64,000 bases of DNA. Origin: Methylobacillus gramineus. Its GTDB lineage: Bacteria > Pseudomonadota > Gammaproteobacteria > Burkholderiales > Methylophilaceae. Positions 1-64,000 of this stretch are shown here, one piece after another (the stretch's first letter is position 1; the number at the start of each line of letters is the position of its first letter). The translations under genes and the position numbers were made by a program. Location: contig NZ_JAJAVE010000003.1 in NCBI RefSeq assembly GCF_020532675.1, positions 124,001 to 188,000 of the forward strand, written 5' to 3'. The notes under the pieces were generated by a model. The model searched no databases. It saw only the letters and a list, made by a program, of their open reading frames with translations, and was not told where the DNA came from.

Positions 1-1917
1 CGGGATATCCCACAATCAATCAGCATAGTCACGCGTCAGCGGATTGAAGATCAAAACATGACCACTGTGGCTGAGGCAATGGAACAGACGACAGGTGTGA
101 CGGTGGTGAGTTATGGTAGTGGAACTAGCGGCCTCATGATGAGGGGCTACCAGATCCAGGCCATTCAAGTGGACGGTATTGCAGTCAATACCGACCAGGG
201 AACGTGGGGCAACAGCAGCTTTGACCTAGCTACCTATGATCGCGTTGAAGTGTTGCGTGGTGCCGCAGGGTTGCTGCAAGGCGCGGGTGAGCCTGGAGGC
301 ACGATTAATCTGGTGCGTAAACGAGCATTGTCAGAGTTTGCCATCAAGACGAATTTCCTCGCTGGTTCCTGGGATACCTACCGTGGAGAGTTTGATGTCA
401 CGGGTGCTCTGGATGGCGAAGGCAGATTACGCGGAAGATTGGTGGCTATGTATGATGATCGTGGGTCATTCATTAACCATGTTAACTCGCGTAAACCCCT
501 GCTTTATGGCACTCTCGAATATGACCTGGCCCCGCGTACCACTCTCTCAGCAGGCATTACTCTGCAGAGCATGGATGTTGTGCCTACTATCGGCTTGCCA
601 ACCTATCTGGATGGTGGCAATCCTACTAATATCAGTCGCTCAACATTTATTGGTGCACGTTGGGACAAAAAAACTGAGCACAGCCAGAGTTATTTTGTTG
701 AGCTGGAGCATAAGTTTGAGACTGGCGGTGAAGCCAAGCTTCGGTTGAGCGCCATGGACAGGGATATGGATGTGGAATTCATCAATGGCAATGGTTATAT
801 TAACCGTGCAACTGGTGACTTTGCCACTCGGTCTTTAAGTGCCAAGACACGTTCCCATGATTATGGTGTGGATGCCTATGTGAGCAAGCCCATAGAGATG
901 CTGGGTCGTGAGCATCAATTCATGGCAGGCGTGAACTCGAGAATTTACCGATTCTCGACCAATTATGCCTATGCGGGTGGACCGACACAGAATATTTTCA
1001 ATCCCAACGATGACATTGCCAAGCCTGAGTTTGTGTTTGATGATCCTAGTATTACCAAGACTACCCAGACCGGTATTTATGGCCGCGCAATTCTGCAGGT
1101 GCTGGAGAATACCAAGCTGATACTGGGCGGCAGGCTTAGTAACTGGAAAACGGAAACCAGGGATAATCCACTTGCCTCTGAAAACATCACGCAGAAATTC
1201 ACGCCTTATACCGGTCTGATTGTTGACTTGAATCAGCAGTTCTCTGTGTATGGCAGTTACAGCGACATCTTCGTGCCGCAAACTTCCCAGAAGGCGGATT
1301 TCAGCATATTGAAACCGCGGGTGGGTAAGCAGGGAGAGCTGGGGATCAAAGGTGAGTTTGATCAGGGGCGCCTGAATATGCATGCTGCCATCTTCCGCAT
1401 CATTGATGAGAACCGTCCTGTCAGTGATCCGAGCAATCCGGATTTCTCCCTGGCCTCAGGTAAGGTTCGCAGTCAGGGATTTGAAAGCGAAATCAGTGGC
1501 CGCATCATGCCAAAATGGGACCTGACAGCAGGTTATGCTTATACCGACACCAAGTATCTGGATGCAGAAGAAACGCTGCAAGGCGCTAAATTTGCGCCTA
1601 ATAATCCCAAGCATTTGTTAAAGGTATGGAACAAATACAAGCTTACTGGAGATTCAACTCAGGGGTGGAGCATCGGTGGAGGATTCAATATCAATAGTGG
1701 TATTTATGCGGTTGATAGCGGCACAACCTGGAAACAGGGAGGTTATACACTAGCATCCCTACAGGTTGCTTACCGTATCAACCCACACTGGGATATCAGT
1801 TTGACCGGTAATAACTTGTTCGACAAAAAATACTTCTCCAAAGTAGAGGGCTGGACCAGGCAAACTTTCTTTGGTGAGCCACGCAACTTCATGCTGACCT
1901 TGCGAGGTAGCTTCTAA
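1..1917 (+). CDS. TonB-dependent siderophore receptor, 5' end missing
   Basis: Outer-membrane receptor that would import a ferric siderophore using TonB energy. The frame is open from base 1, and the residues before the first Met (RDIPQSISIVTRQRIEDQ) are typical of the start of the plug domain, so the gene begins outside the window and the ATG at 58 is internal. The plug continues with VEVLRGAAGLLQGAGEPGG and VRKR, hallmarks of the FpvA/FecA-type siderophore receptor family, followed by a beta-barrel ending in Phe (LRGSF), the usual outer-membrane sorting signal. The signal peptide and any STN domain lie off the left edge, so it cannot be told whether this receptor signals. It is followed by a terminator and the fecI-like gene. 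The substrate cannot be deduced. Confidence 0.93.
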   Translation, partial: RDIPQSISIVTRQRIEDQNMTTVAEAMEQTTGVTVVSYGSGTSGLMMRGYQIQAIQVDGIAVNTDQGTWGNSSFDLATYDRVEVLRGAAGLLQGAGEPGGTINLVRKRALSEFAIKTNFLAGSWDTYRGEFDVTGALDGEGRLRGRLVAMYDDRGSFINHVNSRKPLLYGTLEYDLAPRTTLSAGITLQSMDVVPTIGLPTYLDGGNPTNISRSTFIGARWDKKTEHSQSYFVELEHKFETGGEAKLRLSAMDRDMDVEFINGNGYINRATGDFATRSLSAKTRSHDYGVDAYVSKPIEMLGREHQFMAGVNSRIYRFSTNYAYAGGPTQNIFNPNDDIAKPEFVFDDPSITKTTQTGIYGRAILQVLENTKLILGGRLSNWKTETRDNPLASENITQKFTPYTGLIVDLNQQFSVYGSYSDIFVPQTSQKADFSILKPRVGKQGELGIKGEFDQGRLNMHAAIFRIIDENRPVSDPSNPDFSLASGKVRSQGFESEISGRIMPKWDLTAGYAYTDTKYLDAEETLQGAKFAPNNPKHLLKVWNKYKLTGDSTQGWSIGGGFNINSGIYAVDSGTTWKQGGYTLASLQVAYRINPHWDISLTGNNLFDKKYFSKVEGWTRQTFFGEPRNFMLTLRGSF

Positions 1918-1941
1918 TTACAAGCGTAGTGAGTATCCATG

Positions 1942-1974
1942 ACCCCTTCCAGAAATAATATGGAGGGGGTTTTG
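1942..1974 (+). terminator. Rho-independent terminator after the first receptor
   Basis: A 9-bp stem (1942-1950 with 1962-1970, containing one G-T pair) closes an 11-base loop and is followed by TTTT. It lies 25 bases after the receptor stop codon and separates that gene from the sigma-factor gene. Confidence 0.75.
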
Positions 1975-2063
1975 TATTATGCGGGCCACAGATAGGGAGT
2001 AGCACGACAGGCAGCCTAGTCTTGAAATGAGGAATGAGACCGGCAGAGCTGAGGGTATTCCGT

Positions 2064-2080
2064 AAATCATTCTCATTTTT
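2064..2080 (+). promoter_or_regulatory. Candidate Fur box upstream of the fecI-like gene
   Basis: Bases 2065-2077 read AATCATTCTCATT, whose reverse complement AATGAGAATGATT is a common variant of the Fur-box core AATGATAATCATT. It lies about 60 bases before the sigma-factor start, where iron repression of a fecI gene is expected. This is a similarity call by eye, not a scored match. Confidence 0.55.
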
Positions 2081-2136
2081 AGATACACAGAATATAATGC
2101 TTCTTATTTGCAGACCATCTGCGGATTCCAGAGCGC

Positions 2137-2661
2137 ATGTCCACGTTGCAGTCCAATCTTCCAGACCCCTCCTTGCAAGCTGAGGTGGAACAGCTGTATG
2201 CCCACCATCATGGCTGGTTACGTTCGTGGTTACGCAGGCAATTGCATTGCCGAGAAAATGCCGCTGACCTCGCCCATGACACCTTTATCAGAGTGATTGC
2301 GGCGCGCAATGCCAAGAGCATATTGGAGCCGCGAGTTTACCTGGCCACGGTGGCTCGGCGTGTCATGGTGGATTATTTTCGGCGCAGTGCATTAGAGCGT
2401 GCCTACCTTGACGCGCTGGCTAGTTTGCCAGAGCCGGTACAGATTTCCGTTGAAGAGCGCACGATAGTGATCGAAACCTTGTGTGAGATAGATGCCATGC
2501 TGGACGCTCTGGGTGAAAAGCCCCGCCGGGCATTTTTGCTATCACAGCTTGATGGCCTGACGTATCAGGAAATTGCCGAGCGCATGAATCTGTCTGTTAG
2601 TTCCATCAAGAAATATATGGCACGCGCTATAGAGCATTGTTTGCTGTTTTCACTGACATGA
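2137..2661 (+). CDS. FecI-family ECF sigma factor
   Basis: A 174-residue extracytoplasmic-function sigma factor of the iron-starvation (FecI/PvdS/FpvI) class. Region 2 spans about residues 15-80 (AADLAHDTFIRVI, then VARRVMVDYFRR). Region 4 spans about 110-165 (KPRRAFLLSQLDGLTYQEIAERM, followed by the recognition helix with VSSIKKYMARA). It would direct RNA polymerase to the promoter of the downstream receptor gene when the FecR partner relays siderophore binding. A candidate Fur box lies upstream. The stop overlaps the fecR-like start (ATGA), so the two are translationally coupled. A longer out-of-frame reading at 2108 is a shadow. Confidence 0.93.
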   Translation: MSTLQSNLPDPSLQAEVEQLYAHHHGWLRSWLRRQLHCRENAADLAHDTFIRVIAARNAKSILEPRVYLATVARRVMVDYFRRSALERAYLDALASLPEPVQISVEERTIVIETLCEIDAMLDALGEKPRRAFLLSQLDGLTYQEIAERMNLSVSSIKKYMARAIEHCLLFSLT

Positions 2662-3644
2662 CTGAAACCTTGACCCCTGATCCCCATACTGCGCGCCAGG
2701 TGATTCGCGAGGCTTCCCTTTGGTATAGCCAATTATGCTCAGGAGAAGTGTCGATGGAGGAAAAGCTGGCGTGGCAACACTGGCTTGAGCAAGGTTGGGA
2801 GCAGCAATGGGCCTGGTCGCGCGTGGAGCATTTGCAGCAGCAATTGTCGGTAGCACCGGGCCAGATGACGCGTCATGTGCTACAGGTCAGCGCCGAGGAC
2901 ATGCATGCCAGGCGCCGGGCCTTGCTCAAAGGACTGGGTATTACGGCAGTTGCTTGTCCCCTTGCCTATCAGGGTTGGCGCACGCCACCATGGCAGGCCG
3001 TGCTGGCCGATTACAGCACATCCATTGGCGAGCGCAGGGAATGGCAGTTGGCAGACGGCACTCGCCTTATTCTCAATTCGGATAGTGCTGTGAATATTGT
3101 CTTTGATCAGCATCTGCGTATGGTGCAACTGGTCAAAGGTGAAATCTATATAGACACGGGCCACGGTGCTGGGGCGCAGAAGCGGCCGTTTATTGTAAAG
3201 ACTGCACAGGCTAGCTTGCGCGCATTGGGGACGCAGTTTATGGTCAGGCAGTTTGCAGCATCTACCTGGCTGGGGGTGATGCAGCATGCGGTCGAGGTGA
3301 GTCCTGCCAATGGGGGGCCTTTCTACACTGTGTCTGCGGGGCAGCATCTCACGATGAGCCATCATGCCATAGGGTCGTTGCTTGCCTTGACTGGCAATGA
3401 AACAAGCTGGCAGCGTGGCATGCTTGTGGTGACCGACTGGCGACTTGAAGACCTGGTTGCAGAGTTGAACCGTTATCGCCGGGGATATTTGCGGTGTGAT
3501 TTACAGCTAGCAGAGCAACGGATTTCAGGTGCTTTTCCGTTGGAGGATACGGATGTCGCGCTGGAAGCGATCCAGACTGCATTGCCGCAAGTGCAGATTG
3601 ATTATTTCACTCGTTATTGGGTCACCTTGCGCCCTGTCTCCTGA
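2658..3644 (+). CDS. FecR-family transmembrane regulator (anti-sigma/sigma activator)
   Basis: A 328-residue partner of the FecI-like sigma factor. The N-terminal 80 or so residues match the cytoplasmic DUF4880/FecR N-terminal domain (ASLWYSQLCSGEVSMEEKLAW, then two tryptophan-rich helices). A short hydrophobic segment follows the RRRALLKGLG stretch near residue 95. The periplasmic FecR domain (REWQLADGTRLILNSDSAV, VQLVKGEIYIDTG, LGTQFMVRQ) comes next. The ATG at 2658 overlaps the sigma-factor stop as ATGA and is preferred to a TTG at 2637, which would add seven residues. It should sense the occupied STN domain of the receptor encoded next and control the sigma factor across the inner membrane. 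Confidence 0.93.
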   Translation: MTETLTPDPHTARQVIREASLWYSQLCSGEVSMEEKLAWQHWLEQGWEQQWAWSRVEHLQQQLSVAPGQMTRHVLQVSAEDMHARRRALLKGLGITAVACPLAYQGWRTPPWQAVLADYSTSIGERREWQLADGTRLILNSDSAVNIVFDQHLRMVQLVKGEIYIDTGHGAGAQKRPFIVKTAQASLRALGTQFMVRQFAASTWLGVMQHAVEVSPANGGPFYTVSAGQHLTMSHHAIGSLLALTGNETSWQRGMLVVTDWRLEDLVAELNRYRRGYLRCDLQLAEQRISGAFPLEDTDVALEAIQTALPQVQIDYFTRYWVTLRPVS

Positions 3645-3756
3645 TTATTTCAATAAAACTTAAAACTTTCTATTTGGATTGTCCCTTTCCTGATTTCGTC
3701 CGACCAATCCCATGAAGCGATTCATTCTAGGGAAACGAAGTGAAAAGGGAGACGAA

Positions 3757-6210
3757 ATGAAACGGCCATCTAAAGCCATCCATCACCATCAACTGCAGCG
3801 CAATATGCTAGGTGCCATACTGGCAACGACCTTCAGCCTTGCCACATTGCCCTTGGGAATGTTCGTATCGCCCGCTATTGCGGCAGAAAGCGAAGCGGTG
3901 CGCGCTTACGATATTCCAGCCGGAGCGCTGGGTAGCGCATTGAGCCGCTTTGCCGGGGAGGCGGGCGTGGTGCTGTCGTTCGATGCGGAGCAGGCTAGGC
4001 GTCTGGCGACTAAGGGCCTGAAAGGCAATTACAGCGTCAAACGAGGGTTTGACGCGCTGCTGCAAGGCAGCGGCCTACAGGCTGTCGAGGTGCAGCCAGG
4101 GCGCTTTACCTTGAAAGCTGTCACGACCAGCCAATTGCAGAAATCGGCAGAAGAGACATTGCCGGAAGTAAGTGTGGCAGCACAGTCAGAGCGCGATGAA
4201 ATTACTGAAGGCTATTCTTCTTATCGTGCGAAATACACCAGCACTGCGACCAAACTCGCACTATCACCTCGAGAAACCCCGCAAACCGTGACGGTTGTCG
4301 GCCGCAAGCAAATGGATGATTTTGGAATGATATCTGTTGATGATGCATTGAAGGCGGCCAGCGGGGTGTTTGTGTACGAGCGGGGTGCGAATGGCAATGA
4401 CTATTACAGCCGTGGATTCGCCATGCAATCTCAGTACGACGGTATGCTCAATCCAGCAGGTATCAGTGATTCCAATCGAAATCCTCTGATCGACAATGCC
4501 TTTCTTGACCGGGTGGAGGTGTTGCAAGGGGCTTCGGGCTTGCTCAACGGCGCAGGTTCTCCTGGCGGTACAATAAACTTGGTACGCAAGCGTCCCACTC
4601 AGGAGTTTCAGGCACGGATGGAAGTGCAAGTCGGCTCATGGGATCAGCGCCGCTGGGTAGGCGATGTTTCAGGTCCGCTGACTGAGTCCGGCAAGGTGCG
4701 AGGCCGGTTTGTTGCCTTGGTGGATGATGGCAATTCTTTTATCGATTATGCTTTCAATAACAAGCAAGGTGCGTACGGTGTACTTGAAGCAGATATAACG
4801 CCAACGACTTTGATAAGTGCCAGTATGCAATACCAGAAAGACCTGGGGCGTCACCACCTGGGTGTGCCATATGCTGCAGATGGCAGTGATGCTGGTCTTA
4901 AACGTTCTTCTTTCTTTGGCAATCCCGATAGCCAGAACAATAAGAATTACACGCTGTATACAGTGGGTATTGAGCAAAAGCTGTTTGATGATTGGTTACT
5001 GAAAGCCACTTACATGCGGGGTATGACCGATGTTTATCAATCAAAAGACAGCTGGTTGAGTGGCCGGCTCAATCCAGTAACGGGGGCCGGTCTACGCCTA
5101 TTCCAGAACGTCAAGCTAACGCGAGATATGAAATCGGATGCGCTGGATATATACGCTTCTGGACCAGTGACATTGTTCGGGCGCACGCACGAAGTGACAT
5201 TCGGCATGAACGGGTCAAAGTTGCGTTCCGAAACCAAGGGAACGGACTATATGTTGGCAGCAACCATTCCTAATGGCTATGAATTTGATCCTAATACCGT
5301 GGTAACGCCACTGCCCGGTGGCATGTATGGCAGTGATGAGGTCATTCGGCAACATGGGATGTTTGCGGTGGGAAGATTCAACCTGAGTGATTCACTCAAG
5401 CTAATTTTGGGATCGCGCGTTAGCTGGTATCGCTATTCCGACTTGATGGGAACGGGAAGGCAAACGGAAACAGGCGTAGTCACGCCTTATGCCGGGCTGG
5501 TTTACGACCTCAATGATAAATATTCGATCTATGCTAGTTATACCGACATTTTCAAACCCCAGGATAATCGCAGCGCCAGTGGCAGCCGTGTGGATCCTGT
5601 GGTCGGCATCAATTACGAGGTGGGTATCAAGGGCGAATTGTTGAACAAGCAATTGAATGTAGCGGCAGCGTTTTTCAGGCTCGAGCAAACCAATCTCGCT
5701 AGGATCGATACCTCGGTGCTTTTTGATATGGGCAATATTTGCCAAGGGAATTGCTATAAAGCCGCAGACAAGATCGTCAGCGAAGGGATTGAGTTCAACC
5801 TGAATGGCGAGGTTAGTGCCGGTTGGAATGTAGCCGCAGGCTACACCTATGTGCACAGCGAATATGGTTCAGGGGAGCAAAAAGGCGATCGTTACATGAC
5901 GACTCTGCCAAAGCATAGTTTAAGCTTGGCAAGTTACTATCGTATCCCCCGCACTGACTGGAGCATTGGGGGCAATATTCGTGCGTATGGCCGACTGTAC
6001 AATCAGGATGCAACCGACTATGACATCCAGCGTGGCGGGTTGGCGATCGTTGGGTTGACGGCAAAATACCAGATCAATACAAAAACAGAGCTCAACTTGA
6101 TTGTGAATAACTTGTTTGACCGTCGTTACTATGCCACTGTAGATAGCCTGAATTACACCACATTTGCAGAGCCGCGTAGAATCATGGCGAACCTGAAATA
6201 CCAGTTCTGA
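3757..6210 (+). CDS. TonB-dependent siderophore receptor/transducer with STN domain
   Basis: An 817-residue FecA/FpvA-type transducer receptor. The start at 3757 follows a good ribosome site (AAGGGAG, 7 bases away); an upstream in-frame ATG at 3712 has none. A signal peptide ends near SPAIAAES. The STN (secretin/TonB short N-terminal) domain follows at about residues 45-120 (YDIPAGALGSALSRFAGEAG, LKGNYSVKRGFDALLQGSGL). Then come the plug (ETPQTVTVVGRKQMDD, VEVLQGASGLLNGAGSPGG) and a 22-strand-type barrel ending LKYQF. The STN domain and the adjoining fecI/fecR-like genes show that it signals ligand binding to FecR as well as transporting. The ligand is unknown; hydroxamates, citrate and mixed siderophores all remain possible. 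Confidence 0.94.
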   Translation: MKRPSKAIHHHQLQRNMLGAILATTFSLATLPLGMFVSPAIAAESEAVRAYDIPAGALGSALSRFAGEAGVVLSFDAEQARRLATKGLKGNYSVKRGFDALLQGSGLQAVEVQPGRFTLKAVTTSQLQKSAEETLPEVSVAAQSERDEITEGYSSYRAKYTSTATKLALSPRETPQTVTVVGRKQMDDFGMISVDDALKAASGVFVYERGANGNDYYSRGFAMQSQYDGMLNPAGISDSNRNPLIDNAFLDRVEVLQGASGLLNGAGSPGGTINLVRKRPTQEFQARMEVQVGSWDQRRWVGDVSGPLTESGKVRGRFVALVDDGNSFIDYAFNNKQGAYGVLEADITPTTLISASMQYQKDLGRHHLGVPYAADGSDAGLKRSSFFGNPDSQNNKNYTLYTVGIEQKLFDDWLLKATYMRGMTDVYQSKDSWLSGRLNPVTGAGLRLFQNVKLTRDMKSDALDIYASGPVTLFGRTHEVTFGMNGSKLRSETKGTDYMLAATIPNGYEFDPNTVVTPLPGGMYGSDEVIRQHGMFAVGRFNLSDSLKLILGSRVSWYRYSDLMGTGRQTETGVVTPYAGLVYDLNDKYSIYASYTDIFKPQDNRSASGSRVDPVVGINYEVGIKGELLNKQLNVAAAFFRLEQTNLARIDTSVLFDMGNICQGNCYKAADKIVSEGIEFNLNGEVSAGWNVAAGYTYVHSEYGSGEQKGDRYMTTLPKHSLSLASYYRIPRTDWSIGGNIRAYGRLYNQDATDYDIQRGGLAIVGLTAKYQINTKTELNLIVNNLFDRRYYATVDSLNYTTFAEPRRIMANLKYQF

Positions 6211-6443
6211 TCGGCTGTGATCTGGTAAGGCCAGGTTTTCCGCTGATCTATTTGCAGGGCGATGGGGATAGGCCAATATCCATCGCTCTGTTGAATTTTA
6301 AAATGCCCAATTGATCATTATTCCGCTCGGAATGAGCTGGGGAAATTAAATATTTTCACTGTGGGGTGTCCTTTTTTGATTCTCAAGTGTCATTACTAGT
6401 AGAAGGGGCATGATTAACGCCCTCTTGATGCAGGTATCTGATG

Positions 6444-6462
6444 TGTAATGATATACAATCTC
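6444..6462 (+). promoter_or_regulatory. Candidate Fur box upstream of the PepSY operon
   Basis: TGTAATGATATACAATCTC agrees with the 19-base Fur consensus at 13 positions, counted by hand, including the TAATGATA half. It lies about 80 bases before the GTG start of the PepSY gene. Iron repression of this operon would fit its neighbours. Confidence 0.4.
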
Positions 6463-6481
6463 ATCAAGTTTCTATTATGCG

Positions 6482-6514
6482 AGGCGGACGGGACAGGTAC
6501 CCTATCCGCCTTTT
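6482..6514 (+). terminator. Terminator-like hairpin in the leader of the PepSY operon
   Basis: AGGCGGA (6482-6488) pairs with TCCGCCT (6505-6511), with an inner GGG/CCC extension, and is followed by TTTT. It lies between the candidate Fur box and the GTG start at 6539, so it is either the end of the upstream unit or an attenuator in the leader of this operon. Confidence 0.5.
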
Positions 6515-6538
6515 GATTGAGTCAAGCAAGGATTTGCC

Positions 6539-8137
6539 GTGAAAGAAGGTTTTCGCCAAAGTATGGCCTGGCTGCACACCTGGGTTGGCCTGCTGGTTGG
6601 CTGGGTGTTGTTTTTTGTATTTGTGACGGGTACCACGGGGTATGTGAACGGTGAGATTTCTCGCTGGATGCAGCCTGAGTTGCCATTGCCCAGGCAGTTG
6701 ATTGAAGTGCCACCTGAGCAGGTGTTGGGCTTTGCCTTTGATCGACTGGAGCAAGTCGCGCCCGATGCCAGGATGTGGAGTGTGACACTGCCGCACCGCG
6801 GTCTTGCGCAGCGTACTGACCGTGAGGCGACCATTGCCTGGGAAGATATGCCGCGGCCGGGACTTGAGCGTGGGCGGCGTGGCAATGAGGGTTTCGACCC
6901 GGTGACCGGGGCACCGGACCAGCCTGTTGAGGGACGTGCAACGGGTGCGGGCTGGGAGCTCTATGAAATGCATTATGCGCTGCATTACATCAATTACGAT
7001 GTGGCGTTCCGCATAGTCGGTGTCTGCACCATGTTCATGCTGCTGGCGATTATTAGTGGTGTGATCACGCACAAAAAGATTTTCAAGGATTTCTTCACTT
7101 TCCGTCCTCGGAAAGGTCAGCGTAGCTGGCTGGATGCGCACAATGTAATCAGTGTGATGGCCTTGCCATTTTTCATCATGATCACCTACAGCGGCTTGGT
7201 GTTTTACACCTTTCAATACATGCCAGCAGTGAAGAATGTGGTGTACGGCGCTTCAGAAAAACACTTGCGACAGCTGTACGATGAGTTGTTCAAGCGCGAC
7301 CCGGTGGATAAGGCATTTGAAGCCGTAAAGCGGCCCACAGCCTCGGTTCCAGAGATGATCGCGACTGCCCAGACTGCATGGGGCAAGCTACCTGTGGCCA
7401 CAGTGATGCTGCGTCATCCTGTAGATGAGGGAGCCTATGTTGAGGTCATTGGCGATACTTCCGAGAGCCTGAACCGGGGATTCCCGCCCAAGTTGAGGTT
7501 CAATGCCGAGACGGGTGAACGCATGACCTTGGATGACAAGACCAATGCGTCCATGTTGACGCGTAATGTCATGTTGGCCTTGCACGAAGGTCACTTTGCC
7601 GGCTGGTGGCTGCGCTGGCTGTATTTCCTCTCTGGCGTGCTGGGTTGCGCGATGATAGGCACCGGGCTGGTGTTGTGGACGGTGAAGCGCCGCAACAATC
7701 ATCTTGCCAAGCATGGCGGTCAGCCAGGCTTTGGGCATAGGCTGGTCGAGGTATTGAATGTAGGCACGATAGTGGGATTGCCGGTGGCGGTAGCGGCTTA
7801 TTTCTGGGCCAATCGATTGTTGCCGATTGAAATGGCGAACCGTGCTGAATGGGAAATGCATTGCTTGTTTGCTACCTGGGGCTGGATGTTTATGTATGCC
7901 GCCTTACGCCCACTCAAGCGTTCCTGGCTGGAAAGCCTGTATATCGCAGTGGCGGCGTTTGGCTTGATTCCCCTATTGAATTTCCTCACCACCGATAAGC
8001 ACCTGGGCATTACGATTCCCTATGGCGATTGGGTACTGGCAGGTTTCGACCTCACCATGCTGGGTTTTGCTGCTGCGTTTGCATACATGGCATACAAGCT
8101 CAAGAAGCGGTGGCTGAAACAGGAGGCCGCAGCATGA
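6539..8137 (+). CDS. PepSY-TM family inner-membrane protein, likely ferrisiderophore reductase
   Basis: A 532-residue polytopic protein with a GTG start preceded by AAGGA. The first membrane segment follows MAWLHTWVGLLVGWVLFFVF. Periplasmic PepSY-type segments then alternate with helices near residues 155-180 (FRIVGVCTMFMLLAIISGV), 205-225, 360-385 (FLSGVLGCAMIGTGLVLW) and four more at the C-terminus. Several membrane-adjacent histidines (LHTW, ALHY, HEGHF) could bind haem. The family includes Pseudomonas aeruginosa FoxB and FpvG, which reduce ferric siderophores. That role is inferred here from the two adjacent siderophore receptors. It heads an operon coupled by ATGA overlaps. Confidence 0.85.
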   Translation: MKEGFRQSMAWLHTWVGLLVGWVLFFVFVTGTTGYVNGEISRWMQPELPLPRQLIEVPPEQVLGFAFDRLEQVAPDARMWSVTLPHRGLAQRTDREATIAWEDMPRPGLERGRRGNEGFDPVTGAPDQPVEGRATGAGWELYEMHYALHYINYDVAFRIVGVCTMFMLLAIISGVITHKKIFKDFFTFRPRKGQRSWLDAHNVISVMALPFFIMITYSGLVFYTFQYMPAVKNVVYGASEKHLRQLYDELFKRDPVDKAFEAVKRPTASVPEMIATAQTAWGKLPVATVMLRHPVDEGAYVEVIGDTSESLNRGFPPKLRFNAETGERMTLDDKTNASMLTRNVMLALHEGHFAGWWLRWLYFLSGVLGCAMIGTGLVLWTVKRRNNHLAKHGGQPGFGHRLVEVLNVGTIVGLPVAVAAYFWANRLLPIEMANRAEWEMHCLFATWGWMFMYAALRPLKRSWLESLYIAVAAFGLIPLLNFLTTDKHLGITIPYGDWVLAGFDLTMLGFAAAFAYMAYKLKKRWLKQEAAA

Positions 8138-8424
8138 AGTCCATGACGCGTTATCGCTGGATGGTGGCCTCACGTATCCTGGCGGCCGTGGTGGTGGGCT
8201 ATGCCCTGGCTTCGGCGATATCCATATTGCTCGCATTGATCTGGCCCATTCCCAAGGCAGAAGCTGTACTGGCTTCCACGATGCTGAGTTTTGCCATCTA
8301 TGCGGCTGTGGTGCTCTGGGTGTTTGCGACCAAGAGCGTACTACGTGCCTGGATCGGCTTATTAATCCCACTGGCGATCATCAGCCTGCTATGCTGGTGG
8401 CTAATGCCGGGAGGGGCAGCATGA
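8134..8424 (+). CDS. DUF3649-type small membrane protein
   Basis: A 96-residue integral membrane protein with three predicted hydrophobic helices (about 10-35, 40-62 and 67-90), starting MKSMTRYRWMVASRILAAVV and ending WWLMPGGAA. The ATG overlaps the PepSY stop as ATGA and its own stop overlaps the next start the same way. Such proteins occur beside PepSY and DUF3325 proteins in iron-uptake operons of proteobacteria. The function is not established; a role in assembling or partnering the reductase is inference. Confidence 0.82.
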   Translation: MKSMTRYRWMVASRILAAVVVGYALASAISILLALIWPIPKAEAVLASTMLSFAIYAAVVLWVFATKSVLRAWIGLLIPLAIISLLCWWLMPGGAA

Positions 8425-9224
8425 GTACTTATCATCTCGCCGTGTTGTTCTTTAGCCTGGCGGGTTTTGCCGCCCTGGCGATCAGCATGGAAAAACATAC
8501 GCTGCAATTGATAGGGAGAGAACTCCCAGCGCGCCAGCGTCAATGGGTATATTGGTTGGGCTGGACATCGCTGGCGGTAGCCCTGGCGATAGGGGCGGCT
8601 GGCTGGCATTGGAATATTGGTCCGGTAGTGCTCGTGGGCTGGCTCAGTGTGGCGGGTGTGGCACTGGCATTCCTGATGCCATGGTGGCCATTGCAGCCCA
8701 AGCATCACCCACGCAAGGAGAAGTCGGTAGCATCGTTGCCGGACTCGGTGTTGGCATGGCCAGTGCGTGCGGTGCTGATTCTGGGGTTGATCGCATTGCC
8801 TGCATGGTTGATTGGCAATGCCTGGAAAGTGTCCGAGCAAGCAGTGTTACGCGATGATGCGGTTCATGGGCAGATTGGGCCATGGAAATTTGTCATTGCA
8901 GAAGAAGACCAGGGAGCACCAGATATTGTGGCTGGCACCACCCCTATCAAGGAGTTTCACCTGCGGTTTTGTGATGAATGTGATCGCGAGATTCGCGCTG
9001 CATATCTCAAGATTCGCAAGCCGCGTTCACTCAGGGCCGCTGGGCTGGCGTTCCATGGTGCGCGGTGGACACGCGAAGTGGCCATTTACATTCCTCCGGC
9101 CGCTAAACTGGAAGATCAGATCTGGCTGACGGTGGAAAGCAAGCGTGGAGAGGTCTATCACCAGGCGTTTGATATCGCGCGTTTATCTCCAGCCACTGCA
9201 CGTTTTATTGAGGAGAAGCGATAA
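8421..9224 (+). CDS. DUF3325 membrane domain fused to a periplasmic domain with a CDEC motif
   Basis: A 267-residue protein. Residues 1-90 form a DUF3325-like unit with three hydrophobic helices (STYHLAVLFFSLAGFAALAI, WLGWTSLAVALAIGAAGWHW, VLVGWLSVAGVALAFLMPWW). A further membrane helix lies at about 113-133. The remaining 130 residues look periplasmic, contain Cys184 and Cys187 (FCDECDRE) and belong to no family I recognise. Most DUF3325 proteins are only about 100 residues long, so the C-terminal half is an added domain. The two cysteines could carry a disulfide or bind a metal. It is coupled by ATGA to the DUF3649 gene. Confidence 0.8.
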   Translation: MSTYHLAVLFFSLAGFAALAISMEKHTLQLIGRELPARQRQWVYWLGWTSLAVALAIGAAGWHWNIGPVVLVGWLSVAGVALAFLMPWWPLQPKHHPRKEKSVASLPDSVLAWPVRAVLILGLIALPAWLIGNAWKVSEQAVLRDDAVHGQIGPWKFVIAEEDQGAPDIVAGTTPIKEFHLRFCDECDREIRAAYLKIRKPRSLRAAGLAFHGARWTREVAIYIPPAAKLEDQIWLTVESKRGEVYHQAFDIARLSPATARFIEEKR

Positions 9225-9225
9225 C

Positions 9226-9561
9226 ATGCCATCCGTTTTAACATCCATCACTAGGGCTGCCATGTGGCTCTTGCTGCTCGCCAGCGCACCGGTATTAGCC
9301 CATGAAGTGCATATCCCGATTGGTAAATGTTGGGTTGAAGCCAAGGATATCCTCTGTGAAGGCGGGGAGTCTGATGGTCATCCATTACCAGATGCATTGA
9401 TTGAGGTCATAGCGTATGACGAGAAAACCCTGTTAGCGGGCAAATTGGATGATCATTCACGCATCCGCTTCAAACGGCCTGCAGGGGAATTTTATATCTT
9501 GCTCGATGGTGGCCCTGGGCAAGTGGTGGAAATCGACTGGAAAGATATCAAGGACATCTGA
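9226..9561 (+). CDS. Small periplasmic protein, NikL/DUF4198-like fold
   Basis: A 111-residue exported protein starting one base after the previous stop codon. A signal peptide ends at VLAHEVHIP. The mature part begins with His-Glu-Val-His and keeps a pattern (short beta strands, EVIAYDEKTLLAGKLDDHSRI, a final FYILLDGGPGQVVEIDW) that resembles the single-domain periplasmic proteins placed with nickel/cobalt transporters (NikL, DUF4198 type). Two cysteines (CWVEAKDILC) are close enough to form a disulfide. As the last gene of the iron operon it may bind metal in the periplasm. This is inference. Confidence 0.72.
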   Translation: MPSVLTSITRAAMWLLLLASAPVLAHEVHIPIGKCWVEAKDILCEGGESDGHPLPDALIEVIAYDEKTLLAGKLDDHSRIRFKRPAGEFYILLDGGPGQVVEIDWKDIKDI

Positions 9562-9656
9562 ACATCGACCTTTATGATTGAACCGCGCGCGTGAGCTGTG
9601 TTCCAATGGGGTGCGCCAGATCCACACCACCATCACACTTCAGATTGGACATTGTC

Positions 9657-9893
9657 ATGAGCCAGACTTTTCATCACTTTTCAGAGTTGTTTGCCCAGCT
9701 TGGCTTGCCTTCGGATGATCAGGGTATCCGCGATTTCCTCACCTCTCATTCTCCGCTGGCGCACGATATTCCACTGCCGGATGCCCCCTTCTGGAATGCG
9801 GCCCAGGCGGCTTTTCTGCGGGAAGGCTTATTGCAGGATGCAGATTGGGCAGAAATGATTGATCAATTGAATATCGCCTTGCGCACTGCCTGA
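9657..9893 (+). CDS. DUF2789 protein
   Basis: A 78-residue soluble protein starting MSQTFHHFSELFAQLGLPSD. It shows the DUF2789 pattern: an N-terminal helix, FLTSHSPL, then APFWNAAQAAFLREGLLQDADWAEMIDQLN. No catalytic residues are known for this family and its role is unknown. The chosen ATG is the one that matches the usual family start; the frame is open for 22 more codons upstream. It stands alone between the iron operon and a convergent SDR gene. Confidence 0.8.
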   Translation: MSQTFHHFSELFAQLGLPSDDQGIRDFLTSHSPLAHDIPLPDAPFWNAAQAAFLREGLLQDADWAEMIDQLNIALRTA

Positions 9894-9973
9894 TCTCATC
9901 TTGCTTTTCGAGGCGCGCTGATTAATGCAGATTTTAATGATCATCGGCATCCTAGTTATACAGTGTTTGCCTG

Positions 9974-10789
9974 TTATTGATGAATGCGGGGTTTGTGGGG
10001 TGAATTGCGCGTTAATCTGTCCCAAAGCCAGCGTGGGATGATGCGCAATATGCGTGCTACCCAGCCCATTTGCCAGGGGATGATGACAAAGCGCTGGCGC
10101 TTTGCAATGGCGACAGCAAACTTTTCGGCAGCCAGATTGACGTCCATGAGAAAAGGCATGCTGTAGTCATTGACGTCGGTCATAGGGGTGCGGATATAGC
10201 CTGGCGCTATGGTCGTCACCCCGATATGGTGGTGCTGCATTTCTGTACGCAGGCTTTCCAGATAGGTGATGGCTGCCGATTTTGAGGCGCTGTAAGCGCC
10301 TGCGCCGGGCAGTCCGCGTATCCCAGCGACGCTGGCGATGCCTACCAATTGACCATGGTAGCCAGGTTCTTGCTGGCGGGCTTGATCCATGAAGAAGATG
10401 AAAGGCTGGAAGGTGTTGACCATGCCGAAGACATTGATCTCAAAAACCGCCCTAAAAGCGGCGATATCCTCACGGTGTTCGGTGAGTGTGCCACGGCTGA
10501 CGCCTGCATTGGCAATGACGATATGGGGCACACCGACTTGGTGGTAGAAATCGGCTGCCGCTGAATGCATCGCTTCCGCGTCACGCACATCTACGCTATA
10601 AATCAGGCATTGTCCGGTTGGAGTCTCTGCCATGATGGATTCCAATAGCTCACGTCTGCGGGCTACCAGGCCAACGATTGCACCTTGCTTGAGATAATGT
10701 CGTGCCAGGGCCTGGCCGATACCGCTGGAGGCGCCGGTAATAAAAACCCGCTGGCTGGCAGCGGGTTTTCTGGTGTGCTGATTAAGCAT
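9974..10789 (-). CDS. Short-chain dehydrogenase/reductase
   Basis: A 271-residue classical SDR. The nucleotide site is FITGASSGIGQALA, followed by VARRRE (NADP-preferring arginines), IANAGVS, a catalytic Ser in GIASVAG and the YSASK catalytic pair. A basic, hydrophobic tail (QMGWVARILRIIPRWLWDRL) suggests membrane association. The substrate is unknown. The start at 10789 lies 22 bases after the dsbA stop; a longer reading from 10855 would overlap dsbA. The region just inside this start forms a strong terminator-like hairpin, so the start or the expression mode is uncertain. Confidence 0.85.
   Translation of the reverse strand: MLNQHTRKPAASQRVFITGASSGIGQALARHYLKQGAIVGLVARRRELLESIMAETPTGQCLIYSVDVRDAEAMHSAAADFYHQVGVPHIVIANAGVSRGTLTEHREDIAAFRAVFEINVFGMVNTFQPFIFFMDQARQQEPGYHGQLVGIASVAGIRGLPGAGAYSASKSAAITYLESLRTEMQHHHIGVTTIAPGYIRTPMTDVNDYSMPFLMDVNLAAEKFAVAIAKRQRFVIIPWQMGWVARILRIIPRWLWDRLTRNSPHKPRIHQ
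10741..10769 (-). terminator. Terminator-like hairpin after dsbA, inside the SDR start region
   Basis: A perfect 10-bp stem (10743-10752 with 10760-10769, AAAACCCGCT/AGCGGGTTTT) with a 7-base loop is followed on the minus strand by a T run. It lies about 45 bases after the dsbA stop, but also within codons 7-16 of the SDR gene. Confidence 0.6.
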
Positions 10790-10811
10790 TAGCGTAGTAA
10801 AGTGAAGCTGC

Positions 10812-11450
10812 TTACTTGGCAGCGCCGCCCGTTCTTTCCTTGCGTACATTCTCAATCAGGTAATCAGCCACTTTCAATACCGCCTGGTTGCCGCCAGCCA
10901 TTGAGCTGGACGTGATATAGCGACCGTCAATAATCAGTGCCGGTACACCTGTGGCACCGGAGTCACGGAAAGTATTCATGGCTTTGACCACATTGTTATT
11001 GGTGGAGAATGAGTTGAACGCTTCTTCCACTTTTTTGCGATCCAGCCCGCCCTTTTGGCTGATCCAGTCGATCAGCGGTGCATCGGAGGTAGGATTGAGC
11101 GTACGCCCTTTGTGGATAGCATCAAACAATTGCGTATGCAGTTTGTTGGTCAGGCCCAGGGCTTCCAGCGCATAAAAAGCCTTGGCGGCTGGTGCCCAGT
11201 CAGGACGTGGCACACCGGGTACACGCTTGAAATACACATCGGCAGGTAGTTTTTTCACCCATGGTTCTAGCGTGGGTTCAAGGTGGTAACAATGGGGGCA
11301 GCCATACCAGAAAATCTCCAGCACTTCGATTTTGGCTGGAGTATCAGTCTTGATGGTTTTAGCGGTCTGGTTGAATTCGTTGCCAAGTTGCGGCTCGGCC
11401 ATTACCGTCGCAGAAGCCAGCAGCATCAGGGCGGCGAGAAACTTTTTCAT
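10812..11450 (-). CDS. dsbA: Periplasmic thiol:disulfide oxidoreductase DsbA
   Basis: A 212-residue thioredoxin-fold protein that introduces disulfides into exported proteins. It has a signal peptide (MKKFLAALMLLASATVMA) and the redox motif CPHC at residues 51-54 (FWYGCPHCYHLEP). A helical insert and the cis-proline loop (TGVPALI) follow. It lies downstream of the SPOR-protein gene, the order usual in betaproteobacteria. DsbB is not in the window. Confidence 0.95.
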   Translation of the reverse strand: MKKFLAALMLLASATVMAEPQLGNEFNQTAKTIKTDTPAKIEVLEIFWYGCPHCYHLEPTLEPWVKKLPADVYFKRVPGVPRPDWAPAAKAFYALEALGLTNKLHTQLFDAIHKGRTLNPTSDAPLIDWISQKGGLDRKKVEEAFNSFSTNNNVVKAMNTFRDSGATGVPALIIDGRYITSSSMAGGNQAVLKVADYLIENVRKERTGGAAK

Positions 11451-11534
11451 GGTTGGTCCTTATGAGTGTAGTGATGTCTTATTTTTAATCCTGACTTGTG
11501 CTGACGCGCACAAATCCAGTGCTGCTTACAACAT

Positions 11535-12146
11535 TTATTGCCCAGGGCTGTTTACCTTGATCAAATCTGCCTTGAAGCCATTTTGCGCCAGATCAGACTT
11601 GGCCGTGTTGATTTGGTTCAAGTCAGCAAATGGTCCCACGCGTACCCGGTGCCATACCCCCTTTTCGGGGATGGTGGCGGTTTGCACGATGGCTTCCAGG
11701 CCCAGCAATGCCAGCTTGGCCTTCATGTTATCGGCTTCCTGCTCGGTTTGGAAAGCCCCTACTTGCAGGAAATAGCTTTCTTGAACCTGTGCGGGTGAAG
11801 CTGCGGATTCCTTTTGTTTGATTTCCTGCTCAGTCACCTGGCTTTCGCTGCCTGGCAAGATGGTATAGAAATCAAAACGTGGTTTCTCGCTCGCTCCTTG
11901 CTGGTTGTCGGCATTCTGCTTGGTGTTGGTTTCAGGTGCAGCCTTGGGAAGTTCAAACTGGCCTTCTTCGGTCTTGCTCTTGCCTGACTTATTGACAAAG
12001 GGGCTATCACTACCCATGACCAGGACAGCGACCACCACTGAAATCCCGACGCCCAACAACAGGCCGACCAACAGGCCGGTAAAGAAGGGGCTACCCTTGC
12101 TGCTGGTGCTCGCTTTACGCTGTGCTGGCTTGTAGTCTCGACTCAC
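11535..12146 (-). CDS. SPOR-domain membrane protein (FtsN-like)
   Basis: A 203-residue bitopic inner-membrane protein. A basic cytoplasmic N-terminus precedes one membrane helix at about 22-46 (FFTGLLVGLLLGVGISVVVA). A low-complexity periplasmic linker rich in Lys, Glu, Gln and Pro follows. The C-terminal SPOR domain (SYFLQVGAFQTEQEADNMKA and HRVRVGPFADLNQINTAKSD) occupies about 122-200. SPOR domains bind denuded peptidoglycan at the division septum. The architecture and the place after argS match the small FtsN-like proteins of betaproteobacteria, but identity as FtsN itself is not proven. Confidence 0.9.
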   Translation of the reverse strand: MSRDYKPAQRKASTSSKGSPFFTGLLVGLLLGVGISVVVAVLVMGSDSPFVNKSGKSKTEEGQFELPKAAPETNTKQNADNQQGASEKPRFDFYTILPGSESQVTEQEIKQKESAASPAQVQESYFLQVGAFQTEQEADNMKAKLALLGLEAIVQTATIPEKGVWHRVRVGPFADLNQINTAKSDLAQNGFKADLIKVNSPGQ

Positions 12147-12248
12147 GATAATTCCTTTTTAACGATTTGCGCCGGATGGCTGCCCAGACTCTGCTATAGC
12201 GACAGATGAGGCAGCCGGTGGGCTTTAATAATTGCGCAGTTGTCTGCG

Positions 12249-13922
12249 TTACATTTTTTCCGGGGCGCTGACACCCAGTAATTGCAGGCCGTTTTTCAAT
12301 ACTTGCTGGGTGGCGCTGACCAGCGCAATACGCGCTGTGGTCAGTGTGGCATCTTCCACCAGGAATTTGTGGGCGTTGTAATAGCTGTGCAGGTCACTGG
12401 CCAGCTCCTTCAGATAATTGGCAATAATATGCGGCGCCAGTTCTGCAGTGGCATTTTCCACAGTTTCCGGAAACTCGCTCAGGCGCTGCATCAATGCGGC
12501 TTCATGCTCGGTGCTCAAAGGTGCCAGGTCAGCTTGCGTCAGGCTGGCAACATCGCCGCCCCACTCGTTCAGCACACTATTGATGCGTGCGTGGGCATAC
12601 TGGATGTAATACACCGGGTTGTCGTTGCTTTGTGCCCGCGCCAGGTCGATATCGAACACCAGTTGGGAATCGGCACGACGTGCGGCCAGGAAGTAGCGCG
12701 TGGCATCGCAACCCACTTCCTCAATCAGGTCGCGCAGGGTGACATAGCTGCCAGCACGTTTGGAAAGCTTTACTTCCTCGCCGCCGCGCATCACGGTCAC
12801 CATCTGGTGCAGTACATAATCCGGCCATTGTTGTGGAATGCCGACGTTCATCGCCTGCAAACCTGCTCTGACGCGGGTGATGGTGCTGTGGTGGTCTGCG
12901 CCCTGCTCGTTGATGACTCGCTCGAAACCGCGTTGCCATTTATCCAGGTGGTAGGCCACGTCAGGCACGAAGTAGGTGTAACCCCCTTCGCGCTTGCGCA
13001 TCACGCGATCCTTGTCATCGCCGAAATCCGTGGTACGCAGCCATAGTGCGTCATCCTGCTCATAGGTATGACCACTCTTGATGAGGTTTTGTACAACGGC
13101 TTCTACCTTGCCTTCGCTGTAAAGGGCGGACTCCAGGGAAAACACGTCAAAACGAATCTGGAACGCGGTTAGGTCCAGATCCTGTTCATGCCGCAGGTAG
13201 GCCACGGCAAATTGGCGGATGGCTTCTGCATTGTCTGCATCGCCCGCACCAGTGACTTGCTGGTCATCAGCGGTCACGGTTTGTCTGGTCATGTAGGCCG
13301 TAGCGACATCGGCAATGTAATCACCACGATAGCCTGCTTCCGGCCACTCTGCATGGTCGGGGTGTATCCCCTTGCAGCGGGATTGTACGGAAACCGTGAG
13401 GTTGTCGATCTGGGCACCTGCATCGTTATAATAAAACTCGCGTGTGACGTCCCAGCCGCTGGCATCCAGCAGCCGCGCCAGACAGTCGCCGACAGCTGCA
13501 CCTCGTCCATGGCCGACATGCAATGGCCCCGTGGGGTTGGCGGAGACAAACTCGACTTGTACCTTACGCGCCTTGCCTTTCGTATCATGACCATTGGCAT
13601 TGCGGCCAAATGCAGCGCCCTGTTTCTGGATTTCCTTGATCACCGCCTGCTTGGCAGCAGGGCTGAGGAAGAAGTTGATGAAACCAGCACCGGCAATCTC
13701 CACCTTGGAGATATATTCAGAGGCAGGCAAAGCCTTGATCAGGCTTTCAGCGATCGCGCGCGGATTCTGGCGCAAGGGTTTGGCCAGCATCATGGCTAGA
13801 TTAGTGGAAAAATCGCCATGTTGAGCGGTTTTTGGGCGTTCCAGCTGGATGGAGAGTGCTCCAGCATCGGATGCAAGGCTGTTTGCGGCCGCATGCAGTA
13901 ATTCGGTAAGATGTGCTTTCAA
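12249..13922 (-). CDS. argS: Arginyl-tRNA synthetase
   Basis: A 557-residue class I aminoacyl-tRNA synthetase. The HIGH-type motif appears as [12 protein letters not shown] after ANPTGPL, and the KMSKS counterpart as KLSKRAG. The N-terminal Arg-tRNA recognition domain (first about 100 residues) and the C-terminal anticodon-binding DALR domain (ending with [14 protein letters not shown]) are both present. The length is normal. It is divergent from priA, with 88 bases between the two starts. Confidence 0.97.
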
Positions 13923-14010
13923 GGCGAGCTACAATAAGAACGTGAATAAAAGAGCTATTTTAACCTACTGGACGCTTGCACTGATATGCAATTATCGAAG
14001 TTCCTGAGTA

Positions 14011-16224
14011 ATGCCCATGACTGATGCCGTGGGTGAAATCCTCAGGGTCGCACTGGATGTCCCGCTGGATGGTGTATTTGATTACCGTAGCAATGGTTCC
14101 GGTGTTGCGGTTGGCCAGCGTGTGGTGGTGCCATTCGGGCCGCGCAAACAGGTGGGCATCGTGCTGGAAGTGACCGACAGTACCGATGTACCTGCGGCAA
14201 AACTCAAATCCATCCTGCAATCATTTGAAGACGAGCCTCCGCTGGATAGCGAGATATTTGCACTGCTCAAATTTTGTGCAGACTATTATCAATATCCCTA
14301 TGGACAGGCCCTGTTATCCGCCTTGCCAGGCCGCTTGCGCCAAACTGAACCTGCCACTGCCAGGCGGCAGTTTGCCTATGCACTAAATGTAGTGGGCGTG
14401 TCAGCAGGCATCGATGCCATTCCTGCGCGGCAAGCCGTCCAGCGACGCGTCTATGCTGCCTTGCTGGAACATGGCAATCTGAACGAGAGCGCCCTGGCCG
14501 AGCTTAGCCCTGGCTGGCGCAAGGCAATCAATGCCATGCTCGAACAAGGCTGGGTCGGAGCAGAGGAAACTTTTGCTGGCTTGCGCCAGAGCCTGACCGC
14601 ATCGTCCGTGCAGCCTGAGCTCAACCCAGAGCAAGCGCACGCGGTTCATGCCATTCTTGCTGAATCCGGCAGCTTCAAGCCCTGGTTGTTGCACGGCATT
14701 ACCGGCAGCGGCAAGACCGAGGTTTACATCCGCTTGCTGCAGGCCATGCTGGCGGATAATGATGGCCAGGCATTGGTCCTGGTGCCTGAAATCAACCTGA
14801 CCCCACAACTGGAAGCGCGTTTTCGTAGTCGCTTACCAGAATTCCCTCTGGTCTCTCTGCATAGCAATCTTGGCGAGAGTGAGCGCTTGCAAAACTGGCG
14901 TTTGGCGCAATCTGGGGCAGCACGCATTATCATTGGAACCCGGCTTTCCGTGTTTACCCCATTGCCCAAGCTCAAGCTGGTGATCGTGGATGAAGAGCAC
15001 GACACCTCATACAAGCAACAGGACAGCATGCGTTATCACGCCCGTGATGTGGCGCTGGTAAGGGCGCAGCGGCGTAACATCCCCATCCTGTTGGGGTCAG
15101 CCACGCCCGCATTGGAGACCTGGCACAATGCCCAGACCGGGCGTTATGGCTTGTTATCCATGCAGGAGCGTGCGGTGAGCCAGTCGCAATTGCCCAAAGT
15201 GGTGTGTGTCGATGTTTCCAAGGTGGAGTTGCAGGATGGCTTGTCACCACACCTGATCAAGGCGATGCGGGAGCGGCTGGAGCGTGGGGAGCAAAGCTTG
15301 TTGTTCATCAACCGCCGCGGTTATTCGCCGGTGTTGTTGTGTACGGCCTGCCAATGGATTGCGCCCTGTATGCGCTGCAGCAGTAGGCTGGTGGTGCATT
15401 TGCGCCAGGGTTTCCTGCGTTGCCATCACTGTGGGCATGAGCAGAAGATCGTCAGACAGTGCCCTAGTTGTGGCAACCCGGACCTGCATCCGACCGGGCA
15501 TGGCACCCAGCGCCTGGAAGAAACCCTGGCCAAGCTATTGCCGGAGGCGCGCGTATTGCGTGTAGACCGGGATAGTACCCGGCGCAAGCATGCCCTGAGT
15601 GATATGCTGGTAGCCGTGCATGCTGGCGAGGTGGATGTGTTGGTAGGTACGCAGATGCTGGCCAAGGGTCATGATTTTCCCAATCTGACGTTGGTAGGCG
15701 TGCTGGATACGGATAGTGCTTTATTCAGCCCGGATTTCCGGGCTGCAGAACGCCTGTTTGCGCAGCTGATGCAAGTGGCAGGACGAGCCGGGCGTGCTGA
15801 TAAACCAGGTGAGGTTCTGATCCAGACCACCTTCCCAGAACATAGCCTGTTCAATGCTTTACGCAGGCAGGATTTTCCTGCCTATGCGGTGAGTCTGCTG
15901 CATGAACGTGAAACCGCCCAGTTCCCACCTTATGAATTTCTTGCGCTGGTCAAGGCGGAGGCCAATGAGTACAGCCCCGTACATCGTTTCCTACAATATG
16001 CCAGCGATACGGCTCGTGAATTGGGCAATGAGGTATTGGTGTATGACCCAGTGAGGCCGCAAATGGAGCGATTAAAGGGCATGGAGCGTGGACAGCTCCT
16101 GTTCCAGGCCAATAATCGCCAAGCCATGCAAGTAGTCTTGCGGCAATTGGTGCCATTGTTGCGAGCCCATCCGCTCAGCAATAAAATACGCTGGGCATTG
16201 GATGTGGACCCGCAGGAGTTCTAG
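14011..16224 (+). CDS. priA: Primosomal replication restart helicase PriA
   Basis: A 737-residue superfamily 2 helicase that reloads the replisome at stalled forks. The 3'-DNA-binding domain is at the N-terminus. Walker A is GITGSGKTE, the DEEH box is VIVDEEHD, and helicase motif VI lies in QVAGRAGRADKPG. Eight cysteines in the insertion between about residues 445 and 490 (CTACQWIAPCMRC, CHHCGHEQ, CPSCGNPD) bind two zinc ions. The first of two close ATGs (14011 and 14017) is used. Length and motifs are complete. Confidence 0.96.
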   Translation: MPMTDAVGEILRVALDVPLDGVFDYRSNGSGVAVGQRVVVPFGPRKQVGIVLEVTDSTDVPAAKLKSILQSFEDEPPLDSEIFALLKFCADYYQYPYGQALLSALPGRLRQTEPATARRQFAYALNVVGVSAGIDAIPARQAVQRRVYAALLEHGNLNESALAELSPGWRKAINAMLEQGWVGAEETFAGLRQSLTASSVQPELNPEQAHAVHAILAESGSFKPWLLHGITGSGKTEVYIRLLQAMLADNDGQALVLVPEINLTPQLEARFRSRLPEFPLVSLHSNLGESERLQNWRLAQSGAARIIIGTRLSVFTPLPKLKLVIVDEEHDTSYKQQDSMRYHARDVALVRAQRRNIPILLGSATPALETWHNAQTGRYGLLSMQERAVSQSQLPKVVCVDVSKVELQDGLSPHLIKAMRERLERGEQSLLFINRRGYSPVLLCTACQWIAPCMRCSSRLVVHLRQGFLRCHHCGHEQKIVRQCPSCGNPDLHPTGHGTQRLEETLAKLLPEARVLRVDRDSTRRKHALSDMLVAVHAGEVDVLVGTQMLAKGHDFPNLTLVGVLDTDSALFSPDFRAAERLFAQLMQVAGRAGRADKPGEVLIQTTFPEHSLFNALRRQDFPAYAVSLLHERETAQFPPYEFLALVKAEANEYSPVHRFLQYASDTARELGNEVLVYDPVRPQMERLKGMERGQLLFQANNRQAMQVVLRQLVPLLRAHPLSNKIRWALDVDPQEF

Positions 16225-16248
16225 GCAGATTAGCTCAGAAGTGTATGG

Positions 16249-16536
16249 CTATTTACCGCATTTTTCTGGCTTTATGGTTTCAATTTCTGATGCCACTCCT
16301 TTGTCATGTTCCACCTCAACACAGGCGCCAACCACCAAAGGCCCCTGATCAGGATCAATATCGGTTTTTTCCGTGACTTCAACTTGCTGGCCGCTAATTG
16401 TCCAGATACCGAGATTGCCAGCAGGACGTGAGTCTATGCGACCCTTGAATTCTGAATCAGCCATGACAGGGCTACTCAAGAGCAACGTGCTGACAGTAAG
16501 TATGGAGAGAGTGCTGAATAATGTGCGGATTTTCAT
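16249..16536 (-). CDS. Small exported DUF5666-like protein
   Basis: A 95-residue protein with a signal peptide (ending SSPVMADS). The mature domain reads FKGRIDSRPAGNLGIWTISG, followed by VEVTEKTDID and GPLVVGACVEVE, the beta-rich pattern of DUF5666 and related OB-like exported proteins. It converges with priA, only 24 bases away. The function is unknown. Confidence 0.78.
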   Translation of the reverse strand: MKIRTLFSTLSILTVSTLLLSSPVMADSEFKGRIDSRPAGNLGIWTISGQQVEVTEKTDIDPDQGPLVVGACVEVEHDKGVASEIETIKPEKCGK

Positions 16537-16673
16537 TTTGTTATCCTCGCTTGTTGAGGAAATCAGTATAAGAAAACCTGAGATAGCCAGTTATCAGTAA
16601 GCCACTGATCCTGATGTAGGAATCAGGCTACCTGATGCATGTAGGCAGAAATGGCTTGGTAAAGCACAAAAAT

Positions 16674-16697
16674 AAAGGCCATCGTCTGATGGCCTTT
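16674..16697 (-). terminator. Terminator, bidirectional in form
   Basis: AAAGGCCATC (16674-16683) and GATGGCCTTT (16688-16697) form a perfect 10-bp stem with a 4-base loop. T-rich tracts occur on both strands. On the minus strand it ends the small lipoprotein gene, whose stop is 20 bases upstream. Confidence 0.8.
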
Positions 16698-16717
16698 TGG
16701 GTGTTAGCTAATGGAGC

Positions 16718-16975
16718 TTAGTTAACAGCATCCTTGGCTTTTTCTTCTGCATGCTCGGCAGCATCTTCCACCTTGTCAGCAGCTTCTTCTGCCTTGTGCT
16801 CCGCGTGTTCTGCAGCTTCTTCAGCTTTATGCTCTGCGTGCTCCGCTGCATCTTTTGCTTCTTCAACGGCTTGAGCAGCAGCGGCTTCTACATTTTCTTC
16901 TTCCTTGTTGCTGCATGCACTCAGGGCCAGGCTGGCGAGGAATAAGGCTAGAACGGACTTTGAAACCAGTTTCAT
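16718..16975 (-). CDS. Small lipoprotein with 11-residue amphipathic repeats
   Basis: An 85-residue protein with a lipoprotein signal (lipobox LSAC, Cys21), followed by an Ala/Glu/Lys/His-rich helix to the end. The helix contains AAEHAEHKAEE twice in tandem, then a seven-residue unit AADKVED, then AAEHAEEKAKD. The 11-residue period is like that of group 3 LEA proteins and other amphipathic helices that lie on membranes or form long coils. It has its own terminator. No specific function is known. Confidence 0.82.
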   Translation of the reverse strand: MKLVSKSVLALFLASLALSACSNKEEENVEAAAAQAVEEAKDAAEHAEHKAEEAAEHAEHKAEEAADKVEDAAEHAEEKAKDAVN

Positions 16976-17198
16976 ATGAATCTCCTATTGGTTTTATGGG
17001 TGGGACACAGAAGCTGGCCGGCGCATCATTGCAATCCGGTCACTCCCAGTATGCCTGCATCATCTTGCAGAATGGCATGCCTATCATAACGCGTATTAAT
17101 GCTGCTGGCATGCATGCTCGTTACGACCATGGTGGACTGCGATAGTTTTCCTGACAATGGAATTGTATGTTTACCCCTACCTTACATTTCCGATTGTT

Positions 17199-18263
17199 TT
17201 ATAAATGGTATTTGCTGCTGATGGCACGGACTGCTTGGATCATGGCTGCCGCATTTTCCGGCGGGGTAAATTGGGTAATGCCGTGGCCGAGGTTGAATAC
17301 ATGGCCGTTGCCTACCCCGTAATCTGCCAGAATGCGCGCTACTTCCTTTTCCACCGCTTCTGGTGTGGACAGGAGGATGGCCGGATCCATATTGCCTTGC
17401 AGGGCCACTTTGTTGCCTACGCGCTTTCTGGCTTCTCCCAGGGAAATTGTCCAGTCAAGGCCCAGGGCATCTGCACCCGTATCCGCCTGGGCTTCCAGCC
17501 ACAGGCCGCCACCTTTGGTAAAGACGATGCTCGGTACTTTACGCCCGGCGTTTTCCTTGGTCAGACCGCTGACAATCTGCTTCATGTATTGCAGAGAGAA
17601 TTCCTGATAAGCATGGTGTGACAGTGCGCCACCCCAGGAGTCAAAAATCATCACAGCCTGCGCACCTGCTGCAATTTGCGCATTGAGGTAAGCTGTGACT
17701 GTTTCGGCGGTAATGCTGAGAATATGGTGAAGCAAGTCTGGACGGGCATACGCCATCTGCTTGATAGTGAGGAAGTCAGTACCGCCCTTGCCTTCCACCA
17801 TGTAAGTCGCAAGCGTCCACGGGCTGCCAGAGAAACCGATCAATGGAACACGGCCGTCCAGAGCGTTATAAATCTGGCTGACGGCATCGGTGACATACTT
17901 GAGGTCGGTGCCTATATCCGGCACTGCCAGCTTGAGGATGTCGCTTTCTTCGCGCAGTGTCCGCTCAAACTTAGGACCCTCGCCCTCTTCAAAATACAGC
18001 CCCAGACCCATGGCATCAGGAATAGTCAGGATATCGGAGAACAGGATGGCGGCATCCAGTGGATACCTGTCCAGCGGTTGCAGTGTCACTTCAGTGGCAA
18101 AATCCGGGTTCTTGCACAGGCTCAGGAAACTACCGGCATTCTTGCGACTGGCACGATACTCAGGCAAGTAGCGTCCAGCCTGGCGCATCATCCAGACAGG
18201 GGTGTATTCAGTGCGCTGGCGTTGTAGTGCGCGAAGAAAGGTATCGTTTTTCAATAAGGTCAT
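17199..18263 (-). CDS. hemE: Uroporphyrinogen decarboxylase
   Basis: A 354-residue enzyme that decarboxylates the four acetate side chains of uroporphyrinogen III in haem synthesis. The signature [16 protein letters not shown] lies near residue 25, followed by [15 protein letters not shown] and [16 protein letters not shown]. The C-terminus has [16 protein letters not shown]. The Met at 18263 matches the usual family start ([12 protein letters not shown]) and has GGAA upstream; an ATG at 18278 would add five residues. It lies after gltD but beyond a terminator. Confidence 0.96.
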
Positions 18264-18310
18264 TGCGGCAGGTTCCATATGCGAGGCTATATTCTACTGG
18301 CTATGAAATG

Positions 18311-18339
18311 AAAAGGGCTACCTGGAATATGGGTAGCCC
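18311..18339 (-). terminator. Terminator after gltD
   Basis: GGGCTACC (18315-18322) pairs with GGTAGCCC (18332-18339) around a 9-base loop, and on the minus strand TTTT follows. It lies about 50 bases after the gltD stop and before hemE. Confidence 0.7.
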
Positions 18340-18389
18340 GGCAGGCATAGCGAGAAAACCCTCGCTTGTGCTTACAATTCTGGCTTGGA

Positions 18390-19817
18390 TTATCTGGGTA
18401 GGGTGCTGCTTCCCATGAGGAACTCATCCACAGCGCGTGCGCACTGGCGGCCTTCACGGATCGCCCATACCACCAATGATTGACCGCGACGCATGTCCCC
18501 CGCAGCAAACACGGTGGGCTGGGAAGTAGCGTAACTTTGCTCGCCTTCAGTGGTGGCCTTGGCGTTACCTCTATGGTCTTTTTCAACGCCAAATGCATCA
18601 AGCACTTTCTGTATGGGGCTGACAAAGCCCATGGCCAGCAATACCAGGTCTGCCTTCAATGTGAAGTCAGAGCCGGGAATCTCGCTCATCTTGCCGTCTT
18701 TCCACTCAACCCGCACAGCCTTAAGCCCGGTGACCTTGCCGTTTTCGCCAATCAGCTCCTTGGTGAGTACTGACCAATCTCGCTCACAACCTTCTTCATG
18801 CGAGCTGGAGCTGCGCATCTTGATGGGCCAGTTGGGCCAGACCAGTTCCTTGTTCTCCTCGGCAGGTGGTTGTGGCATCAACTCAAACTGAACGATGGAC
18901 GCTGCGCCATGGCGATTGGAGGTGCCTACACAGTCAGAACCGGTATCTCCACCACCAATCACGATCACATGTTGGTCGGTGGCTATGATCTGGTCGGGGA
19001 TATGGTCCCCGGCGACCACTTTGTTTTGCGCGACCAGGAAATCCATGGCGAAATGGACGCCATCAAACTCACGCCCAGAAATGGGGAGATCGCGAGGGTA
19101 TTCTGCCCCACCAGCAAGGATCACGGCGTCATAGTCCTTAAGCAGGTCGCTGGCAGCGACGTTTTCACCTACATGCTGATTAACACGGAATTCCACCCCC
19201 TCTGCCTGCATTTGCACCATGCGGCGATCAATCTGGTGTTTCTCAAGCTTGAAATCGGGAATGCCGTAACGCAATAGCCCGCCGATGCGGCTTTCTTTTT
19301 CCAGTACCACCACATTATGTCCAGCGCGCCCCAACTGCTGTGCTGCGGCCAGCCCGGCGGGACCAGATCCGACGATCGCTATTTTCTTGCCGGTTTTATC
19401 GACAGGGGGCTGGGCCTGGACCCAGCCGCTATCCCAGGCTTTGTCTATGATGGCGTGCTCAATGGATTTGATGCCGACTGCATCATCATTGATGTTGAGG
19501 GTACAGGCGGACTCACACGGTGCAGGGCAGATGCGCCCTGTGAACTCGGGGAAATTATTGGTGGAATGCAACACTGTTATTGCCTGCTGCCAATCCTGTT
19601 GGTACACCAGGTCATTCCAGTCCGGAATGATATTGTTGACCGGGCAGCCGGTGGTGCAGAACGGAATGCCGCAATCCATGCATCTAGCCCCCTGAATACT
19701 GGCATCTGCGTCACTCAAATGCAGCACGAACTCATGATAGTTCTTTACGCGATCCGTGACGGGCAGGTAGCCCTCATTCAGACGATCAAACTCAAGAAAA
19801 CCTGTGACCTTACCCAT
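18390..19817 (-). CDS. gltD: Glutamate synthase (NADPH) small subunit
   Basis: A 475-residue subunit that passes electrons from NADPH through FAD and iron-sulfur clusters to GltB. The N-terminal ferredoxin-like domain carries [14 protein letters not shown] and CPAPCESAC. The FAD site is [20 protein letters not shown] and the NADPH site [13 protein letters not shown]. The ending [20 protein letters not shown] is characteristic. The start codon directly follows the gltB stop with no gap. Confidence 0.97.
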
Positions 19818-22800
19818 CTATGCTGCTTCCTTATGTGCTGCTGCGGCCATTTCAGTGAGGGCGCGCTTGTATTCGTTTGGCAAGACCTTAATGAATCTCG
19901 GGCGATAAGTATCCCAGTGCTTCAGGATAGCCAGTGCTTGTTCGCTGCCACTGTAGCGGGCATGTTTCTCTATCAAGGTCTTCAAAATGGTCTCATCATC
20001 AAGGCCCAGGTGGTTGGTTTTTCCGGCTTCTGGGCCGCTGGCTTCGACTGTCTCCAGGCTGACCATGCTCATATTGCAGCGCTTGTGGAATAGCCCGTCT
20101 TCATCCAGCACATAGGCCACGCCACCCGACATGCCAGCCGCGAAATTAAGGCCAGTCTTACCCAGCACCACTACCGTACCACCGGTCATGTATTCACAGC
20201 CATGATTGCCTACGCCCTCAACCACGGCCGAAGCCCCGGAGTTACGCACGCAGAAGCGCTCACCTGCGACCCCGCGGAAATAGCTTTCACCGGAAGTTGC
20301 GCCATACATGACGGTATTGCCGACGATAATGTTGTGTTCTGCAAGCCCGCGGAAAGCCGCTGGTGGCTTGATGACGATACGTCCACCACACAGCCCCTTG
20401 CCGACGTAATCATTGCCTTCGCCACTGAGTTCCAGCGTGATACCTTTGTTCAGGAAAGCCGCGAAGCTCTGCCCTGCAGTCCCACTCAGCTTGATGGTGA
20501 TGCTGTCGTCAGGCAGGCCGGTACGACCATAGCGGCGCGCAACCTCATAGGACAGCATAGTGCCGACGGTGCGGTTGGTGTTGACGATGGGGCTGTCGAT
20601 CACGACTTTTTCACCGGTATCCAGCGCATCTCCGACCTTGGCAATTAGCTGTTTATCCAGCGCCTTGTCCAGGCCATGCTCCTGCTTCTCGTTATGGCGA
20701 CGCGATACCGTGTCGTCTACTACAGGCTGGTGGAAAACCCGGGTGAAGTCGAGGCCACGTGTTTTCCAATGCGCAATGCCTTCCTGTACATCCAGCAGGT
20801 CGGAGCGTCCCACCAGCTCATCAAACTTGCGCAGGCCCATTTGTGCCATGAGTTCACGAACTTCCTCTGCCACAAAGAAGAAATAATTGACGACATGCTC
20901 CGGCTGCCCGGTGAAGCGCTGGCGCAATACAGGGTCTTGGGTTGCAACCCCGACAGGGCAGGTGTTGAGATGGCACTTACGCATCATGATGCAGCCTTCT
21001 ACCACCAGTGGTGCAGTGGCAAAGCCGAACTCATCTGCCCCGAGCAAGGCGCCGATCACTACATCGCGCCCAGTCTTGATCTGGCCATCCACTTGCAGCA
21101 CGATACGCCCACGCAGTTGATTCAATACCAGGGTTTGCTGGGTTTCAGCCAGGCCCAATTCCCAGGGCGTGCCGGCATGCTTGATGGAGGATATAGGGGA
21201 AGCACCTGTACCGCCGTCATGGCCAGCCACCACGATATGATCGGCCTTGGCCTTGGCAACACCGGCGGCCACGGTACCAATCCCGCTTTCTGAGACCAGC
21301 TTCACCGAGATGGCGGCCTTGGGATTGGCGTTCTTGGCATCGTGAATCAGCTGGGCCAGGTCTTCAATCGAATAGATATCATGATGTGGTGGAGGCGAGA
21401 TGAGGCCGACGCCAGGCACGGAGTGACGCAGTTGGGCGATATAGGCACTGACTTTGTGTCCGGGTAGCTGTCCACCTTCTCCCGGTTTGGCACCTTGTGC
21501 CATCTTGAGCTGGATCTGGTCGGCATTGGCCAAGTACTCTGCTGTGACACCGAAACGGCCAGACGCAATTTGCTTGATGCTGGAGCGCAGGGAGTCACCC
21601 GCCTTCAAGGGGATGTCTTTTGCAATATTGTGGGCGCCAATCACGGCTGCCATGCTGCTGTCTTCTGTCAGTGTGACAAAGCGTTTGGGATCCTCCCCGC
21701 CTTCGCCTGTGTTGGAGCGCCCACCGATACGGTTCATTGCTACTGCCAACGTGGCATGGGCCTCCGTGGAAATTGAACCCAGCGACATGGCCCCGGTGGC
21801 AAAGCGTTTGACGATCTCGCTTGCTGCTTCTACTTCATTCAGCGGCACCGGGGAGCCGACGGGCTTGATCTGGAACAGTCCGCGCAAGGTCATGTGACGC
21901 TTGGTCTGGTCGTTGATCAGTTTTGCGTATTCCTTATAAGTGCTGGCTTCATTGGTACGGGTGGCATGTTGTAGTTTGGCGATGGAATCTGGCGTCCACA
22001 GGTGCTCCTCTCCACGTACACGGAAGGCGTATTCACCTCCTGCTTCCAGCGCATTGGATAGCACAGGGTCATCTCCATAGGCGCTAAGATGCAAGCGCAG
22101 GTTTTCTTCTGCTACTTCTGCCAGGCCGATACCCTCTATGGTAGTGGAAGTGCCGGTGAAGTATTTGCGGACAAACTCGGAATTCAGCCCGATGGCTTCG
22201 AATATTTGAGCACCGCAATAAGACTGGTAAGTGGAAATGCCCATTTTGGACATGACCTTATGCAGCCCTTTATTAATTGCCTTGATGAATTTCTTGTTAC
22301 TGTCAGCCGGATCAGCGCCCTGAGGCAACATGTGGGCAATGGTTTCATAGGCCAGCCATGGGCACACCGCCTCTGCCCCGTAGCCAGCTAGCAGTGCAAA
22401 GTGGTGGACTTCACGCGCGGAGCCTGTGTCGATGACGAGGCCAGTGCTGGTGCGCAGACCTGCATGCACCAATCCTTGATGGGTGGCGGAACAGGCGAGC
22501 AGTGCCGGGATTGCCAGGCGGTCAGCGCTGGCATTGCGGTCAGATAAAATCAGCAGGTTGAACCCGGCGTTCACGGCATCCTTGGCAGACTTACCCAATG
22601 ATTCCACGGCAGGCGACAATCCTTGTGCACCAAGGCTGGCAGGGTAAGTGATGTCCAATACCAGTGTGCGATAGCGACCCTCAGTGGTGCTATCTATGGT
22701 TTTTAGCTGTTCCAGCTCTGATAGCGTCAGCACGGGCTGGCTGGCTTCAAGGCGTAACGGTGGCTTGGCCTCATCTGTGCCAAACAGGTTGGGTTTGGGG

Positions 22801-24473
22801 CCGATAAAGGTGACCAGTGACATGACCAGTTCTTCACGGATGGGGTCAATCGGGGGGTTGGTCACCTGTGCAAACAGCTGCTTGAAATAGGTATATAGCT
22901 GTTTGGGTTTGCTGGAGAGCACCGGGAGTGCGCTGTCATTGCCCATGGAGCCAGCTCCTTCTTCTCCATTGTTGATCATGGGCTGCAGGATGAACTTGAT
23001 GTCTTCCTGGGAGTAGCCGAAAGCCTGTTGTAGGTCCAGTAATGGTGCCCTGAGTTTGGGTTTGAGCTCGGTTTCGGGCAGGTCGCCGACGAACACGCGG
23101 GATTGTGCGACCAGGTCCCGGTAAGGCCTGGCCCGCGACAGGCTGTTCTTGATTTCGACATCATCAATAATACGGCCCTGTTCCATATCAATCAGGAACA
23201 TCTTGCCGGGTTCCAGCCGCCATTTCTTGACGATGCGTTCTTCAGGAAATGTCAGTACGCCCATCTCAGAAGCCAGCATGACGTGGTCATCATCAGTGAT
23301 CAAATAACGTGCAGGCCGCAGGCCGTTGCGGTCCAGCGTGGCCCCTATCAGCCGGCCATCGGTAAAGGCCACTGCAGCGGGGCCATCCCAGGGCTCCATG
23401 AGCGCGGCATGATATTCATAGAAAGCACGACGGTCTTCATCCATGAGAGGATTGCCTGACCATGCTTCAGGGATCAGCATCATCATGGCATGGGGCAATG
23501 AATAACCGCCTGCCACCAATAGCTCGAGTGCATTATCGAAAGCGGCAGAGTCAGACTGCCCCTCTACGATCAGTGGCCATAGTTTTTCCAGGTCTTCACC
23601 AATCAAGGCGGAGCGCATGGTTTCATGGCGAGCCGCCATCCAGTTGACGTTACCCTGCATGGTGTTGATCTCGCCGTTGTGGGCAATCATGCGGAATGGG
23701 TGGGCCAGATCCCAGGCTGGGAAGGTGTTGGTGGAAAAGCGTTGGTGTACCAGCGCTAATGCTGACACCATGGTTTCATCCTGCAAATCCTGATAGTAAA
23801 CACCAACTTCGTTCGCTAGCAGCATGCCTTTGTAGACAATGGTGCGGCTGGAAAGTGAAGGGATGTAGAACTGCGCCATGTCATCCAGCTTGAGTGCTCG
23901 TACCGCGTGTTCCACGCGTTTACGGATCACAAACAGCTTGCGCTCAAAAGCCCCTTGATCGGGAGTCTCTTGGCCCTGTTGGATGAACACCTGGCGCATC
24001 ACTGGTTCTACCGCACGGGCAGCATCTGCAATATTGCTGTGGTCGCGGGGCACATCACGCCAGCCCAGGAACTGCTGGGATTCTTCATGAATGATACGGG
24101 TAATGATGGATTCGCAGGCCAGGCGGCCATTACTGGATTGCGGCAGGAAAATGGTGCCACACGCGTATGCTCCCTCAGCTGGCAGTTGGATGCCGAGTTT
24201 GAGGGCTTCCTTGCGCATAAAGGCATCCGGCATCTGCATCAGAATACCGGCGCCATCTCCTAGCTTCGGGTCGTAACCAGTAGCGCCGCGGTGGGTCAGG
24301 TTGGCGAGGATACGCAGGCCATTGCGTATGATCTGGTGACTCTTGATGCCCTTGATGTTGGCAATAAACCCCACTCCACAGGCATCATGCTCTTGCCTGG
24401 GATCATACATGCCCTGCTTGCCTGGATTCAGGGCGCTAGCCGCTCCAAGATGTGACGACCTGCTGGAACTCAT
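19818..24473 (-). CDS. gltB: Glutamate synthase (NADPH) large subunit
   Basis: A 1551-residue subunit that converts 2-oxoglutarate and glutamine to two glutamates. A 31-residue propeptide precedes the catalytic Cys32 of the class II glutaminase domain (ACGVGFIA). The FMN-binding synthase domain contains the 3Fe-4S cysteines in [15 protein letters not shown] and the [12 protein letters not shown] loop. The C-terminal GXGXG beta-helix ([14 protein letters not shown]) is complete. A good ribosome site (AGAGGGT) lies 8 bases before the ATG. It forms an operon with gltD. Confidence 0.98.
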
Positions 24474-24663
24474 TGTGGTTACCCTCTTGCATATCTGTGG
24501 TCAACACGGCATTTTCGACTACGCCACAATCAGCAGCGCAGGCGATGCCTGGAAAGCCTTTAACCTTAGTATTACTACGGGTAAATTGCAAGAAGGAACA
24601 ACAATAAATTTTTTAGTAAATGATAATTATTTCAATAACATAGAGAGTTGTCTGGGGCCGTTG
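24474..24663 (-). promoter_or_regulatory. Upstream region of gltB, AT-rich
   Basis: This 190-base gap separates gltB from the hemL stop and must hold the gltB promoter. Around 24620-24640 is an AT-rich stretch (AATGATAATTATT) with the perfect palindrome ATAATTAT. It could be an operator or simply promoter-like DNA; no specific regulator is claimed. Confidence 0.35.
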
Positions 24664-25953
24664 CTAGCGCGTGTTGCCCATCCTGCTAAACGCCTTGCGC
24701 GCTACATCTATGGTCTGGGTAATATCGGCTTCGCTATGCGCGATGGAGACAAAACCTGCTTCAAAAGCGGATGGCGCCAGATAGACCCCGCCCTCCAGCA
24801 TGGCATGGAAAAAGCGGTTGAACGCCAGTTTGTCGGCTTTCATCACCTCTTCAAAGCTGGTGGGGCAATGTTCACTGAAATAAATGCCAAACATGCCACC
24901 CACGCTTTGTGCACTAAACGCCAAGCCCGCTTCACGGGCAGCCTGGCTGAGCCCATCGGTGAGTAAGGTGGTCTTGGCAGCCAGTTCATCGTGAAAGCCT
25001 GGGCGTTGCAACAGCTTGAGTGTAGCTAACCCAGCCGCAACAGCAACTGGGTTGCCAGAGAGAGTCCCTGCCTGGTATACCGGACCAAGCGGGGCCAGAT
25101 ACGCCATGACATCCGCACGTCCACCAAATGCACCTACTGGTAAACCACCACCGATGACTTTGCCCAGGGTGGTCAGGTCAGGCTTGATATTGAATAGCTG
25201 TTGCGCACCACCAAGTGCAACGCGGAAACCAGTCATCACTTCATCAAATATCAGCAGTGCACCGGATTGGCTGCATAGGGTACGCAAGGCCTTGAGGAAC
25301 TCTGGCTTGGGTTGGATCAGGTTCATGTTGCCTGCCACTGGTTCCAGGATGACGCAGGCAATTTCGCCACCTATTTGAGCAAATAATTGTTCCAGAGCGG
25401 CGCTATCGTTATATGGCAGGGTCAGGGTATGTGCAGCCAGTTCTGGCGGGACGCCAGCAGAACTTGGTTGGCCAAAGGTCAACGCCCCGGAGCCTGCCTT
25501 GACCAGCAGGGAGTCAGCATGGCCATGATAGCAACCTTCGAACTTCAGGATCTTGGAGCGGCTGGTAAAACCACGTGCCAGGCGTATGGCGCTCATGGTG
25601 GCTTCAGTGCCTGAACTGACCAGGCGAACCTGTTCCATGCTGGGCACCAGTTGGGTCAGCAGCTCCGCCATTTCCAGTTCCAATGCGGTGGGTGCACCGA
25701 AAGACAGGCTGTTGGTGGCTGCTTGCTGTACTGCGGTGATGACCTCTTGCTGGGCATGGCCGAGAATCATCGGCCCCCAGGAGCCTACATAGTCTATGTA
25801 TTCCTTGCCGTCCTCATCCCAAAGCCTGGAACCGAGGCCGCGCTTGAAAAATACCGGGGTGCCACCCACTGAACCAAAGGCACGTACCGGGGAATTCACT
25901 CCGCCGGGAATCAGGGTTTTGGATTTTTCAAATAACTGCTGGTTTCTACTCAT
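24664..25953 (-). CDS. hemL: Glutamate-1-semialdehyde 2,1-aminomutase
   Basis: A 429-residue PLP enzyme that makes 5-aminolevulinate in the C5 haem pathway. Motifs are [17 protein letters not shown] at the N-terminus, [26 protein letters not shown] and the PLP-binding lysine in [16 protein letters not shown]. The start [12 protein letters not shown] matches the family; the frame remains open 46 codons upstream but that stretch is inside thiE. The start overlaps the thiE stop by 8 bases, so thiD-thiE-hemL are coupled. Confidence 0.97.
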
Positions 25954-26593
25954 GGGATGACTCTGTAAAAAGTTGGGTAAATTGTGTGGCGGTCGCGTGG
26001 ATATCGGTGGTGTTCCAGAGTGCGCCGATGACGGCAATGGCATGAGCACCTGCGCTGATAATGCTGTCTGCATTCTCCAGCGTGATGCCACCGATTGCCG
26101 TCAAGGGCAGGCCTAGCGTGGCTGCCTGGCTGAATAAAGTGCGATCAGCGCGTGGCGCATCGGGCTTGGTCGTGGAAGGAAAACAGGCGCCAAATGCGAC
26201 ATAATCAGCGCCCAGCTGTTTTGCTTGCTGCGCCAATGCCAGATTGTTGTAACAGGAGGCACCGATAATTTTACCGGGGCCCAGTCTCAACCGTGCCTTG
26301 GTGATATCGCCATCATCAATGCCCAGATGAACGCCATCAGCATCCAGTTCAGCTGCCAGGTCTATATCATCATTGATGATGAGCGGCACTTGATAGCGGC
26401 GACATAACGCCAGCAGGGCTTGTGCCTGTGCTTTGGCCGCTGCGCCATGGACACGTTTATTGCGATACTGCAGCACAGAGGCACCTCCTGTGAGTGCCAC
26501 TTCGGTATTTTTCAGCAAGCGGATCAGATCAGTTTCATCGGGCGTAATGGCATACAGCCCGCGAATACGCTGACCGGGATTACTCTGCGTCAT
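25946..26593 (-). CDS. thiE: Thiamine-phosphate synthase
   Basis: A 215-residue TIM-barrel enzyme joining the pyrimidine diphosphate and thiazole phosphate halves of thiamine. It has GLYAITPD at the start, the QYRNK pyrophosphate-site segment, [19 protein letters not shown], a [12 protein letters not shown] loop and [10 protein letters not shown]. The ATG lies inside the end of thiD (14-base overlap). A longer reading upstream would lie entirely in thiD and is not used. Confidence 0.95.
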
Positions 26594-27416
26594 CTTCGTC
26601 ACGTGCCCAGAACAAGCGGTCTGGGATGTATTGGCCCATGCCTGGACGGAAGGCATGCTTGAGTGATTGCCATGTATATTCCTGTGCTTCGGCAATTGCT
26701 TCCTCCATGGTCAGGCCATGAGCAATGCAGGCAGCAATCGCGGAGGTCAGCGTGCAGCCTGAGCCATGGTAGCTACCCGGCAGGCGTTCGCAAGGATAGG
26801 AGCGCAGTAACTTTTGTGAGCCATACAGATTGTTGATGACCTGCGGCGAGCGTTCATGGGTGCCGGTCACCAAGACATACTCGGGACCAAGCGCCAGCAG
26901 GCGTTCAACCACTTCATCCAGTGAGGCGTTTTCCATGTCATCACTATCGTCAATGGCATAGGCCAGACGGCGTGCTTCCAGGCTGTTAGGTGTAATCAGG
27001 GTGGCCTGCGGAAACAGCAGGTCTATCATGGCTTCCTGCATTTCATCGTTTGCCAGTTCATCGCCCCGGCCAGAAGAAAGTATCGGGTCTATCAGCAACG
27101 GTACATCGGGATAGTCGGCCACAATTTCGGCAATCACGGCAATATTTTCCACACTGCCCAGCATGCCCAGCTTGAATGCAGAAACCTGCATGTCTTCAAG
27201 TAACGTACGGGCTTGTTCATTCACCAGGTCGGAGTCCAGGGCGACCACATTTTCCACCCCTACGGTGTCCTGAACTGTAATGGCGGTGACTACCGACAAG
27301 GGATGGCAGCCTATACTTGCCAGGGCTAATATGTCAGCTTGCAGGCCAGCGCCACCGCTGGGGTCGCTCGCGGCAAAAGTCAGTACGGTGGGAGGGAGCA
27401 GGTTTATTCTATCCAT
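26580..27416 (-). CDS. thiD: Hydroxymethylpyrimidine/phosphomethylpyrimidine kinase
   Basis: A 278-residue ribokinase-family enzyme that phosphorylates hydroxymethylpyrimidine twice for thiamine synthesis. Motifs are TFAASDPSGGAGLQADI near the N-terminus, PLLIDPILSSGRGDEL, LVTGTHE and the anion hole GSGCTLTSAIAA. The acidic tail is slightly longer than usual. It heads the thiD-thiE-hemL operon. The 473 bases upstream hold its promoter and that of the divergent stress-protein gene. Confidence 0.95.
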   Translation of the reverse strand: MDRINLLPPTVLTFAASDPSGGAGLQADILALASIGCHPLSVVTAITVQDTVGVENVVALDSDLVNEQARTLLEDMQVSAFKLGMLGSVENIAVIAEIVADYPDVPLLIDPILSSGRGDELANDEMQEAMIDLLFPQATLITPNSLEARRLAYAIDDSDDMENASLDEVVERLLALGPEYVLVTGTHERSPQVINNLYGSQKLLRSYPCERLPGSYHGSGCTLTSAIAACIAHGLTMEEAIAEAQEYTWQSLKHAFRPGMGQYIPDRLFWARDEDDAE

Positions 27417-27889
27417 AGCAGCAAGGTTGTCCTGTAAGTGCGGCGGCGGGAGATGACGAAGAATTCAAGGTCTTGCCATGCGCACATGCAATTGAGAGAA
27501 GTATTTTAGCCTAATCGTTGTTTAACATCACCGAAAATACAGAAAACAGTGATCAGGGTGAAAGATGAGGATTAGTCAAAGTATCAGGGCATATATCCCA
27601 TGTGATAAAAATGGTTTTACCTAGCCTACGTAAAGTTGCAGAATAAAAAAGCAAGGTAGTGATGCTACTCAACGTTGGAATAGGGATTCAGTCTTACAAG
27701 GCCATGAGGTTGTCTCAGAGGATTGCCGCTTAATAGGCTTTCACCTATCCTGCACACTTATAGCGCTTATTTTTGCGTGTGATTTTCTGAATGGTCTCGT
27801 GTTGATAATGAGACGTATAGCCAGAAAAGACAGCGAGATATCGCTAATAAAAGACATACGAATGATCAGCAGCCCAGAAAGGAAATGCG
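27417..27889. other. 473-base divergent intergenic region
   Basis: No gene is supported. It separates the minus-strand thiD operon from the plus-strand universal stress gene. A small dyad GTCTC (27794-27798) and GAGAC (27810-27814) lies about 80 bases before the stress-protein start. I looked for a TPP riboswitch before thiD and did not recognise one by eye. Confidence 0.5.
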
Positions 27890-28756
27890 GTGACGATTGA
27901 ATACAAGACCAAGCCCCCAGGCCATATATTGTTAGCCACTGATCTTGGTGCACGGTGTGATCGTGCCCTTGATCGTTCCATACAACTGGCTCAGGTCTGG
28001 CAGGCCAAACTGACCTTGGTGCATGCATTTGAAGCGGAATATGACTTTTCTGATCAGCCACGATGGCGTCATCCTGAAGATCCTGCGCTGGCAGTACAGG
28101 CTGCATTGGAAGAGGAGCTGGGCACCATGGTGCTGCCTGGTGTCAGTGCACGCGTGGTCAAGGGTAAGCCTGCTGAGGTTGTGCTCAAGGTAACGGAAGA
28201 AGAGCAGGCTGACTTGATATTGACAGGTATCAAGCGCGATGGTGCTTTTGAGAAGGCCTTATTGGGCGATACGGTGACCGAGCTTGCGCGCAGCTCCAAT
28301 GTCCCGGTTTTGATCGTCAAAAAACGTGTGCGTACGCCCTATCGGAAAATCGTGGTGGCCACTGATCTTTCAGAAATTTCTCGCCCTGCCCTGGCACGTG
28401 CTCTGGATTTATTCGGTCCAGACAATATCGTGTTGTTTCATGCCGCGTATGCCCATTTTGCCAGTCGCATGGATGACAGAACCGGCTATGAAAGTGAATT
28501 GCGGGTTGATGCGATCCAGAACTGCAAGGACTTCATTGCGCAGGTTGCAGGGGACGTGGTGGCGGCTCAGATGGAAGTGTTGGTTGAATATGGTGAACCC
28601 GACTTGCTACTGGAAAAATATGTACTGGATCACAATGTCGACTTAGTGGTGGTCGCTACCAAGGGGCGTAGTGGATTGCTGGGTGCCCTGCTTGGCAGCG
28701 TGGCAACACGCATATTGGATACTGTGCCCTGTGATGTGTTGATCGCGCGGAGTTGA
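27890..28756 (+). CDS. Tandem-domain universal stress protein (UspA family)
   Basis: A 288-residue protein with two UspA domains (about 8-143 and 150-288). The second keeps the nucleotide-binding signature TKGRSGLLGALLGSVATRI. The first has TGIKRDGAFEKALLGDTVT, a related but altered version, so only the C-terminal half is clearly an ATP-binding type. The GTG start has AAAGGA about 7 bases upstream. The stop is 12 bases before the peptidase gene, so the two are probably co-transcribed. It likely acts in growth arrest or redox stress. Confidence 0.92.
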   Translation: MTIEYKTKPPGHILLATDLGARCDRALDRSIQLAQVWQAKLTLVHAFEAEYDFSDQPRWRHPEDPALAVQAALEEELGTMVLPGVSARVVKGKPAEVVLKVTEEEQADLILTGIKRDGAFEKALLGDTVTELARSSNVPVLIVKKRVRTPYRKIVVATDLSEISRPALARALDLFGPDNIVLFHAAYAHFASRMDDRTGYESELRVDAIQNCKDFIAQVAGDVVAAQMEVLVEYGEPDLLLEKYVLDHNVDLVVVATKGRSGLLGALLGSVATRILDTVPCDVLIARS

Positions 28757-28768
28757 GTCAGCACCGTC

Positions 28769-29314
28769 ATGATGGAGGCTGAATATCAAGAGCGGGTTAA
28801 TGCCTTGATGCATGAGCTTGGTATTCCAAGGCAGATAGTCACTGATAGGGGTTTGTCGCTTTGTCTGGAAACTGAAGTCTTGGTGGAAGCTGTGTGCAAG
28901 GGTAAAGAGGGCAGGCTGTTTTTACTGGAACCTGAGGCAGCCAGTGCATGGAACATGCTCCAGCGATCAGCCAAAGTGGATGGCATTGATCTGGTGCTAG
29001 TGTCAGCATTTCGGAGTGTGGATTATCAGGCCGATATCATTCGTCGCAAATTGCAACAAGGCATAAGTTTGGAGGTAATATTATCTGTCAGTGCAATTCC
29101 TGGATACAGTGAACACCATACGGGAAGAGCCGTTGATATTGGTACGCCGGAATCTTTGAGTCTGGATGCTTGCTTTGAGCAGACCTCAGCTTTTGAGTGG
29201 TTATCAGGACATGCGTCCAACTGCGGATTTGTCATGTCTTATCCCAGAAACAATCGTTATGGCTATATTTATGAGCCGTGGCATTGGTGTTTTCAGGGCA
29301 AACATTCCATCTAG
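28769..29314 (+). CDS. M15-family D,D/L,D-carboxypeptidase (VanY/LdcB-like)
   Basis: A 181-residue zinc peptidase domain. The SxHxxGxAxD motif is at residues 114-123 (SEHHTGRAVD) and the EPWHW motif, with the catalytic Glu and third zinc ligand, at 169-173. SAFRSVDYQADII precedes them, as in VanY and LdcB. There is no signal peptide, so it would act in the cytoplasm, for example on recycled muropeptides, unlike most VanY proteins. Two adjacent ATGs (28769 and 28772) are possible starts. Confidence 0.88.
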   Translation: MMEAEYQERVNALMHELGIPRQIVTDRGLSLCLETEVLVEAVCKGKEGRLFLLEPEAASAWNMLQRSAKVDGIDLVLVSAFRSVDYQADIIRRKLQQGISLEVILSVSAIPGYSEHHTGRAVDIGTPESLSLDACFEQTSAFEWLSGHASNCGFVMSYPRNNRYGYIYEPWHWCFQGKHSI

Positions 29315-29419
29315 TTAGCCTATCCTTAAGTAAGTCTGACAATACTTTCAGCATGCCGCCTATCATGTGCTGCCAACACTGAGGATAAGCTACAACCTCA
29401 TTCTTGATAGGAGCACATC

Positions 29420-29659
29420 ATGAGTCTTTCCCATGGAATTTTGCCAGGTATGCCAGTGATCTGTTCTCAGGGTGGCCAGTTTGCCACGGTGGATCACATG
29501 GAGGGTAGCAATCAGATCAAGCTACAGAAAGATGAACAAGGTCAGCACCATTACATTCCCGTGAGCTGGGTGACTGCCACTGATGATGCCCAGGTGACTG
29601 TTGATAGGCCTGGTGATCAGGCAATGCAGGATTGGTCTAACAAGCCACTCAATAGTTAA
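29420..29659 (+). CDS. DUF2171 protein
   Basis: A 79-residue soluble protein with the DUF2171 pattern: ILPGMPVICSQGGQFATVDH, then IKLQKDEQGQHHYIPVSWV. A good ribosome site (AGGAG, 8 bases) supports the start. These small beta-barrel (PRC-barrel-like) proteins are often seen with stress genes; the function is not known. Confidence 0.85.
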   Translation: MSLSHGILPGMPVICSQGGQFATVDHMEGSNQIKLQKDEQGQHHYIPVSWVTATDDAQVTVDRPGDQAMQDWSNKPLNS

Positions 29660-29685
29660 ATTCTGGTGTTGATACAAGTGTAGCT

Positions 29686-29724
29686 GGCGTATGCCTGATG
29701 TTGAGTCAGGGATACGCCATTTTC
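29686..29724 (+). terminator. Strong hairpin terminator between convergent genes
   Basis: A 13-bp stem with a single mismatch (29686-29698 with 29706-29718) and a 7-base loop is followed by ATTTTCTT on the plus strand. It lies 27 bases after the DUF2171 stop and before the end of the convergent fadL-like gene. Confidence 0.75.
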
Positions 29725-29772
29725 TTGTGTGGAATAATGAATAGCCAGCTCAGTTTCCCCTTGGGGCTCAGC

Positions 29773-31140
29773 TTAGAAAACCCTGGTCCATTGCACGCTG
29801 AGGAGATTGACGTTGGGCGAAAATTCGCCTTGCACCCTGTGCTGAACAGACGCTCCTTCAGTGCTGTGATTGAGCTTGGCTTCTTTCATGAAGAGATAGG
29901 CATAACCAATATCAAACGTGTTGATTGCATCCATTTTCCAGCGCGCGCCCAGTGACACCCAGGTGCGGTCTGCATCGGGAATGCGTGGTGTCCTGTGCTC
30001 GGCATCGGGCACTGCCGTTTGGTCATACGCTACCCCCATCCTCAAGGTCACGGCCTCACTGTATCGGTAATTGCCGCCGAGCGAAAAACGATAGCTGTTA
30101 TTCCATTTGGTGGTGGTGACATTGTCATCCCCACTATCAAATTGTATGCGCAACTCCTTGAACCGGCTCCAGTTGGTCCAGGTGACATCAGCCAGCAACT
30201 CGAATTTGTCATTGAGTTGCTGTGCCAGACTCAGGGACACGGTTTCAGGTAATGATAGTTTTGCCTGGATATCGCCATCACTTAGTCGGCTGGCAAGCGG
30301 GGCTATCCGATTGATTTGAGCCGACCTCCTGAAGCTGGCATCCCCGGAGAGTTGATGCTTGATATGGGATCGATAGGCGGCGCCAATCGTGGTGCCTGCA
30401 ACAGGTTTGAATACCACACCCAGATTAAAGCCCCAGCTCAGGTCATCACCAGACAGTTTTGCATAGCTGTCAGCAGCGGCATTGCCAGGTTGCCCAAGGC
30501 CGACTGCATTACAGGATCCTGCAGGAATTGCCCCCGTAGGTGCTTGGTTTGCCAGACATAGCGAGCTAGAGTCTATCGCGTTGGTAAGCGTGGCTTTGAC
30601 ATATTGCAGGTTGATCCCGCCAGCAATCGATAAGCGTTCTGAGGCCTTCCACGAGATGACCGGATTGATGTTCAGTGTTTCGAGCTCTGATTTAAGCGCG
30701 CTATAGCGCCCTACCCAGCCATCTTTGAACTCTGAACTGAGGCCATAAGGCACGGTGATGCCTACCCCGTATTTGAGGGTGTCATTGATATCGTCAGCAA
30801 AGTAAAAATTTGGCACCATGGCCAGGGATGCAACATTGCCACCATTATTGCCAGTGACCGGGGACTGGGTGTTATTAAATCTGACATCGCCAGTGGGATC
30901 GTCCATTTTTGCGCTGGGCAAGATGGCGCTTAAGCCAAACACCACTTGTCGCCCTTGAGGGAGAAAAGACAAATTGGCAGGATTGAAGAATTGTGTGCTC
31001 GCATCATCTGATCTGGCAGCCATGCCAGCGTATGAATTGCCCAAGCCGGAAGCGCTTTGCTCAATCAATGCAAACCCGGCAGCATAGGCTGGTGCCGCAG
31101 TCATCCCCATTAAAAATACCCAGACAGCGCGATTACTCAT
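29773..31140 (-). CDS. FadL-family outer-membrane long-chain fatty acid transporter
   Basis: A 455-residue outer-membrane barrel with a signal peptide (ending PAYAAGFALIEQSASGLGNS). It carries the family's NPA motif in FFNPANLSFLPQG, and its barrel strands end in Phe (QWTRVF). The N-terminal hatch of FadL proteins is present. FadL-type channels admit hydrophobic substrates such as fatty acids or aromatic compounds. It is divergent from the DSF synthase gene, which suggests movement of a fatty acid signal or precursor, but this is inference. Confidence 0.9.
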   Translation of the reverse strand: MSNRAVWVFLMGMTAAPAYAAGFALIEQSASGLGNSYAGMAARSDDASTQFFNPANLSFLPQGRQVVFGLSAILPSAKMDDPTGDVRFNNTQSPVTGNNGGNVASLAMVPNFYFADDINDTLKYGVGITVPYGLSSEFKDGWVGRYSALKSELETLNINPVISWKASERLSIAGGINLQYVKATLTNAIDSSSLCLANQAPTGAIPAGSCNAVGLGQPGNAAADSYAKLSGDDLSWGFNLGVVFKPVAGTTIGAAYRSHIKHQLSGDASFRRSAQINRIAPLASRLSDGDIQAKLSLPETVSLSLAQQLNDKFELLADVTWTNWSRFKELRIQFDSGDDNVTTTKWNNSYRFSLGGNYRYSEAVTLRMGVAYDQTAVPDAEHRTPRIPDADRTWVSLGARWKMDAINTFDIGYAYLFMKEAKLNHSTEGASVQHRVQGEFSPNVNLLSVQWTRVF

Positions 31141-31212
31141 TAATTATGTCCCACATTCCATAGTTTCATAGTTGATATTAACGGCAAGAATCCGTGTTTG
31201 TTAATAAATATC

Positions 31213-31226
31213 AATGATCAATCATT
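31213..31226. promoter_or_regulatory. Inverted repeat in the fadL-rpfF intergenic region
   Basis: AATGAT-CA-ATCATT is a perfect 6-bp dyad in the 162-base region between the divergent fadL-like and rpfF-like starts. It resembles a Fur-box core with one extra central base. It may bind a regulator that serves both promoters. Confidence 0.35.
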
Positions 31227-31302
31227 CATTTACCTTGCAATACAATTGTGCTACGTCTATTCATGTAGTGCTTTTTTAACCTTATGTTATGGGGAGTTAC
31301 TT

Positions 31303-32202
31303 ATGAATGCCATCGTTGATTTTAATCCGTTAAGCACCGTCCAGTTTGAGCAAGTCCGCGCCGAATATGAGCCTGAGTTCGGTATTACCTGGTTGTTTAT
31401 GCGTCCTAGTCCACGACCATGCTTCAATCGCATTTGCATGAGCGAGTTGTTGCTGAATCAAACACAGATTGAAGCCTCTCATGCCAATCCACAGCATCGC
31501 CCTCAGCAGCCGACCAATTACCTGGTGCTGGCCTCCGATATCGAAGGTGTATTCAACCTCGGTGGTGACCTGGCAATATTCAAGGAAGCCATACTGAAAC
31601 AGGAAAGAAGCAAGCTGCTGGAGTATGCGCGTTTGTGCATAGACAATGTCTGGACCTTCTATAACATGCAGGCCCCTATCACCACTATTGCGCTGGTCAA
31701 GGGGCAGGCCATGGGTGGCGGGTTTGAATCTGCCCTGTCTGCGCATGTGCTGGTGGCAGAGAAAGGGGCACTCATGGGCTTGCCAGAAGTGCTATTCAAC
31801 TTGTTCCCCGGTATGGGGGCGATGAGCTTTCTTGCACGTCGTATAGGCTTGAATGCTGCAGAGAAGCTCATACGTTCAGGCAAGATTTACACGGCAGAAG
31901 AGCTGTATGAGATGGGAGTGGTGGATGTGCTGGCCGAAGCTGGTCAGGGTGAAAAGGCTTTGCAGGATTGGGTGCGCAAGACGCATAAGTCGTTGAATTC
32001 CTTCCAGGCCATCCAGAAAGCCAAGCAGCGGGTCAATCCGCTTACCAAGCAGGAGCTCCTTGATATTACGGAGATTTGGGTTGATGCTGCCATGCGCCTG
32101 ACGGATCGTAACCTCAAGGTGATGGACCGCCTGGTGCGCGCCCAGAACAGCAAGGTGGGCTCGCAGGAAGATCTGAGCCTAAGCGTAAGAGCAGTAGGTT
32201 GA
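31303..32202 (+). CDS. rpfF: RpfF-like DSF (diffusible signal factor) synthase
   Basis: A 299-residue crotonase-fold enzyme that would make a cis-2-unsaturated fatty acid signal from acyl-ACP. It follows RpfF of Xanthomonas closely: VLASDIEGVFNLGGDLAIF, MGGGFESALSAHVLVAEKGA, MGLPEVLFNLFPGMGA, and TEIWVDAAMRL near the C-terminus. The two catalytic glutamates are present as Glu142 (GGGFES) and Glu162 (LPEVLF). The start at 31303 has GGGGAG upstream; the frame is open 35 codons further but without similarity. It converges with the sensor gene, with only 4 bases between the stops. Confidence 0.92.
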   Translation: MNAIVDFNPLSTVQFEQVRAEYEPEFGITWLFMRPSPRPCFNRICMSELLLNQTQIEASHANPQHRPQQPTNYLVLASDIEGVFNLGGDLAIFKEAILKQERSKLLEYARLCIDNVWTFYNMQAPITTIALVKGQAMGGGFESALSAHVLVAEKGALMGLPEVLFNLFPGMGAMSFLARRIGLNAAEKLIRSGKIYTAEELYEMGVVDVLAEAGQGEKALQDWVRKTHKSLNSFQAIQKAKQRVNPLTKQELLDITEIWVDAAMRLTDRNLKVMDRLVRAQNSKVGSQEDLSLSVRAVG

Positions 32203-32206
32203 ATGC

Positions 32207-34348
32207 CTAGCTGGAGGCAGCCTGTCGGCTACTGAGGTAGTCGTTGATGGCCTGCTTGGCTGCCTCGAATTCGCTTTCCAATTGATCCAGGAGAATGGTG
32301 CCGCGGAAACGCAGCTCCTCGGGACTGGCTTTGTCCATGAGGTCAGCTTGTTTGCTGACGGTTAGTGCGCCTATGCTTAGACTGTTACCCTTCAGTGCAT
32401 GACAAAACTCATGCAGCTCACCGTAACGCTTGGCCGCCAGGTTTTGCTTGATAAGCTTAATCAGCGCGCCACAGTCGCTGATATATTTGTTGAGCAGGCG
32501 CGGGACAAACATACTGTCCTTCCCCCCCAACATTTCCAGCTCCGACAGCGTTGCGCCGGATAGCACATCATTGTTTAACGTTTCCTGTTGAGGACGCGCA
32601 TCTTGCCTGGCATATAGCTGGGCAACCTGGCTGGACACCGGCATGCTGCCATTGAGATTGGCAATGGTGTCAAACAACAGCTTGGTTTCAATCGGTTTGG
32701 TCAGGTAAGCGTCAAAACCTGCTACTTCCGCAGCTGTCTTTGTTTCCACAGTGGCATCGGCGGTGAAGAGGATGAACTTGGTGTCAAGATCGTCTGGACG
32801 CAGGAACCGATAAAGCTTCAAGGCATCAATGCCGTTCATTTCCGCCATATTGAGATCGGAGATCACCAGGTCAAACTGTTCCAGCTCAAGCTTGTCGAGC
32901 AACTCGTCTGCATTGTTGGCCACTGACACCTGATGGCCGGGCAATTGCAACAACCTGACGATAATGGTCTGGTTGGTGGCATCGTCTTCGCACACCAGGA
33001 TTTTGAGTGATTTATCGGTTGTTTCCAGCCTGTTTTCAGCAGGCTGGAATGGGAGGATAGGTGCTGCCCCCATCGTTTCCAGTGTGAGGTCGAACCAGAA
33101 ACGACTGCCGACATTGGGCGTGCTGTTCAAGTCGAGGTGACCACCAAGCGCTTCCACCAGGCGTTTCGCAATGGTCAGTCCCAGACCGCTGCCGCCATAT
33201 TTGCGGGTGGTAGAAATGTCTGCCTGGGTAAAGCTTTCAAAGATGCGTTCGCGCTGTTCGAGAGAGATGCCCAAACCGGTATCGATAACCTCAAAGCGAT
33301 AGGTGCTGTGGTGTTCTGTGCTTTGCAGCGTATGTAACGCCAGCGTGACCGAGCCGCGCTCGGTAAATTTCACGGCGTTGCCTACCAGGTTGGCGAGGAT
33401 TTGCTGCAACACGTAAGGGTCGCTTTTGACGCGCGCTTCATTCACATCAATGATTGTCCCGAGAGTAATCCGCTTGTTGAGCGCCTGGCCTTTGAATACT
33501 TCAACGGTTTGCTCCACCAGCTCACGCAGCGAGAGTTCGATCTGTTCTACCTGCAGCTTTTCCTGCTCAATTTTGGAAAAATCCAGCACATTGTTGAGTT
33601 GGGCCAGCAGCAGTTTTGAGGAGCTTTCCAGCGTACGCAGTAATTCATCCTGGTCACTGTTGAGCCGCGTGTTGCGCAACAGGGTGCTGATGCCGATGAT
33701 GCCGTTGAGCGGGGTGCGGATTTCATGGCTCATATTGGCCACAAAGCGTGTTTTTGCGTGGTTGGCCACCTCGGCTTTTTGCCTGGCTTCTTCAATGCGG
33801 GTGATCAGGGTCGCTACATACAGCGGCAACGCTACCAGCATGAGCAGCAGGCTGTAACTGATGGTTTTGTGCTGTAGCCAGAACGGATTGACGTTGATGG
33901 TGTAGAGAAAGCCGACCACGCTCAGTATCTGCGAGTGAATCAGGTACTTCTTGCCAAAGCGGAAACCGTTGCCAAACGTGACCCAGAGATATACCCCTAC
34001 CAGGATGACGCCCATTTCACCGGTCGTGGCCATGAACATGGTGGGCAGGCCGATATCCAGCCACGCACCGGATAACCTGCGCAGTTTAGGGTGCTTTCTG
34101 GTGAACAGAATCAGGCCGAATAATACAAATGATAACAGCTGGAATACCACGGTCATCGTGATGGCGAGCGGGAAGGTATTATTGGCGTTATTAAGCCCGG
34201 TTATTTCCCGGTAGACCAGGAAAGAGATAAATGCCAAGCATAGCCAAATGCGGATTACGGCCTGCTCAAGCTCCAGCGGGTCGCATTGCCCACGTAGAGT
34301 CAGCCAGTATTGCCTGATCCGCTTGAAAGGTTGTATGAATGACATCAT
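32207..34348 (-). CDS. rpfC: RpfC-like hybrid sensor histidine kinase (DSF sensor)
   Basis: A 713-residue protein. The N-terminal 185 residues hold five or more membrane helices, including the [19 protein letters not shown] segment typical of RpfC. HisKA follows with phospho-His208 ([12 protein letters not shown]), then HATPase ([29 protein letters not shown]), a receiver domain with Asp498 (VISDLNM) and a C-terminal Hpt domain with His650 (CHALKGNS). This is the complete RpfC architecture. The ATG at 34348 is used; a TTG at 34357 and an ATG at 34345 are alternatives and no clear ribosome site decides. It should detect DSF and pass phosphate to RpfG. Confidence 0.92.
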
Positions 34349-34477
34349 GCTGGTCAAATTTTTAAAAGGTTGGAAAGCACCACAATGGCATTGCCGCTCA
34401 CAATCGTCATTGATGTTGATATAGGTTGCGCTCAGATCACGTGATATTCAAGCCCCATGATGGCGCAGTGTGCATGC

Positions 34478-35539
34478 TTATGAGGCGTGACGGTTATGGA
34501 TCTCCTCAAATAGTACGCGCACATCGGGGATCAGCTTGATCAGCTCAGGATCAAAATGTTTGCCACTTTCTGCATACAGATAATCTATGGCACTTTCCAC
34601 GCTCCAGGCTTCCTTGTAGGGACGGCGGCTGGTAAGGGCATCAAACACATCAGCTACTGCCACAATACGCGCAGACAATGGAATTTCATGTCCCGAGATG
34701 CCGTATGGATAGCCAGTGCCATCGTATTTTTCATGATGGGCCAGTGCAATTTCGCTGCCCTTTTGCAAATATTTGGATGGGCTACCCTGCAGAATTTCAT
34801 AGCCAATCAGCGGGTGCTGCTGCATGATTTTCTTTTCTTCCGGGGTGAACGGGCCCTGCTTCAACAGCACACTGTCCGGGATGCCGATCTTGCCAATATC
34901 GTGAAGTGGCGAAGCCAGTTCAATCAGCTCGATCTCATCATCAGGAAAGTCCAGTGCTTCAGCCAATACGCGGCTGTAAAGTGACATGCGCAATAAATGC
35001 TGGGCAGTATCGTAATCTCTATATTCCCCGGCACGTGCAAGATGCATCAGGGTTTCTTTCTCGCGCATGAGAATATTCTCAGTGGCTTCGCGCACCATAC
35101 TTTCCAGCAGGCGGCTTTTATCTTCCAGGCTGAGTCTTTGTTGACGCAAGGTGATGAGGTTTTTGCAGCGTGCCATGCATTCATGCATGTCTACCGGCTT
35201 GGTGAGAAAATCGGTGACGCCAGCATCCAATGCGGCATAGCGAATTTCCACATCCTGCTTGATCGTGATCATGATGGTGGGGACGGATTGATAATCCGGC
35301 AAACGCGTGATTTCATTAATGAAACATAGCCCATTCATGCCGGGCATTTCATAATCTACCAATAGCAGGTCTGCTGTGTTCTCCTGCGCCCAGAGCAAGG
35401 CTTCGGTGGGCGAGGAAAACTCGAAAGTTTTGATGCCGCGCCCGAGGTTCCTGACGATTTTCGACAGGATTGAACGGCTGACGGCTTGATCATCCAATAT
35501 CAATACCTTGGCGGTATCGACGAGGTTGAGATTCTTCAT
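34478..35539 (-). CDS. rpfG: RpfG-like HD-GYP response regulator (c-di-GMP phosphodiesterase)
   Basis: A 353-residue two-domain protein. The receiver domain (about 10-125) has the acidic pair in LILDDQ and phospho-Asp62 (LLLVDYEMPG). The HD-GYP domain (about 165-345) has HDIGK at 213-217 and HHEKYDGTGYP ending at 278, so all metal and signature residues are present. It would hydrolyse cyclic di-GMP after phosphorelay from RpfC. The ATG at 35539 has AAGGTG upstream; a GTG at 35545 is less likely. It lies 129 bases upstream of rpfC on the same strand. Confidence 0.93.
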   Translation of the reverse strand: MKNLNLVDTAKVLILDDQAVSRSILSKIVRNLGRGIKTFEFSSPTEALLWAQENTADLLLVDYEMPGMNGLCFINEITRLPDYQSVPTIMITIKQDVEIRYAALDAGVTDFLTKPVDMHECMARCKNLITLRQQRLSLEDKSRLLESMVREATENILMREKETLMHLARAGEYRDYDTAQHLLRMSLYSRVLAEALDFPDDEIELIELASPLHDIGKIGIPDSVLLKQGPFTPEEKKIMQQHPLIGYEILQGSPSKYLQKGSEIALAHHEKYDGTGYPYGISGHEIPLSARIVAVADVFDALTSRRPYKEAWSVESAIDYLYAESGKHFDPELIKLIPDVRVLFEEIHNRHAS

Positions 35540-35545
35540 AAACAC

Positions 35546-35905
35546 CTTAAATTACTAGTCCTGGGGGGGAGTTGTATTGCCTATTATAAATAGGTGTAGT
35601 CCCCTACACTTATATACATCGGTCTTGCAGAGATTCAGTCTCATTAGCATCATAAACCAGAGACTGGGTTTTGAATAACAACAAGCCAGCTATTTACACC
35701 TATTTCAGCATTAATGCCTTGATATAGTTAGCTGAAAAATTGATATCAGTCCGTACTAATTCCACGGTCTGCGCTAATCACACCTGAGATAAGCATGGCT
35801 GTTATCCCTGCATGGACCTTACTGCTCAAATCAGGTTGTATTTTCTGCTATGCCCGTGCTTGTCAGTAGAAAACAGAACAACGTGTTTGGTGATATCTAG
35901 ATCGT
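35546..35905. other. 360-base intergenic region upstream of rpfG
   Basis: No gene is seen. It contains the dyad GTGTAG-TCCC-CTACAC at 35594-35609, about 55 bases upstream of the rpfG start on the minus strand, and a 7-bp inverted repeat CAGTCTC/GAGACTG (35636-35642 with 35660-35666). Either could be an operator or part of the rpfG leader. Confidence 0.45.
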
Positions 35906-37084
35906 TTAGGCATGGTGGCTGTGTTTGCCGGGAGTAACGGCAGGTGCCAGGATAAATGCCAGCCCGACAAAAAACAGTACTACCAACAAAGCATAGCGCA
36001 GGGTGAAATGTTCCCCGAGAAAGCCCAGCAAGGGCGGGCCGACCAGAAATGCTACATAACCAGCGGTTGCCACTAGGCCTACCCGCGCTACCGGGTTATT
36101 GCCGGTATCACCGGCGGCCGAGATAGCCAGAGGAAATCCAAGTGAGGTTCCCAGTCCCCAAAACAGCACCGCAGTGGCCGCCAGATAGGGATGATCGGCA
36201 AAAATCACCAAGCCGATTCCGATCACACCCAGCAGTGCGCTGGTGCGGACTACTGACGCGCGACTGAATCGGGCCAGAAAGAAATCACCGGAGAAACGCC
36301 CCAGTGCCATCATGCCGGCAAACCCGGTATAAATCATGGAACCAGTCGCGGCATCAAAACCGTGATCATCTACCATGAGCAGGGGAATCCAGTCAGTAGC
36401 CGATCCCTCCGCCAGTGCCATGCCGAGCACGATCAGGCCTATGCACAACAGTTGTTTATCCTGCCATATTGATGGTTTGCGGGTATCCGCTGCTTGAGTG
36501 CAGGCAGAGTGTTGCCCTAGTCCAGGTGGAATAGCCCTGAGCGCCCATAGTGTAGGAGGCAAAGTGGCCAGTGCGGTGAGAGTTACATGCCAGCTGACAG
36601 GAAAGGCAATGCTGCTCAGGCCGATGCCGATAAGCCCGCCAATGAAGGTGCCCAGGCTGAACCCGGCATGCAGATTGGACAGTGCAGGCTTGCGCATGAT
36701 GCGCTCCACTTCTGCACCTTCCACATTCAGTGCGATCTCGCCTACGCCGATGCCAAGCCCAAACAGCATCAAGCCAGCTGCAACCCCTGGAACCAGCTTA
36801 CAGCTCAGGCCTGCACCCAGCAGCAAGAGTCCCGATAGCATCATGAGCATGCCAGCCGTGATTACAGCTTTGGTACCCAGCCTCTCCACCAGTTTGCCTG
36901 AGCTGAGAATACCCGTCATGGCCCCAATGGAAATGCTCAACAGTATCAGACCCATCTCTGACAAAGTGACTTCCAGCTGATCGCGGATCGCGGGAGTACG
37001 TGTGACCCAGGAGGCGACGGCAAGTCCTGTCACCAGGAAAAACAAGAATAAGGCGCGACGGCGCTGGAGCGGGGAATCAGTCAT
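35906..37084 (-). CDS. MFS transporter, YbjJ-like
   Basis: A 392-residue major facilitator with about 12 hydrophobic helices. The N-terminal half has FFLVTGLAVASWVTRTPAIR and SGKLVERLGTKAVITAGMLM, the usual loop 2-3 motif. NVEGAEVERIMRKPALSNLH and the FSLGTFIGGLIG helix resemble the E. coli YbjJ/fucose-permease-like group. The substrate is unknown. The ATG at 37084 is preferred to a TTG at 37093. It lies 89 bases after the porin-like gene on the same strand. Confidence 0.86.
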   Translation of the reverse strand: MTDSPLQRRRALFLFFLVTGLAVASWVTRTPAIRDQLEVTLSEMGLILLSISIGAMTGILSSGKLVERLGTKAVITAGMLMMLSGLLLLGAGLSCKLVPGVAAGLMLFGLGIGVGEIALNVEGAEVERIMRKPALSNLHAGFSLGTFIGGLIGIGLSSIAFPVSWHVTLTALATLPPTLWALRAIPPGLGQHSACTQAADTRKPSIWQDKQLLCIGLIVLGMALAEGSATDWIPLLMVDDHGFDAATGSMIYTGFAGMMALGRFSGDFFLARFSRASVVRTSALLGVIGIGLVIFADHPYLAATAVLFWGLGTSLGFPLAISAAGDTGNNPVARVGLVATAGYVAFLVGPPLLGFLGEHFTLRYALLVVLFFVGLAFILAPAVTPGKHSHHA

Positions 37085-37173
37085 GGGACTCAATAATTGG
37101 CAAAATACTTAGTGGGTGGAGAACGAGGATTTTCCACTTTGAATGTGACAGTGGCTGCCAGGGCAATTGCCCA

Positions 37174-38265
37174 TTAAAAACTGATCGCCAGGGCGGTGAC
37201 GGCCATGAGGTTGCCGGACGTGAATGTGTCATTGCCTTTCATGAAGATGGCATCCGGGCTATTAAACTTTCTTACCTCATTGCGCCACAGCAGATGCGGT
37301 GAAATCCGGTAATCCACATTGAAGGAATATCCAAATACCTGAAAGCCATCTGGCGTACCCGTGCTCACAATCACTCCGTGCTTGTCCTGATAATACTCAG
37401 CCCTGGCGGCCAGGCTGAGTTTATCGGTGGCGCTATAGCGCGCGATTATCACAGGCGCAAACCATGTGTGGTAACGGCTGCTGCCTTTTTCTACTTGTTC
37501 TGCCCCTATATCGAGGCCTGCAATGACGCTCCATTGACGGTCGAGCTGGAATTGCCCGTACAGGTTATGAAAGTAACGCATCTGCCGCTGTTGGTCTGAT
37601 TTGTCATTGCCAATCAATGAGCTGCTGTTAACAGTTACCCTGTCATTTGGCTTATAGGTCAATTGGTGACCAATCGCAGGCGTTGTATTGCCGTCCGCTC
37701 TCTGGATGCGTTGCCATCCATTCAGCAGCAGGCCGCTGATCATCCATTTTCCATCTGCAGAGGTGTAGGAAAGTTTTGCCCCAGTCTCAAAATAAGGCGA
37801 GTTCTCTGCGACCAGGCTGCGCGTGACAGTCCAGTTATCTTTGCCGATGGCACTTTCAAAGCCAATATGCGAAGGCATGACACCGACATCCAGCCAGAGC
37901 TCATCAGTGTCCGATAACTTGAAGCCGAGGTTTGCCTCATAGAGATTATTCAGCAGGCCAGGCTCTGCAGCATAGTTGGCGCGCATATAGGTGCCCGTGG
38001 CAATGCCAAGATTGGCCCTGAATCTCTCTGTGCTGATATTGGCATGGATGAGCGCCAGATTGATACTGGGTTCATCCGCACGATTGTGGCTGTATATGAA
38101 CTCGGGACGTTTGTTGTTGGCGGGCTTGTTGAAGTCACGCAGATAATAGGCTTCTGCATATCCACTGATGGTGAGTGGATGCTCGCTGTTGGTTTCCCCT
38201 GCCTGTGCCAAGCTGGTGATGCTGATGCCCAGCAGTAAAGCGATGAGAGGTAATAGATAGTTCAT
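37174..38265 (-). CDS. Outer-membrane beta-barrel protein, BBP2/porin-like
   Basis: A 363-residue exported barrel. A signal peptide ends near SLAQAGE. Alternating strands follow (ISGYAEAYYLRDFN, NLALIHANIST, LWLDVGVMPSHIGFESAIGK) and the chain ends with Phe (TALAISF). The GVMPSHIGFE segment and the repeated YSAT/LSLAAR strands resemble the putative beta-barrel porin-2 family. The substrate is unknown. The ATG at 38265 is used; a GTG at 38277 is possible. Confidence 0.78.
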   Translation of the reverse strand: MNYLLPLIALLLGISITSLAQAGETNSEHPLTISGYAEAYYLRDFNKPANNKRPEFIYSHNRADEPSINLALIHANISTERFRANLGIATGTYMRANYAAEPGLLNNLYEANLGFKLSDTDELWLDVGVMPSHIGFESAIGKDNWTVTRSLVAENSPYFETGAKLSYTSADGKWMISGLLLNGWQRIQRADGNTTPAIGHQLTYKPNDRVTVNSSSLIGNDKSDQQRQMRYFHNLYGQFQLDRQWSVIAGLDIGAEQVEKGSSRYHTWFAPVIIARYSATDKLSLAARAEYYQDKHGVIVSTGTPDGFQVFGYSFNVDYRISPHLLWRNEVRKFNSPDAIFMKGNDTFTSGNLMAVTALAISF

Positions 38266-38421
38266 GTACTTGTGCACTCTTTGGGTGCATCACAATAGCA
38301 TGCCGCGACATACTCGCCTACCGATGACATCGGGACACGCAGGAGTGTAATCCAGCAGCACATATGTGACTCAACTTGTAGGGAGTAGGCGTGTTGGAGG
38401 CGAGGTGACATGGTGATTGAC

Positions 38422-38495
38422 TGGAGCGGGCGACGGGAATCGAACCCGCGTATGCAGCTTGGGAAGCTGCCGTTCTACCATTGAACTACGCCCGC
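38422..38495 (-). tRNA. tRNA-Gly (anticodon CCC)
   Basis: A 74-base gene including the encoded CCA (38422-38424) and discriminator U. The acceptor stem is GCGGGCG paired with CGCCCGC, the D arm GTTC/GAAC, the anticodon stem GCAGC/GCTGC, and the T arm carries GGTTCGATTCC. The seven-base anticodon loop TTCCCAA places CCC at 38461-38463. The molecule is complete and unremarkable. Confidence 0.96.
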
Positions 38496-38546
38496 GCAGG
38501 CCGCCATTATACTCATTTATTCTGATTCAGCTATCTACTAGCCATT

Positions 38547-39545
38547 TCAGGCTGGTGCTCCTTGAGTGAGTGCTGGCCCAAACATCCTGTGATAGCGTTC
38601 GCGCATGGTGACGCTGCCCTGCATGCCGCCTTGATGCAGGTACAGCCAGCCCTGCCCGATTGTCTCGCGGTTTTCCAGCAGGTTAGCCCAAGCGACCACG
38701 TCATACAGCAGGTCAAACTCAATGCCTGTTTCCACCTCCAGCTCTGCCTGCAGTTGCCACAACTCACGATGGAGCGCCCCGAAATGATAATGGCGGCTGC
38801 CGGTAAGAATTTGGGGTATTGGATGTGGGGGGTGGGCATGCTGCGCTAGTGAGCTAAATTCTGCTTGCAGATAGGCGGCATCCCCATATACCGGGGTAGT
38901 GAACACATCCATGCCTTGCATCGCTACTGCCAGATGAAAAGCGCTGACGCCAGTCCCAGAAGGAAGAAATACGCTACTGATTCCCAAGCCTGTTGCGACA
39001 TGATCAATTTCCGCCGCAAGCAGCTGGAAGCCATGCGCCACTGAGGCATGGTGAGCGCCTTCGCCAAACACCAGGTCGTCTTCAGCAGGTACAAATGTCT
39101 TGCGTGTCATGCGGCGATAAAGCTCGCTATCCACATGCATGTGCATACCGCGCTCCAGCGCCAATGCCAGATTGCCTTTAGGCCTGGCTTTGAGCTCATC
39201 CGACAGATAAGGCAGTACGTAATGGAATTCCGCGCCCATCAGTTGTGCAAGTGCACTCAATGCCAGCATGGCATTGGATTGAGCCGAACCGTGGCTCCAT
39301 AGGTTTTTTGTGGGTGACAGGGAAGACAGGTTTTGCAGGTGATACGCCAGCTTATACAGTTTGTTGCCTTCTATTGCAGAGAAGTATTCAGCAGGAATAC
39401 CTTGGCAAAACGCCGGTGCAGGTGTGGTCTGGACGATTCTGCTGCCTGCAAGTATGGCAGGTGAAAGCAGCCGGGTTTCTATACGCAGGATGAAATTGAT
39501 ACCGGAAAAACTGCAATTGACATAACTAAAGCTGGGGGGAGACAT
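38547..39545 (-). CDS. PLP-dependent fold-II enzyme, ACC deaminase/D-cysteine desulfhydrase-like
   Basis: A 332-residue protein related to 1-aminocyclopropane-1-carboxylate deaminase and D-cysteine desulfhydrase. The PLP lysine lies in IEGNKLYKLAYHL; the substrate loop is LWSHGSAQSNAML, in place of the more usual GG-Q-SNH pattern; and the phosphate-binding loop is LPSGTGVSAFHLA. Altered active-site residues mean the substrate cannot be named. An ATG at 39545 is preferred to a TTG at 39557. It stands alone after the tRNA. Confidence 0.8.
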   Translation of the reverse strand: MSPPSFSYVNCSFSGINFILRIETRLLSPAILAGSRIVQTTPAPAFCQGIPAEYFSAIEGNKLYKLAYHLQNLSSLSPTKNLWSHGSAQSNAMLALSALAQLMGAEFHYVLPYLSDELKARPKGNLALALERGMHMHVDSELYRRMTRKTFVPAEDDLVFGEGAHHASVAHGFQLLAAEIDHVATGLGISSVFLPSGTGVSAFHLAVAMQGMDVFTTPVYGDAAYLQAEFSSLAQHAHPPHPIPQILTGSRHYHFGALHRELWQLQAELEVETGIEFDLLYDVVAWANLLENRETIGQGWLYLHQGGMQGSVTMRERYHRMFGPALTQGAPA

Positions 39546-39606
39546 AGATTGAATCAATCAAAGATACTGACTTCTCATGGTAAGCAAAAGCTGCACCACC
39601 TGCCAT

Positions 39607-39632
39607 AAAAAAACCGGCCACATGGGCCGGTT
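39607..39632 (-). terminator. Terminator after csbD
   Basis: AACCGGCC (39612-39619) pairs with GGCCGGTT (39625-39632) around a 5-base loop. On the minus strand it is followed by a run of seven Ts. It lies about 45 bases after the CsbD stop. Confidence 0.9.
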
Positions 39633-39674
39633 AATGGGAGTATGACTAGAGGAGAATCAAATCACACTATTTGA

Positions 39675-39881
39675 CTAGTGTTTGGTACAGCTGTTATTGA
39701 AGGATTCGATCTGCTTTTCAGCTTCTTCCTTCGAAATGCCATAGAGCTCCTGCAACTTGCCTGACAGCATTTCGCGGTTACCCTTGATCTGTTCAAACTG
39801 ATCATCTGTCAGCTTGCCCCATTGCTGGCGAACCTTACCTTTGAGTTGCTTCCAGTTACCTTCAACTTGATCCCAATTCAT
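39675..39881 (-). CDS. CsbD-family stress protein (YjbJ-like)
   Basis: A 68-residue hydrophilic helical protein starting MNWDQVEGNWKQLKGKV, followed by WGKLTDDQFEQIKGNREML, the CsbD/YjbJ signature. The ribosome site AAGGAG is strong and a terminator follows. Such proteins are among the most abundant general-stress proteins, but their molecular activity is not known. The last residues contain one Cys (NSCTKH). Confidence 0.93.
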   Translation of the reverse strand: MNWDQVEGNWKQLKGKVRQQWGKLTDDQFEQIKGNREMLSGKLQELYGISKEEAEKQIESFNNSCTKH

Positions 39882-40034
39882 TGTGTGCTCCTTAGCAGTG
39901 AGTGAAAATCTGGTGATTGATCGTCATGCGATTCACCATGAAGCACATCATAAAGGGAGAGTCGTGGTCGGACAGTCGGTAGCTCACTGAACTGCATGTC
40001 AGTGTTCGCTGACATAACCTCATAACACATCCGA

Positions 40035-43000
40035 TCAATGGTTATCTGGCATCCATGCCCTGCGCCATGTTTCCAGATTTGCTCCCGCCAGCATCCATTT
40101 GGCATGGATAACGCGTTGCAATTCGTCACCGGCCCTGGCTGTGGCATCGAGGTCATTGATGTGCATGCGGATGGCATCCACCCAGTCGCGGAAGCGGTTT
40201 TTAACGCGCGTAACAGGCAGATTATCTTCCTGGTAACAGCGTACATCGCTGCAAATGACAGGGAAGCCGCAGGCACCATATTCCAGCAGACGCAAGTTGC
40301 TCTTGCACTCGTTGAACAGGTGCTGCTCAACCGGTGCCAGCGCCAGGTCCAGGTTCAGCCTGGCCAGGGCTGCCGGATATTGACTGATGGGGAGACCTGT
40401 ATGGTACTCATGTACATAGGGCTGCAATTGGATTGGGCACATGCCAAAAAATACCCATTCAACCTCATCAGCCAGTTCCTTGACGACATCGATAATCAGT
40501 TCCAGGTCACCGGTATGGCTGTCTCCCCCGGCCCAACCAACCCGTGGTTTGGCGCTGGTGCGGCGCTTGCCCTGCAAGTCCTTCCACCAGGCCACAGGCA
40601 GGAGGTTCTTGATCACGCGGATATCCGGATGCATGCCAGCAAGAGCTTCTGCCAGCGCCGGGGTGGAGACGACAAAGCGGTCCACCAGGCTCAATCCACG
40701 GCGCATGGTTTTGACGATGTCCTTGGGCATGCGCTGGCGATGTATGCTCCTCATAGGCAGATTGGGCAGGTAGTCATCCAGTTCATAGACCTTGAAGGCC
40801 TGGGAAAAGGCGTGGATCCTGCGCGTGGATTCCAGGCGATCCTCTGAGGTAGGCTGTTGTAGCACAATCACATCGGGTGCAAAGCGTTCCAGTTCAGCTG
40901 GGGATAGAAACTGCATGGACAGCGCACCGTCCACCACACCCGCATCACGCAAAGCAGTCAATGGTTGAATAACCCGATAATGACCACAGCCTGCCGCGTC
41001 TGAATGGTGCGCCAGCAGGCTTGGTAAAGGACGCCAGGATTGCAATGGCCGCCAGGACAAATAAGATTCGGCCAGCTTGAAGCCTTGTTCGTTATGTAGC
41101 GAAAATCCTGGGTTGTAGGCCGGATCACGGGACAACACGGGCAGCCAGCGGGCATACATGGCATCTTCTTCCTCTGCGCTGGCGCTGGTGGCAGTCGGCA
41201 TATCCATGAGTAGCTGCACACGTGGTGTCCAGACATTGAGAAAGCCAGCCTGTTGCAGTTTCAGGCACAGGTCCACATCAGGCCAGCGTGAGAGCAAGGG
41301 CTCTTCATCAAAACCGCCTGCTTCCAGAAACAAATCCCGACGCAGCATCAGGCATTCACCGCTGAGGGCGGAATAATTCTGGTCCACCTGCAGGCGTTGC
41401 ATATAGCCGCCATCCTCGTGGGAGAACCCTTCAAACGCGCGTCCAGTTGGGCCATTCAAGCCTAGCAGCAGCCCTGCATGGCGGATTTTGCCATCAGCAG
41501 ACAGCAGCTTGCTACCGACGATGCCTACTTCAGGGCGCTGGCCATGGTTGAGCAGTTGCTGCAGCCAGTCCTGGCTCAGGATGCCAGCACCGGCACCCAG
41601 CCATAGCAGGAAATCCCCTTGGGCCTGTTGAGCGGCCTGGTTACACAATGTGGTATGAGAGAGCTCACCAGTAAAGCGCAATACACGCAGCTGTGCTACC
41701 TCCATGGCTTCAATACCAGCCAGCCAGGTGCAAACGTCGGCTGCGTGATTGCCATGGTCCAGCAACAGGACTTCATAGTGCGGGTAGGTGGTGTTTGCCA
41801 GCAAGGTGTCCAGGCAACGCTGTACCTGAGAGAGCCTATCCTTGACGACGATCATGATGCTCACCGCAGGTTGTTGCGGGTGACCGTAATGGATGTCGTA
41901 GCATCTGGGCAGGCGGCTGGTGATTTGCGGCTGCTCATAACCGCGTGCCCTTAGATGGCGTTCAATCACCATCTGTTCTTCTGTGTGCTCTTCCAGCAGG
42001 AAAGAGTTGCCTGTCAGTAGTGGTTCGCTGATGTGGCCGATAGCGCTTGTACCATGTTGCTCGATCAGGCGCAGCTGATATTCCAGCTCAAAAGCCTGTG
42101 AAAATTCGGTATTGAATCCGCCATGCTCCAGCCAGGTTGTCCTGCGCAACAGCCAATGCGGAGACACGCTTGCCGGAAAGCTGAGCAGGAGGTCGAGGTT
42201 GAAGTCTGGCCGCAATATCAGCCCCAGTTCATCATCCTCCAGCCGCACCAGTTCATCGGCATAGGCCGCATGGCAAGTGTCAGGTAAGGTGGCGAGCTCC
42301 AGGGCGGTGATCAATAGGCCGCTGGGCATGAATTCGCTGCCAGCTTCCACCAGCAGTAGCCAGTCTGTTTCCAGTCTTGCCACCTCTTGGTTGATGACAT
42401 GGAGAAGATGACCCTCGCTGAAAGTTAGCACCCTCGCCTGCTGTTGAGTCGTGGGCAAGGATGATGGTGTCAATACCGACACTTCCAGATTCTGATAGCG
42501 ATTGGTATCAGCAAGGCTGTTCAGTGTACGTTCAATCGCCGCTGGGTTCCCTGTTTGGTCAATCAATAAAATGGCGATGCGTGGCCCGCTATTGAGGGAT
42601 GACAGGCGCTGTGCAATCAGGGGATGTTGCGCAGCGCTGGGCACACGTGCTTCCAGCCATGATGACAATGGCACACTGCCCAGGCCTGCTGCCCGGTGCA
42701 GGGCCGCCAGCAAGTTCACTGGTTTGAACACGCGCGCCTTGAGGCGGGTGATCGGTGCTACATTCACCAGGCGGTTATCGCCAGATGAGCGATACCAGCC
42801 AAGGTCGCGGATAGTCTGGCGAAAATCATCATGTCCCTGCCGGCCTATCCCGGGCTGATCTCGTCCGACCTGGCTGAACTGTGCTTGCGATACCCGGAAC
42901 TTGGTCAATGGCTTGGCGAGGAAAGCCAGGTTGCCTTTTTGCAATAATTTGGCATATAACGCTAAGTCACCGACCCAGGAAATTTCCTTGCCATTGAGCG

Positions 43001-43565
43001 ACATCAGTTGATCTGCAATCTCCCGCAGGTCCTCACGCCGCGCCATGATGCAGCTGGGCTCGCCAATAAAGTTGATGGTGTGGTCACCGAGAAACGACAC
43101 CAGCTCCTTGCCATCCAGCAGCACATCTCCAGAAAAAGGGAAGCAGGTCGGCAGAATGTCGGGCAATGACTCGCCATCATCATCAATCCGCAGGCGTCGA
43201 GAGGAAGCCAGGGCAATATCTGGCTCGTTTTCTATCACTGCAGCCAGTTCGGCTACGCATGCAGGATCCAGCACATCGTCGTCGTGCAGGAACTTGATGT
43301 ATTTTCCTCTGGCGTGATATATGCCCATCGCGGTGTTGGCACGCTCTCCAAAACGATATTCAGTCTTGAAATAACGAATGGGGAATGGAGAGCCCGCCTG
43401 TTCCTGTTTTACCAGTTCAGCGATATGTTCATCTGCACTGTCATCGTAGATGACCAGTTCTAATGTCGGATAAGTCTGGGCAAGTGCACTGTGCAACGAT
43501 TGCTTCAAATACTGTAGCTTGTAAGCTGGCATGACGATGCTGACCAGCGGAAATTCACTTGCCAT
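40035..43565 (-). CDS. Very large multidomain glycosyltransferase (GT2 + GT2 + GT4-like)
   Basis: A 1176-residue protein with at least three glycosyltransferase units. Residues 1-260 are a GT-A fold GT2 domain (SIVMPAYKLQYLKQSLHSAL, YDDSADE, FLHDDDVLD). About 330-800 contain GT2-like repeats, the clearest starting VSIMIVVKDRLSQVQRCLDT and including GGFDEEPLLSRWPDVDL. The last 340 residues form a GT-B/GT4-like domain (CGHYRVIQPLTALRDAG, RVGWAGGDSHTGDLELI, NLRLLEYGACGFPVICSD). Proteins of this size commonly build several linkages of O-antigen or flagellin glycans. It ends the minus-strand island. Confidence 0.88.
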   Translation of the reverse strand: MASEFPLVSIVMPAYKLQYLKQSLHSALAQTYPTLELVIYDDSADEHIAELVKQEQAGSPFPIRYFKTEYRFGERANTAMGIYHARGKYIKFLHDDDVLDPACVAELAAVIENEPDIALASSRRLRIDDDGESLPDILPTCFPFSGDVLLDGKELVSFLGDHTINFIGEPSCIMARREDLREIADQLMSLNGKEISWVGDLALYAKLLQKGNLAFLAKPLTKFRVSQAQFSQVGRDQPGIGRQGHDDFRQTIRDLGWYRSSGDNRLVNVAPITRLKARVFKPVNLLAALHRAAGLGSVPLSSWLEARVPSAAQHPLIAQRLSSLNSGPRIAILLIDQTGNPAAIERTLNSLADTNRYQNLEVSVLTPSSLPTTQQQARVLTFSEGHLLHVINQEVARLETDWLLLVEAGSEFMPSGLLITALELATLPDTCHAAYADELVRLEDDELGLILRPDFNLDLLLSFPASVSPHWLLRRTTWLEHGGFNTEFSQAFELEYQLRLIEQHGTSAIGHISEPLLTGNSFLLEEHTEEQMVIERHLRARGYEQPQITSRLPRCYDIHYGHPQQPAVSIMIVVKDRLSQVQRCLDTLLANTTYPHYEVLLLDHGNHAADVCTWLAGIEAMEVAQLRVLRFTGELSHTTLCNQAAQQAQGDFLLWLGAGAGILSQDWLQQLLNHGQRPEVGIVGSKLLSADGKIRHAGLLLGLNGPTGRAFEGFSHEDGGYMQRLQVDQNYSALSGECLMLRRDLFLEAGGFDEEPLLSRWPDVDLCLKLQQAGFLNVWTPRVQLLMDMPTATSASAEEEDAMYARWLPVLSRDPAYNPGFSLHNEQGFKLAESYLSWRPLQSWRPLPSLLAHHSDAAGCGHYRVIQPLTALRDAGVVDGALSMQFLSPAELERFAPDVIVLQQPTSEDRLESTRRIHAFSQAFKVYELDDYLPNLPMRSIHRQRMPKDIVKTMRRGLSLVDRFVVSTPALAEALAGMHPDIRVIKNLLPVAWWKDLQGKRRTSAKPRVGWAGGDSHTGDLELIIDVVKELADEVEWVFFGMCPIQLQPYVHEYHTGLPISQYPAALARLNLDLALAPVEQHLFNECKSNLRLLEYGACGFPVICSDVRCYQEDNLPVTRVKNRFRDWVDAIRMHINDLDATARAGDELQRVIHAKWMLAGANLETWRRAWMPDNH

Positions 43566-43720
43566 TCCTTACCACCTTTTTGCGATTCAATATTAAGATT
43601 TGCTTCGAAAATTATACGCTGTGCAAGATGTGCTTTATTGTCTGAACAGTCGGGATAACACCCGGTTAATATCTGAATTGTGCTTATGCTATCTAACTGT
43701 TGATATCCCACCTTCATATG

Positions 43721-43739
43721 TAGCAGCCAAGTGCTGCTA
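43721..43739. repeat. Inverted repeat between divergent glycan genes
   Basis: TAGCAGC (43721-43727) and GCTGCTA (43733-43739) flank a 5-base spacer in the 265 bases separating the large glycosyltransferase from the plus-strand methyltransferase. No T run follows on either strand, so an operator is more likely than a terminator. Confidence 0.3.
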
Positions 43740-43830
43740 AGATAATATACACGGCGGCTGAGTATATATAATACGTGCGCACCCCTAATAATAAATGCTC
43801 AACAGGGCACAAACATGGAGTCATCATTTT

Positions 43831-44532
43831 ATGCGCCACCCGAGCAAGACACATACCTTGGAAAAGATTAAGAACATTGGCATGCCGATAGGGACCATTC
43901 TTGACGTGGGCGTGTTGACAAGAACGACAGAGCTGATTGCGGCCTTTCCAGACAAGCATCACCTGCTTTTTGAGCCATATCCAGGCTGGAATGAAAAAAT
44001 ATCCCATCATTATCGGGAGATTTCCCATGACATCATCAATATTGCCGTTTCCGATCAGGACGGCACTGCCACGCTTGAGCTACGATCAGTCAATCCAGAA
44101 TATGCAGTTACCCATACCGCTATCGTAGAAGAGCCAGAGCCTGGACGCCAGAGTATAACGGTGCCCATGTTCAAGCTGGATACCGTGTTGCTTGATCATC
44201 AAGTGCACCCTGCCCCCTACCTGCTGAAAATTGATGTCGATGGGCATGAAATGCCGATCCTGAAAGGGGCGCAAGAGACCTTGAAGCAATGCAGTGTCGT
44301 GATTGTAGAGGCCTCCATCAGGAGCTTGATGGAGCGTGCGAAAGCCCTGGAGGCTGCTGGATTCACCTTATTCGATATCGTGGATATCTGTTACTACGAC
44401 AATTATCTCTGGCAGGTGGATTTGGTGTTTCTCAACACGCAAATGATGATTGATCACCAATGTGGCCTGCAATATCTCCGGCCATACGATTTCGTGAATA
44501 AACTCCAGGCCTTTATCCCTGAAAATTACTGA
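43831..44532 (+). CDS. FkbM-family SAM-dependent methyltransferase
   Basis: A 233-residue class I methyltransferase. The SAM site is in ILDVGVLTRTTELIAAF, the acidic strand 2 is LLFEPYPGWNE, and the FkbM signature is LLKIDVDGHEMPILKGAQET. FkbM proteins usually O-methylate sugars. It is the only plus-strand gene in the island. GGAG at 43817-43820 favours the ATG at 43831; an in-frame ATG at 43795 would add 12 residues and has no ribosome site. It is flanked by two minus-strand glycan genes. Confidence 0.85.
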   Translation: MRHPSKTHTLEKIKNIGMPIGTILDVGVLTRTTELIAAFPDKHHLLFEPYPGWNEKISHHYREISHDIINIAVSDQDGTATLELRSVNPEYAVTHTAIVEEPEPGRQSITVPMFKLDTVLLDHQVHPAPYLLKIDVDGHEMPILKGAQETLKQCSVVIVEASIRSLMERAKALEAAGFTLFDIVDICYYDNYLWQVDLVFLNTQMMIDHQCGLQYLRPYDFVNKLQAFIPENY

Positions 44533-44608
44533 TCGGTAACCAGTTCCCCTGCATTACCCACAGCAGGTAAGCTTCCATTGCTTCCTGCTTTGGGTACGAT
44601 GATATTGC

Positions 44609-46570
44609 TCAAGAAGGACTAATAAACACCTCAAGCGGCACGAAAGGGAAAATCGCTTCATCAAACAATACGGACTGCGGATTTGAGTTGATCACGACCG
44701 AAGGCCAGGATTGAGCCTGGCTGTCCCTGGCAATGTCTCGGAATGCGCTGACATGCAGCTCCTGCCCTGGATTAGGGATATTGTATTTATCGCCTGCCTG
44801 CTGATAATCATCAAAGAAATAATTGGGATTGTGCTTGGGGGTTTCGGCGATGACCAGCTTCACCCCACCTGCAGATTGGGCTTCGGGGATGATTTCGACA
44901 TAGCGTAAATCCACCCCCAGAATGGCGATTTCCGAATAGCCCAGATGTGCACCGTAACGCACTGCAAAGGCGCCTGTTGTGACGATGCCATTGACTGGAT
45001 CCAAGCCCTTGATGGGGATGGAAGACTGGAGTTTGAGGCCACGCAAAGAGGCTTTCTTGGGTAGTCCACGGAATGATTCAAGGAAGAAAACATTCTGTCT
45101 GTCCCGCAGGTCGGGATAGTAATTCAATATCTTGCTGAGTAAAAAAGCGCTCCTGACTTTGCCGGACACAATCATCTGGTGGATGGCGCTGGCGTGTGTC
45201 TCGATCAACTGGTCGTCCAGGCAGACATAGTGATCCGGATACCAGTTGATACGGTCCCAATGGCGATAGGCCGCATTCATGCCTATCGTATCAACGCCAG
45301 ATAATGAGTGAAGATCAACGTGCTTGAGCGAAGGTCCATTTCCCAGTACCACCAGTTTGTTGGTGCGACGCATCCCTGAACCAGTTTCCTGCGTATGTCT
45401 TGTCGCCTCTGATGCTTCCAGTGCTTCAATACGGCGGATCAGGCTGAGACCCCCTGAGCGCAGGAATGACTCGTGGGGTAATGTCCTGCCCCAAGTCATG
45501 ACAGCGGAATAGTCTCCCCATTGATCCAGCGTTTCCCTTGCATGGTGGTGGGCCATCACGGGGATATGGGCGACAACGGGAGCTTGCCGCTCGGGTGTCA
45601 GGGTCTGCTGCCAGAATAAGGGCGAGAGGAAATCACGGAAATGTATTTGCTGATAGGCCTGCTCAGAAAACAATGCCCCTGCGAGCGGGATCAACGGCTG
45701 GTAAAACAGGTAAGCGGTTTTATCAAACCATTCTGCTTCTTGCAGGATTTCAGCGTTGATGCCGGCAAGTATCAGGTCTTCATTGGAGGAAAGGATTTGA
45801 TAGCTGCCCTGCTGGCACAGGGTGGCGGCCTGCCCGGTAATGAGCGTCAATGCTGCACGCTCCTCTTGTGCAAAGCTGGCAGTTGGGGAAGTGGTCTTGT
45901 AAAGCAGACGCCTTCCCTGGCTCAGTGTATGGAGTTGCTCAGCGAATTCATCACAATGGAGCAGCTTGCTATCAGGCTTCTGCAAGGCGCTGTCGTAAGG
46001 TGTCTGGGCGATATAGATCAGGCTGTCATCAAGATTGTCGAAATGGAAGCTACCCTCTTCTTCCAGTTGTGCCTTATGCATGCGTACATTGGCAGCCAAT
46101 GCGGCTGCCTCAAGGCGGATTTCTTCATGCTTGACGGCATGGATGTTGATCCTCTGGAATATGTCCGCACTTGAGGATCGTATGGCGATGTAAAGATCGC
46201 GCGCAAAGCGTAGTGGGGATGTCCTGACATCAATGAAATCGTAAGCGCGTGCTTTGCATGCTTGTGCCAGCCATGGTGGCATATCGATTGATAGCACCAG
46301 GGTGTCCGCAGGGATGTGCGCAAACAGATAATCGACGGCGGCCTGGGGGATATTCCATGGTGTGCGTTGCGATCCTGCGAGCGTAATAAACTGTTCAAGA
46401 TCAAACCCTGGCAGCAAGCCCGATAGCTTCTTCCTGATGGTGGGTGGATAGGCAATATCAATATGACAACCCTGCCGGATGGGTTCGCGAATCAGGTCCA
46501 GCATGCCGTGCTGTCGTGACAGCCTGTTGTTGAACAAATCTGGCAGGCAGATGATGTTGGTGATGCTCAT
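44609..46570 (-). CDS. Probable glycan-biosynthesis protein with GNGPSL (DUF115/sialyltransferase-like) domain
   Basis: A 653-residue protein I do not recognise as a whole. About residues 405-610 carry LVVLGNGPSLKHVDLHSL, then IGMNAAYRHWDRINWYPDHY and IVTTGAFAVRYGAHLGYSEI. This GNGPS-plus-Rossmann pattern is shared by DUF115/MAF-type flagellin-modification proteins and GT42-like sialyltransferases. The N-terminal 400 residues have no motif I can assign but include a His-rich stretch (AHIPVMAHHHARETLDQWGD) suggestive of a GT-B transferase. Its place among glycan genes supports a sugar-transfer role. Confidence 0.72.
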   Translation of the reverse strand: MSITNIICLPDLFNNRLSRQHGMLDLIREPIRQGCHIDIAYPPTIRKKLSGLLPGFDLEQFITLAGSQRTPWNIPQAAVDYLFAHIPADTLVLSIDMPPWLAQACKARAYDFIDVRTSPLRFARDLYIAIRSSSADIFQRINIHAVKHEEIRLEAAALAANVRMHKAQLEEEGSFHFDNLDDSLIYIAQTPYDSALQKPDSKLLHCDEFAEQLHTLSQGRRLLYKTTSPTASFAQEERAALTLITGQAATLCQQGSYQILSSNEDLILAGINAEILQEAEWFDKTAYLFYQPLIPLAGALFSEQAYQQIHFRDFLSPLFWQQTLTPERQAPVVAHIPVMAHHHARETLDQWGDYSAVMTWGRTLPHESFLRSGGLSLIRRIEALEASEATRHTQETGSGMRRTNKLVVLGNGPSLKHVDLHSLSGVDTIGMNAAYRHWDRINWYPDHYVCLDDQLIETHASAIHQMIVSGKVRSAFLLSKILNYYPDLRDRQNVFFLESFRGLPKKASLRGLKLQSSIPIKGLDPVNGIVTTGAFAVRYGAHLGYSEIAILGVDLRYVEIIPEAQSAGGVKLVIAETPKHNPNYFFDDYQQAGDKYNIPNPGQELHVSAFRDIARDSQAQSWPSVVINSNPQSVLFDEAIFPFVPLEVFISPS

Positions 46571-46608
46571 ATGAAATTCAACTCTCGCTCTGTTGGTATC
46601 GCCTGTTT

Positions 46609-47634
46609 CTATTCACTGCGCTTGAGCAATGCAGCCCGATTGCGCGCCTCGATGACTTGCAGCCCATGCTCCAGTAGCCAGGGCATGGCGGTGGTGCCCT
46701 TTGCTACCCATTGGTCATTTTCCAGCCAGGTATCATCAAAGCAGACCAAGCCATCGGGGGCTAATTTTTCATCCACAGCATGAGCGCACTCCAGGTGCAT
46801 TTGATGACAAGCAGCATCGCTGATGGGAGCGCCCAGCATCTTGATATAACGGCTTTGCCTGAGTTCGGAATGCATACCGTGGTCAAAGTCATAGGCATCA
46901 AGGAACAGGAAATCGAATTCTGCTGGATAATCGCGAAGATAATCCTCACCCTTCATCGTGATGGCTTCAAATGGCATCCCCAGGCGGGTAAACATATCAT
47001 TGGCCATGCGCGTGTTATGCGGGTCCATGTCTACCGTGATGAAATGCAGGTCATGTGATCGGCAAAATTCGGCAAGTATTTTTGTGGAGCCCTGGCCCGG
47101 AACATTTTCCCGTACCGTGCCAATTTCAATCAATACCCGCTTTCTTCCATCGGATCGTTTGCCGATCTTGTGCAGGTTGTCATGCAGGTGATTCAGCAAT
47201 ACATCATGACCATGCTGGATGTTGCGCTTTCTGTGTGCATTTTGCTCTACATATCGCTCAAGCAAGGAGCGTTTGTTGCCCTCTTCCAGGTGTAAGCCCG
47301 GCAGCTTTTCAATATAGTGGCGACACACTAGGTCCAGGGCTTCATCAGTCTCTCCCAATGTGACCAGGCGCTGGATCAGCAAAGGGTAATGATCCGTGTT
47401 GACGGCTGCGAGGTGCTCTCTTGCCATCTGCAGGAAACCGATGGCTGCCATGCGGTTATTGATGTGCTTGAACTCATCGGAGAGCGCGAGATAAAACAGG
47501 AATCTCTTTTTTTCATCTAGTGCATCACTGAACAGTATGGTATCCACCGCCTCAAGCACATCTGTGCTTGTCATGCAGTGTTGCGCCAGATCTATACATT
47601 GTGTGGGCAATGTGGGTGTGTGGTTATTCAGCAT
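46609..47634 (-). CDS. Class I SAM methyltransferase with N-terminal helical region
   Basis: A 341-residue protein. The first 150 residues are helical and TPR-like (HINNRMAAIGFLQMAREHLA). The rest is a Rossmann-type methyltransferase: VLIEIGTVRENVPGQGSTKI (SAM loop), DLHFITVDMDPHN (acidic residue after strand 2), EFDFLFLDAYDFDHG and DGLVCFDDTWLEND. The target is unknown; sugar or glycoprotein methylation is inferred from context. The gap to its neighbours is short (24-38 bases), in line with an operon. Confidence 0.78.
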   Translation of the reverse strand: MLNNHTPTLPTQCIDLAQHCMTSTDVLEAVDTILFSDALDEKKRFLFYLALSDEFKHINNRMAAIGFLQMAREHLAAVNTDHYPLLIQRLVTLGETDEALDLVCRHYIEKLPGLHLEEGNKRSLLERYVEQNAHRKRNIQHGHDVLLNHLHDNLHKIGKRSDGRKRVLIEIGTVRENVPGQGSTKILAEFCRSHDLHFITVDMDPHNTRMANDMFTRLGMPFEAITMKGEDYLRDYPAEFDFLFLDAYDFDHGMHSELRQSRYIKMLGAPISDAACHQMHLECAHAVDEKLAPDGLVCFDDTWLENDQWVAKGTTAMPWLLEHGLQVIEARNRAALLKRSE

Positions 47635-47658
47635 AGGTCTTGGTCCATGGAGGTTGAT

Positions 47659-48507
47659 TTAGCGCTCTGGACGCGGGCGAACCAACAGATCCACCCAGCC
47701 AAGCCCATCCTTGTTCAGTGAGATGACATGTGCGAGGAACGCTTCACGCTCATCCTGTGTCACGGGGTAAGAGAACAATGCATCGATGCCGGGAGTGCCA
47801 AATGGGATGCGCTCAGTAAACTCTGCAATCTCAAAATCACATTCGTCCTGTAACCAGGCCAATAATGCCAGGGGATCGGTACCCTGGGATTGCAGCCAGT
47901 TTGGGGCAAACTCCATTTTGATGATCCAGTCGTGATGCTGACGCAACCAGGATTCACACCCACGCAACACGTGATATTCAAATCCCTGGGTATCGATTTT
48001 GAAAAATGTTTTCCCGGTGATCCCGTGTTCGTTGAGTACCTGATCCAGTGTCACCATGGGCAGAAAGGTTTTTTCCCAGCCATCGATATTGACGCGGTTA
48101 TCCAGGCTGAAGGCCGTGCTTGCTTGCTGTTCCATGCCGACGATGGCATTGATGATCTGGATATTGTCCAGTCCAAGGTGACTGAAATTACGGCGCATGA
48201 GTTCAGCCAGGCGTGGATCGGCTTCCAGGGCAATGCAATGCAGCTGTGGCGCTGCACGATGCGCCAGGATCGAAATCAGGCCAACGTTAGCGCCCACATC
48301 GACGAACTGCACAAACCGTTCATCCCGGATAAAGCGATAAAGCAGTGATACCTTTTCCTCAAAAGTCTTTCGCTGCTGATACCAGGTTGCGTCATATTTA
48401 TCAGCCAGCACTTCCAGAGGAATGCCTTCAAGATTGATATGATGGCTGAGGATGTGGCGAGCGAATGGAAGGGAGGCGTGCATGGATGTGTCTTCAATCT
48501 GGGTCAT
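47659..48507 (-). CDS. FkbM-family SAM-dependent methyltransferase
   Basis: A 282-residue protein with VQFVDVGANVGLISILAHRA (SAM loop), CIALEADPRLAELMRRNF and the FkbM signature FFKIDTQGFEYHVLRGCES. The ATG at 48507 has a strong ribosome site (GAGGAAAAC) and overlaps the end of the SDR gene by 14 bases; an upstream in-frame start at 48558 lies deeper in that gene. It would methylate a sugar hydroxyl of the surface glycan. Confidence 0.87.
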   Translation of the reverse strand: MTQIEDTSMHASLPFARHILSHHINLEGIPLEVLADKYDATWYQQRKTFEEKVSLLYRFIRDERFVQFVDVGANVGLISILAHRAAPQLHCIALEADPRLAELMRRNFSHLGLDNIQIINAIVGMEQQASTAFSLDNRVNIDGWEKTFLPMVTLDQVLNEHGITGKTFFKIDTQGFEYHVLRGCESWLRQHHDWIIKMEFAPNWLQSQGTDPLALLAWLQDECDFEIAEFTERIPFGTPGIDALFSYPVTQDEREAFLAHVISLNKDGLGWVDLLVRPRPER

Positions 48508-49252
48508 GTAGTTTTCCTCGAATACCTCCATCCAATGCAATGCAGCTGCCATTGGCAAAGGGCAAAGCGTCGCTGCATAACATCAAGGCCAGCCTGGCTA
48601 CTTCTTCCTGTTGCCCGATATGGCCTACCGGGTGGTATTGCTGTAATGCGACCAGACCTTCTGGATTGTCGCTGAAGCCAGCCTTCAACATCTCGGTATC
48701 AATGGCTGCAGGTTCAATCGCATTGACCCGGACACGATCACCCAGGTCCACCGCCAGGGCTCGCGTCATGCCACTCAAGGCGGCCTTGCTGGTGGCATAG
48801 GCTACAAAGCGCTGCTTGGTTTGGGCGGCATGAATGCTGCTGATATTGACTACCGCCCCCCGTGCCGCTTCCAGTTCTGGCAACAGGTGCTTGATGAGCA
48901 TGAAAGGGGCGCTCAGGTTGACATCCAGCGTGGTTTGCCAATCTGCATCACTCAGCTCGGCGGTATCGGCCAGGATCTGGATGGCGGCATTGTTCACCAG
49001 ACTGTGCAATGCGGATTGTGGCAATGCGGTGCGTACTTCCGCGAGAAAGTTGGCGGCGTAGTCCGGCTCTCTTACCACGCGTATCAGGTCGGCACTCAAC
49101 CAGGTGTCATCACTGGCTAACCATGCAGGCCGTGTGCCGATGTCGGTTGCAATGACGTGGTAGCCATCGCTGTGGAAAGTCTCCACCAGCGCACGGCCGA
49201 TGCCGCCTGCGGCTCCTGTGATCAGTACATGGCGCTGCGGTGCGGCACTCAT
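48494..49252 (-). CDS. Short-chain dehydrogenase/reductase, PtmA-like context
   Basis: A 252-residue classical SDR with LITGAAGGIGRALVETF, ATDIGTRPAW, VNNAAIQ, a catalytic Ser in VNISSIHA and YATSK. It is coupled by ATGA to the 2-hydroxyacid dehydrogenase upstream and overlaps the FkbM gene downstream. SDRs called PtmA lie beside CMP-sugar synthetase genes in Campylobacter flagellin-glycosylation loci, and this set has the same flavour. The substrate is not known. Confidence 0.86.
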   Translation of the reverse strand: MSAAPQRHVLITGAAGGIGRALVETFHSDGYHVIATDIGTRPAWLASDDTWLSADLIRVVREPDYAANFLAEVRTALPQSALHSLVNNAAIQILADTAELSDADWQTTLDVNLSAPFMLIKHLLPELEAARGAVVNISSIHAAQTKQRFVAYATSKAALSGMTRALAVDLGDRVRVNAIEPAAIDTEMLKAGFSDNPEGLVALQQYHPVGHIGQQEEVARLALMLCSDALPFANGSCIALDGGIRGKLHDPD

Positions 49253-50187
49253 GGTGCCTTCACTCCCAGAAAGTCCATGAGCTTGTCGATGGCGATTTCA
49301 CTGGTGCGTACCACGGCATCTGCTGTGTTGGATGCATTGTGGGAGCCGAAAATACAGCGGGGATGGGAGCGCAATGAGGATGTCGAGGGTAATGGCTCCA
49401 CTTCGAACACATCAAGCGCTGCGGAATAGACCTTACCGGAGTGCAGGGCGGCTTCCAGCGCAGATTCGTCAATAATCGGCCCGCGTCCGACATTGACAAT
49501 CCTCACACCATGCTTGGCCTGTGCCAGTGTGTCTGCATTGAGCATATGGCGGCTGCTGGTATTCAACGCGCAAGTGATGACGATAAAGTCTGCTTCTTCC
49601 AGGCGATCTGGCCAGGTAGCACGCTGTACTGAGGCCAGTTCGGGAACGTCGGCTGCGCTGGGGTCGTAAGCAATCACTTGCATGTCAGAGGCCAACAGGC
49701 GGCGTGCCGTATGCCTGCCTATATCGCCAAAGCCGACCAGCGCCACGGTTTTGCCTGCCAGCGAGATACCGCGCGGTTTGGGCCATTGGCCTTGTTTGAC
49801 AGCGGCATCAATCTGGAAGGTTTCACGTGCCAGGGCAATCACATACCCCACCGCAATGTCGGCAACTTCACCACCAAACATATTGGGGGTGTTGGTGATG
49901 GGGATACCCAGCTCCTTGCAGGCGGCGAAGTCGACGTTATCAACACCTATGCCCCATTTGACAGCAGCCTTTAGCTTGCCTGCCTGGCCAGTCAGGAACA
50001 CCTCGCGCGTGGCTGGGTCATCGCCGATGATCCAGCCGTCATGCTGAGGCACGATGTCTTTCAGTTCTTCCACCGACAAGGTTTGGACCACCTTGGCCGC
50101 AGTCAGCTCCACGCCATATTGGGCAAAACGTGGGCGGAAGGCGTCTATCATGCCCAGCATGGGCGGGCAGGTCACCAAGATTTTCAT
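49249..50187 (-). CDS. D-isomer 2-hydroxyacid dehydrogenase (phosphoglycerate dehydrogenase-like)
   Basis: A 312-residue NAD-dependent dehydrogenase. The nucleotide site is KTVALVGFGDIGRHTARRLL. The catalytic Arg is in VNVGRGPIIDE, the Glu in DVFEVEPL and the His in GSHNAS. Both starts and stops overlap the neighbours as ATGA. In a glycan island it probably prepares a keto- or hydroxyacid sugar precursor rather than serine. That is inference from context. Confidence 0.88.
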   Translation of the reverse strand: MKILVTCPPMLGMIDAFRPRFAQYGVELTAAKVVQTLSVEELKDIVPQHDGWIIGDDPATREVFLTGQAGKLKAAVKWGIGVDNVDFAACKELGIPITNTPNMFGGEVADIAVGYVIALARETFQIDAAVKQGQWPKPRGISLAGKTVALVGFGDIGRHTARRLLASDMQVIAYDPSAADVPELASVQRATWPDRLEEADFIVITCALNTSSRHMLNADTLAQAKHGVRIVNVGRGPIIDESALEAALHSGKVYSAALDVFEVEPLPSTSSLRSHPRCIFGSHNASNTADAVVRTSEIAIDKLMDFLGVKAP

Positions 50188-50891
50188 TGGACACCTGCTT
50201 TCTGGTTTTGCAAATAGTGGGTGGCAATCACGGCAAATTCCCAGTCTTCTTGATCGTCTATATCAATCGATTCTATGCGAGGCCCTTCATACATCATCGG
50301 TTTTTTGCCGATACGGGCCTGGGTCCTGGCAAAGCTCTCTGCGGTGAACAGGTAGAGGTTGGAGTTTTCCTCAAACCAGGGTTCCAGGTCCTGGGTGCGG
50401 ATCAGGTTATCCGGGTCATGGTTGACCGCACTGCCATCAGCGCGGTAGAAGCGTGTCTGGATCTTGTCCACGGTAAACAGTGAATCTGCTTCGTCGTTTG
50501 CCAGCTTTGCCTGGTAGGCTGCCAGCGCCTTGCGTATGGTTTCTGCTGACATTAACGGGTTGGTGGTATGCGTCATCAGGTAGATATCCGCGGGCACAGC
50601 GGCGATATCATCTGCCAGGACCAGGTTCATGCTGACAAGGTCGCCGCAGATGTCCGGTTTGCGGTCACGGATGCGGATCTTGCCGCCGTCTACCAGGCCA
50701 TTTTCGGCAAGGATATCGCGTGCGTCGGTGTTGATGATGATCTCGTCAATGTCATCGACGGACAGCAAGGTGTCCAGAATCCAGCGGAATAGCGGCTTTC
50801 CGCAGAATTCACGGAAATTCTTGCCCTTGACGCGCACGCTATTGGCTTTCATCGGTAGCAACGCAATGATGCGTGGCTTGGAATTGCTCAT
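50184..50891 (-). CDS. Acylneuraminate cytidylyltransferase-family CMP-sugar synthetase
   Basis: A 235-residue nucleotidyltransferase of the NeuA/KdsB/PtmB group. The N-terminal CTP loop is LLPMKANSVRVKGKNFREF; INTDARD and YLMTHTTNPLMSAETI follow, with an acidic metal site near the C-terminus (ESIDIDDQEDW). It would activate a nonulosonic or other 2-keto sugar acid as its CMP derivative. No NeuB-type synthase is visible in the window, so the sugar cannot be named. Confidence 0.9.
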   Translation of the reverse strand: MSNSKPRIIALLPMKANSVRVKGKNFREFCGKPLFRWILDTLLSVDDIDEIIINTDARDILAENGLVDGGKIRIRDRKPDICGDLVSMNLVLADDIAAVPADIYLMTHTTNPLMSAETIRKALAAYQAKLANDEADSLFTVDKIQTRFYRADGSAVNHDPDNLIRTQDLEPWFEENSNLYLFTAESFARTQARIGKKPMMYEGPRIESIDIDDQEDWEFAVIATHYLQNQKAGVQ

Positions 50892-50911
50892 GTTATTGGC
50901 TCACAAAAAAA

Positions 50912-52579
50912 TTATTGAGGGTAAAAGTATTTTTCTTTTTCGGCACGCGACATCCGCCTGTGCTCATGGTTGCCCTTGTAGGCACCCCAGTACTGGTTGA
51001 GGCGGTAGCAAAACACATCCAGGATGCTAATTTTGATACCGCCACGCCATGCTTGCCGCACATCCTTGAAGAAGCTGCTCAGGATATAGCGCACGGTATC
51101 CAACAGGCCTACATGCAGCTGCGGCATGATTCTTTGCAAGGCGATCGCTTCTCGCTCAAACCGCCGCCTTACCTGTGGCCAGTTTTCATCATGATGGTGG
51201 TATACCGCCGCTTCCGCAATATATCCTACCCTGCCGTGATCTCGGGTCAGCCTTTGCGCCAGGTCCATATCTTCCAGCCCGGTCAGGTCTTCGTCAAAAC
51301 GATATTGTTGCCAGGCCTTGCGGGATAACGCGGCATTGGCGTTGTTGCAAAAGAAACCGGCCTGCGGTAATGCTGAGATTGCGGGGAAATATTTGGCAAA
51401 AATACGTTTTTCACTGAAGTGGCTCTGTTCCCCTCCCAGTTGTTTTCCGTAGGCATAGTCTGCACGTTGTTCGAGGATGGGTTGGCACAGGGTTTGCAGC
51501 CAATGTGCGTCCGTGGGTACGCAGTGTCCGCTGATGAATACCAGGATATCGCCCATGGCGGCCTCACATCCGCGGTTCAGCGAGCGACCAAAGGAAAACT
51601 CCTCCCGCGTGATATGTTGGATGCGGCAGCCGTACCGCTCTGCAATCTGCAAGGTATCATCTGTAGAGCCCGAATCGACCAGGATCACTTCATGGCTCCA
51701 GTCATTGAGGGTCTGGCTGGCAATGCTTTGCAACACTGATTCCAGGTGGCGGGCTTCGTTCAGGGTGCGGATGATGATGCTGGCGCGTACCTTGCCCAGG
51801 TTGATGCTGGTCGGGCGCAGCAGCAGGTCAAAGCCGGGGTTCAGCTTCTGGTGCAGCAGGCGGATTTCATCCGGGTCCACCGCATTGATGGAAAACATGT
51901 CCCAGTGCACTGCCACCACCTGACGTACGCCGATTTCCTGACCAAACTGGAAGGCCTCGCGTATGGACATATTGCCGATGATGCCACGCCTGCCGCGAAA
52001 GAAATTATGTTCATTTACTGGCAGGAAGGCCGTGTGGAGCGGAGCAAGCCGGGCCAGGGCATCAATGATCTCCTGCTTGACCATGGTATCACCGGCGACA
52101 TAGAGCCTTTGCCCGGCATACTCCAGCACAAAACCTACACAGGCCAGGTTGCCTGCTTTGTCCCGCACCAGCTCAGGGTGCGCTGCCGGGATGGCATGCA
52201 GGCGCAGTCCTGTTGCGCCCAACGCCTGCCATGTTTCCTCTGCAAGCAATAATCGGTCATCAGCAATACCCCATTCTGCCAGTAGCTGAATGACGGGAGC
52301 CGGCCCGACAAAGCGTGCCTGCGGCGATGCGGCGGCCAGCTTGGGCAGGGTGTGCGGGTCGCAATGATCGATGTGCGCATGCGTGATCAGCACCCAGTCA
52401 GCATCCCTGACTTCTTCAGGCAAGATGGGGATGGGTAATAAACGATCCAGGTCAGGCGCATCCAGTTCCTGGACCGAGTTAGACAGGTAAGGGTCAACAT
52501 AGACCGTGCAGCCGGCAAAGCCTAAGCGGCAGCCAGATTGGCCCAGCATTTGAACGGGGACTCGGAGCGAGGCGGTCAT
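50912..52579 (-). CDS. Fusion of metallo-beta-lactamase-fold hydrolase and GT2 glycosyltransferase
   Basis: A 555-residue two-domain protein. Residues 1-255 are a UlaG-like metallo-beta-lactamase-fold domain: VYVDPYLSNSV, the metal motif HAHIDHCDP (His67, His69, Asp71, His72), YVAGDTM and VVAVHWDMFS. Residues 265-500 are a GT2 domain: ASIIIRTLNEARHLESVLQS, VDSGSTDDT, FSFGRSLNRG and GLEDMDLAQRLTRDHG. The ATG at 52579 overlaps the upstream stop (ATGA). The reading is open through both domains with no frameshift visible, so the fusion is real at the sequence level. Confidence 0.88.
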   Translation of the reverse strand: MTASLRVPVQMLGQSGCRLGFAGCTVYVDPYLSNSVQELDAPDLDRLLPIPILPEEVRDADWVLITHAHIDHCDPHTLPKLAAASPQARFVGPAPVIQLLAEWGIADDRLLLAEETWQALGATGLRLHAIPAAHPELVRDKAGNLACVGFVLEYAGQRLYVAGDTMVKQEIIDALARLAPLHTAFLPVNEHNFFRGRRGIIGNMSIREAFQFGQEIGVRQVVAVHWDMFSINAVDPDEIRLLHQKLNPGFDLLLRPTSINLGKVRASIIIRTLNEARHLESVLQSIASQTLNDWSHEVILVDSGSTDDTLQIAERYGCRIQHITREEFSFGRSLNRGCEAAMGDILVFISGHCVPTDAHWLQTLCQPILEQRADYAYGKQLGGEQSHFSEKRIFAKYFPAISALPQAGFFCNNANAALSRKAWQQYRFDEDLTGLEDMDLAQRLTRDHGRVGYIAEAAVYHHHDENWPQVRRRFEREAIALQRIMPQLHVGLLDTVRYILSSFFKDVRQAWRGGIKISILDVFCYRLNQYWGAYKGNHEHRRMSRAEKEKYFYPQ

Positions 52580-54801
52580 CGGCGCAATATCTCCCCTATC
52601 ATGTGGCACATGTCATCCAGCACCTGTTGAGCGCTTTTGCTGGCGAGGTCTCGATGGATGATGGCTTGTCGCTGATAGCCAAATAACGGGTAACCCAGGG
52701 CCTCGAACCGCTCGTGCTTGATGAGCAGGTCGGCAATATGACCGCCTTCCGGGCCAAAACCTGACAGCTCCCACATGATAAACAGATCCTGATCGATGGC
52801 ATCGGGTATGCGGGCCAGCTCTGTTGCAGCGCTTTCCAGGTCACCATGCTGGATATGAATGGTGAGGATGGAAAAAGGTGCATGTGCATGTTGCTGGCCC
52901 CAAGGGCTCGCACCAAGATTGAGGAATATGGTGGGCATCACTTTGGTACTGCCTGGGCCGCCGAGCCAGGCGGTTTTTTTGTTCAAGGCCTGCAGATTGT
53001 GCAGACTGCTTGAATATGCGGCATGTTGTGCGTACTTGCGCAGCAATCCGCTGGCGCATGCCTTGATATTATTCTTCAGGTGTTGCTGGCCGCGCTGGTC
53101 TGAATAGTCACGCAGCTTTTCGTCCCTGTGCAAGGTGCGCACCGACAGACATGGATTCCGGACGCTATAGCCCTCTGTGCGCAGCAGTGCTGCAATCGCG
53201 GTATCGCAGCCCAGGGTGCCTATCAGTACCGATGCGAGCTCCGCTGGTACTGAGACGGGGGTGTCGAACACGTAGCAATCATACGAGAGATAATTTTTCT
53301 CGAAATGGCAGCGGCCATTGGGCGTCCATGGTGACCAGGGCGTGTGCGGTTGCAGGCTCTGCAGATATTCGCCTGTCGACGTTTGGTTCCAGCGTGTCAA
53401 TGCATAGATGGGAGAGCCATCGGCCGCGCGGCCTGTGGTCAGGTCATGCACCGCCTGTGTCGGTAGCAGCATGTCCGCATTGACGATGGCAGCTGTCACC
53501 TTGCCTAGCGAATTTGCGTAATTAAACAGGGTTTGATAGTGCGGGCGTGCAAAAATCGGAGAGAAAATTAATTTGCCGCTGGCCAGCAGTGATCGGAGTA
53601 TCTGGACTTCTTCAGCATTCAGGCTATTTTCCAGGGCAGCAACCGGTCCTTCAAGCAACACATGCAGATGAGAGATGAGCGGAATACGGCAATTTTCCAG
53701 CAGGATCTCTGCGCAGTTTCTTACTTCATCTGCGGCGCCCTCGGTGCGGAAGGTCGTGATCAGCACAAAAGGGCGAAGTGCTGGAGGATTGACGATCATG
53801 GGGCTATGGGCAGGAATGCCATCCACCTGCTGGGTGTCGCTGTCATGTGGATAGGCAATGCCGAAACATTCACATAGTGCAAGCAACACAGAAGGAGCAC
53901 TATCTTCCAGCCCAAGCTGGATAGCCTGATGCATGATGTTTTGCTTGAGGCCTGGTGCCAATTGCCCAGGCTGTGTTTTCAGGTTGATACGGTAGTGACG
54001 GGCAACCTGTAGATGGATTTCATCCTTGATGGATTTCACCAGCCAGGTGTTCAGAAATGCCACCAGGCCAGCACTCTCCATCATGGAACGGCATACCTGG
54101 GTGTGATCACTGATCAGACTCCAGATGAACAGGGAAAATTCGCGTAAACGTCTGGCTACCCTGAGCGGAGGCACTCTGTAATCTGGTGTCAGGAGGGCGA
54201 GTTGCGATGGCGCATATATCCAGCCAAGTACATCCCGTATGGCGCTATCGTGCTGCTGGTGCTCGGTTGCCAGAGTGCATGCCTCGATCACTCTATGTTG
54301 GGCACCGCAGTGTTCGACGTAGTGAGATACGGTTCCGGTACTGAGTATCTTGGCAAACAATAGCCAACCTTGATACCAGCCTGGTACCTCGGACTCATGC
54401 AAAGACAGGCCACGAAACAAAGCGGTTTCTCCCATTACCCCACTGAGATGAATCGGGTTGACGGCAGCGTCAAATGCCATTTCCTTGGGACGCGAGATTG
54501 TGGCGCCAAGATCGTTGCCTTTGTCGTCAATCAGTTTGACCGGGCTATGCACCAGCTTTGCCTCGGGATTCTGCTGCAAATAGTCCAGGCGGGATCGTAA
54601 TGCGTCGGCCTCAAAAGCGCCATCTGACTCCAGAAAGGCGATATATCGGCCCCTTGCCTGCTGGATATCGTCGCCAATCAGTATTTCAAGATGCTCTATA
54701 CCTTGCGCATGTACTGATGCGATGGCCTGCGGGAGAAAGCTGGACGCTGGGGAGCCCAGTATGATCACTGAGATGAGGGGATGGGGGGATGGGCTCGTCA
54801 T
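52576..54801 (-). CDS. Large glycosyltransferase-like protein
   Basis: A 741-residue protein. The N-terminus is a GT2 start (PLISVIILGSPASSFLPQAIASVHAQG, IAFLESDGAFEADALRSRLD) with a shortened nucleotide loop (LIGDDIQQARGRY). The middle (about 360-560) has a second nucleotide-sugar-transferase-like unit (FVLITTFRTEGAADEVRNCA, AAIVNADMLLPTQAVHDL), resembling the GT family that reports DxD-like NADML. The C-terminal 150 residues are unassigned. It lies directly after the remnant module and is coupled to the fusion gene. Confidence 0.75.
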   Translation of the reverse strand: MTSPSPHPLISVIILGSPASSFLPQAIASVHAQGIEHLEILIGDDIQQARGRYIAFLESDGAFEADALRSRLDYLQQNPEAKLVHSPVKLIDDKGNDLGATISRPKEMAFDAAVNPIHLSGVMGETALFRGLSLHESEVPGWYQGWLLFAKILSTGTVSHYVEHCGAQHRVIEACTLATEHQQHDSAIRDVLGWIYAPSQLALLTPDYRVPPLRVARRLREFSLFIWSLISDHTQVCRSMMESAGLVAFLNTWLVKSIKDEIHLQVARHYRINLKTQPGQLAPGLKQNIMHQAIQLGLEDSAPSVLLALCECFGIAYPHDSDTQQVDGIPAHSPMIVNPPALRPFVLITTFRTEGAADEVRNCAEILLENCRIPLISHLHVLLEGPVAALENSLNAEEVQILRSLLASGKLIFSPIFARPHYQTLFNYANSLGKVTAAIVNADMLLPTQAVHDLTTGRAADGSPIYALTRWNQTSTGEYLQSLQPHTPWSPWTPNGRCHFEKNYLSYDCYVFDTPVSVPAELASVLIGTLGCDTAIAALLRTEGYSVRNPCLSVRTLHRDEKLRDYSDQRGQQHLKNNIKACASGLLRKYAQHAAYSSSLHNLQALNKKTAWLGGPGSTKVMPTIFLNLGASPWGQQHAHAPFSILTIHIQHGDLESAATELARIPDAIDQDLFIMWELSGFGPEGGHIADLLIKHERFEALGYPLFGYQRQAIIHRDLASKSAQQVLDDMCHMIGEILRR

Positions 54802-54813
54802 GTAAGTGATGCC

Positions 54814-54994
54814 TTAATGGTTGTAGAAGTATATCGGCTCATCTAACGGATGTCGTATACGGTTTTGTCTGCTACATCGGCACTGGCGCTGATGGAGGAG
54901 GTCATGGCAAATCCTCTTTCGGGCTGGCCTGCTTCCACGCGTGATATACCAGGTCCAGGTATTCTCCCCCGCCGATGATCCATCTAGATCTCAT
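54814..54994 (-). pseudogene. Remnant of a PglD/NeuD-like acyltransferase gene
   Basis: The first 29 codons (MRSRWIIGGGEYLDLVYHAW, then KQASPKEDLP) match the start of the intact transferase at 57351-57974. A stop follows, and then the last about 24 codons of the same gene reappear (SADVADKTVYDIR, then DEPIYFYNH and a stop) in other frames. About 150 internal codons, the whole left-handed beta-helix, are missing, and one base is lost near 54842. It overlaps the preceding remnant by 11 bases, exactly as the intact pair does. Confidence 0.85.
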
Positions 54995-55154
54995 GATCGG
55001 TCTCCATCAGGGTGGCATAACAACGCTCAACATCTGTTCTGCCGGGCAAAACTGGGCTGTAACACTCTATCGCTTCGGCAGGAAAGTCTTCATCGTTGCG
55101 CGAAATAATGAGCATATAGGTCAGCGGGTCCAGTCGTTGGATATTCATTGTCAT
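54984..55154 (-). pseudogene. Remnant of a Rieske-oxygenase gene (56-codon chimeric reading)
   Basis: This reading begins one base after the methyltransferase stop. Its residues 30-43 (ECYSPVLPGRTDVE) match the barrel segment ECYTPVSPGRTDVE of the oxygenase at 56365-57348. Residues 44-56 (RCYATLMETDHEI) match the C-terminus of both oxygenases. The join skips about 80 residues. The parental gene has TTGAAC at both edges of the skipped segment, consistent with a short-repeat deletion. The first 29 residues match nothing I can see in the window. It has a start and stop and could in principle be translated. Confidence 0.8.
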
Positions 55155-55155
55155 C

Positions 55156-56364
55156 TTAGTAAAAATATAGACAGGTATCCCACCGGAATGGGGTGTGATG
55201 GCGCAACCCTACGCGGTAATCCGGGCGCAGTGACAGTACATAGTCAGTCAGATCCAGTAAATCCATCGAGCGATGGTACGCAGAGATGGCCAGCTTGGGT
55301 TTATGGGTGGTGATGGTATGGCGTGCGCCTTTCAATGCGGGTAATTCTGATCCTTCGATATCCATCTTGAGGAAGGTCGGGGCATCATCAATGATGTCGT
55401 CCACTGGACGTATTTCGATCATATTGACTTCGTCTACAGTGCTGTCTGTGATAATGCTGCTGCCATGTCCGCCTTCATGGGTGAAGCAAACTTGCTGTGC
55501 GGTTTCACCGACGCCGCAAGCGTGTAGGCTGATCCGGTTTTCCAGTGCAGTACCCTGATAACCATCTATGATGGCTTGTAGGATTGCCAGATTGTTGCGA
55601 TCGGGCTCGATTATCCAGCTATGCGAAAATTCACCCTGGGTGTGTTTAATCAATCCTTGCAGCGACTCCCCGATGGATGCACCACAATCCACCATTTTTT
55701 CCTGATTGCCAAAATCCAGTAGGCCGGAGCCGAAGTACAGGCTGGAATAGGGTAATTGCACAGCTTGCAAATACGATGGATCGCAAGTCAGGTAATGCGT
55801 CAGCAATGCATGCAGCGTTGTGACGGATTGGTTATCCGCCATGCGTTTGCCTAGTGCCTCAAGGCGCGTTGCATTGCGAGCGATCTCCGGCCCCCAGTCC
55901 TCAACTCGGCAATCCAGTTTGCCGTGCAGACCAAATGCACGGATGGCTTGCTCAAAATTAATACAGGCGATGCCATTGTCATGGCAGATCCGGGTGAAGA
56001 ATTGCTTTGGTTTTTCATGACCGCAGGTGTTGATGGCGACCAGGTCACGGATTTGCCTGGACAATGCAAGGAAGTCAGATGTTGTCAGTAGCGGCAGGTT
56101 TCTGTAGGTTGATTCCCGCTCACTGAGAGGGTCATCCACTACTGCGATGACATCGCAGTGACGTTTTGATGCGACTATATCTAACAAATATTTGCCAAGC
56201 CCTTGGGTGCCGAGTAAGACAACTTTCGTCATCTTGCCATTTCTTGCAATGGTGGCCCGTACATCCGGGGGGATGCTGAACAAGGGATCGTTCTGCATGG
56301 ATTGTAGGGCAGTGTAAAATGCACCACTCATGCTTGGCAGATGAGGAGAGTTAGATTTGTGCAT
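55156..56364 (-). CDS. FkbM-family methyltransferase with extra N-terminal domain
   Basis: A 402-residue protein. Residues about 45-150 form a Rossmann-like N-terminal domain (TKVVLLGTQGLGKYLLDIVA, VIAVVDDPLSERES, DLVAINTCGHE), resembling the nucleotide-sugar-binding N-domain of PglD-type transferases. The FkbM methyltransferase part follows (MVDCGASIGESLQGLIKHTQ, SWIIEPDRNN, TFLKMDIEGSELPALKGARH). The start codon is immediately after the stop of the Rieske-less oxygenase. It probably methylates a sugar of the glycan built by this cluster. Confidence 0.85.
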   Translation of the reverse strand: MHKSNSPHLPSMSGAFYTALQSMQNDPLFSIPPDVRATIARNGKMTKVVLLGTQGLGKYLLDIVASKRHCDVIAVVDDPLSERESTYRNLPLLTTSDFLALSRQIRDLVAINTCGHEKPKQFFTRICHDNGIACINFEQAIRAFGLHGKLDCRVEDWGPEIARNATRLEALGKRMADNQSVTTLHALLTHYLTCDPSYLQAVQLPYSSLYFGSGLLDFGNQEKMVDCGASIGESLQGLIKHTQGEFSHSWIIEPDRNNLAILQAIIDGYQGTALENRISLHACGVGETAQQVCFTHEGGHGSSIITDSTVDEVNMIEIRPVDDIIDDAPTFLKMDIEGSELPALKGARHTITTHKPKLAISAYHRSMDLLDLTDYVLSLRPDYRVGLRHHTPFRWDTCLYFY

Positions 56365-57348
56365 TCAAAACTCGCTTTCTGTATCCATCAGGGTGGCATA
56401 ACAACGTTCAATCAAACGGTTTTGTGCCTCATAAGCACCTTGATGAGGCATGGGGGCCCGGGAATGTAGTACGTTTTGTACGGCCTCTAGCATTGCAATG
56501 TCTTCCCCGACGATCTGTTTGCTGCCATGCATATTGGCGAGCAATGCCTGGGATGAAAAATCAAAATCTTGGGTCTTGCGGGCCATGATCCAGAAGAGTT
56601 CAACATCTGTTCTGCCGGGTGAAACTGGGGTGTAACACTCCAAGGTAAAAGAGTGTCCAGCATTGCCACTGGCAATGTGCAAGTTGGGATAGGCTAGCCA
56701 GTCATAATAGCGGTCTTCACCTCCCCAAGGTTGTACCATGGCATGCCATGGTACTTTGCGGCGATGGGGAATGAGGACTGGCGTGGCTCCTCCCCAGTTA
56801 AAGCGGCGGATTGCGGCGCGCAGGCTTTGTGCGGAGGTGTCGTCAAGCGGTTGTGCAGCCTCCTCTGCCAATTCTTCCGGCACGGGAATGGTCATGTCCA
56901 GATAGTTGGCAAAATTACCGCCGTGCAGGAAGCGCACATGATTCATGTCGCGCAGGTTTTCAAAGATGAGCTTCCAGTTAAATTTGGCATGCCAAACAGT
57001 ATGTAATACTTCAGAGCCCCAAGCTGTGGAACAGCTTTCCAGGGATGAGAAAAAGCTGGGAGAAAAATGATCATGAATTGGCATGGGGTCGGGAGCAAGA
57101 TTGACGAACAAGAGCTGGCCAACGGCCTGGATAGCCTGGGCTTCTTGTCCATGATGAGCCTGAAATACCCCATAGTGATTACTGATTGTGACCGGGAAGC
57201 CAGCAAGCATGCGGACCATGGTGTTGCCATGGTCGGGTATCAGTGCCTTTAGGCCCGCAAACAGCCATGTTTTGCGAAAGATTTTTGCTTGCTCGCGTTC
57301 AAAAATCTCTTGCGAGAGGTAATACTCGGGCCGCATGCGGGATTGCAT
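56365..57348 (-). CDS. Rieske-type oxygenase paralogue lacking the Rieske domain
   Basis: A 327-residue protein that aligns along its length with the intact oxygenase at 57964-59106 (starts MQSRMRPEYYLSQEIFEREQ and MQSRMHPKYYLSQEIFDREQ). About 54 residues carrying all four [2Fe-2S] ligands are absent between residues 64 and 71. The mononuclear iron site remains: Asp134, His137 and His142 (ENLRDMNHVRFLH), and the later EDIAMLEAVQN segment supplies the third carboxylate. The reading frame is otherwise intact. It would need electrons from another protein, perhaps its paralogue. NdmC of caffeine degradation is a known natural example of such a protein. Confidence 0.88.
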   Translation of the reverse strand: MQSRMRPEYYLSQEIFEREQAKIFRKTWLFAGLKALIPDHGNTMVRMLAGFPVTISNHYGVFQAHHGQEAQAIQAVGQLLFVNLAPDPMPIHDHFSPSFFSSLESCSTAWGSEVLHTVWHAKFNWKLIFENLRDMNHVRFLHGGNFANYLDMTIPVPEELAEEAAQPLDDTSAQSLRAAIRRFNWGGATPVLIPHRRKVPWHAMVQPWGGEDRYYDWLAYPNLHIASGNAGHSFTLECYTPVSPGRTDVELFWIMARKTQDFDFSSQALLANMHGSKQIVGEDIAMLEAVQNVLHSRAPMPHQGAYEAQNRLIERCYATLMDTESEF

Positions 57349-57350
57349 GA

Positions 57351-57974
57351 TTAGCTGCCGTAAACAAGAATCGGTTCATCATAGCGAGTGTCATAAACGG
57401 TTTTATCTGCTATGTCAGCGCTATATAGCTGGGGCCAGCCCAGTTCTGCACCCTTGCCCACCTTGATACCGCTACGCACGATAGCACCCGTGCGGATAAT
57501 GGCATGGGTACCGATTTCTACTCTGGAGCCAATCTGTACGCCTGGCTCTATCCATACGGATGCGCGCAGGTGACTATTGGCACCGATCTGCGCACCAGCA
57601 TGGACAACGCTGTTGTACTCTATTTTGCAGTGATGGCCGATGATGGCTTGGGGGCCAATGAAAACGTTCTTGCCTATCTTAGCCTCTGAGGCAACATCTG
57701 CATTCGCACTTACAAAGGAGGACAGCGTAAAGCCTCGCTCCAATGCAACGCGAAATAGCTCCATGCGCTTGAAATTGCCAAAGCGGTCATCGACGGCAAT
57801 GAAGACATCACCAAGCTCTGGATGCAAGGTGTCGAAGATGGATAAATCAAACTCATAATCTGCCCCTTGGGGTACTGTGATCTTCTGCACATCCTCGGTG
57901 GCAGATGCCTGTGTCCAGGCATGATAGGCTAAGTCCAGATAATCTCCTGTGCCTACGACCCATCTAGATTTCAT
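57351..57974 (-). CDS. PglD/NeuD-like acyltransferase (left-handed beta-helix)
   Basis: A 207-residue protein. The N-terminal 90 residues are Rossmann-like (WVVGTGDYLDLAYHAWTQAS, GDVFIAVDDRFGNFKRMELF). About 95-185 are hexapeptide repeats (IGKNVFIGPQAIIGHHCKIE, IGANSHLRASVWIEPGVQIG). Relatives N- or O-acetylate bacterial sugars using acyl-CoA. The ATG overlaps the oxygenase stop upstream by 11 bases, and the same overlap recurs in the remnant copy. The stop is 2 bases before the Rieske-less oxygenase start. The usual catalytic His is probably in IIGHHCKIEYN. Confidence 0.87.
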   Translation of the reverse strand: MKSRWVVGTGDYLDLAYHAWTQASATEDVQKITVPQGADYEFDLSIFDTLHPELGDVFIAVDDRFGNFKRMELFRVALERGFTLSSFVSANADVASEAKIGKNVFIGPQAIIGHHCKIEYNSVVHAGAQIGANSHLRASVWIEPGVQIGSRVEIGTHAIIRTGAIVRSGIKVGKGAELGWPQLYSADIADKTVYDTRYDEPILVYGS

Positions 57975-59106
57975 GCTCGGTCTCCATTAGTTCTGTGTAC
58001 CAGCGTTCGATCTGGCGATTGGTACTTTCGTACGCGCCTTGAGTGGGTATTGGTGCGTCAATATGCAGCGCGGATTGCACTTGCTCCAGCATATCAATAT
58101 CCTCGGTCAGGATGGTTTTGCTGTAGTGCATATTGGATAGCAGAACTTGATACGATGCTGCATAAGGCTGTTTCTTTTTCGCTGTGATGAAGTAAATCTC
58201 AATATCGGTTTGGCCCGGTGCTATCGGGATATGGTGTTCAATGGTAAACGAGTAACCACCGTTGCCGCAGGCAATATGCAGATTAGGGTAGGCGAGCCAG
58301 TTGAAATAGGCATCCTCTGTTCCCCAGCGTTCTACCATGTTCAGCCAGGGTACTGGTCGTACTGCGTCGATTTTACCTTCAGGGCCACCGTAGCTAAATG
58401 GACGCATGGCCTTGCGCAAGCCTGGGATGGAAATGTCTTCCAATGGTGTTAGCGCAAGATCTGCTTGGATAGGAGCTTCGAATGGGAAGTCAGCGATTGC
58501 CGCCAGGCTTTTGGCATGCAGGAACTTGACATGGTTGAAGTCGCGCAGGTTTTCATACACCAGCTTCCAGTTGAATTTACCATGCCAGGTAGTCACCATC
58601 ACCTCGGTGTCAAAGGATTGCGCAGCGCTTTCCATCAGTGCGACAAATTCTGGCTTGAACTGCTCTTCGAATGCCATTGGCTCGGTGCTCAGATTTATGA
58701 ACAACATGCTGCCGACTTGTTTCAAGGCAAACTCACGTAGTTTCAGCGATTGTTTTTCGTCAGCACTGAAGCGATAAATCGCCTCGCAATCAGGGATATT
58801 CTTGACGGCGCCCGTGGCGTCATAACTCCACGCATGATAAGGACATACCAAGGCGCGGCGTCCACAAAAACCCTGTTGCAAAGGTGCGCTGCGGTGCAAA
58901 CAGATATTCTCGAATGCTTTAATCTCCCCTTTGAAATTTTGGATGACGACGGGAATGCCCGCGATCTTGCGCGTGATGAATGCGTTATTTTCCGCGACCA
59001 GCGAAGTCAGGCCAGCAAACAACCACACCTTGCGAAAAATCTTGATCTGCTCGCGGTCAAAGATTTCTTGCGAGAGGTAATATTTGGGGTGCATGCGGGA
59101 TTGCAT
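57964..59106 (-). CDS. Rieske non-haem iron oxygenase, alpha-subunit type
   Basis: A 380-residue ring-hydroxylating or demethylating-type oxygenase. The Rieske cluster ligands are Cys69, His71, Cys88 and His91 (CLHR ... CPYHAW, 16 residues between the pairs). The mononuclear iron site is Asp189, His192 and His197 (DFNHVKFLH), with the later acidic segment LTEDIDMLEQV. No reductase or ferredoxin gene is visible in the window, so electrons must come from elsewhere. In a glycan island its substrate is probably a lipid- or nucleotide-linked sugar. It is followed by, and overlaps, the beta-helix transferase. Confidence 0.93.
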   Translation of the reverse strand: MQSRMHPKYYLSQEIFDREQIKIFRKVWLFAGLTSLVAENNAFITRKIAGIPVVIQNFKGEIKAFENICLHRSAPLQQGFCGRRALVCPYHAWSYDATGAVKNIPDCEAIYRFSADEKQSLKLREFALKQVGSMLFINLSTEPMAFEEQFKPEFVALMESAAQSFDTEVMVTTWHGKFNWKLVYENLRDFNHVKFLHAKSLAAIADFPFEAPIQADLALTPLEDISIPGLRKAMRPFSYGGPEGKIDAVRPVPWLNMVERWGTEDAYFNWLAYPNLHIACGNGGYSFTIEHHIPIAPGQTDIEIYFITAKKKQPYAASYQVLLSNMHYSKTILTEDIDMLEQVQSALHIDAPIPTQGAYESTNRQIERWYTELMETEHEI

Positions 59107-59132
59107 TAATTCTTCCTGTCAGCTATGCACAA

Positions 59133-59777
59133 TTAAAAAATCACTTTGGCCGGGTTGCCGAAGACGGTGGCGCCGGGCGGCACATCCTTGATGACTACTG
59201 CCCCAGCACCTACGGTGGCGCCCTTGCCTATCTTGATACCTGGGGTAATCGTGGCATGAGGGTATACAATGGCATGGTCGCCAATCTGTGCGCCGCCACC
59301 GATGAAGACCATGGCACCGATTTGTGCGTAATTTCCGATGCGCACGTCATGGCTGATGATGGTGGCGCTATGGATATTGGCAAAATCTCCGATGTGAACA
59401 TCCGGACTGATCTGTACGCGCGCGGCCCAGAAGCACCCTGTGCCAAGATGGACGCGTACGCTGATGTAACCGTCGGTGTTGTAAGGGGTGCGGATATGGA
59501 TGAATTGTGCGCCCTTGTCGAGCAGAGGCTGTGCATATTGTTCGCGTCCGAGAGGCAATCCGATGGCACAAACAAACACTTCATCGTCTTGTGGCATGTG
59601 TGTCAGGGGGGTTCCCACGATATGCGCGCCACAGTCTATGCCATCAAGCATGTGTGGGCGTGTATCCAGAAAACCTGCAATCTCCCATGCCTTGCCGCAT
59701 GCAGGGTCATCGCGCATTTGCACCAGTACTTCGCGTCCCCAGCCACCGGCACCGATGATATAGGCTTTCTTCATCAA
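59133..59777 (-). CDS. NeuD/PglD-family sugar acyltransferase
   Basis: A 214-residue protein. A Rossmann N-domain (KAYIIGAGGWGREVLVQMRD, IAGFLDTRPHMLDGID, DEVFVCAIGLPLGREQYAQP) precedes hexapeptide repeats (IGDFANIHSATIISHDVRIG, IGKGATVGAGAVVIKDVPPG) and the capping FGNPAKVIF. This is the full NeuD/PglD architecture. The ATG overlaps the SDR gene upstream as ATGA. It could transfer an acetyl or a 3-hydroxyacyl group to an amino sugar; the acyl donor is not known. Confidence 0.9.
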   Translation of the reverse strand: MMKKAYIIGAGGWGREVLVQMRDDPACGKAWEIAGFLDTRPHMLDGIDCGAHIVGTPLTHMPQDDEVFVCAIGLPLGREQYAQPLLDKGAQFIHIRTPYNTDGYISVRVHLGTGCFWAARVQISPDVHIGDFANIHSATIISHDVRIGNYAQIGAMVFIGGGAQIGDHAIVYPHATITPGIKIGKGATVGAGAVVIKDVPPGATVFGNPAKVIF

Positions 59778-60514
59778 ATGACTGCTCCACCATCCATGAC
59801 CAGGCTGGTGCCTGTGACCCAGCGGCTGGCGTCAGATAACATATAAATTGCGCCATTAGCGACATCATCCAGGGTTCCCAACCCTAGTGGATGCCGGGCT
59901 TTTTGCTGTGTTAGCAATTCTTGATGTACATCCCACATTGGGGTAGCAATGACAGATGGTGAGATGCCATTGACACGAATCTTGCGTTTGGCTTGCTCAA
60001 GCGCCAAGCACTTGATGATGCCTATCAGGCCTGATTTCATGGCGGAGTATGGACCCAGCCCGCGCGTGCCGATATGTGCAGCGGTTGAGAGCATGAAGAG
60101 GATGGATCCTTGCTGGGCGATGGCATTTGCTTGGAGCAGGCTTTGTGTCAGCATGACAGGAGCTAGAAAATTGACTTGGTACATTTCTGTCATGAGCTGT
60201 TCGGATAGCTGCCTGATCGGGCAGTGTTTTTGTATGCCAGCACAATGGACTAGCCCATTAAGGTTGCTAGCGGATTTTGCCAGAAAGGTTCTTTCTTCTG
60301 CGATAGTCAGGTTTGCCGTGACCTGTACATGACCTTCTCCCTTTAGCTGGTCATAGGTGGTTTGTAGCCTGCTTTTGTCACGCCCAGTAATGATTAGGCG
60401 CGCGCCGCGCTGAGCAAAACGAATGGCAATATGTTGGCCCAGGCCAGAAGAGGCTCCGGTGACCAAGATAGTTTTTCCTTCCAGGGAAAAAGGGCTAATG
60501 ACAGGTATGTTCAC
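59774..60514 (-). CDS. Short-chain dehydrogenase/reductase (FabG-like)
   Basis: A 246-residue classical SDR with ILVTGASSGLGQHIAIRFAQ, IITGRDKSRL, VHCAGIQ, Ser in LSTAAHIG and the catalytic YSAMK. The C-terminus VTGTSLVMDGGAVI is FabG-like. It forms a tandem pair with the SDR upstream (ATGA overlap) and follows ACP and KAS III genes, so it may reduce a 3-oxoacyl-ACP. A role on a sugar ketone is equally possible. Confidence 0.88.
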   Translation of the reverse strand: MNIPVISPFSLEGKTILVTGASSGLGQHIAIRFAQRGARLIITGRDKSRLQTTYDQLKGEGHVQVTANLTIAEERTFLAKSASNLNGLVHCAGIQKHCPIRQLSEQLMTEMYQVNFLAPVMLTQSLLQANAIAQQGSILFMLSTAAHIGTRGLGPYSAMKSGLIGIIKCLALEQAKRKIRVNGISPSVIATPMWDVHQELLTQQKARHPLGLGTLDDVANGAIYMLSDASRWVTGTSLVMDGGAVI

Positions 60515-61275
60515 GCGTAGATATCCATAGGTGTGCTTAAGCCGCCATCTAGAATAAAATAATTGCGCGTGATCCAGCGGCTTGCATCCGCTAAATAGAA
60601 TACTGACGCATAAGCCACATCCTCTGGCTCACCCATTCCTAATGGCGTGAGGTCAAATAGAGCATCCATATTGCCTCCACCCTGCCCTAGGCCATCCAGC
60701 ATCGGCGTATGCACATAACCGGGTGCAATGCAGTTGACCCGCATGCCTTGCTTTGCGATTTCTAATGCGAGTGAGCGCATGGCACCTAGTAGCGCAGATT
60801 TGCTTGCCGCATATGCCGATGTTGCAAGTGCTCCACTATGTGATGACAGCGCTGAGATGAAGAGGATGGAGCCGTTCTGGGCGATACGTTTTTTCGCGAG
60901 CAAGCCTCTGGTCAGTAGCATTGGGGCAAATGTGTTGCTGTCGAAGATGTCGGTTAGATGCTGTTTGTTGATCAGGCGAAAAGGCACCAGCTTGGAAATG
61001 CCCGCTGCATGCACCACGCCATGGAGTGTGTCTGACACTGCTACAAGCTGATCTATACCTTCCTGCTGCGATAAATCTGCCGTGATGGCGATATGGCCCT
61101 CCCCGTGAAGGGCTGCCGCCGTTGCCTGCAGGCGTTCAGGGTTGCGCCCGCTAATGACAACTTGTGCGCCCATCTGCGAGCAAGTGATGGCAATCTGTCG
61201 GCCGATGCCGGAAGAAGCCCCCGTGACCAACACACGCTTTCCGCTGAGTGAAAAAGGATCCTGCACTACACTCAT
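60511..61275 (-). CDS. Short-chain dehydrogenase/reductase (FabG-like)
   Basis: A 254-residue classical SDR with VLVTGASSGIGRQIAITCSQ, VISGRNPERL, VHAAGIS, Ser in ISALSSHSG and the catalytic YAASK. The C-terminus ITRNYFILDGGLSTPMDIYA departs from FabG at the very end. The ATG at 61275 overlaps the KAS III stop; a longer upstream reading lies within KAS III. It is a paralogue of the next gene, which suggests two related reductions or a heteromer. Confidence 0.88.
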   Translation of the reverse strand: MSVVQDPFSLSGKRVLVTGASSGIGRQIAITCSQMGAQVVISGRNPERLQATAAALHGEGHIAITADLSQQEGIDQLVAVSDTLHGVVHAAGISKLVPFRLINKQHLTDIFDSNTFAPMLLTRGLLAKKRIAQNGSILFISALSSHSGALATSAYAASKSALLGAMRSLALEIAKQGMRVNCIAPGYVHTPMLDGLGQGGGNMDALFDLTPLGMGEPEDVAYASVFYLADASRWITRNYFILDGGLSTPMDIYA

Positions 61276-62324
61276 GAAATAATCAGTTGTGGGAAGATGG
61301 CATCTTCCACATCCACAATTGCACCGCCCCATGACAAGCCCACACCAAAGCCGCACAACAACAAACGTTGCTTGCCCGCAGCCAGCTGATCACGCAGGCG
61401 CACGGTAACCGTGACAGGTAGCGATGCGCCGCTGGTGTTACCGAATTCACGCAGGGTGGACGGGACTTTGTCTTCAGGCAGGCCCAGTTTCTTGCGTATG
61501 GTTTCGTTGATCATGCGGTTGGCCTGGTGAAAGATGAAGTAATCGATCTCATCCTTGGCGATATTGGCATATCCAAGCAGTTTTTCCACCATGGGCGGCA
61601 CGCGCTGGGTAGAGAAACTGATCACGGCTGGGCCATCCAGGATCAGGTCCAGGTCTGAGCGCCAGAAGCCATCGTCTCCCTTGCGGGCAATGCCATGCTC
61701 AAGCTGGAACGGGTTTCTATGGCCACCCACCGGCACGATGATGGCCTTGTAACCACTTCCATCACTGTTGAGGTCAAAGTACATGGGCGGTGCACCTTCT
61801 TTGTACTCCAGTGCTGTGGCCGTTCCAGCGTCTGAAAACAGAGGATCTTTTAATGGGTCCTTGTGCTTGTAGCTGGAACGGTCACCCAGCAGGATCAGCC
61901 CTTTCTTGATCGCGCCTGAAGCAATCATGCTGCCCATGATCTGCAAGGCGAATGGGTAGGACGAGCAGCCCAGGTTGACGTCAAACGCAATCGTCGAATG
62001 CGCCAGGCCCAGCCGGTCCTGCAGGATGATGGCCGTGGCCGGTACCAGGTAATCAGGGGATTGTGTCACCACAATCAAGGCATCCACTTCATCGCGTGAC
62101 CACTGCAGGTCGTTCAGCAGCTTGTCGGCAGCGTCGTATGCTAAATCAGAAAAGCATTGCCAGTCCGGGCATACCCGGCGCGTCTCTATGCCGATATTGC
62201 GCACCAGGCGCTCACGTTCAGAGCGCAGGTGTGGCGGCACATCATTAACGTTGTGGATCACATGCTTGGGCACGCAAGTCGCCATGCCGGCAAAACGTAC
62301 ATTTTTTAGCGTTGAAGTGGCCAT
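61272..62324 (-). CDS. 3-oxoacyl-ACP synthase III (FabH-like)
   Basis: A 350-residue thiolase-fold enzyme. Cys120 (DVNLGCSSYPFAL), His in FIFHQANRMI and Asn in FGNTSGASLP form the FabH triad. The ending LLLCGFGVGLSWGGAIVDV is characteristic. FabH-like proteins in flagellin-glycosylation islands such as that of Pseudomonas aeruginosa are thought to make short acyl chains for sugar N-acylation. The adjacent ACP and SDR genes support that here. A housekeeping fabH role is unlikely given the surroundings. Confidence 0.93.
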   Translation of the reverse strand: MATSTLKNVRFAGMATCVPKHVIHNVNDVPPHLRSERERLVRNIGIETRRVCPDWQCFSDLAYDAADKLLNDLQWSRDEVDALIVVTQSPDYLVPATAIILQDRLGLAHSTIAFDVNLGCSSYPFALQIMGSMIASGAIKKGLILLGDRSSYKHKDPLKDPLFSDAGTATALEYKEGAPPMYFDLNSDGSGYKAIIVPVGGHRNPFQLEHGIARKGDDGFWRSDLDLILDGPAVISFSTQRVPPMVEKLLGYANIAKDEIDYFIFHQANRMINETIRKKLGLPEDKVPSTLREFGNTSGASLPVTVTVRLRDQLAAGKQRLLLCGFGVGLSWGGAIVDVEDAIFPQLIIS

Positions 62325-62333
62325 ATCGACAAC

Positions 62334-62570
62334 TTAATTCAGTAACTGATAGAGATCGTTGACGGTGCTCACTTGCTTTAAGTGTTCGCCAGTAATGGTT
62401 TTGCCGTATTCCATATCACTGAGGACAATCACGCCCAGCGCTGCCAGGGAATCCCATTCCGGCAAGTCCTTGAGGATGGTGTCCGGGGTGATTTCCACCG
62501 CTTCCTGAAAGTCCACTGCGGTGATGAATTTCTCAATAAAGGTGTCGATGTTGTCCATGTTCATTCTCAT
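62334..62570 (-). CDS. Acyl carrier protein
   Basis: A 78-residue helical protein with the phosphopantetheine serine at residue 41 in EWDSLAAL. The helix II/III pattern IVLSDMEYGKTITGEHLKQV is as expected. The ATG overlaps the aminotransferase stop (ATGA), and the KAS III start follows 9 bases after its stop. It is a dedicated ACP for the island, distinct from the fatty acid synthesis ACP. Confidence 0.93.
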   Translation of the reverse strand: MRMNMDNIDTFIEKFITAVDFQEAVEITPDTILKDLPEWDSLAALGVIVLSDMEYGKTITGEHLKQVSTVNDLYQLLN

Positions 62571-63730
62571 TTCAATTGATTGATAGGCGCGATATTCGCG
62601 ATGGCGAGGCTCACGGCTTCTACTACATCGGTAATGTCTTGGTTCGAGATAAAGGTAGAAAACGGCAGCCCAATCAGTCCATTCGCTACCGCTTCAGCGA
62701 TGGGGGTGGGTTGTTTGATGATGGGCGCTACTTTGGCTGCATGCTGGTGCAACAGTGGTTGATACCAGCGGCGAGTGGCAATCTGTCTATGTTGGCAAAT
62801 CTTCTCCAGCCGGTCGCGCGCTTCTGCGGCCATGCGTACGCAGAAAATAGTCGGGGCCGCTAATCGTATGCCTATTTGCCATTGCAGGCTGTCACCACAG
62901 CTATGTTCCAGGGCCTCACGGTAGTCGTGATAAATACGATGTCTCAGGGTGGCCTGGGCATCCCATTGATCCAGACTGGCATGGGCCACGGCCGCATGAT
63001 ACTCGGAAAGTTTGGCATTGCTGCCTACAAAGGAAAGGTGGCCGACCGGGAAGCCGGCATTGGCATCTAGGTTGATGCCAAAATTGCTCAGCTGGCGCAC
63101 GGTATTATTGACGGTGGCGTTGCCGCTGACGACTATCCCTCCCTCGCCTGCTGCAAGCGATTTGGTGGCGTGCATGCTATAAACCACGGGGATATCTGGC
63201 GCCTCTACCCACTGGCTGCCAAATGCTCCTGCAGCATCAATCACGACATGGATGCCAGACTGGCGCTGGAATTCACTCCAGCCCAGTGTATCTTGCGGCT
63301 GGCCAAATGCCGCGACCGCAAGCACGGCCTTTGCACCACTTTGAGTAGCCGCTTCTGCAGCAATGGCCGGTGTAAGCAACCAGCTATCTGGGTCTATATC
63401 GGCAATCACGGGAATATAGCCCGCGCGGATGATGGTGGTAAGGGAGGCGACAAATGTCAGCGCCGGGACGATCACCTTGCTGCCTGGAGGCAGGTCCAGA
63501 CTGCTGAGCACCAGCTCCAGGCCAAGCGTGGCACTACTGGTGGTGGTGACATGCATGGGGTGGCTGCTGTGGACTTCAAACAGCGAGGACAGGCGCTGTT
63601 CCAGTGCGGTGTTGAGTGGGCCAAAATTTGAGTAGTGGCGGTTCTGGTCCAGCTGGGCGAGATAAGGCGCAAGTGAATCCCGGTCTGGCAAGAGCGGAGT
63701 CAGAAGCGGGATGGCAGTACGCACACTCAT
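62567..63730 (-). CDS. DegT/DnrJ/EryC1/StrS-family sugar aminotransferase
   Basis: A 387-residue PLP enzyme that aminates keto-sugars on nucleotide carriers. PLP contacts are TTTSSATLGLEL, Asp165 in VVIDAAGAFGS and Lys190 in SMHATKSLAAGEGG. The C-terminal part (IGLPFSTFISNQDITDVVEA) is family-like. It is followed by ACP and KAS III, the same order as the vioA-like aminotransferase, ACP and KAS III genes of flagellin-glycosylation islands in Pseudomonas. The sugar product is unknown. Confidence 0.93.
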   Translation of the reverse strand: MSVRTAIPLLTPLLPDRDSLAPYLAQLDQNRHYSNFGPLNTALEQRLSSLFEVHSSHPMHVTTTSSATLGLELVLSSLDLPPGSKVIVPALTFVASLTTIIRAGYIPVIADIDPDSWLLTPAIAAEAATQSGAKAVLAVAAFGQPQDTLGWSEFQRQSGIHVVIDAAGAFGSQWVEAPDIPVVYSMHATKSLAAGEGGIVVSGNATVNNTVRQLSNFGINLDANAGFPVGHLSFVGSNAKLSEYHAAVAHASLDQWDAQATLRHRIYHDYREALEHSCGDSLQWQIGIRLAAPTIFCVRMAAEARDRLEKICQHRQIATRRWYQPLLHQHAAKVAPIIKQPTPIAEAVANGLIGLPFSTFISNQDITDVVEAVSLAIANIAPINQLK

Positions 63731-64000
63731 TTGGATTGTCCTTGTGATGGCTCATGGGCCGCACGTAGCTGTTGCAAGTCATTGGCGTATGGCGCCTGCA
63801 CCATGAGGAATTTTGCCTTGCCCAGCAGGTAATTGAGCCATAACTGGCGATAACTGGTTTCCAGGTCGCGACAGCGGCCTGCATAGTCCATCAAAAGTGA
63901 CTTTTGCAGCAACGGGCGTGCCCGGCTACGGAACTCAGTCAGTAATTCCGGATGGTCAAGCAGGTGCAGCACCTTGGCAATATAGGCTTCCTCATCATCG
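63727..64000 (-). CDS. C-terminal end of an OGT/SPINDLY-like (GT41) transferase, partial
   Basis: The frame is open from the right edge (DDEEAYIAKVLHLLDHPELL) and runs 90 codons to a stop that overlaps the aminotransferase start. The pattern of a regular helix, then LLMDYAGRCRDLETSYRQLW, matches the C-terminal helix of bacterial TPR-OGT proteins that put GlcNAc-like sugars on proteins such as flagellin. The last 25 residues (AKFLMVQAPYANDLQQLR) are an extension beyond that. The call rests on a short stretch and is moderate. Confidence 0.6.
   Translation of the reverse strand, partial: DDEEAYIAKVLHLLDHPELLTEFRSRARPLLQKSLLMDYAGRCRDLETSYRQLWLNYLLGKAKFLMVQAPYANDLQQLRAAHEPSQGQSK

Follow-up and report, generated by a model that had tools for sequence, protein, structure and literature searches.

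A Rieske-type oxygenase without its cluster-binding subdomain, encoded beside an intact paralogue in Methylobacillus gramineus

What becomes of a Rieske oxygenase once its iron-sulfur cluster is gone? The question is raised by two genes of Methylobacillus gramineus, located on a stretch of 64,000 nucleotides (contig NZ_JAJAVE010000003.1, positions 124,001 to 188,000) that is here called the window. One of them, FULL, encodes an intact Rieske oxygenase. The other, SHORT, encodes a protein from which the Rieske-cluster subdomain is gone, while the catalytic domain is kept (Table 1). The alpha subunits of known Rieske oxygenases, such as CntA (6y8j), are like SHORT in having the PF00848 domain, a bridging carboxylate, a His/His/Asp set and the base strands of the Rieske fold, but they also carry [2Fe-2S] ligands, which SHORT lacks; SHORT thus carries no cluster itself. 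For a cluster-less subunit to function as an oxygenase, its electrons must come from another protein. Is SHORT, then, a working protein or a decaying copy, and if it works, where would its electrons come from?

FULL is homologous to SHORT along its length, and the two align colinearly from the first residue to the last at about 52% identity, with SHORT shorter by a net 55 residues, a figure that counts two one-residue insertions elsewhere. An earlier reading, made from the letters of the DNA (the sequence-only reading), had described two oxygenases with a shared start and end, one of them missing about 54 residues together with the four cluster ligands, and the alignment bears this out: Cys69, His71, Cys88 and His91 of FULL, all four of its [2Fe-2S] ligands, fall in the stretch missing from SHORT. 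Some seven filler residues, the alignment of which is uncertain, lie at the junction in SHORT. MAFFT places SHORT His65 opposite FULL His71 and leaves the other three cluster ligands without a counterpart. A motif scan finds CxH...CxxH in FULL and not in SHORT, and Pfam matches SHORT only to Ring_hydroxyl_A (PF00848, cut-off 24.9 bits) and related catalytic-domain families, finding the Rieske family PF00355 in FULL and not in SHORT. An assembly error is unlikely, since two genes this divergent do not represent a collapsed copy; the genome is also near closed (4 contigs, 100% complete, 0.03% contamination).

Table 1. Features of the oxygenase pair and its surroundings, in positions of the window.
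Feature	Position	Strand	Basis or remark
SHORT: oxygenase-like protein, 327 aa, without [2Fe-2S]-binding subdomain	56365..57348	(-)	PF00848 54.2 bits, no PF00355, no CxH...CxxH
FULL: intact Rieske oxygenase paralogue, 380 aa	57964..59106	(-)	PF00355 64.4 bits, PF00848 50.8 bits
Rieske cluster motif of FULL, Cys69 to His91	58834..58902	(-)
Deletion junction of SHORT, residues 64-72	57133..57159	(-)	FULL ~65-126 without sure counterpart
Leftover Rieske base strands of SHORT, residues 27-87	57088..57270	(-)	model overlay 26-87; raised dN/dS in 41-64/71
ENLRDMNHVRFLH of SHORT: probable bridging Asp134, iron ligands His137 and His142	56923..56961	(-)	invariant columns
Asp283 of SHORT, probable third iron ligand	56500..56502	(-)	invariant column; ligand role as in the family
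Hexapeptide (NeuD-like) acyltransferase between FULL and SHORT	57351..57974	(-)
FkbM methyltransferase, starting directly after the SHORT stop codon	55156..56364	(-)
Cassette remainder: hexapeptide acyltransferase, two SDRs, ACP-synthase-III-like protein, DegT aminotransferase	59133..63730	(-)
Remnant of a third oxygenase and acyltransferase pair, mostly deleted, frameshifted	54833..55067	(-)	DNA identity

Judged by its aligned residues, SHORT retains a 2-His-1-carboxylate site and a bridging carboxylate. E130, N131, L132, R133, D134, N136, H137 and H142 are invariant in all 12 aligned sequences, the motif ENLRDMNHVRFLH is whole in SHORT, and the D283 column is likewise invariant (12 of 12, alignment A1). 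As in the family, Asp283 is probably the third iron ligand. The sequence-only reading had taken Asp134, His137 and His142 as the iron ligands; the two histidines stand, and Asp134 proves to align with the bridging carboxylate E205 of CntA, an equivalence set by alignment position. In CntA, the E205 carboxylate links the iron of one subunit with the Rieske cluster of its neighbour, over 12.2 A (PMC7948474). Since the carboxylate at the matching place has this role, Asp134 is likely an electron bridge and not a ligand.

Models of SHORT from AF2 are poor overall (mean pLDDT 43.3 and 43.5 in two runs), and only the strands were used, for which 10-residue blocks within residues 21-100 have pLDDT 58-84. 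In VIA-align, residues 26-87 overlay Rieske ferredoxins along nearly the whole chain, without the cluster subdomain: 2yvj_B with an rmsd of 1.3 A for 59 residues spread over chain positions 2-106 of 106 (Z 9.0, the best value, which is little above the 7-8 common for unmatched models), and 3gce with 1.3 A for 58 residues (Z 8.3), most other ferredoxin rows lying at 1.2-2.2 A. The strand fold of the model is partly inherited, because the alignment behind it held intact relatives. Foldseek gave no match at E <= 0.001, and the 50 rows shown are Rieske-oxygenase chains. Since it is residues 26-87 that overlay the ferredoxins, the cluster-binding subdomain appears, on the model, to have been removed and the Rieske base sheet to have closed up.

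The open frame of SHORT speaks, up to a point, for a protein that is still in use. In simulations, one of 600 genes stayed free of stops at 0.58 neutral substitutions per codon, about the value under a 'dead' model (0.162 x 3.61), and 11% stayed open at 0.20, so that the frame alone does not exclude a recent death. Codon models with separate dN/dS for three parts of the protein on the SHORT branch (11 taxa; 11 or 6 across the codon tests) were fitted. In the catalytic domain of SHORT, dN/dS is 0.163 against a background of 0.101; neutrality is rejected (2dlnL 28.0), and equality with the background is not (2dlnL 1.9). In the leftover strands, residues 41-71, it is 0.44 against 0.036 (2dlnL 27.9), with full neutrality mildly disfavoured (4.9), and in residues 1-40 it is 0.065. 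Catalytic constraint is thus present on the SHORT branch, and relaxation has its centre in the leftover strands. For protein sequences, the ratio of the SHORT branch to the remaining tree is 0.095 for residues 1-40, 0.213 for the catalytic part and 3.93 for residues 41-64, where the branch (6.6) is saturated and the ratio gives direction only. The regional ratio is highest, at 8.4, in residues 37-72, and a catalytic window at 109-132 is also raised (6.2). The regional shift on the SHORT branch (26.8) has no significant equivalent when the same test is run with other branches as foreground: G003 3.3, Delftia 2.7, Oxfaec 1.9, FULL 1.4 and Variovorax 0.1.

Had SHORT died when it lost the cluster, all parts should have relaxed together. 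A model in which everything is dead since the deletion is worse than one in which only the strands are relaxed. The difference is 2dlnL 28.2, 19.4 and 25.5 in three setups, and 10.7 and 12.0 once the uncertain junction is omitted; the two models are non-nested and have equal numbers of parameters, and the comparison is uncalibrated by simulation. SHORT does not look like a long-dead copy on these tests, which back the earlier opinion that it is selected rather than decayed (catalytic dN/dS 0.16). That opinion was to be given up if the substitution pattern turned out to be relaxed; relaxation is found mainly around the deletion, and the catalytic domain is affected only slightly and not significantly. 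We infer that constraint continued after the deletion; if the faster evolution of the strands predates the deletion, this argument from timing falls.

Conservation at single positions gives a more mixed picture. Of the family-invariant residues, SHORT has all 14 in the stretch 1-40 and 65 of 82 in the catalytic part, the iron and bridge motif included. The other 17 of the 82 are changed, and relatives in the matching test miss between 0/82 and 9/91 (14 relatives, with the distant G020, G049, G038 and G019 copies set aside). The tree places SHORT, on a long branch of 0.70, in one group with FULL, G001, Delftia and G003 (support 80, and 70 for those four without SHORT); the G049, G038 and G019 copies, the broken fragment described below and identical rows were kept out of it. 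Gene conversion at the 5' end was considered and dropped: SHORT and FULL have 14 of 18 codons in common within the first 22, which ranks only third among the 45 pairs of ten genes, below FULL and X. juglandis (15/19) and Variovorax and X. juglandis (16/20).

The altered positions bear on the possibility that SHORT is a partner without chemistry, which binds iron or substrate, assembles with FULL and tunes the activity or stoichiometry of FULL. Both the 17 changed invariants and the kept base strands would be in keeping with such a role, but the full iron and bridging motif is retained and the catalytic dN/dS is not significantly above background. This explanation is considered unlikely.

The same positions, together with the long branch, could equally mark a gene that diverged at full length and is now dying, and the surroundings make this a natural suspicion. 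In the remnant beside the FkbM gene, two pieces match the oxygenase and acyltransferase pair of G003 at 88% and 94% DNA identity, and another piece is SHORT-like (93% over 41 bases), which makes the remnant a mosaic of G003-type and SHORT-type sequence. In G365 (L093 3468-4139 (-)), a broken second oxygenase occupies the position of SHORT, between the acyltransferase and FkbM genes; this gene is truncated, its frame is shifted, and it lacks the iron motif's first histidine. In G001 (L046 ~11500-11555), the acyltransferase stop codon is followed by ten bases, TC and then ATGCAATC, which match the spacer and the opening bases of SHORT exactly, after which the sequence is unrelated up to FkbM. 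These ten bases may be the relic of a lost SHORT-type gene; the match is short and carries little weight. The remnant, the G365 copy and the possible relic in G001 indicate a locus that makes and loses copies, and decay therefore needed serious testing. Two neighbouring oxygenases in G002 (L049 7265-8421 and 9262-10203) also have broken frames, through sequencing error or decay.

Late decay in a deletion-prone locus would account for these broken copies and for the absence of a visible orthologue. It does not sit well with a catalytic part that stays constrained when the relaxation has its centre in the leftover strands, nor with the first histidine of the iron motif, lost in the G365 copy and kept in SHORT. 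Its probability is put at a low level, the same as that of the partner without chemistry.

No orthologue of SHORT was found in any genome searched. In protein searches, 17 of 199 relatives gave a match, as did 14 of 187 genomes of the family (a set overlapping the first), all of 9 genomes of loci, 33 of 343 in a second family and 26 of 399 in the order (overlapping the other sets). In the last two, the best five or six candidates per genome were scored, and singly assessed matches were in all cases those above about 35 bits. A search for related loci by exact peptide patterns returned 10 loci, every one full length, and plasmids and viral contigs gave none. The Rieske motif is present in 21 of 21 aligned relatives and in 10 of 11 rows of a second gene set, which correspond to 9 distinct genes (L069 and L093_4578 being one gene); the eleventh row is the broken G365 fragment. 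In the two frame-broken oxygenases of G002 the motif is visible by eye. The sequence-only reading had named relatives that all carry the Rieske domain as one sign of a recent dead copy. That sign is there, in 21 relatives and 9 further genes, and the deletion is thus not seen elsewhere; the accompanying sign, a relaxed substitution pattern, is seen chiefly around the deletion.

FULL would be the nearest donor of electrons that the genome offers. There are four Rieske matches in the genome: besides FULL, these are a further oxygenase, which has a catalytic domain itself, and two small Rieske proteins, one of them L003 (116 aa). With all four otherwise accounted for, a Rieske part split off into a gene of its own was not seen. 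A reductase with Fer2, FAD and NAD domains (L096, 352 aa) is encoded elsewhere in the genome and could feed FULL.

A different source of electrons is suggested by the caffeine-degrading NdmCDE system, which the sequence-only reading had cited as a precedent. NdmC is indeed, like SHORT, a non-heme iron oxygenase without a Rieske cluster, and it shows that such a protein can be fed in trans (PMC4408171). By analogy, a separate cellular Rieske protein other than FULL might serve SHORT, and L003 would be one candidate. The likeness is incomplete. The Rieske domain of NdmC is fused to the reductase NdmD (PMC4408171), whereas a Rieske-reductase fusion is not among the four Rieske matches of this genome, and both small Rieske proteins lie in unrelated neighbourhoods. 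The NdmCDE complex also requires the GST-like NdmE (PMC4408171); no GST-like NdmE domain was reported among the scanned proteins of the window and flanks. SHORT keeps the Rieske base strands and has FULL and its family as nearest relatives, NdmC being compared by its description. A split of the NdmC type is improbable here. Slightly less probable again is that SHORT has turned into a sensor or a different iron enzyme with no need of Rieske electrons: a kept iron site and a lost cluster would agree with this, but the kept Asp134 and Rieske base strands would not be expected.

The setting of the pair is a cassette of the sugar-acylation type, with the order DegT aminotransferase, ACP-synthase-III-like protein, two SDRs, hexapeptide acyltransferase, FULL, acyltransferase and FkbM protein. 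FULL is two genes upstream of SHORT on the same strand, and the frames are tightly packed, with 2 bases between the acyltransferase and SHORT and 0 between SHORT and FkbM. The order through the second acyltransferase is conserved in G001, G003, G005 and two Oxalicibacterium loci. Loci of Xanthomonas, Delftia and Variovorax share the segment that starts with the synthase and ends with the second acyltransferase. SHORT is seen in the window only, between the acyltransferase and FkbM genes. Paired oxygenases are not unusual in such cassettes (G020, G049, G038 and G002), and G019 has two adjacent oxygenases on opposite strands in a different setting; all of these pairs retain the Rieske motif, those of G002 in broken frames.

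The XCV2003-XCV2013 genes of Xanthomonas offer a guide to function. By a printed gene list (PMC3826837), they are like the cassette in comprising an aminotransferase, a 3-oxoacyl-ACP synthase, two short chain dehydrogenases, an acetyltransferase and a Rieske protein, XCV2007, the one Rieske protein in the gene list, and they lie among flagellar genes, beside FleQ, FliS and flagellin. The five Xanthomonas loci read here each have one intact oxygenase and no copy of SHORT. By analogy with this gene list, a role of the cassette in flagellin glycan synthesis is likely; no flagellar genes were found by eye among the open reading frames of the window and L095.

A GT41 protein adjoins the cassette. 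Further along the window (50912-52609 (-)), a metallo-beta-lactamase-type domain is fused to a family 2 glycosyltransferase, and this protein is conserved in G001 and G003. No Pfam match at 1e-5 was obtained for three further proteins, of 653, 341 and 741 aa (44609-46570, 46609-47634, 52576-54801 (-)); relatives of the 653-aa and 741-aa proteins occur in G001 and G003, and the 341-aa protein was not seen in the stretches that were read.

The explanation that agrees best with these observations is that SHORT is a cluster-less working subunit that assembles with FULL and receives electrons across the subunit interface. It is held tentatively, with somewhat less than even confidence. Electrons are known to pass between subunits in CntA (PMC7948474), and this is described as a general feature of the Rieske oxygenase family (PMC12445004), so that in principle a subunit might do without its cluster where its neighbour keeps one. 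A catalytic domain apparently still under selection, next to the intact FULL gene, suggests that FULL supplies the electrons, and the idea of a mixed oligomer, already raised in the sequence-only reading, fits the retention of the probable bridging Asp, the predicted iron ligands and the Rieske base strands.

On this proposal, the oxygenase gene would have been copied in tandem within a cassette for glycans of the flagellin type, and the copy would have lost its cluster-binding subdomain and kept the base strands of the Rieske fold, which may be useful for assembly, along with the mononuclear-iron site. SHORT and FULL would then assemble as a head-to-tail mixed trimer in which electrons pass from the Rieske cluster of the neighbouring FULL through Asp134 to the iron of SHORT, so that SHORT would have retained the receiving side of the subunit interface and lost the delivering side. 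Its substrate would probably be the same N-acylated amino sugar as that of FULL, or a related one. The detailed version, with the cluster subdomain excised, the base fold closed and SHORT active only with electrons from its paralogue in the same trimer, is advanced a little more cautiously than the general one. Several findings count against SHORT as a working subunit: the missing orthologue, the lost catalytic invariants, and the decay of a neighbouring copy and of the copy in G365.

A search of the literature, which took in open papers and left most subscription papers outside, found no report of a cluster-less oxygenase beside an intact paralogue. The pair would be a natural case in which the rule of electron transfer between subunits is directly testable with two adjacent genes. 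If the mixed trimer is real, electron delivery and substrate choice would be placed on separate subunits of one enzyme, so that within a single oxygenase nature would have shared out the tasks of delivering electrons and of catalysis, and the pair would point to a way in which split oxygenases such as NdmC could arise.
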